IMG/VR virus record: IMGVR_UViG_3300021502_000007
Coordinates: 1-25,787 of that record
Strand: one strand, 5' to 3'
DNA: 25,787 nucleotides
DNA from: a virus
Of the stretch, positions 1 through 25,787 are shown one piece after another. Numbering within the stretch: the first letter of the stretch is position 1; every line of letters starts with the position of its first letter. The position numbers were made by a program, and so were the translations under genes. The notes beneath the pieces are model-generated. The model did no database searches, had not been told where the DNA came from, and was given only the letters and a program-made list of their open reading frames with translations.

Positions 1-2522
1 CAATCCCAAAATCCGTCAAATTTTGTCTCCACTTTAATTATTAAGTCTTTAACATCAGTGTTAAGATTATGAGTAACTGTTATATTTTGAGCCTCCCATG
101 AAGTCTTATCTAAATCTTCCCATTGATACCTCAAAGCACTTATAGGTTCTCCTGATGTAGTAACATGTTCTACTTTTATATAACCAAAAGAAATATTTGT
201 TTTAGGTCGGGTTTCGTTTATTACTCGGGGTGTGCCGTTTGTGCCGTCTGCTATAAAATCTTTTGTAATAAATTGAGAATTATTTGCAGGATCTAAATCT
301 GTGTCAAATCGTGAGCCACTTTTAGTTTTTCCAGTTGCTACACTACTAACGAAAACACCATTAACTCCTCCTGCTTCAATATTTCTATCATGCCCCTGAA
401 AAGCATCATCTAAAGTAATACCTTCTTGAGTAAGTCGGAATGTGCCTGAGCCTGAGTCTGTTAAAGTTATAGCTGTCCCTTCTACTGCTTCTGCTTCTGT
501 AGTTGCAAATGAAATAGAAGTTGCACTATTTATTATAATAAAATATTCTGTACCTGATACTAAAGGAGCAGGAACATCATTACCTATTAGTTTAAAAGGT
601 GTTCCATTTCTTGTAATATGATGAGTAATATTTATTAAAGCATTACCTGAAACATCCCCTGCTGCATAATCTATATCAGGAATACCAGCTCTTTCATAAG
701 CTCCCGGAACAGGAACTCCATAAAAATGATCTGAGTCAGAAGCTGTATCTCCTGCTGCTATATGTTGAGCTTCATAGATATCTCCTACCTCTGCATATAA
801 AACTGGGAAATTAGCTTTTGAAAATAAAGCATCTTCACCGAAACAAAAAGGCCTATATCCATAAGCTGATCTATCTTTATAAGTTGAAAAGAACTTTTCT
901 GATCCAACAGGGTTTCCATCATCTTGATTACGTGTAGGTTCTGGTAGACCAATATTAACATCCATAATAGTGTTACTTTTTGCTACTCCTACTGGTACTA
1001 TGTAATCTTGAGTTTCTATTTCACCTTTTAGTGCTATGCCACCTGCTTCACCTAAATAATATCTTGAACCCTTTACAAGCCCTGTGAAACCATCTAATAA
1101 CCCTTTAGACTGTACTTCTATAACTTCATCGGGATCTCCACCTGTAATAGCAAACCCTGAAAGAATGCTCTTGGAAAGTTCACTTTTATCTCCTATAGAG
1201 AGAGTTCCGTCTGTATCGAAATATACCAAGTTGAGGGCAGTTACCGCATCAGTATCGTCTACTGCCCCTTCTACTATAACAGCTCCACCCGTTTTTACTA
1301 CTTCCCAATAAGTCTCGTCTCCTCCTGCTTCTATATTAGGAGGTTTTCCTTTATTATTCTGAATAGCTCTCACGAGAGTTCCATTGTAAGAAGTAATATC
1401 GTTTATTAGATAGTCAACATCATTATCCCATCTTGAACCATAAACATTCATTTCTGTCCAAAATGTAGTAGATACTCCTGGTTCTTTTCCTAAATTATCA
1501 CTTAAATTTGAAGCAATATAAATAATACCATTGTGGAAAACAGGATCATTCTGTGTATAGCTAATTTTAGGATTCCATCTATTCCTTTTATCTAAAAACA
1601 TTTTCCATATTGCAGAATTTGATCCTGGTGTAACATTCCTATTATCTGCAAAACATTCCCATAAAGCACCGTTTGATATAACTATATCTCCAATTACGAA
1701 ATTGATATTAGCAGCCCAATTCATATTTGTTTGAACTATTACCCACCAAGAATCCGTCCCGGAAGTAGTAGGGAAATGATCTAAATTATCATCAACAAGA
1801 GATTTAAAGAAAATCCCACCAAATTCAGATATATCACCAGCCATATAAGGAACAGTTGATTGATAATTTAATCCATCAAAAGGCAACATTTTCCAATAGA
1901 GATCAGCTGTCCCTCCTGTTGGGATATTTCCAGTTGATTCTTGTAAAGCAATAAAAAAATGTCCATTATATTGAATAATATTATCAGCAGAATATGTATA
2001 TGTTGGTGAGTATATTTTGGGAAGATAACCAGTATGCATCTGTGGGTTCCCATCACTATCAAATCCCATTATCCCATCTTTCCTTTCTTTAAGTTCAGGA
2101 ATTATCATAGGAGTAGAACTTTCATAAAAAGGTGTCCTTAGTACTCTTTTTACTGCTTCTGATAACTGTTGTATAAGCATTGTAATTTTATCAGCGGATC
2201 TTTCGTGAGTAATTGCAGGAAAAGCTCCACCAGTAGGCCAGTGTGTGAGTTGGTCTTCATCAACAACTCTTCTTACTGAAATAACTCCATTAGCATCAGA
2301 GTTTGCTCCAAGGTTTACATTAAACCCCGTATCTGTGATGTCGGTTATATTGAATTCTGTATTACCTGTTGGTGGATCAACATAAGATAGTTCAGTCTGC
2401 TCAATCCCGTCTTCATCAATAAAATGGACATGGATTGTATCCAAATCAATTACTTTGAAGTCAGCTGCAAATAAATTACCCCCTGAAACAAAATTTTTAA
2501 TTGAAGTTGTTGTTGATAACAT
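1..2522 (-). CDS. T7-type tail fibre protein, partial (C-terminus off the left edge)
   Basis: The frame is open for 840 codons from ATG at 2522 to the window edge. Residues 1 to about 130 look like the T7 gp17 N-terminal tail-attachment domain: a beta-rich stretch, then VISVRRVV near 80 and a helix QQLSEAVKRVLR near 118. Residues about 168-410 hold five tandem units of roughly 45-50 aa, each with an initial Trp/Tyr, a (G/N)D-I/V turn, an aromatic-Gly-x-(F/Y/L) strand and a closing Trp, resembling CBM5/12 chitin-binding-like modules. Residues about 535-780 look like a tail-collar domain, with GVPVPGAYERAG and INETRPKTNISFGYIKV close to the usual ETRPKN motif. Its ATG overlaps the stop of the ejection-protein gene (TAATG), with GGAGAAAAATA as ribosome site. 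The expected role is host-surface adsorption. The receptor-binding tip is not in the window. Domain calls are by eye. Confidence 0.88.
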   Translation of the reverse strand, partial: MLSTTTSIKNFVSGGNLFAADFKVIDLDTIHVHFIDEDGIEQTELSYVDPPTGNTEFNITDITDTGFNVNLGANSDANGVISVRRVVDEDQLTHWPTGGAFPAITHERSADKITMLIQQLSEAVKRVLRTPFYESSTPMIIPELKERKDGIMGFDSDGNPQMHTGYLPKIYSPTYTYSADNIIQYNGHFFIALQESTGNIPTGGTADLYWKMLPFDGLNYQSTVPYMAGDISEFGGIFFKSLVDDNLDHFPTTSGTDSWWVIVQTNMNWAANINFVIGDIVISNGALWECFADNRNVTPGSNSAIWKMFLDKRNRWNPKISYTQNDPVFHNGIIYIASNLSDNLGKEPGVSTTFWTEMNVYGSRWDNDVDYLINDITSYNGTLVRAIQNNKGKPPNIEAGGDETYWEVVKTGGAVIVEGAVDDTDAVTALNLVYFDTDGTLSIGDKSELSKSILSGFAITGGDPDEVIEVQSKGLLDGFTGLVKGSRYYLGEAGGIALKGEIETQDYIVPVGVAKSNTIMDVNIGLPEPTRNQDDGNPVGSEKFFSTYKDRSAYGYRPFCFGEDALFSKANFPVLYAEVGDIYEAQHIAAGDTASDSDHFYGVPVPGAYERAGIPDIDYAAGDVSGNALINITHHITRNGTPFKLIGNDVPAPLVSGTEYFIIINSATSISFATTEAEAVEGTAITLTDSGSGTFRLTQEGITLDDAFQGHDRNIEAGGVNGVFVSSVATGKTKSGSRFDTDLDPANNSQFITKDFIADGTNGTPRVINETRPKTNISFGYIKVEHVTTSGEPISALRYQWEDLDKTSWEAQNITVTHNLNTDVKDLIIKVETKFDGFWD

Positions 2523-5500
2523 TATTTTTCTCCTTTTTCTCCACCAGCAAAAACATGCCAGAAATCTCCTGTTGTTCCGAAGTCTACCATATCATTAACG
2601 AATTCTGACATAAAACCCAAAATACCAGCACCTTTTGATATTCTTTTTATCTGTGTAGCCATTTTATCCGGATCATTCAAGGCTCCTTCCCATTTTTTTA
2701 TATTTGCTAATTCAAAAATAGTAGAAACCCCAGTTTCTATTGTTGATTGTGAATACCTTGTTCTACCCTGCAGTTTATCCTGGATAATCTTACCAGCTCC
2801 AGGAATAGTCCCAATTGATCCTATAGTAGAAGCGATAGCCCAATCTTTCCAATCTTCAGGAACTCTTCTTTGTGTTAGAACCCAAATAGCTGTATTCATA
2901 GACATTACTGCCATCATTCCATATAACCCCTTTAGCCTGTTGGCGTCTTTAGATAATGGGTTTAGATTAGGAAGGACTTCTCTACGTGTGTATTGGAAAA
3001 TTTTTGTCGGCTGCTGGGTAAACATCAATGCAAGATTCATAAATTCACTATGATTATACATTCCTGGCAAAGTTGTCCTATCCCCGGAAGGTTGATAAAG
3101 TACAGTATAATCTCTTGCAAGTTCTATGGCTTTTTCAGGCCCAACAATATTAAAGTTTTTATTATAAATCGATAACCATCCAGTAGCTTTTACATTCCTA
3201 TCCAAGGCATAAATACCAAGCATACCAAATTCCTGAGTTTTACGAATTGCTCCACTAATTTTTGTTTTTGGTGGTTTATAATGGAGCAAATCATATCCTG
3301 TCTTAGTATCTATAGAAGTTGGGTCAACTTCCATAATCATATCTACTATATGATTCTTTACTTTTGCACCTTCCATATAATATGCATTCTGAAACTGAAC
3401 TATGGCAGAACCAAATTCTTTTGCTCCTGCTTCAGATAGATACATTGCAATCGAGGGAAGTTGCCTTGCCATTATTGTAGATCTCCCCCAGAGTGCAGAA
3501 ATAGCAGTATTGTGTTTTAATTTTCTGAAAATACTATCAAATCCAGTAGCCCCATGTAGGGAAGATGGGTTGGCGACGTGATCAATATATGCATTAATTC
3601 CATCAACCCAATGGGGATTGTAATTTTCTTTAATTGTATTTCTTATAGTGTCATCGGCCATAAATCCTTTCGTATCCCGAACCCATTGAGTGTGAGCAAT
3701 ATAATGTTCCTGTTTGTGAATATAATTCTGCCAGATATCCCATAAATCATCCTGAATCTCTAATTTTGTATCCTTAGGGGTTTCTTTTCTTTCAAGAGTA
3801 AATGATTTTGGAGTTCCTTCTTTTGTGTAATCTGTACCACGAATCATATTGTCAAATAATTCATCTTCCATGACTTCATGTTGCATATCATATACAGGTT
3901 TAGGAAGATAAAACGATAGTTTTCCAAGTCTTCTATGCTCTGGTGACATTTCATAGACTGCAGCAGCCCTTGTCCAGGCTTTTTCGAGATCCTGTTGCAA
4001 AACATTTGCGATCTGTTTTTCTTTTTCTGTAAGCATTTTTTCTGCTTCATTCACTTTTACACCAGGTTTCCCTAAAAGATTTATATTTACATTATTTGCA
4101 TTAACACTAGCCAAAGAATTATAAATGTTCTGATCTGTATGCCCGAGATAATAATACATTAATTTTTGGACAGGATACATCTTACCTTCAAATTCTCTTT
4201 CTTCAAACATTACTTTTACTAATTCTTTTTCAGTAAGGTTTAGTTTAGAAAGAACTTCTTTTGACCGTCTGTTTTTCTCAAGCCTTTCATTATTATCAGC
4301 TATATTTTTATCGGTAAAAAACATCTTTTTGCCATATTTGCCAAACAAATCCTCCGCCCAATGAGCAGCAGACATCGAGTCAAAATTGAGACCGTGTAAA
4401 AGTTTTTTTTCTTTACTTGATCTGTTAAAAATTTCTTTTTGAAAGATGAGAAATTCCGATTTACGAACTTCTTTTGATATTAAATTATTCTTATTTGCTT
4501 CTGTAAATTCTAATCGGCCTTGGTATCTTAAAAGATCTATTTCTGTTTTCAATTCTATCAATTGAGAAATACTTAATTTAGGACGTATTCCAGTCGCATT
4601 CGCATCAAATGTAATTTTAAAATCTTTCATCAACATTTCTGCAACTCTTTTAGAAGCTATTGGGTAATCAGTTTCAACTTTAATACCAAGTTCTGAAGTA
4701 TCATCGACAGGAAATAATTTTTCATTTACAAAATCTCTTGCTTTATTTATATCTGTTGTACTTACTGCTCCTGAAACCAAAGTTATAGCTTTCTGCATTT
4801 CCTCTATTTTATCTTTTACTGATTGTGAAACCTTAGAAGAAACAGGGCTATTGATTGATTTCATATATATCTCACCTTGAATCTTCAAATAATTAGAGAG
4901 GGATTTTTGCATCCTGCTTATAACCATTTTTTTGAAATACTTTACTTTTTCTACTTCTATAGATTTTTTCCATAGTTTATCTGCTGAAACTTCTAATTGC
5001 TCATTAAGTTTTTCTTCAGCCATTAAATTTTTAAAATCAAAAGATCCCCCAAGACCTCCATCTTCTGTTGTTAAAATATCTGAAAACTGTTCATCAAGTA
5101 ATTTTATAATGTTATCAGGAAGTTTGTTTTTCATCCCTGTATATTCAAATACTTCTTTTCCTAATACTTTTTGAATAAAAACAACAAACTTATTAAAAGT
5201 ATTTTGTAAAAATGGCTTAAAGGATTTATTATTTTCAACATATTCTTGAAAAGAATGAGCAAATGTTTCTCTCATTTCATATTTATAATCTTCTGTTATT
5301 TTCCCATTTCTATAATCTTTTATTATGGTAGCATAGCGTTTCATTATTTCAATAGATTTCTTAACATAAGATGTTTCGTTTTTTGTAATTTTATTTTTCT
5401 TCTCCATTAATCTATTTATTTCATTCTGATAAAGTGTTGACTCAGCTTCGAGTCTTATAACTGTTTCTTTTTCTAACCATTCATCTAATGTAACCTGATC

Positions 5501-8407
5501 CTCTTTATTTAAAGTATCCTGGAACATATGTCCAAACTCGTGGATTACAACAGGAAGAGTAGATGACGGCCAGAAACCCATGTACATCTTTTTGTCAGCA
5601 GTTACATAATTTGCTTTAACTCCTTGTATAACAGACTCAGGTCCACGAAATGGTTTTGAATTGAAATATTTAGATGCAAAATCCTCTAACGATAAACCTA
5701 ATTTATTCGCTCTGTATTCAACCAGTTTGATTAAAAGCATAGCAGATTCTTTATTTATATTCGGAACTTTATCTAATAGGAGGTTACTAAGTAGTTTTGC
5801 TTTTTTCTCATTATCCTCACCAAATTTTTTAAGAGTATCATCCAGGGTTTCTACCATAATAGATTCCATGGTTTTCATTTCACTCTCAAATCCTGTTATT
5901 GCTTCCGCTAGTTCTGTATCTCCAGCAAGTTCAGAACTTTCCATTATAGCTTTTTTTACTTGTTCTATCATCTTTGCTTTTGGAAGCTTACCGGAAAAAA
6001 GATCCTGAAAAAGGTCTGACTCATATTCTGTTATTTTTTCTATCAATCTTTCATGAATACTTTTAAGGTTCCCTCCGATTCTTCTGTTGTTATAGATTTC
6101 ACGTGAAACAGTTTCTAATATATGTTTCACTTTCCCAAAAGTACTTTCGATTTCATATTTTGTTTTATGGAGTTCTATTATTTTATCAATAACTGCAGCC
6201 ATAGAGACTTTATCAGACGCAGTTTGCCTCCATTTATGTTTTGTATCTACATACTGTCTCCCAATTTTTTCAAGCTCTTCAATCCTACTCTCTAAAACCT
6301 TTACTTCCATTTTAGTTTCTGTATCAAAATCTTCAATAGAAGCAACCCGGCTTCCGGCAATCGCTTCTGTAATTAAACTCTGTACTTTATCCTGTGATTT
6401 CTGAAAGGAAGCCCTTGTTTCTACATCCATTTCTTCGTTCATTACCCTTTTGATTACATCCACAGATGGTTGCATTGTTGCAAAATATTTTCTTGCATCC
6501 GGAAGAGATTGCCAGCTTTTTACATAAGCATTATTAGTTCTTCTCTGCTCTTTGAATTGTTCAAAAGTAATTGATGGCTCTACAGGAACCTTTATTTCTT
6601 CATAATGTTTCTCCCCATTTGCATCTATAGTTGTTTTGATTTCTACTCTGGTTTGTCCGAGATGTTGTTTTTCATAGATAGAATATAATTCTTCATTGTT
6701 TACTTTTAACTCATCATCCAGTTTTTCGTTTTCATCTTTTTTCCACTGCGTGAACATCTTCTCGAATTCTTCTGTTCCTTCTTCAAAAGCAGGTTCAGTT
6801 TTTTTATAAGCTTCGAGGCTTTTCTGCTCTTCCATAGCTTTGAATGCTTCAAGAGTAAACTCTGGAGCTTTACCCAATTCAATCCCAAGTTCTTCAGAGA
6901 TAACAGCTTTACTTGCTGCCTGTTCTATCCCTCTATCTGAATATTTAAACATCCTGGGATCGTTCTTAACGAGTTCCTGGACTTCTTTAGTAGAAAACCC
7001 ATTTTCACTATTCATAGAAATTACTACATTCGAATTGATTATATTTTTTATATCTTCTTTTTTATATTTATCCTGATTAATTATATCTACTATCCCTGTA
7101 AAACCACCACCAAAAAAAGCAGTCGGAGCAACTGTCCAAAATGTTTCAACAAAAGTTTCTATACCGATTGCTGCAGCTTCTTTGGCGTCAATAATATCAT
7201 CTTTAAAAAGATCAGAATTTTCGTCAATTCCTACAGTAATATTGTTTGCAGAAATATCAATAGCACCTTGGAATATCTCTGTGGTGACTTCACCAAATTC
7301 CAATCGACCCGCAGACTGTAAAGCCTTTAATAAAGCACCTTTTACCCCCATTTTAACTGCAGAATCAGTAATAACTTTAGTAAGGAATTTTGGAGAACCA
7401 AAAAGTTTATTTACACCGGGTATTAATTTAGCTCCAAACTTTTCAAGATAAGCTTCGGAAAGTCCCTTTATCGGTCCTGCTATGCGTGCAAGAGCTCTCT
7501 TGGTGTCTTCGTCCAACCCTTTCCCCGGTATGAGCTCTCCGTCTTTCCCTATGGTGTCTGGAGTCTTTATTCTTGATAATGCCAGATATGTATTCCCAGT
7601 TTCGGTTTCAGAATAATATAAAGAAGTAGCAAGAGTAATCCCCTGCCCTAAAGCAAAACTTCCTAGAGTAGCTTGCCATTTTGTTACATAGGCTGTTCTG
7701 TCTTTATCTGTATCGTATCCAGTTATATAATCATTCATTCCCTTTAAAAGTCCAGCTATAGAAGAGCCATCCTTATCTTCGACTTCACGTAATCTTCTTT
7801 GAATATCAGGAATTGGACTTAAATATTCAGCACTTTTAATTTGTCTATATATCTGAGCTGCAGACCCAGTTGCAGCCTTCATTAAAACATTCCCCCTATC
7901 ATCATAGTTAGGAGGCATTTTGGCCTCAAGCAATGATAACTCAGCAAGGAATTTTTTTTCTTTTTCCGGGCTATAAGGAGATTTAATATACTCAGTTGCA
8001 AGTAAATCCATCTTGGTCCCGTACTCACCTTCAGTGTAGGCATCTTTTATATGTTGCCAATTGGAAACAGGAGACTTGTCACCAAAAAAATGTCTTGAAT
8101 ATTGTGGATAATTCTCAATTACCTTACTTACATCTATCCCCAATTCCTGAGCCATCAGATAGCTTGTTGCTAATTCAGAAGCAGCCTTATCACGATCATC
8201 TGCAATTTGCAATCTATTTGTGGCAACTGGAGAATTCATAAACTTTCTTAGATTGGGATTTGTATAATTCAAAGGATCATAAATAGGATTTGTTGCAGAA
8301 TCTACATATCGAGAAAGCTCTACCGTATTGCCTTGAGGCCCCGGAGGTTTATTGTTACTTGAGATATAATCAGATAATGATACTCTCTGATCTATTAAAT
8401 CACTCAC
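2522..8407 (-). CDS. Giant internal virion / DNA-ejection protein (gp16-position) with zinc-metalloprotease domain
   Basis: This 1961-aa protein sits where T7 gp16 sits, last of three ejection genes and just before the fibre, so it probably forms part of the DNA-ejection conduit. Start is GTG at 8407, overlapping the previous stop (TAGTG) behind GGAGATTTTA. A gluzincin-type site HEFGH is at residues 956-960, within VVIHEFGHMFQDTL, and a likely third zinc ligand Glu lies at about 1047 in RETFAHSFQEYV. This spacing and the ETFAxxF context resemble the anthrax lethal factor-like (M34) and phage polyvalent-protein peptidases. The middle (about 480-930 and 1100-1300) is rich in Lys/Glu and predicted coiled coil. 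The C-terminal 350 residues include hydrophobic patches near 1640-1660 and 1823-1845 and resemble phage large polyvalent-protein C-terminal regions. No lytic transglycosylase motif was recognised at the N-terminus, unlike T7 gp16. Protease activity is inferred, not shown. Confidence 0.85.
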   Translation of the reverse strand: MSDLIDQRVSLSDYISSNNKPPGPQGNTVELSRYVDSATNPIYDPLNYTNPNLRKFMNSPVATNRLQIADDRDKAASELATSYLMAQELGIDVSKVIENYPQYSRHFFGDKSPVSNWQHIKDAYTEGEYGTKMDLLATEYIKSPYSPEKEKKFLAELSLLEAKMPPNYDDRGNVLMKAATGSAAQIYRQIKSAEYLSPIPDIQRRLREVEDKDGSSIAGLLKGMNDYITGYDTDKDRTAYVTKWQATLGSFALGQGITLATSLYYSETETGNTYLALSRIKTPDTIGKDGELIPGKGLDEDTKRALARIAGPIKGLSEAYLEKFGAKLIPGVNKLFGSPKFLTKVITDSAVKMGVKGALLKALQSAGRLEFGEVTTEIFQGAIDISANNITVGIDENSDLFKDDIIDAKEAAAIGIETFVETFWTVAPTAFFGGGFTGIVDIINQDKYKKEDIKNIINSNVVISMNSENGFSTKEVQELVKNDPRMFKYSDRGIEQAASKAVISEELGIELGKAPEFTLEAFKAMEEQKSLEAYKKTEPAFEEGTEEFEKMFTQWKKDENEKLDDELKVNNEELYSIYEKQHLGQTRVEIKTTIDANGEKHYEEIKVPVEPSITFEQFKEQRRTNNAYVKSWQSLPDARKYFATMQPSVDVIKRVMNEEMDVETRASFQKSQDKVQSLITEAIAGSRVASIEDFDTETKMEVKVLESRIEELEKIGRQYVDTKHKWRQTASDKVSMAAVIDKIIELHKTKYEIESTFGKVKHILETVSREIYNNRRIGGNLKSIHERLIEKITEYESDLFQDLFSGKLPKAKMIEQVKKAIMESSELAGDTELAEAITGFESEMKTMESIMVETLDDTLKKFGEDNEKKAKLLSNLLLDKVPNINKESAMLLIKLVEYRANKLGLSLEDFASKYFNSKPFRGPESVIQGVKANYVTADKKMYMGFWPSSTLPVVIHEFGHMFQDTLNKEDQVTLDEWLEKETVIRLEAESTLYQNEINRLMEKKNKITKNETSYVKKSIEIMKRYATIIKDYRNGKITEDYKYEMRETFAHSFQEYVENNKSFKPFLQNTFNKFVVFIQKVLGKEVFEYTGMKNKLPDNIIKLLDEQFSDILTTEDGGLGGSFDFKNLMAEEKLNEQLEVSADKLWKKSIEVEKVKYFKKMVISRMQKSLSNYLKIQGEIYMKSINSPVSSKVSQSVKDKIEEMQKAITLVSGAVSTTDINKARDFVNEKLFPVDDTSELGIKVETDYPIASKRVAEMLMKDFKITFDANATGIRPKLSISQLIELKTEIDLLRYQGRLEFTEANKNNLISKEVRKSEFLIFQKEIFNRSSKEKKLLHGLNFDSMSAAHWAEDLFGKYGKKMFFTDKNIADNNERLEKNRRSKEVLSKLNLTEKELVKVMFEEREFEGKMYPVQKLMYYYLGHTDQNIYNSLASVNANNVNINLLGKPGVKVNEAEKMLTEKEKQIANVLQQDLEKAWTRAAAVYEMSPEHRRLGKLSFYLPKPVYDMQHEVMEDELFDNMIRGTDYTKEGTPKSFTLERKETPKDTKLEIQDDLWDIWQNYIHKQEHYIAHTQWVRDTKGFMADDTIRNTIKENYNPHWVDGINAYIDHVANPSSLHGATGFDSIFRKLKHNTAISALWGRSTIMARQLPSIAMYLSEAGAKEFGSAIVQFQNAYYMEGAKVKNHIVDMIMEVDPTSIDTKTGYDLLHYKPPKTKISGAIRKTQEFGMLGIYALDRNVKATGWLSIYNKNFNIVGPEKAIELARDYTVLYQPSGDRTTLPGMYNHSEFMNLALMFTQQPTKIFQYTRREVLPNLNPLSKDANRLKGLYGMMAVMSMNTAIWVLTQRRVPEDWKDWAIASTIGSIGTIPGAGKIIQDKLQGRTRYSQSTIETGVSTIFELANIKKWEGALNDPDKMATQIKRISKGAGILGFMSEFVNDMVDFGTTGDFWHVFAGGEKGEK

Positions 8408-10857
8408 TAAAATCTCCTTGGTCCAGCATTACGTCTTAACTCTTCGTACCGTTCATCCCCAATATTTCTAATTCTTATTTCCTCAAGTTCTTTTTCTGTC
8501 TTAGGAATTTCTGTTATACTTTCAAGTTCTTTCAGAACTCCTGCAGTATCACTTAATGGAGTATAAATTGGAGCAAAAACCTTGTTTCCATTTCCATCCC
8601 TTGCCATAACATAAGCTGGAGAATCGTAATCTGCTGTATTATCATCTTTTTTTAGCAGATAACCTTCATTCCCTTGTATTTCCACTGGGACAAGGTCTGC
8701 CATATTTTTATACCCATCAAATGTAAGAATACTATTTTCAAAAACAGTTCCGACAGGTTTTCCATATGCAAGATTTTTATATTTCTCAAGAGCTCTATCG
8801 AAAGGTGTGAATATAACAGATTTTCCATTCGTAGAGACATCAAATACATATTTTTTACCATCAATTCTATAAATCGGCATATAATTTTCATGAAGCTCAA
8901 CAACATCAGATAATTCCTTCCCGGGGAAATCTTTTTTAGCAATAATTTTTGCCTGTTCATTTAGATATGTACTAAATTCTTCATACTTCCCAGGATCAAC
9001 ATACCTTAAAGGAGCTAATTGGCCAGTAACCAATCTTTTTATAACTCTATCAGAATCTCCTTCAAATCTACTATACCCAAAACCTCTGACATTTTTTTCT
9101 ACTTGATCTAATTCTTTAAGGATAGATTTATCTGTATACATTGCTATAAGATTATTATATCTATCATTCATTTGTGGAACAGTCAAAGGTGAGTCAACAC
9201 CAGCCCCTTCTTCTATCATTGTTCGGAGCGCAGTTACTGCCATCCCATATTTAGCCATATCTATGTTTCCATCTTTATCTTTAAATTTGTTCATTTCTCC
9301 ACTAGTGGCTAAAGACTTAATTAAAGATTTTATATTTGAATTTTCAAAATCTTTCGCATAATCCATAACACTTTTAAATTCTTCATTACCTATATCTCCT
9401 GCCTTAATTGCATTAGCAGCATATATTCTTGCTTCTGGAGCAGTTATTTTTTCCATTGCTAAATCATCTTTTAACCTATCTGCTACTGCTATTGCATATT
9501 CTTTTGCTGGATCTATAACTTTGCCAGTTGGCATTGGAAGTTTAAGAAGTTTTGCTGCTTTCTGGTAATTGTCATTACCCATAGAAAATTTTGATTTCTG
9601 TAATAATTCTTTTAATTTTTCAGGATGTTTAACATTATTTTGAGCATCATAATCTTTAATAACTGCATCATAAAATTCATCAAAAACAGCTTTTTGTTCT
9701 GCCTCTGTGTATCCATTAAAAATATCTCCAGACTTGTTCCAAGTATCTCTCATATTATTTTCTGTAATACCTGGGTATTTCCCATCTCTTACTTCTGTTT
9801 TAAAAGTATCAAAATCTCCACCATTTGCTCTAAATTCCATAAGTTTCTCAAAATTTTCACCATATTGTTGTGATTCTGCTGTTCTTGTTCGATAATCATC
9901 ATCTATTAATTGTTTCTTCAAAGCAGTCCTATCTCTTTGGCTCAAGACTATACTCCGGCCACCTTCCATCACAGGTGTCTGATTTTCCATTATTCTATTT
10001 ATCCCTGTTTCTACAGGAATACTATTACCTTTATCTTCACTCATGCCTGGTTCATTTATACTATAAGCAGATTCAGCACCAACTTGAGTACCACCCTCCA
10101 TTAAAGGATTACCTGCTTCATCTAAAACTGGTGTCTGTTTTACTACATTGTATTTATAATCTGGGTCATCAAGAGCTGCAATCGATTCTTCTATTGGCAT
10201 TTTATATAGTTGATCCTCAGCTATACCTAAATCAATTGCCTTATTTGCTTTTGCTATTTGTAAAGCTGCACCAGCTTTATTAAAAATCGCGTTAGGGCCA
10301 ACAGAATTATCGTAAATTATTTTATTTACTTTTGTTCTATCTCTATTTTCTATAGCATTCGTTACTCTGATATTATGACTTTCTATTAATTGATTTTTAT
10401 TTGCTGTTATTGTATTAGTAAATAAACTATAAGCACGGTCTTCTGAATTATCAAGAAGCATGGCTTTTATCTGTCTTTTAACTGATTTACTTACTTCTAA
10501 ATTATCAATATTTTCTCTGTATCTATTAAGTATTCCATCATATTTCTCTGGGAAAGAAGCAAGATCTTCATTCTGTAATGAAGCGATTTCCTGATCAAAT
10601 TTTGTAGAAAACTTATCATATTCTCTTCCAGCTATTGCAGCATTGTTCTGCTGCATCACCCCCGCAACTGTCCTGCCTATATTGGCAACTCCGTTTAACA
10701 TTGTAGCAAATAGAGCAAGGGAGTTAGGCCTTGTGTCCATTGGCTTCCTTATAGCCTCACGTATTTGAATAGGTTTTTGTCTCGCTTTTAGAACCTCTAT
10801 TTCCTGAGGCCTTAAAGAACTTTTATCATCTAATCTGTTATTTAAATTATAAACCAT
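8407..10857 (-). CDS. Internal virion protein, T7 gp15-like by position and size
   Basis: An 816-aa soluble-looking, mostly helical protein lying second of three consecutive ejection genes. T7 gp15 is about 750 aa and occupies the same place, so a role in the inner core that is ejected to span the periplasm is likely. The N-terminus is basic and Pro-rich (KARQKPIQIREAIRKP), followed by a long helical segment (about 40-180) typical of this protein class in podoviruses. No enzyme motif was seen. The ATG at 10857 has GGAG eight bases upstream and lies 12 bp after the gp14-like gene. Its TAG stop overlaps the GTG of the next gene, so the two are probably translationally coupled. The assignment rests on synteny more than on residue-level similarity. 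Confidence 0.72.
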   Translation of the reverse strand: MVYNLNNRLDDKSSLRPQEIEVLKARQKPIQIREAIRKPMDTRPNSLALFATMLNGVANIGRTVAGVMQQNNAAIAGREYDKFSTKFDQEIASLQNEDLASFPEKYDGILNRYRENIDNLEVSKSVKRQIKAMLLDNSEDRAYSLFTNTITANKNQLIESHNIRVTNAIENRDRTKVNKIIYDNSVGPNAIFNKAGAALQIAKANKAIDLGIAEDQLYKMPIEESIAALDDPDYKYNVVKQTPVLDEAGNPLMEGGTQVGAESAYSINEPGMSEDKGNSIPVETGINRIMENQTPVMEGGRSIVLSQRDRTALKKQLIDDDYRTRTAESQQYGENFEKLMEFRANGGDFDTFKTEVRDGKYPGITENNMRDTWNKSGDIFNGYTEAEQKAVFDEFYDAVIKDYDAQNNVKHPEKLKELLQKSKFSMGNDNYQKAAKLLKLPMPTGKVIDPAKEYAIAVADRLKDDLAMEKITAPEARIYAANAIKAGDIGNEEFKSVMDYAKDFENSNIKSLIKSLATSGEMNKFKDKDGNIDMAKYGMAVTALRTMIEEGAGVDSPLTVPQMNDRYNNLIAMYTDKSILKELDQVEKNVRGFGYSRFEGDSDRVIKRLVTGQLAPLRYVDPGKYEEFSTYLNEQAKIIAKKDFPGKELSDVVELHENYMPIYRIDGKKYVFDVSTNGKSVIFTPFDRALEKYKNLAYGKPVGTVFENSILTFDGYKNMADLVPVEIQGNEGYLLKKDDNTADYDSPAYVMARDGNGNKVFAPIYTPLSDTAGVLKELESITEIPKTEKELEEIRIRNIGDERYEELRRNAGPRRF

Positions 10858-10869
10858 TCATAACTCCAT

Positions 10870-11556
10870 TTAAGTGAAAAGATGATAAATTTTATCACCA
10901 ATATCAGTAGCTGCATCATGTATTACATCGCCTGCAGTAGTAATTGAATCATACATTGCATCACCTATATCAGAAAATATGTTATCGCTTTCTTCGCCTT
11001 TATCAATATTATCCAAATCTTCAAGAGCATTGGTATAATCAATTACATCTTGAGCATATGCAGCTGCTTGTTTTTTTGCCGTATCCTGATCTAATAACAT
11101 TTGATCCATTTGAGACTTAACTATTCTTGTACCATTCTCATCAAAGGTCCCGGTTACAACTAATCTTGAATCAATTATATCAGTATATTCTTTTACTTTA
11201 TTTACAAGGTCTTGGTGTAATTTTCTACTTGTTCCAGCACCACCAATCCCGGTTGCTCCTTGAATAGTTTTTTGTGTTCCGGATAGTGAAGATTGCTGTT
11301 TTAATAAATCTGTTTTATATTTTTCTTGCTGGGTTTTATATTGCTCCATTGAAAAACCCATTGTTGCTACATTGCTTAAGGCTGCATCTCTATTTTCTTC
11401 AGATTGCTCTTTAGCTTGAGTATATCCTAATTTGGTATTCAATATATTAACATCATTATTATATTGTTGCAATTTAGCACTTTCATAAGAAGCACCCATT
11501 CCAGCAAATGTACCTACTATTGACGTTAAAGACGAAGCTGCTAATAAAAAATTCAT
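10870..11556 (-). CDS. Internal virion protein, T7 gp14-like
   Basis: A 228-aa protein, close to the 196 aa of T7 gp14. The N-terminus is hydrophobic and Gly/Ala-rich (residues 1-25, LLAASSLTSIVGTFAGMGAS), followed by a long Gln/Lys/Glu-rich helix (about 25-100) and a further helical part. This is the pattern of the small podoviral ejection protein that inserts in the outer membrane. ATG at 11556 overlaps the preceding stop as TAATG, and GGAGGTATTTTA gives a strong ribosome site. It is the first of the three ejection genes. Assignment is by position, size and N-terminal pattern. Confidence 0.72.
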   Translation of the reverse strand: MNFLLAASSLTSIVGTFAGMGASYESAKLQQYNNDVNILNTKLGYTQAKEQSEENRDAALSNVATMGFSMEQYKTQQEKYKTDLLKQQSSLSGTQKTIQGATGIGGAGTSRKLHQDLVNKVKEYTDIIDSRLVVTGTFDENGTRIVKSQMDQMLLDQDTAKKQAAAYAQDVIDYTNALEDLDNIDKGEESDNIFSDIGDAMYDSITTAGDVIHDAATDIGDKIYHLFT

Positions 11557-13475
11557 TAAAATACCTCCACTTCAACTGCCAGAGATAAAACTGTAAGGGG
11601 AAGGGGGATATCTTGCCTAATAAGTATATCTCCGGCAAACTCACTCCCTCCTAAATGGGGCATTCTAATGGATCCGGAAAACAATTCTTGAGGATTATCC
11701 ATGGTTATTGTTTTTTCATATACAAAAGGATTGAGATGGTCTTCATCTTTTCCACTTTTCCCCCCAAGGGAATCCAAAACTTCAACAGTAACATGGATAT
11801 TCCTTTTCCTTTTATTCTTACCAAGAGCAAGATTCATTGGGATTATGTCTGAATAATAATTATATCCAACTGTGAATTCTGTTTTCCTGCCTTCAACTAT
11901 TATTCCATTTGAAACAACCGTTTCAGGACCCACAGGTGTTGGCCCACTCATAACGAATACATCCTTACCATCAAGATGGTCTAACCCTGTAATAACATTA
12001 TCTGCTTTCTGGATTGTCCCTTTTGTAATCTCAGAGAAAGAAGTAATAACTGGTTTCTGCCCTGTGATTTCATCAAGTAGATTGAATGTATCATTAGTAA
12101 GTTTTTCAACACCAAAAATACCATAATCAAAATCTTCGTTTCCAGTATCCATTATTTTTAGAAAATCACCTGTTAGCAATCCATGAGTTGTTGATTCTAC
12201 AACTATATTAGCTCCATCAGTAATCGATATAATATCTGTAGCTGGCGCAAATTCTATTTCAACCGAACTATCAACATATTTATATTCAAGATTATCAAAA
12301 TCTATTGGATAGAATCTTTCTAAATAATCGATAGAGTCTCGTTCAACTATAGTATAAACAACTTCGGTTTCTCCCTCTCTTACGATACATATAGACTTAT
12401 AAAGTCCATTTGTAGTATGTCTTGACCAAGCATTTACTTTATTTTCCATATTGTATGAAAATGTAATTAGCTCTCCATTTTCTAAAACAGCCCAGAAAAT
12501 AGTTTCTGGAAGAGTCTGAACTGCTATTTCTTTAATTAACCCTTTTGTAATATGTTCTGCTGGATTTGTTATGTCAGGAGTAAGATAAATATCCTTATCT
12601 CTATCATAACCAGCCATTCTTACTTTTCTTTTACCTTTTTGTATATAGAATAATTCCCCACCAAGTTGTATTCCTGTTGTATTTCCTACAGGATAAGATG
12701 AATTTTTCCTCGGGATTGAAGATCTTGTTGGAGTCAAGATTGATACGCTGTCAGATATGCTATAAACTCCTCTATTTGTACCACAAAAAATACCCCTGGC
12801 ACCAACTATCCATTCTATTTTAGGACTTATTCTATCTGCTATTTTAAATTCGTAAGAATCATTATCATTTAATGGATCTGTTTGTAAAAAACTATCATAT
12901 GCACCAACTTCTGTCCCCCATATATGTGTTGGATGATTTATAGACCCTGCAAAAACGGCACGATCTTCGTAAAATGTAACAGATCCTGCACAATTATTCA
13001 GATCAGCACCAGCAAGATCTTGATTATCATAATCTCCGCAATTAACATAGGTTGGATTATAATCAGCAATAGAAAATGAAATACCAGTTATATATGTAAG
13101 TAGTTTTGTTTTAGCCCCCTGAACAGTAAAGAACATTATATTCCCTGATATCGCATAATCTAATAAATCTATTTGAGCCTGTGTCCAGGTAACAGCAACT
13201 GTGTCAAATAAAATACCTTCTAAGTAAATATTAATTTCTGTTGTTGTAATTGCAAGAACATACCCAACTACATCATTTCCCTCAAAATCAATCAGTCTCC
13301 CGGAAACCTGATCAAGTTTTTCCGAACCAGGTCTTCGCGTAACTCCACCTTGGGGAAGAACTATACCATTGTGAATACTTTTCGCTCCACTCAAATAAGC
13401 TGGTGTATCCATTCTCCCACTTGCTCTTGGTGTTAATTCCCCGGAGCTAAAAGATGATATCTGGTAATCTTCCAT
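11556..13475 (-). CDS. Tail tubular protein B / tail nozzle (T7 gp12-like)
   Basis: A 639-aa protein whose N-terminus has the hallmark of podoviral nozzle/stabilisation proteins: ISSFSSGELTPRASGRMDTPAY followed by GIVLPQGGVTRRPGSEK, matching the family pattern of an SF-GEL-P...GR-D motif and a GG-RRPG motif. The rest is beta-rich, and T7 gp12 is of similar role though longer (about 794 aa). I choose ATG at 13475 because it forms the TAATG overlap used throughout this operon and has GAGG seven bases upstream. An in-frame ATG 18 bases earlier (13493) would add MGRGQI but has no ribosome site. It would form the distal tail tube below the gp11-like adaptor encoded just upstream. Confidence 0.88.
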   Translation of the reverse strand: MEDYQISSFSSGELTPRASGRMDTPAYLSGAKSIHNGIVLPQGGVTRRPGSEKLDQVSGRLIDFEGNDVVGYVLAITTTEINIYLEGILFDTVAVTWTQAQIDLLDYAISGNIMFFTVQGAKTKLLTYITGISFSIADYNPTYVNCGDYDNQDLAGADLNNCAGSVTFYEDRAVFAGSINHPTHIWGTEVGAYDSFLQTDPLNDNDSYEFKIADRISPKIEWIVGARGIFCGTNRGVYSISDSVSILTPTRSSIPRKNSSYPVGNTTGIQLGGELFYIQKGKRKVRMAGYDRDKDIYLTPDITNPAEHITKGLIKEIAVQTLPETIFWAVLENGELITFSYNMENKVNAWSRHTTNGLYKSICIVREGETEVVYTIVERDSIDYLERFYPIDFDNLEYKYVDSSVEIEFAPATDIISITDGANIVVESTTHGLLTGDFLKIMDTGNEDFDYGIFGVEKLTNDTFNLLDEITGQKPVITSFSEITKGTIQKADNVITGLDHLDGKDVFVMSGPTPVGPETVVSNGIIVEGRKTEFTVGYNYYSDIIPMNLALGKNKRKRNIHVTVEVLDSLGGKSGKDEDHLNPFVYEKTITMDNPQELFSGSIRMPHLGGSEFAGDILIRQDIPLPLTVLSLAVEVEVF

Positions 13476-14029
13476 TATCTGTCCTCGTCCCAACTATCAC
13501 TATCCTGAATAAGACCAATACCTTCACTATCCTGACCTTTAGCTTTTTGCAATCTTTTCTCATATAATTGTTCACGAGTTACCATCATCTTTTCAGAAGA
13601 AGTCATTACATAAGTTATTTTAGAGGCTAAAAGTTCAGCCAAAGCATCAACAAATTTCGGTTTTAATAATCTAAGTTCGACTGTATTAGAGATATAAACA
13701 ATATTCATTGTCTCTCCATTATAATATAAGTATCCGCTTTCTTCCCGGAAGTCTATTTCTTCATCAGTATCTTCTATAACGATATGATTATAATCTGCAG
13801 GGATTGCAAATCTTGTACTATACCCAAAGGCTGGTTCATTTATATCTGCAGATAATGTCGCCCTCTTTCTTGCAAAAGTCCAATTGTGTTCTGATAATGC
13901 AGATTCAAGGCATTGTTTAAAAAAGGTGTCTGCTGCTGTAGATACTTTATTCTGTTCATCTGGGTCTGAAAGAGGCAATTCCCCTACAAGTAGAATTGCC
14001 ATGTTTTTAATTTCTAATTCATTTGCCAT
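13475..14029 (-). CDS. Tail tubular protein A / head-to-tail adaptor (T7 gp11-like)
   Basis: A 184-aa protein with the layout of gp11-type tail tubular proteins: early CLESALSEHNWTFARKRATL, then PAFGYSTRFAIPADY (the P-x-F-x-Y...LP-D element), a YLYYNGETMNIVYI strand pair, and a C-terminal helix with ALAELLASKIT and QLYEKRLQKAK. These proteins form the ring between portal and nozzle. The chosen start is ATG at 14029, directly behind GGAGAAATC. The frame stays open 12 codons further up, but that stretch would read through the hairpin repeat and is unlikely to be coding. The gene lies after a terminator and a 24-nt hairpin, and its TAA stop overlaps the ATG of the gp12-like gene. Confidence 0.87.
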   Translation of the reverse strand: MANELEIKNMAILLVGELPLSDPDEQNKVSTAADTFFKQCLESALSEHNWTFARKRATLSADINEPAFGYSTRFAIPADYNHIVIEDTDEEIDFREESGYLYYNGETMNIVYISNTVELRLLKPKFVDALAELLASKITYVMTSSEKMMVTREQLYEKRLQKAKGQDSEGIGLIQDSDSWDEDR

Positions 14030-14038
14030 GATTTCTCC

Positions 14039-14062
14039 AAAAACGCAACTACTTGCGTTTTT
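14039..14062 (-). repeat. 24-nt hairpin repeat, copy 1
   Basis: Perfect inverted repeat, arms AAAAACGCAA and TTGCGTTTTT with a 4-nt CTAC loop on the plus strand (GTAG on the transcribed strand). It is identical to 21838-21861 and, in inverse orientation, to 23011-23034. The T-run of the second arm touches the ribosome site of the gp11-like gene, so in the mRNA the hairpin sits immediately 5' of GGAGAAA. The form (A-rich, GC core, U-run, on both strands) suits a bidirectional terminator, but a processing or antitermination site is possible. Confidence 0.85.
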
Positions 14063-14063
14063 C

Positions 14064-14097
14064 AAAAAAACGGGGGAACAGGTAGACCTGCTCCCCC
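14064..14097 (-). terminator. Intrinsic terminator after the capsid genes (T7 T-phi position)
   Basis: On the minus strand a 12-bp stem (GGGGGAGCAGGT against ACCTGTTCCCCC, one G-U pair) closes over a very small loop and is followed by seven T's. It begins 7 bp after the stop of the cement-protein gene and precedes the tail genes. T7 has its main terminator at the equivalent point, between capsid gene 10 and gene 11. It would raise capsid-gene mRNA relative to tail mRNA. Confidence 0.92.
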
Positions 14098-14104
14098 ATG
14101 TGAT

Positions 14105-14479
14105 TTAGCCTACAAAACCAGCTGTCATTTTACCAGCTGTAGGTGTATCGACGACTGAAGTTATTTTAATAAACTGCTCACAGCCATCAGGGATAGGTAA
14201 TTTAAACTCAGCTCCAGGTATAAATTCAGCTTTCAAATATTCCCTTGATACTATAAGGTTGTTATCAAAAGATCCGCCCTCTGTAGCTTCAGTTTTAATG
14301 GTAAATACTACTCCAGTACCAGTAGCAACCAAAGCTTCAGTGACAACTATACCAATAAATGCCTGTTCCCCTATATGGAGATCCAGATTAGGATCATTAA
14401 GGTTAATAACATCCCCAACATCACCGTTTGCAACGATTGCTTCATCATCACAAAACATTACTTTTCTATCAAATAGCAT
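14105..14479 (-). CDS. Capsid cement/decoration protein, Bbp16-like
   Basis: A 124-aa, beta-rich, acidic protein directly after the major capsid gene. It has the build of Bbp16-type cement proteins of BPP-1/epsilon15-like phages: an N-terminal segment MLFDRKVMFCDDEAIV, a Gly-rich middle (GDVGDVINL), alternating hydrophobic strands (FIGIVVTEALVATGTGVVFTIKTE), and an end giving IPDGCEQFIKITSVV...GKMTAGFVG. It would bind the outside of the capsid and stabilise it. ATG at 14479 has a strong AAGGAGG site. It is separated from the capsid gene by 11 bp and followed by a strong terminator. Family assignment is by recognition and synteny only. Confidence 0.78.
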   Translation of the reverse strand: MLFDRKVMFCDDEAIVANGDVGDVINLNDPNLDLHIGEQAFIGIVVTEALVATGTGVVFTIKTEATEGGSFDNNLIVSREYLKAEFIPGAEFKLPIPDGCEQFIKITSVVDTPTAGKMTAGFVG

Positions 14480-14490
14480 GTATATCCTCC

Positions 14491-15441
14491 TTAGGTTACT
14501 TCGTTCTCATTTACCCCAATTTTATCTACGAGTTTGATTGGGTGACTAAGGAATGAAGTTATAGGTCGTCCGAATGCTTCAGTAACACTTAGATTGACAT
14601 TTACTTTATCTTTAACAGCAATATCAAACTGTGTAAGCAAAGAAGTGTCAGCATATATTACAACACCCTTGCCTCTTCCCGGCATTTTGTTTAAAGCTGT
14701 AATAATAAGATCATCAACTCCGCTTGTTTCAATATCTTCCGCCGGGTTAATATTGGCTATACGAGCATAATTTTTTTCATTATTTATGCACATACCAGCA
14801 GCAAGTTCATAATGTGAAACCCACATCTGTTTTTTACCTGCAGTACTTGTAATGAGTTTTTTACCAAGGTCTTCTTTATTTAGACCATGCTTCCATTCAG
14901 GTGGATAAATCATATGGCATTTCGTTTCACCCCACTGCATAAACATCAATGAAGTTCTATCACCAGTACTGCCTCCGTCATAAACCATATCCTGTGAAAG
15001 ACTATTGAGCCTCCCCCTTAAACCAACAAAACTTTTACCATCGGTAAATTCATTGACAAAAGCAGAAGCAAAACTCTTCCCAAGACCAGCTATAAACTGA
15101 CCATCCTGATTAGATCTTAGCCTTTGTTTGTTTTTCGAGATCCTAACGAGTCTATCGTCTACTGAGGAATAAGCCTCAAGCATAGCAATTTCCTCTTCCA
15201 GTTCTTTAAACTGGGCTCTTTCGTCAGGAACGTCATCATTAATTCCAGTCCATGTACCTTGTGGCTGATTAAGTGTCTGCAAATAAGTATGTGTAGTTAA
15301 GCCATTAGCCTGAACCCATACCATGTCTTCGAGCGCCTCAAATTCTTCTACAAGGGTATCGATTACTGGAAGGAATTCATCATCATGAAGCTGTTTGATT
15401 AAATCCAACAGAGTTGGATTCAACGATACAATAGTTGCCAT
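14491..15441 (-). CDS. Major capsid protein (epsilon15 gp7 / Bbp17-like)
   Basis: A 316-aa protein, near the size of epsilon15 gp7 (about 335 aa). The N-terminus MATIVSLNPTLLDLIKQL, followed by LVEEFEALEDMVWVQANGLTTHTYLQ and GTWTGINDDVPDERAQFKELEEEIAMLEAYSSVDDRL, fits the GP7-type HK97-fold capsid family (N-arm and E-loop region). Near residues 195-240 and 250-300 lie strands typical of the A domain (GVVIYADTSLLTQFD, and a C-terminal PIKLVDKIGVNENEVT). It assembles the head with the scaffold encoded just upstream. ATG at 15441 has TTAGGAG upstream. The 83-bp leader contains a 12-bp palindrome (ATTGATATCAAT, 15474-15485) that could be regulatory, though no promoter is clear. Confidence 0.88.
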   Translation of the reverse strand: MATIVSLNPTLLDLIKQLHDDEFLPVIDTLVEEFEALEDMVWVQANGLTTHTYLQTLNQPQGTWTGINDDVPDERAQFKELEEEIAMLEAYSSVDDRLVRISKNKQRLRSNQDGQFIAGLGKSFASAFVNEFTDGKSFVGLRGRLNSLSQDMVYDGGSTGDRTSLMFMQWGETKCHMIYPPEWKHGLNKEDLGKKLITSTAGKKQMWVSHYELAAGMCINNEKNYARIANINPAEDIETSGVDDLIITALNKMPGRGKGVVIYADTSLLTQFDIAVKDKVNVNLSVTEAFGRPITSFLSHPIKLVDKIGVNENEVT

Positions 15442-15524
15442 AATTACTCCTAATTTTTTTTTAGAGCAATTCCATTGATATCAATCCAACTTCCTGCTGG
15501 TTATTGAAATGTATATGTCCGGTC

Positions 15525-16292
15525 TTACAAACCTTTCATTGATGGATATTTTATTTGTCCAGGAGGAGTCGTTTCCTTCTTCTCTTGGAATTGGCCATCC
15601 AACAATGTGTCGTCCGCTTCGGAACGACCTTTCTCAACGAGAAAGTTTATTACTTCCGGTAAATTACCGGCAAGTCCCAATTTTTCTAAAAAGGCATCAC
15701 CACCAAACCCCTTAACACCTTTACTCATGAGGTTCATATTAGCATTATAATCGCTACCCCATTCTTTCTGAAAATGCTTTTGCATCTCTGCTTTAGCTTC
15801 AGCTGCAGCATTAGCATTTTTTTCTATCCTGGAAAGAGTTGCTTGCTCTTCCCATGCCCGTTGTTCGGCAAACTGCTTATCCGTCCAATTGTTTTTAAAA
15901 GCCATTTCCCTAAAAGATGCAGCCTCTTCTTCTGTATAGCCTATACCATCAGGTAGCTTGCTGTCAACTTTTTTATAACTATTTGCATCAATTGGTACTC
16001 CTAATGATGTTAAATAGGCTCTTTTTTCTTCATCAGTAGCATTTTCTCCTGGTATAAAAGTCTTTCCTTTTTTGAATTCTGAAAGTTCATCAGCTGTTTT
16101 CAAATAGGCATTTGATACTTCATCAATAGTCCCAAACTGTGAAAGACGTTCATTTGTTTTATTATCCCCTGCGTTTTGAGCCATCCATTTTGGATACTCA
16201 ACTGTTTCTCCTGCTCCTGCTCCTGCTCCTTCTCCTGCTCCTGTCCCTTCTCCTGCTCCTGGTACTCCCTGTCCGGTTTCAAGTGGCATCAT
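15525..16292 (-). CDS. Capsid scaffolding protein
   Basis: A 255-aa acidic protein between the portal/Bbp19-like genes and the major capsid gene, the usual scaffold position. The N-terminal 35 residues are a low-complexity Gly-Ala-Glu tract from a hexanucleotide repeat, then comes a Lys/Glu-rich helical body (about 40-215, including EEQATLSRIEKNANAAAEAKAEMQKHF), and a short C-terminus with a basic end KYPSMKGL, typical of scaffold ends that bind capsid subunits. The chosen start is ATG at 16292 (MMPLETGQG; GGGAG upstream). The frame is open a further 19 codons to 16349, but that would overlap the upstream gene by 52 bases and has no ribosome site. It would be removed from the finished head. 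Confidence 0.8.
   Translation of the reverse strand: MMPLETGQGVPGAGEGTGAGEGAGAGAGETVEYPKWMAQNAGDNKTNERLSQFGTIDEVSNAYLKTADELSEFKKGKTFIPGENATDEEKRAYLTSLGVPIDANSYKKVDSKLPDGIGYTEEEAASFREMAFKNNWTDKQFAEQRAWEEQATLSRIEKNANAAAEAKAEMQKHFQKEWGSDYNANMNLMSKGVKGFGGDAFLEKLGLAGNLPEVINFLVEKGRSEADDTLLDGQFQEKKETTPPGQIKYPSMKGL
16207..16261 (-). repeat. Imperfect GGAGCA hexanucleotide tract in the scaffold gene
   Basis: Plus strand reads as repeated CTCCTG units with a few single-base variants over about 55 bp. On the coding strand this gives a Gly-Ala-Gly-Glu low-complexity linker near the scaffold N-terminus. Such tracts change length easily by slippage in steps of two codons, which keeps the frame. Confidence 0.8.
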
Positions 16293-16297
16293 TTCTT

Positions 16298-16555
16298 TTA
16301 TCTCCCTATTAATTTTGATACTATAAGCTCTTCTGAGCCTACATCCCATTCTCCAAAATAAGACATAAGTTGCTTCGCATAATTATTTAAAGCAACCTCT
16401 TCTTCTGTTTCAGACCTACTAAAAAAATGCAAATCAGTAAGAATTTTTGTTAAAACTCTTTGACCTATTGGTTTTGAAAATACTTCTATAAAATCAGATT
16501 GAAGGAATTGCTCATCTTCTTCTGATAACTGTCTTTTTAGGTGCCAACTTCTCAT
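16298..16555 (-). CDS. Bbp19-like small phage protein
   Basis: An 85-aa protein between portal and scaffold. The middle, FIEVFSKPIGQRVLTKILTDLHFFS, matches the common pattern of the Bbp19 family (F...p-x-G-x-R/x-V-L-x-x-L-x-x-x-x-x-F), followed by a helix with NNYAKQLMSYFGEW. Family members are found at this place in BPP-1-like podoviruses, and the function is unknown to me. Its ATG overlaps the portal stop (ATGA), suggesting coupling. The scaffold ATG lies 5 bp after its stop. Confidence 0.68.
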   Translation of the reverse strand: MRSWHLKRQLSEEDEQFLQSDFIEVFSKPIGQRVLTKILTDLHFFSRSETEEEVALNNYAKQLMSYFGEWDVGSEELIVSKLIGR

Positions 16556-18165
16556 ACTTTTGCCATCATCCCATCTGGATTGAGCGGTTGATTTAATCCT
16601 GGAGCAGCTTTTCCCAACTGTTCTATCTGATCAACTCCTTTTTGCTTTGCTGCAGCCTCAGCCTCTGCAGCCATCTGCTGTTCAACTTCCTGTTCACTAA
16701 ATAAATTAACTGCAGGGAATCCATTATTAAGTGCCATATCCCTCATTGCATTAGGCCAGTTAAATACTCTCCCGACAGCTGGAGCCATAGGCATGATCCT
16801 TTCAAGATCATTTAAAGTTGACCTTATACCATCATTCAATAACGATCTTTTCTGCATTTGTGCAAGGAGACCATTATATTCCCATCCTACATCACCAGTT
16901 AATTCATTTGGAACTTCAGGCATTCTCCCATTTTTTTCTTCGATCAGGTATACTTTATAAAGCATATTATCCAAAGCCTCAGATTCATATTTTGCTATAG
17001 GTGTAGATATTAATGTAGCTTTTTCCCCTCTTCTCTCTGATACTTCCATCGCTGTCATTCTTTGAGTTAATTGTGAGAGAAGTTTCCAATAATCAATATA
17101 GAATGGTGCCTGGATTTCTTTCTTAATCATTTCCTGCATTTCTAATGTTATTGGAAAATGCGTATTTACCTTCCATTGGGAAGTTACACGGCCAGGGTCT
17201 CTATAATAGTTAGCTCCCCTTGGTTTGTTCCGGACTTTGTTTTTAAATTCTTCCGGGATATTTAAAGGTGGATCACCTGCCATTTGTCCTGTTTGCAATA
17301 GTGTCTTTCTTACAACATTTCCTCCACGCATAGAAGGAAGGGCATCATGTGATGGACCTCTACCATATTTCTCAAGACCTTCAAGCCTATATCTCCAAGA
17401 TACACCCGGGAAATGATCAAATCCACCAACTCTTATAACATCCTTTTCATTAGGTTGCCAATAAACAGAAGCAGTAGATCCATTAACTCCCGGAAATTTG
17501 AACCATTCATCTTTTGCTGGAAACATTGCATGTCTTATATCCACAAGTTCATAAGGATTTTCTTCTGCTTTTTTAAGTAACTCTTTAGACAACCTACCCT
17601 TTTCTTTTATAAAATAATTTGCTGCAGCAGCAGCTCCAACCCTTATTCTTCGATAAATAGTGTCTACATTCCCATACCAATCATGATCTATGAAAATTTC
17701 TTTCGGATGTTTCATACTGAATACGACATTTGTTGAATTGATGTCCTCTTCAACAAACATTGTCGCTGTTGCTATTGTTATACCCATTTTCGTGTAAGAT
17801 GGGATTATGTTGTAAAAATTACTTCTTGAAAGCGCTGAAAGAATTCCAAAATTTACTTTCTGAAAAAATTCCTGGATTGATTTCTTTTTATTAACATCAG
17901 GATCAAGAGCATACATTCCTACCCAAGGAGTGCTTTTTGAAATCATATTACCTACAATACCATCTGCCATTGTATTTGCTGATTCTATCCCGGTTTGGAT
18001 ATAGATATCTTTTGCATACTCTTCTTCTTCTGTATTATCCTTATCAAACATAAGAGATAAAGATGGGTTAAAATGTTTTGCAATATCAGTCCAGATTTGA
18101 TGTTGTTTCCTGTTCTCTTCTTCAAGAGCTTCATATCTCTTATTTAGAGCGTCTAACTCGGACAT
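16552..18165 (-). CDS. Portal protein (head-tail connector)
   Basis: A 537-aa protein, the size of T7 gp8 (536 aa). It has a helical N-terminus (MSELDALNKRYEALEEENRKQHQIW...AKHFNPS), TGIESANTMADGIVGNMISKSTPWVGM and SYTKMGITIATATMFVEED, which are the usual signature regions of podoviral head-to-tail connecting proteins, then a wing/stem section including MTAMEVSERRGEKATL (near 375-395). The C-terminus is Ala/Gln-rich, forming a probable barrel helix (EQEVEQQMAAEAEAAAKQKG). It forms the dodecameric ring through which the terminase packages DNA. ATG at 18165 has GGAGGTAGTC upstream, and the ribosome site contains the stop of the preceding gene. Confidence 0.93.
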   Translation of the reverse strand: MSELDALNKRYEALEEENRKQHQIWTDIAKHFNPSLSLMFDKDNTEEEEYAKDIYIQTGIESANTMADGIVGNMISKSTPWVGMYALDPDVNKKKSIQEFFQKVNFGILSALSRSNFYNIIPSYTKMGITIATATMFVEEDINSTNVVFSMKHPKEIFIDHDWYGNVDTIYRRIRVGAAAAANYFIKEKGRLSKELLKKAEENPYELVDIRHAMFPAKDEWFKFPGVNGSTASVYWQPNEKDVIRVGGFDHFPGVSWRYRLEGLEKYGRGPSHDALPSMRGGNVVRKTLLQTGQMAGDPPLNIPEEFKNKVRNKPRGANYYRDPGRVTSQWKVNTHFPITLEMQEMIKKEIQAPFYIDYWKLLSQLTQRMTAMEVSERRGEKATLISTPIAKYESEALDNMLYKVYLIEEKNGRMPEVPNELTGDVGWEYNGLLAQMQKRSLLNDGIRSTLNDLERIMPMAPAVGRVFNWPNAMRDMALNNGFPAVNLFSEQEVEQQMAAEAEAAAKQKGVDQIEQLGKAAPGLNQPLNPDGMMAKV

Positions 18166-18167
18166 GA

Positions 18168-18731
18168 CTACCTCCTAACATTTTTTTCATATAAATTCGT
18201 AGCCTTGTAAAGCAATCTTGAAAGATCAAGATCCACTCCACTAGCTCCGGGTTTTTTTCCAGTTAAATCAAAAAGCATTTTTTCTTTTTCCGGATCCGGA
18301 AAGGCCATTACCTGATCCTTCGATAACATTTTTCCATCAGCCCCAAGAAAACTATTAACAAGTTTATTCTCTGATTCAGACATATCGGTTGTTTTACCCG
18401 TCCACATATTCGTCTTTTGACCCGCAAACGTTTCAGGAGTTTTACTAACTTTCTGTTCTCCCGGACTTAATGTACCAGAATCAGATGCAAAGGTATTAGG
18501 TGCACTTAGTTTTTTTTCTTCTCCTGCTACCGGGGAAGTTATATTTTTTGTCTCAGAAGAAGACCCTTGCCTTTCAGGTCGCTTCCAATTATCACTTTCG
18601 ATAAAAGTTTTTAAACTATCAGCCACTTCATCAGAATTCTTACCAGTAAGTGCTGTTAAAGTACCATCAGCTATTCCGTTTGCTACTTCCGGTATCCATT
18701 TCGCCAACAATTCGAGTAATCTATCTGCCAT
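18168..18731 (-). CDS. Hypothetical protein between terminase and portal genes
   Basis: A 187-aa protein not recognised. The N-terminus is amphipathic (MADRLLELLAKWIPEVANGIADGTLTALTG), the middle (about 50-115) is low-complexity, rich in Ser, Thr, Lys, Pro and Glu and probably disordered, and the C-terminus has helices (SENKLVNSFLGADGKMLSKDQVM and LDLSRLLYKATNLYEKNVRR). No catalytic or membrane segment is seen. The ATG at 18731 follows GGGAGAAA and overlaps the preceding gene by 11 bases. The place in the operon suggests a packaging or head-assembly accessory role, which is inference only. Confidence 0.75.
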   Translation of the reverse strand: MADRLLELLAKWIPEVANGIADGTLTALTGKNSDEVADSLKTFIESDNWKRPERQGSSSETKNITSPVAGEEKKLSAPNTFASDSGTLSPGEQKVSKTPETFAGQKTNMWTGKTTDMSESENKLVNSFLGADGKMLSKDQVMAFPDPEKEKMLFDLTGKKPGASGVDLDLSRLLYKATNLYEKNVRR

Positions 18732-18888
18732 TTTCTCCCTCCAATAATATTATATAGTCTACAATAACCCTCAATGATAATGGTGTCAAATATTCTTCAG
18801 TACTTCTTAATATTCTTCTTGCATCTAAATTCTTAATTTCTTTAATTTTTTCACCAATAGGTAGTAATACCCTAGATTGCGAAGACAT
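18721..18888 (-). CDS. Small hypothetical protein overlapping the end of the large terminase gene
   Basis: A 55-aa protein of unknown role: a basic/amphipathic N-terminal half (LLPIGEKIKEIKNLDARRILRS) and a hydrophobic tail (LSLRVIVDYIILLEGE) too short and charged to call a membrane span. Two adjacent ATGs (18891 and 18888) follow a perfect AGGAGG. I choose the second since its spacing is 6 nt. The frame is open upstream to 18948 but inside the terminase. It overlaps the terminase C-terminus by 17 bases and the next gene by 11, so it is embedded in a coupled series, supporting it as real. Confidence 0.65.
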   Translation of the reverse strand: MSSQSRVLLPIGEKIKEIKNLDARRILRSTEEYLTPLSLRVIVDYIILLEGENGR

Positions 18889-20446
18889 CATATTCCTCCT
18901 CGTCCTTATCGTATTCTTCTTTTTTCCCTGTGAATAAACTAATTTCACTTCCTTCCGGAAATGGAATAAATATATCTTTATGATTTATTTTTGCAAGGCA
19001 ATCGAGCATATCATCATGCTCAACAAATGGGAATATCGTATATTCTTCTTCTTTAAAGGTTTTTATAAGATCAATATTCATTTCTTCGTAATTTGTGTAA
19101 TACAAATGTTCTGGGAAGAATATTCTACCCTGTTCAAACATCGGAACTAATGAAAGAATCCTTGCCTGTTTATTTGTCCCTTCGTGCATTGGCGTAATAT
19201 GGAACCGATAGTTGTTTTGTTCCATAACGTACTCAAAATGTTCACGGTCTGATTGTATTGCAACTTCTTCATACCCAGTAAATACCGGATCATATTTTTG
19301 GTGCAATCGAAATAGCGTAGTGGCACGTTCCGTAAGTGATAACTTATCCCTAATAAAATCAATAACATAGTAATTCCTGTCAGGACCAAGACCAATAACA
19401 AAGAAAACAGTATAATCATTTTTCTTCCCTTTCTTTGAAGCTGGATCACATATAATCATAATATTAAGACCTTTAAATATTACTCCCGGCCAATATTGAA
19501 TCCATTCTTCTTTGAACCCCTGTTTATTTTCCTGTAGTGGATCCATTAACATTTGAGAAGCAAAGATATAAGGACCCATTGTTTTATACTTTGCAGCAAG
19601 CATTTTATTTGTCATAAATACAGGCTTACCGAGTAATGTCCCATCTTCTGTAGCCGGGAATAATCTTACTTTAACTTCTCCAGAATTCCTTATATGATTA
19701 TATGTGTCGTACATATGATAGATTGTACCTTCGTGCCACATACGGCCAGGGGCATCATCATCCCACCTTGTACGACCTAAATTCTGAGAAAGTTTCCACC
19801 CATCGGTAGCCTTTGTTCTCATTGTTTGCGTTAGACAAGTCTTGTCTGTTACAACATCATTATAAATACGTAACATGAAATGTTTGGATGTTGGCTGAGC
19901 ATCAATAAGGCCCCAAGCCTCAAGAGTCTGCTCATTCGGGTTCGTTTTTCTTTTAACACAAATTCCTTCCTGTGCTGACCAACTAAATCCGTACTTCCTG
20001 GAATCCTTTTTCGGGTTAGACCAGAAGATTTCCGAAAATAACCATTTCAATGTTTCATTATCTTCAATCTCTTTCATTATCATTTTAAGAAAAGCTCTTG
20101 CTATAGGTCTGTTAAATGAGAATATTACAATTGTTATTTCCGGATCCAAACAAATCTCCTGTATAGATCCCCAGAAAGATATGATTGTACTTTTATAATG
20201 TTCACGAGCCCATAAATCCAAACATCCATCAGGCTCAGCTTCAACCATTCGGCATTGTTTATAAACCCAATCGTTATCTGCATCTACACGGCCAAGAACA
20301 CGGGTACCAAGGTAAAAGCGATCCGTTAGTACCAGTTTTCTCATTGCTTGCCTTAAAGCTTCGTTCCCTGTGTTATACTTTACATCCAGGGCCGAAGCTT
20401 CTTGCAGAATTTTATCATAAAATTTATTAGTTTCGATCCTTGTCAA
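18872..20446 (-). CDS. terL: Terminase large subunit (packaging ATPase and nuclease)
   Basis: A 524-aa DNA-packaging motor protein. The ATPase half shows a deviant Walker A, LWAREHYKSTI (residues 78-88, Lys85, with Arg81 as in other TerLs), and a Walker B-like RIYNDVVTD (193-201, Asp197). The nuclease half has the RNase H-like start IMIICDPASKKGKKNDYT (Asp334), GYEEVAI (Glu393 or Glu394), and the final FVEHDDMLDCLA motif (Asp478/479, Asp482). The C-terminus is acidic. The start is TTG at 20446, supported by TGGAG with six bases spacing; the first ATG would be at residue 35 and would cut the N-terminal domain. It overlaps the end of the upstream gene by 20 bases. Confidence 0.93.
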   Translation of the reverse strand: MTRIETNKFYDKILQEASALDVKYNTGNEALRQAMRKLVLTDRFYLGTRVLGRVDADNDWVYKQCRMVEAEPDGCLDLWAREHYKSTIISFWGSIQEICLDPEITIVIFSFNRPIARAFLKMIMKEIEDNETLKWLFSEIFWSNPKKDSRKYGFSWSAQEGICVKRKTNPNEQTLEAWGLIDAQPTSKHFMLRIYNDVVTDKTCLTQTMRTKATDGWKLSQNLGRTRWDDDAPGRMWHEGTIYHMYDTYNHIRNSGEVKVRLFPATEDGTLLGKPVFMTNKMLAAKYKTMGPYIFASQMLMDPLQENKQGFKEEWIQYWPGVIFKGLNIMIICDPASKKGKKNDYTVFFVIGLGPDRNYYVIDFIRDKLSLTERATTLFRLHQKYDPVFTGYEEVAIQSDREHFEYVMEQNNYRFHITPMHEGTNKQARILSLVPMFEQGRIFFPEHLYYTNYEEMNIDLIKTFKEEEYTIFPFVEHDDMLDCLAKINHKDIFIPFPEGSEISLFTGKKEEYDKDEEEYDVFAI

Positions 20447-20840
20447 AAGTCACTCCACTTAGATCTTTTGTCTCTTTTATCTTTCCCTGTTTTCTGGCCA
20501 TTCCCTTTACAAAGTTTTCCTTGCTTCGGGCAACCACTCGGTCTTTTTCCGGAACTGCAGGATCGACACTGATAACTAAATCCTTATCTTCATATATGAT
20601 TTCTTTCGGATTTTTTTTTGTTTTCTTTTTTTTCCTCCTCTTTTCCTTAGGTTTTGCGTCTGTAAAAAGGACCTTACCTCTGAAATGGCCCTTTGGAGTA
20701 ATCTCTTTAAATGGTTTCCCACACTCCCGGCAATTTACTGTCAGTTCGAAATATCGTATTCTGTCAGTAGTCTCTGCCTCTTGTAATTTTACATACCCAT
20801 CATCTTTACACTTACATTTCTTTAAAAATCTTGCTCTCAT
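20427..20840 (-). CDS. Zinc-ribbon-like basic protein of unknown function
   Basis: A 137-aa protein, not recognised as a known family. It has two Cys pairs, C9-x-C11 and C37-x2-C40 (ELTVNCRECGKPF), that could hold a zinc ion, then a strongly basic tract of Lys/Arg at about 83-97 (EKRRKKKKTKKNPKE), and a charged C-terminal part with a further basic helix. The composition suits nucleic-acid binding. ATG at 20840 lies in ATGA with the upstream gene's end and has GAGGAG ahead. Its 3' end overlaps terL by 20 bases, so it is probably translated along with the packaging genes. Confidence 0.75.
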   Translation of the reverse strand: MRARFLKKCKCKDDGYVKLQEAETTDRIRYFELTVNCRECGKPFKEITPKGHFRGKVLFTDAKPKEKRRKKKKTKKNPKEIIYEDKDLVISVDPAVPEKDRVVARSKENFVKGMARKQGKIKETKDLSGVTFDKDRN

Positions 20841-21045
20841 TTTTTCTCCTCGAAATTATCTTCAAAATACTGTTTTGCGACAAGCCACTTATCATTGTGA
20901 TTTTTCGGATTTCTGGCAATCATATCACCGTCTTTAGGTGATCCAGCCTTTTATCCTCTTCAGAAACTGATATATTTTTCATATCAAATCCCTCTTGCCA
21001 TGGCATCATCTCTGCAATGGCTGTCCTTCTATATTCTTTAAACAT
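20837..21045 (-). pseudogene. Small conserved-type phage protein split by a frameshift
   Basis: From ATG at 21045 the frame reads MFKEYRRTAIAEMMPWQEGF...SVSEEDK, then would stop early (41 aa). The next frame continues as GSPKDGDMIARNPKNHNDKWLVAKQYFEDNFEEKK, a motif set (DMIARNPKN...WLVAKQYFEDNF) that I associate with a common small phage protein, ending in an ATGA overlap with the next gene. Adding one adenine to the four-A run at 20949-20952 joins both halves into one about 69-aa protein. The run (TAAAAGG) is not a standard -1 slippery heptamer. So this is a real frameshift mutation, a homopolymer sequencing error, or non-standard recoding. The start overlaps the upstream gene by 8 bases and its ribosome site is weak. 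Confidence 0.72.
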
Positions 21046-21322
21046 ATTTCGTACCTAAACCCACTAAATCTCTTTTGGTTCCATTCTCCCGAATCATTAC
21101 TCCAGGAACAAAGCAAACTGCTTCTGCAACCTGGTCCCATTGCTGCGTAGTTACCTGAATAACACAACCTCCAGGAACTTCCATTGCCTTTGTGGATTTC
21201 ATCCACCCTTCTTTTTCGGAACTTGCTTTTGACAGAAGTTTAAATAAATCTTCTCCAAAAATTACAATATCCTTTACATTTTTCCTTGCGCCATTCTGAT
21301 CTGTGTTGCCTAATGATTTCAT
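21038..21322 (-). CDS. Hypothetical phage protein
   Basis: A 94-aa protein of unknown function with N-terminal charged helix (KDIVIFGEDLFKLLSKASSEKEGWMKSTKAM) and a beta-rich end (PGGCVIQVTTQQWDQVAEAVCFVPGVMI). No catalytic motif was recognised. ATG at 21322 has AAAGGAG upstream and overlaps the stop of the upstream gene (ATGA). It lies in the string of small, coupled ORFs between the putative small terminase and the large terminase. Confidence 0.78.
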   Translation of the reverse strand: MKSLGNTDQNGARKNVKDIVIFGEDLFKLLSKASSEKEGWMKSTKAMEVPGGCVIQVTTQQWDQVAEAVCFVPGVMIRENGTKRDLVGLGTKYV

Positions 21323-21513
21323 CCTTTTCTCCTTTCTATTTGTTTCTTAAGTTTCCGATACATTTTTCTTCTTGTCTGTCTCGGCATTGCATTATACACC
21401 TTCATTACTTTCTCTTCCGCCTCCTCTCTGGTTATTCCCATTTTATTTATGAACCCCAGGGCCCGAAACAGTTCTTTAAAATAATTGCCTATTGGCAAAA
21501 AAATATTTTTCAT
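21319..21513 (-). CDS. Small basic hypothetical protein
   Basis: A 64-aa protein, N-terminus hydrophobic/aromatic (MKNIFLPIGNYFKELFRALGFI), C-terminus a very basic helix (RQTRRKMYRKLKKQIERRKG). Not recognised. ATG at 21513 has AGGGGG ahead and forms an ATGA with the upstream stop; its own stop forms ATGA with the next start. The double coupling is the best support that it is real. Confidence 0.7.
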   Translation of the reverse strand: MKNIFLPIGNYFKELFRALGFINKMGITREEAEEKVMKVYNAMPRQTRRKMYRKLKKQIERRKG

Positions 21514-21827
21514 AAATCCCCCTGGTCTATAAGCCTTCTAACATAAGCTCTATTTTCATTGTAAATAAACATCTCCAAGTCTTCCTTTGAGAATACGAAG
21601 AGATCGTACCGATCCATTATAAACTCTTTATCTTCAGCCCGCGTTTTATAATTTTCTTTTTTATTATATAGTTCACCAACAGCAGCTTCAAAATAGACTT
21701 TGGCATCTCTGTTTATAACCGTCTCAGGATCTTCCCCAGAATTCTCCATTGCTTTTAAATAATGCTTATCTATATTATGACCTATTCTAAAATGTAATTC
21801 ATTTTCAACTAAATATTTCTCATTCAT
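21510..21827 (-). CDS. Hypothetical protein behind hairpin copy 2
   Basis: A 105-aa acidic protein, mostly helical by composition (NEKYLVENELHFRIGHNIDKHYLKAMENS, then KEDLEMFIYNENRAYVRRLIDQ). Not recognised. I use ATG at 21827, which has GGGAGAAAGG immediately before it; the frame extends to a TTG at 21839 inside the hairpin boundary but that is unlikely. The 24-nt hairpin repeat ends directly against its ribosome site, the same arrangement as before the gp11-like gene. Confidence 0.72.
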   Translation of the reverse strand: MNEKYLVENELHFRIGHNIDKHYLKAMENSGEDPETVINRDAKVYFEAAVGELYNKKENYKTRAEDKEFIMDRYDLFVFSKEDLEMFIYNENRAYVRRLIDQGDL

Positions 21828-21837
21828 CCTTTCTCCC

Positions 21838-21861
21838 AAAAACGCAACTACTTGCGTTTTT
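21838..21861 (-). repeat. 24-nt hairpin repeat, copy 2
   Basis: Identical in sequence and orientation to copy 1 (14039-14062): 10-bp perfect stem around a 4-nt loop, A-run before and T-run after on either strand. It lies in the 56-bp gap after the small membrane-protein gene and directly before the GGGAGAAAGG of the next ORF. Probable terminator or regulatory hairpin. Confidence 0.85.
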
Positions 21862-21883
21862 TAAATTCTATAGAAAATTTTTT

Positions 21884-22090
21884 TTAGACCTTTTTCCATT
21901 CTATCTCTTCTAATAATTCATTCCTTTCTTCACCTATAATTCTTATTCTTTCCATAAAGTAATCCTTATCCACCAAATCTATAGATTTTGATTCTGGAAA
22001 ATTTTTCCCAAGTCTCCTATATAAAATTTTAAAGAAAATTTTAAATCCGAGGCATATCATAATCCCTACTATCAACACCACTATATTCAT
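21884..22090 (-). CDS. Small single-span membrane protein
   Basis: A 68-aa protein with an N-terminal hydrophobic span (about residues 2-21, NIVVLIVGIMICLGFKIFFK) followed by a charged cytoplasmic-type helix (MERIRIIGEERNELLEEIEWKK). Start at ATG 22090 with GGAGAGAGA before it, overlapping the upstream stop as ATGA. The arrangement could fit a spanin- or holin-like lysis role, but no lysis gene is beside it and length and motifs do not decide; function unknown. Confidence 0.68.
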   Translation of the reverse strand: MNIVVLIVGIMICLGFKIFFKILYRRLGKNFPESKSIDLVDKDYFMERIRIIGEERNELLEEIEWKKV

Positions 22091-22287
22091 TCTCTCTCCA
22101 TTGTTAATTTTAATATCTTTTCCCAACCCGGTGATATTTCTTTACTCAATTCTATTAGTGTTATTTTGTTTGTAAAATTTTCAGAGTCGTGATTAGGAGA
22201 AGTCTTACCATTGTGAGCTTTTTTCAAGGGGGAGGGTGCAGGGTGCCTTTTATTCATATAGATTTGGAACTTTCTGTATATACTCAA
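22087..22287 (-). CDS. Small hypothetical protein, TTG start
   Basis: A 66-aa ORF with no recognised family. The N-terminus is basic (SIYRKFQIYMNKRHPAPSPLKKAHNGK), the C-terminus helical (KITLIELSKEISPGWEKILKLTMERE). The TTG at 22287 follows GAGGAG with six bases spacing; the first ATG (22257) has no ribosome site. Its stop overlaps the membrane-protein ATG (ATGA), which supports translation. In the neighbouring frame, 22253-22375 is also open and protein-like (for example NAIVMEMRGVNLEYIQKVP), so the 5' part may belong to another frame, perhaps through a further one-base shift near the GAATAAAAG at 22248-22256. Confidence 0.5.
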   Translation of the reverse strand: MSIYRKFQIYMNKRHPAPSPLKKAHNGKTSPNHDSENFTNKITLIELSKEISPGWEKILKLTMERE

Positions 22288-22395
22288 GATTAACTCCTCT
22301 CATCTCCATTACAATAGCATTAGGCTTGATTTTTACGGGGTTTATAGTTCTTTTTAAACACCCAATATCAGCCTGTCAGCTCTCACCTATTCGTT

Positions 22396-22918
22396 CTAAG
22401 ACTCCGGTTCGTTGACTATTGTGATCTTATCTAACATATCACGCACATCTTGAGGTGAAGTAGTTGCTTTCTCATCACTTTGTGTCCTCGCATATGTATC
22501 ATCAAGCTTCATTAACCTGTTCTGTTCCTTGATTATATCAAGGGCTAAACGATAATCTTTGCTCTCAATTGCTATCTTATATAAGTAGTTTAGTCCTAAC
22601 ACATTCTTAGCCAAATGTTCCGTTTTAGCCTGTCTACTGTACCTAGAAATCTCCTCACGTGCTTTTTTGATATAATTATCAATACTCGATTGAGCCATCT
22701 TCCAGCCTTTAACAGTAGGATCTTCATGTATTTGCATACGTTTAAAAGACCTTGCAAGTAATTCGATAATGTGAGCTATTCGATCTGACATTTCTGCAAC
22801 AGTTATCTTTCTTCTTCTTATATAATGTGTATTGTCCATATGCCCAGTATAACCCCGGATTGGATTTCTTACAATATATTTCTTCCATACGCTGTATAAT
22901 ATCGTGTTTTTCAACCAT
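22396..22918 (-). CDS. Putative terminase small subunit, apparent one-base frameshift near its N-terminus
   Basis: The body (from KITVAEMSDRIAHIIELLARSF on) is a helical protein with WKMAQSSIDNYIKKAREEI, the kind of DNA-binding helix-turn-helix ending seen in podoviral small terminases, followed by a helical oligomerisation-type region and a disordered acidic end. It is the first leftward gene. The body's frame runs 22396-22914 from a TTG without a ribosome site. However, the neighbouring frame from ATG 22918 reads MVEKHDIIQRMEEIYC then NPGLYWAYGQYTLYKKKK, and dropping one A from the run at 22808-22810 makes four AAG codons and joins it to ITVAEMSDRI, giving about 173 aa. I favour that joined product. 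An in-frame ATG at 22839 (147 aa) is the alternative. No strong ribosome site is seen for any. Confidence 0.6.
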
Positions 22919-23010
22919 TTTTATCAATTTTACATAACTTTGTGGTGTGAATAGAGTGATATTGAGTATGATAGTATGTATTTGTGTTTCTATATCTACA
23001 TTGTAACCCC

Positions 23011-23034
23011 AAAAACGCAAGTAGTTGCGTTTTT
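23011..23034 (+). repeat. 24-nt hairpin repeat, copy 3 (inverted relative to copies 1-2)
   Basis: The same 24 nt on the opposite strand (GTAG loop on the plus strand), so all three copies differ in orientation in a way that matches rightward reading here and leftward reading for the others, except that this copy lies in the divergent control region rather than against a ribosome site. It is about 87 bp before the first rightward ORF. Confidence 0.85.
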
Positions 23035-23071
23035 GCGCCCTGTTTGGTGATAATGGAGATATTTGATACTC

Positions 23072-23088
23072 TATAATATATCGATATA
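23072..23088 (+). promoter_or_regulatory. Possible promoter -10 box and overlapping palindrome before the rightward genes
   Basis: TATAAT at 23072-23077 is a perfect -10 hexamer, about 20 bases before the start codon at 23098, with no clear -35 (TGATAA or GATAAT at the correct distance). The last T begins the 12-bp palindrome TATATCGATATA (23077-23088), a possible operator. The sequence ATATCGATATAGGAG also belongs to the leader element seen at 24061 and 25078. Confidence 0.4.
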
Positions 23089-23097
23089 GGAGGTAAT

Positions 23098-23184
23098 ATG
23101 AATATTTTTGTAAATGTAGTAAGAATAATTTTGTCAACAATAGTACTAATCATCTGTATAGTAACTTATAAAATAACTAAGTAA
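23098..23184 (+). CDS. Micro-ORF, 28-aa hydrophobic peptide
   Basis: MNIFVNVVRIILSTIVLIICIVTYKITK, a single hydrophobic span with basic ends, so probably membrane-inserted. The ribosome site AGGAGG with five-base spacing (AGGAGGTAATATG) is near-perfect, which supports translation despite the small size. It is the first rightward ORF, nine bp before the next. Function unknown. Confidence 0.6.
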   Translation: MNIFVNVVRIILSTIVLIICIVTYKITK

Positions 23185-23193
23185 GGAGATTCT

Positions 23194-23373
23194 ATGTATA
23201 ATTTCTATCATAATGGTGAATATATTAAAACATTGGATTGTAACCGCGCAGAAGCGTTACATTTAATTCAGACTGTATTGCATAATTTTCATACTCTCTG
23301 GACATTTAGTGAGAGTCATAATAATGCAACAAATGTAATCAAAAATAGATATGGTTACTCATGCAAAATATAA
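23194..23373 (+). CDS. Small ORF, 59 aa, unknown
   Basis: Reads MYNFYHNGEYIKTLDCNRAE...GYSCKI, His/Asn/Tyr-rich with two Cys (residues 16 and 57). AAGGAG lies seven bases ahead of the ATG, just after the stop of the micro-ORF. No family recognised. It is in a tandem series with 23098 and 23383. Confidence 0.6.
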   Translation: MYNFYHNGEYIKTLDCNRAEALHLIQTVLHNFHTLWTFSESHNNATNVIKNRYGYSCKI

Positions 23374-23382
23374 GGAACTACA

Positions 23383-23538
23383 ATGAAAAACAAATGCAAT
23401 AAATCACGACAGATCAAAGCAATTAAACGTTCTATAAAGAAATATGGTCCGGGTTATAATAATTCTAAGCTTAAAATACTTGCTAAACTTACTGATAAAT
23501 CACTCCAAAATAACTTATATAGCACTATGTCATTTTAA
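23383..23538 (+). CDS. Small basic ORF, 51 aa, unknown
   Basis: Very basic peptide (MKNKCNKSRQIKAIKRSIKKYG...LAKLTDKSLQNNL) beginning nine bp after the preceding stop, with AAGGAAC upstream of the ATG. Charge and size suit a nucleic-acid- or RNA polymerase-binding peptide, but nothing specific is recognised. Confidence 0.55.
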   Translation: MKNKCNKSRQIKAIKRSIKKYGPGYNNSKLKILAKLTDKSLQNNLYSTMSF

Positions 23539-23840
23539 ACCTAAACAGCAGGCATCTTACTTTTCCCCGTTACCAGGGATTAATCTAGTCGTCGCGGTCT
23601 TTTAATTATGGCATGGTCACCTTCGTTGTCAAGGGGCTAGCCAGAAACAAAATAAATAAATTAGTGTTCAAATAGGGAAAAAATCAATTTATTTATTTTC
23701 TTTCTTCTGCATCTCGACATATATGCTTTAAATACCAGTCTCTTCACTGCCTCGACCCCTTGACAACTCAGGCTCAACACATGCTGTGGGATTATTCACA
23801 CCTCGACAAAGAGGCAGTACGAACAAACAGGAGACATTAT
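23539..23840. other. 302-bp non-coding block with nested inverted repeats
   Basis: No credible gene is seen in either strand; a weak TTG/ATG extension of the next ORF enters it without a ribosome site. Structures: 12-bp arms GTTGTCAAGGGG (23625-23636) and CCCCTTGACAAC (23756-23767); inside them, perfect 14-bp AT-only arms (23649-23662 and 23686-23699); an 8-bp palindrome GGCTAGCC (23635-23642); and 8-bp arms ACTGCCTC (23746-23753) and GAGGCAGT (23811-23818), which cross the outer pair and could form an alternative fold. CTCGAC occurs three times (23712, 23751, 23802). It could be a replication origin, a structured RNA, or a recombination site. Placement just upstream of early genes and near ssb favours an origin or RNA (inference). 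Confidence 0.65.
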
Positions 23841-24029
23841 ATGAAAATGACAACACATTATGACAGAGAAAGAGAATCTGTAATCTGTACAGAAGTAGAA
23901 TCGGGATTAGAGATTGTATTCAATAAGAATTACTTTTCTATTTCTGAAATACTTAGAGAAACCGATCTTATCATCGGTGACACTGACGAATGTAGACAGT
24001 GTATTTCAGATTTATATGATTCACTTTAA
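23841..24029 (+). CDS. Small acidic hypothetical protein
   Basis: A 62-aa acidic protein (MKMTTHYDRERESVICTEVESGLEIVFNKNYF...DECRQCISDLYDSL) with three Cys, two as CRQC near the C-terminus. Start at ATG 23841 chosen for GGAGA eight bases ahead. The frame is open to 23760 (TTG) but that part lies in the inverted-repeat block and has no ribosome site. Followed by a hairpin. Function unknown. Confidence 0.62.
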   Translation: MKMTTHYDRERESVICTEVESGLEIVFNKNYFSISEILRETDLIIGDTDECRQCISDLYDSL

Positions 24030-24033
24030 AAAC

Positions 24034-24055
24034 AAGTCTCTCGTATGAGAGACTT
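24034..24055 (+). terminator. Intergenic hairpin (weak terminator or processing site)
   Basis: Perfect 9-bp stem AAGTCTCTC/GAGAGACTT with a GTAT loop, five bases after a stop codon. The sequence that follows (ATTACATATTG) is not a T-run, so as a terminator it would be weak; an RNase III-type processing or mRNA-stabilising hairpin is equally possible. Confidence 0.6.
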
Positions 24056-24060
24056 ATTAC

Positions 24061-24084
24061 ATATTGCTATAGGAGAACATTATG
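24061..24084 (+). promoter_or_regulatory. Conserved leader element, copy 2 (ATATTGCTATAG + ribosome site)
   Basis: ATATTGCTATAGGAGAACATT runs into ATGAAC. The same pattern starts at 25078 with one inserted base and two substitutions, and in looser form at 23078. The CTATAGGAGA part resembles the -4 to +6 core of T7-family promoters (CTATAGGGAGA); upstream of it 12 of 17 positions match T7's. AT richness makes chance likeness quite possible. Confidence 0.4.
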
Positions 24085-24510
24085 AACAGAGAAGAATTGC
24101 AGAAAGCCGAAGTATCAAAAATCACAACTATCTTTAATCCGGAAGATTATAATACTTATGAGGAAGCCATGGAACAACTCGAATTCCTTGCAAGAGACGC
24201 AAGTATGCCGGAACAAATCAAGACTGTCTTCAATCGTAATTTCTACGGTTTTGTAAAACTAACCGCTAAACACTTTGAACTTGATTTTGATGTATTTGCT
24301 GATGTTGCAAAAGGTACTTCAAAACTTGCTAATCTAACTCCCGATGAAGCTGATTCAATTACTCTTATTGGAGACGATGATAAGTATTGTCTTAAACTTC
24401 TTGATTCAACAGGAAAATACAAATCAACCTTCTCACCCGAAACTGGGAAATGCAGGTTTCCTTCACACTGGTTTACAATGTACCATGTTGTAATGGTAAA
24501 TAACCTGTGA
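24082..24510 (+). CDS. Hypothetical early protein
   Basis: A 142-aa acidic protein with no recognised family. Mostly helical N-terminal half (NTYEEAMEQLEFLARDASMPEQIKTVFN), beta-like C-terminal end (KYCLKLLDSTGKYKSTFSPETGKCRFPSHWFTMYHVVMV). ATG at 24082 with AGGAGA eight bases upstream, following the conserved leader. Its TGA stop overlaps the GTG of the next gene (GTGA), implying coupling. Confidence 0.8.
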   Translation: MNREELQKAEVSKITTIFNPEDYNTYEEAMEQLEFLARDASMPEQIKTVFNRNFYGFVKLTAKHFELDFDVFADVAKGTSKLANLTPDEADSITLIGDDDKYCLKLLDSTGKYKSTFSPETGKCRFPSHWFTMYHVVMVNNL

Positions 24511-24902
24511 ACCGCTTCGAAATAGCCGAAGACCTACGGAACAAACCCGTAGGTCAGTTAGTCAAGTTTAAAGCTATCAGAAACTATTATGCTGATGGAT
24601 ATAAACTTTCACATTCTGGTATCTGGCATTTAACGTATAAAAACAAATACATTATGTCAGAAAAAGATGTAAACTTCTGGCAAATCATTTCAATGTACGA
24701 TTTCAAGCCTTTTGAAATTACTGATGAAATCGGAACTGATTTACACCCTATCGATTTTATACCACCTGATAGAGATACAAGTTTCACACCTTCATTAGGA
24801 ATCGATTATGGATACAGCGAAGCAATTGAAAGACCTTTTCCAATCTGGCAATGGAACGAATACATCGATCCTCAACTAATGGACAAATACAAGGTCAATT
24901 AG
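24507..24902 (+). CDS. Hypothetical early protein, GTG start
   Basis: A 131-aa protein, Tyr/Trp/Phe-rich, no recognised family (for example KAIRNYYADGYKLSHSGIWHLTYKNKYIMSEKDVNFWQ, then PPDRDTSFTPSLGIDYGYSEA). The region with Gly-His-Trp and the short repeats suggest a compact beta-rich fold. It starts at GTG 24507 through a GTGA overlap with the previous stop. Its first 50 bases contain a 9-bp inverted repeat (GACCTACGG/CCGTAGGTC, 24531-24539 and 24547-24555) that could hold the 5' end in a stem. Followed by a terminator. Confidence 0.75.
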   Translation: MNRFEIAEDLRNKPVGQLVKFKAIRNYYADGYKLSHSGIWHLTYKNKYIMSEKDVNFWQIISMYDFKPFEITDEIGTDLHPIDFIPPDRDTSFTPSLGIDYGYSEAIERPFPIWQWNEYIDPQLMDKYKVN

Positions 24903-24908
24903 CCAAAT

Positions 24909-24939
24909 ACCTCCTCGAAAGAGGAGGTTCTATTTTTTT
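24909..24939 (+). terminator. Intrinsic terminator
   Basis: Stem ACCTCCTC/GAGGAGGT closed by a GAAA tetraloop, then TCTATTTTTTT. Starts seven bases after the stop of the 24507 gene. GNRA-type loop, GC-rich stem and T-run make this a convincing rho-independent terminator. Confidence 0.85.
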
Positions 24940-24958
24940 GCTCCAATAAGGAAAATAT

Positions 24959-25168
24959 ATGTTAAATGATGGAAAATACCATTTTGAAAATGAATCTGAT
25001 CCTTATATTGAAGAGAATCAGTATCTTGATATGTCATTTGATGTTTTAGACTTACAAAAACATCAGAAAAGAAATAAATATTGCTATAGAGGAGACCATT
25101 ATGAACCAATTAAATTCAGTTCTTTTAGAAGGAAATTTAACAGCAGAACCATCATTGAATGTTACTAA
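24959..25168 (+). CDS. Small hypothetical ORF overlapping ssb
   Basis: A 69-aa ORF of unknown function, acidic N-terminus (MLNDGKYHFENESDPYIEENQYLDMSFDVLDL), basic C-terminus (KHQKRNKYCYRGDHYEPIKFSSFRRKFNSRTIIECY). ATG at 24959 has AAGGAAAATAT ahead. The last 68 bases lie inside ssb in another frame, including the leader and ribosome site of ssb. Either it is a true overlap or the real product ends earlier in the host through a missing base; the first 47 codons look the more coding-like. Confidence 0.5.
   Translation: MLNDGKYHFENESDPYIEENQYLDMSFDVLDLQKHQKRNKYCYRGDHYEPIKFSSFRRKFNSRTIIECY
25078..25103 (+). promoter_or_regulatory. Conserved leader element, copy 3 (before ssb)
   Basis: ATATTGCTATAGAGGAGACC then ATTATGAAC, matching the element at 24061 except for an inserted base and two changes. 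It gives ssb a strong GAGGAG ribosome site. The resemblance of CTATAGAGGAGA to T7/SP6-family promoter cores is weak evidence of promoter use. It lies inside the end of the 24959 ORF. Confidence 0.4.
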
Positions 25169-25427
25169 ATCCGGTACATCTGTATGCCATTTCTCAGTCG
25201 CGTCAAATCGATATTTTAAGAAAAATGGAGAACAAGTACAAGATACTACATTTATTGATATTGAAACATGGAGTGGACTTGCAGATAATTGTAACAAATA
25301 TCTTGCTAAAGGACGTGGAGTAAGAATTGTAGGCAGAATAGCCCAAGATAAATGGATTTCTGAAGGTACATCTAAATCAAAAATTAAAATAATAGCTGAA
25401 CATATTGAATTTAAACCACAATATTAA
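25101..25427 (+). CDS. ssb: Single-stranded DNA-binding protein
   Basis: A 108-aa OB-fold SSB that coats single-stranded DNA in replication. It has the expected sequence order: MNQLNSVLLEGNLTAEPSLN, VCHFSVASNRYF, TFIDIETWSGLADNCNKYLAKGRGVRIVGRI, and a final IKIIAEHIEFKPQY. It ends just after the OB fold and lacks the acidic C-terminal tail (DDDIPF-like) through which bacterial SSBs contact other proteins. ATG at 25101 with GAGGAG. The organisation suggests phage early/replication genes continue past the right edge. Confidence 0.92.
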   Translation: MNQLNSVLLEGNLTAEPSLNVTKSGTSVCHFSVASNRYFKKNGEQVQDTTFIDIETWSGLADNCNKYLAKGRGVRIVGRIAQDKWISEGTSKSKIKIIAEHIEFKPQY

Positions 25428-25524
25428 ATACATGCCATATCCGGGATAGGCTCCGGTAGTTTCCAAAATTAAGTAAATCTGTAAATGTGTCCGAGTGCTA
25501 AAACTCAAAATATGGAGGCAAGAT

Positions 25525-25787
25525 ATGAAAGCAATAATGATTAATTCACAACTCAAAAAAGTTTATAATTGTAACATATCAGAAAACTCTAAATTTAGAA
25601 AAGCAGAACTTTACAACAGACTTGAATGCAAGATATTTGCAGTAGGATACACATTTAAAAAAGGTGATGCCTTATTTATTAACGATGAAGGTATGTTAAA
25701 TATAGATAAAAATACTACATTTTTTCAGATCGGAGACAGTCAAATTCTTGCCGGTAATGGTGTAATAATAGGGCCTGAAATAGTATT
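25525..25787 (+). CDS. Partial ORF, unknown (C-terminus off the right edge)
   Basis: Open for 87 codons to the window end from ATG 25525, with TGGAGG seven bases upstream. Reads MKAIMINSQLKKVYNCNISENSK...ILAGNGVIIGPEIV. The ending faintly recalls DUF3846-type small phage proteins, but similarity is too slight to assert. The 97 bp before it (25428-25524) hold only an 11-nt imperfect palindrome (TATCCGGGATA, 25438-25448) and no clear promoter. Confidence 0.7.
   Translation, partial: MKAIMINSQLKKVYNCNISENSKFRKAELYNRLECKIFAVGYTFKKGDALFINDEGMLNIDKNTTFFQIGDSQILAGNGVIIGPEIV

What the first reader, a model, noticed from the sequence alone, without database searches (positions are those of the whole stretch)
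23539..23840. Nested and crossing inverted repeats in a 302-bp non-coding block
Perfect 12-bp outer arms (23625/23756), perfect 14-bp AT-only inner arms (23649/23686), and 8-bp arms (23746/23811) that cross the outer pair allow two exclusive folds. Three CTCGAC repeats and a GGCTAGCC palindrome lie in the same block. No known RNA or site family was recognised. It could be a replication origin (AT-rich unwinding arms near ssb), a switch-like structured RNA whose second fold reaches the GGAGA site of the 23841 gene, or an invertible/recombination site. This is the best candidate here for an undescribed element.
Basis: partly seen in the sequence, partly recalled or inferred. Interest (0 to 1): 0.68.

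Follow-up and report, generated by a model that had tools for sequence, protein, structure and literature searches.

The report
Folded DNA promoter in a phage
In front of the early genes of a tailed phage lies a large hairpin that distant relatives keep although its letters have changed; it carries promoter signals laid out like the promoters that some plasmids use while their DNA is single-stranded, which would be unexpected in a double-stranded DNA phage, though only experiments can prove it works that way.

Summary
The nested inverted repeats are real and beyond chance: no shuffle of 1000 had a 14-bp arm or two arms of 12 bp. The 8-bp crossing pair is at chance level and is not kept. The window is a podophage fragment; the block sits before an operon carrying ssb. 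Two divergent relatives keep it at the same place: L005 (about 70% identical) and L015 (sequence largely replaced, nested hairpin kept). Besides the stems, the best-kept letters form a sigma-70-like promoter in the left arm: TTGACA-16-CATAAT (window), TTGATA-17-CAAAAT (L005), TTGAAA-17-CATAAT (L015). On the minus strand, the template of the ssb operon, the -35 box is paired in the hairpin while the -10 box is mostly unpaired. Among promoter-like sites, this one ranks 1 of 134, 3 of 256 and 1 of 91 for hairpin pairing; the plasmid F control, Frpo2, ranks 1 of 292. Best reading: an Frpo-like folded-DNA promoter that drives the ssb operon when that strand is single-stranded or extruded (confidence 0.42). 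Rivals: structured leader RNA, ordinary leftward promoter, origin-type site. No Rfam family, plasmid or catalogued phage matches. Only three lineages are known and activity is untested.

The parts
23589..23597 (-). P0, left side (TCGTCGCGG on +), closing helix below the -10 loop
   Evidence: Pairs 8 of 9 with 23801-23809 on the minus strand, one G-T; both sides identical in L005, replaced by GGGTT/AACCC in L015
23605..23610 (-). -10-like hexamer CATAAT with TG before it; mostly unpaired at the hairpin base
   Evidence: Promoter scan; base-pair probabilities 0.04-0.40; the stretch CATAATTAAAA recurs in L015
23611..23624 (-). P1, left side: promoter spacer, paired
   Evidence: Pairs with about 23769-23784; near-identical helix in L005, different but paired sequence in L015
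23627..23632 (-). -35-like hexamer TTGACA, inside stem P2
   Evidence: base-pair probability 1.0; TTGA kept in all three lineages
23625..23636 (.).
   Evidence: Perfect 12-bp pair with 23756-23767
23643..23662 (.).
   Evidence: 19 of 20 pairs with 23686-23705
23686..23705 (.). P3, right arm
23706..23755 (.). Variable branch P4 between P3 and P2; strong hairpin in L005, weak here
23756..23767 (.). P2, right arm; contains CCTTGAC
23767..23784 (.). P1, right side, CTCAGGCTCAACACATGC, identical in L005
23801..23809 (-). P0, right side (CCTCGACAA on +)
23792..23800 (+). Approximate start of a rightward RNA if the minus strand is folded (inferred only)
   Evidence: Counted from the -35 box on the folded strand; not measured
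23830..23834 (+). GGAGA ribosome-binding site of the first gene
   Evidence: sequence
23841..24029 (+). First gene after the element (62 aa, unknown); L005 has a different gene at this place
24082..24510 (+). Unknown early gene, kept in L005 and L015
24507..24902 (+). Unknown early gene, kept in L005 and L015
25101..25427 (+). ssb
   Evidence: phrog_44, E 2.5e-29; kept in L005 and L015

Best explanation
The block is a folded-DNA promoter that works like the Frpo/ssi single-stranded DNA promoters of conjugative plasmids. Shown by sequence: a large nested hairpin is kept in three phage lineages at the start of the ssb operon, with a sigma-70-like -35/-10 pair in its left arm. Inferred: when the minus strand, which is the template strand of this operon, is single-stranded (during replication or repair) or is extruded as a hairpin from supercoiled DNA, stem P2 supplies a double-stranded -35 box, P1 the spacer, P3 an AT-rich upstream stretch, and the unpaired CATAAT at the hairpin base a pre-melted -10 box. 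Host RNA polymerase would then use the same strand's 5' flank as template and make a rightward RNA starting near 23795. That RNA would be the message for 23841, 24082, 24507 and ssb, and could also prime the complementary DNA strand. In ordinary double-stranded DNA the same hexamers point left, away from the operon.
For: Conserved fold: z on the minus strand -3.76, -5.44 and -4.47 for window, L005 and L015; the plus strand is weaker in each (-2.05, -4.42, -2.88). In L015 the stem sequences are largely replaced yet still pair: CCTCGC/GCGAGG, CAAAAAAC/GTTTTTTG, TCAAGGCC/GGCCTTGA and a 21-bp upper stem with 19 Watson-Crick pairs. The kept letters are TTGA in the stem and CATAAT/CAAAAT at 16-17 nt. 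With DNA parameters the -35 box is paired (fully in the window; its first four bases in L015) and the -10 box mostly free in window and L015. Ranked by pairing of -35 plus spacer to the same strand upstream, the site is 1 of 134 (z -8.1), 1 of 91 (z -6.8) and 3 of 256 (z -3.5) in window, L015 and L005 genome. Control: F plasmid Frpo2 is 1 of 292 under relaxed rules, also on the template strand of ssb, with a 13-bp AT-rich upper stem above the -35-like box. Frpo2 is required in vivo for ssbF expression (PMC9849209), and Frpo-like elements before SSB genes recur (PMC11541004). No rightward sigma-70-like site was found in 4950-5900 of L015. On the minus strand the hand-made pair list has nine G-T cells against one A-C cell.
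Against: Tailed-phage DNA enters double-stranded, so when the minus strand would be single-stranded is unknown. Only three lineages are known, two of them close. The ranking test was designed after the pattern had been seen, and the hexamers in Frpo2 are my own reading, not checked against the original paper; Frpo1 shows only a weaker version. In L005 the -35 is 5 of 6 and the -10 is 4 of 6, the best fold of its outer part differs, and it ranks third. The same hexamers would make an ordinary leftward promoter. ssb is about 1.3 kb downstream with three or four genes between. No sequence similarity to plasmid elements.
Confidence: 0.42

Rival explanations
1. Structured RNA: the plus strand is transcribed through the block and the hairpin acts in the leader of the ssb operon, as an RNase III site, a stability or translation element, or an antitermination RNA of the HK022 put type.
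For: The block lies between a small plus-strand ORF (23384-23538) and the operon in the window and L005, so rightward transcription probably crosses it; both strands fold better than shuffles; paired changes in L015.
Against: The minus strand folds better in every lineage and wobble pairs lean to it; a minus-strand RNA across the hairpin has no conserved promoter. Does not explain why TTGA and the unpaired CATAATTAAAA are the best-kept letters in L015. No Rfam match.
Confidence: 0.25
2. Ordinary double-stranded leftward sigma-70 promoter (start near 23598) for antisense or late transcription; the hairpin is a side effect or an operator-like dyad.
For: 11 of 12 consensus with TG before the -10 in the window, 10 of 12 in L015, 9 of 12 with TG in L005, at the same place; late genes lie to the left.
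Against: Does not explain the pairing of the whole -35-to-spacer region with changed but still matching letters in L015. In the window leftward RNA would oppose small ORFs and meet the palindrome at 23011-23035; L015 has a perfect 12 of 12 promoter of its own before the late genes.
Confidence: 0.18
3. Replication site: origin or primer-start (ssi, sso, M13-type) where the folded strand recruits RNA polymerase, primase or an initiator to start DNA synthesis.
For: Hairpin next to ssb at the divergence point; GC-skew minimum about 1.3 kb away in the L005 genome. Overlaps with the favoured reading, since Frpo also makes primer RNA (PMC7736820).
Against: No iterons seen in the repeat search of the block; the skew change coincides with the change of gene direction; the HTH initiator-like gene is about 14 kb away.
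Confidence: 0.1
4. Invertible or recombination site.
For: Inverted arms exist.
Against: Same orientation in the near-identical contigs L003 and L004, at least 99.9% identity across the block; no recombinase recognised among the window proteins searched.
Confidence: 0.02

Closest known systems
Frpo/ssi single-stranded DNA promoters (F plasmid Frpo1 and Frpo2, ColIb-P9 ssi)
   Same: Large hairpin in the intergenic region before an ssb operon; folded strand is the template strand; -35-like box paired in the 3' arm; -10-like box in a loop; AT-rich upper stem 13-18 nt above the -35 box.
   Different: No sequence similarity; found in a tailed phage, not a conjugative leading region; hexamers closer to consensus; -10 at the hairpin base in a looser loop; variable extra branch P4; ssb not the first gene; activity untested.
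Bacteriophage N4 early promoters (hairpins extruded by supercoiling, SSB-activated; PMC4496689)
   Same: Podophage; early genes; hairpin on the template strand; inverted repeats extrudable from supercoiled DNA.
   Different: N4 hairpins are small and read by the virion RNA polymerase; here a stem system of about 220 nt with sigma-70-like boxes, and no such polymerase family recognised by Pfam in the large proteins searched.
M13 minus-strand origin and ssoA-type sites (from memory)
   Same: Hairpin in single-stranded DNA that RNA polymerase uses for primer synthesis.
   Different: Those serve rolling-circle genomes; no sequence comparison was made here.
EGeRS1 regions of pLS20 plasmids (PMC8708921)
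   Same: Long structured non-coding stretch directly upstream of establishment genes.
   Different: No promoter found in the fold, and the transferred strand is the non-template one.

Membership tests
Frpo/ssi ssDNA promoter | Stable hairpin with nested inverted repeats in an intergenic region | tested here: met
Frpo/ssi ssDNA promoter | -35 and -10 boxes in the 3' arm of the folded template strand, at about 16-18 positions | tested here: met
Frpo/ssi ssDNA promoter | -35 double-stranded, -10 in a mismatch or loop | tested here: met
   clear in window and L015, weaker in L005
Frpo/ssi ssDNA promoter | Sequence similarity to known Frpo/ssi | tested here: not met
   only chance-level matches
Frpo/ssi ssDNA promoter | Lies in the leading region of a conjugative element whose DNA enters single-stranded | tested here: not met
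   Record carries portal, capsid, terminase and tail genes
Frpo/ssi ssDNA promoter | Transcribed by RNA polymerase from ssDNA | not testable with these tools
   needs in vitro transcription
N4 virion RNA polymerase promoter | Short conserved hairpin with GC-rich heptamer at -17 to +1, and a virion RNA polymerase gene | tested here: not met
   Different size and sequence of hairpin; no RNA polymerase family in the large proteins searched
Known structured RNA (Rfam) | Covariance-model match at gathering score | tested here: not met
   permissive searches gave only sub-threshold hits
Invertible DNA element | Both orientations found, or a linked recombinase | tested here: not met
   One orientation in the near-identical contigs; no recombinase recognised in the proteins searched
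Theta origin | Initiator binding repeats beside an unwinding region, mapped start | not testable with these tools
   No iteron-like repeats seen in the block; mapping needs experiment

The most novel reading that the evidence does not exclude
A double-stranded DNA tailed phage controls its ssb/early operon with a sigma-70-type folded-DNA promoter that fires only when the template strand is single-stranded or extruded, so that ssb expression tracks exposure of single-stranded phage DNA.
Probability: 0.3. Interest if true: 0.82.

Novelty: new variant of a known kind. Interest (0 to 1): 0.58.

Why it matters
Promoters made from folded single-stranded DNA are known from conjugative plasmids and, with a special polymerase, from phage N4. 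One read by the ordinary host enzyme in a tailed phage would extend the principle to a large class of viruses and offer a simple feedback: expression of single-strand-binding protein switched on by single-stranded DNA. The geometry can be searched for in other phages without sequence similarity.

Tried and rejected
Rfam at gathering and permissive thresholds: nothing. Sequence searches in annotated phages and plasmids: no relatives. Pattern scans found only the same three contigs plus one coding-sequence match, L009, which by its flanks looks like an integrase-type gene. One Spirochaetes MAG contig (L020) ends just before the expected place. Promoter-plus-hairpin hits in other relatives: the two examined, L059 and L105, overlap open reading frames and were set aside. 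A genome-wide z scan timed out and was replaced by a GC-corrected energy scan, in which the block (minus strand) ranks fourth, after three overlapping windows at 13.9-14.2 kb. Crossing 8-bp fold: chance level. Put-like antitermination: possible, nothing specific found.

Full report
What the window is. The left 22 kb code on the minus strand for tail, capsid (GP7 family), portal (PF12236) and terminase proteins; the right end codes on the plus strand for small early genes and ssb. It is a podophage fragment held as a virus record. A MAG contig labelled Spirochaetes from a Guaymas-named sample carries a portal 66% identical, a weak hint at the host.

Observation. The inverted repeats are as described and not chance: 0 of 1000 dinucleotide shuffles gave a 14-bp arm or two 12-bp arms; 8-bp arms occur 0.46 times per shuffle, so the crossing pair is ordinary.

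Relatives. Contigs L003 and L004 are 99.9-100% identical. L005 comes from a 47,157-base contig whose ends overlap by 127 bases, hence a probably complete circular map of 47,030 bases; it holds the block at 70% identity before the same operon. L015 holds the same operon (homologues of 24082, 24507, ssb, radC), and upstream of it a region with little sequence similarity but the same nested hairpin. No other lineage with this early module was found in the searches made.

Fold. P1 and P3 differ almost fully between window and L015 yet pair in each; P2 keeps TCAAGG/CCTTGA and swaps its last two G-C pairs for C-G. Fold z-scores are more negative for the minus strand in all three lineages. My hand-made pair list has nine G-T cells against one A-C cell on that strand; this is suggestive only.

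Promoter signals. In the left arm, read on the minus strand, stands TTGACA-16-CATAAT with TG before the -10 (11 of 12). L005 has TTGATA-17-CAAAAT and L015 TTGAAA-17-CATAAT at the same place. CATAATTAAAA is identical in window and L015 although the adjoining stem is not. With DNA parameters the -35 is paired with probability 1.0 in the window and 0.86-0.93 for its first four bases in L015, the -10 mostly unpaired.

Test of the combination. For every promoter-like site I computed how strongly -35 plus spacer can pair with the same strand 40-260 nt upstream. The block is first of 134 in the window (-22.4 kcal/mol, next -13.7), first of 91 in L015 (-21.2, next -14.8) and third of 256 in the L005 genome (-14.4). 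In the leading region of F, relaxed to admit weaker boxes, Frpo2 is first of 292, on the template strand of ssb. Frpo2 has the same order from the tip: AT-rich 13-bp stem, 18 nt, -35-like TGGACA in the stem, -10-like TGTATC in a loop. The assignment of these boxes is mine. The rule was set after seeing the pattern, so the ranks describe rather than prove.

Mechanism. A hairpin of the minus strand places the boxes so that the polymerase would run into that strand's own 5' flank, that is rightwards into the ssb operon. Frpo2 does this for ssbF when F enters single-stranded (PMC9849209), and Frpo-like elements upstream of SSB genes recur in leading regions (PMC11541004). In a phage the single strand could arise in replication or repair, or the hairpin could be extruded by supercoiling as in N4 (PMC4496689). 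Shown: the conserved fold, the conserved boxes, their geometry. Inferred: that RNA polymerase uses it, the start near 23795, and the timing.

Membership. By origin it is not shown to be an Frpo: no sequence similarity and no conjugative context. The claim is that it works like one.

Noticed in passing
window 14037-14065, 21835-21864, 23008-23035; L003 8014-8043, 10108-10136: A 25-bp near-identical palindrome (AAAAACGCAAGTAGTTGCGTTTTTG) recurs in intergenic places on both arms of the genome, at 14037 directly before a GGAG ribosome-binding site; a shared operator, leader hairpin or terminator.
   Followed up: partly
window 13921-14200, minus strand: The strongest-folding stretch of the window apart from the block, around the palindrome and a GC-rich terminator-like hairpin; no Rfam match above threshold.
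   Followed up: partly
L020:1600-1800 and L019:950-1110: A conserved non-coding stretch upstream of the terminase gene contains CTGATGAGCTTTTGCGAAAC, which looks like a hammerhead core; Rfam does not confirm it.
   Followed up: partly
L005 337-440: A second strong hairpin (GCTCCC...GGGAGC) lies just left of the block in L005, weaker or absent in the window.
   Followed up: no
window 23384-23538; L005 217-336: A small basic protein (KNK..QIKA.KRSIKK.GPG..NSKL) just before the block is kept in L005 but was not seen in L015.
   Followed up: no
G199:C8:3347-3574 (L117): A weak match (E 4.5e-4) to the 24082 protein with two in-frame TGA codons, in a genome of the same class as the MAG; possibly a recoded phage or noise.
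   Followed up: no
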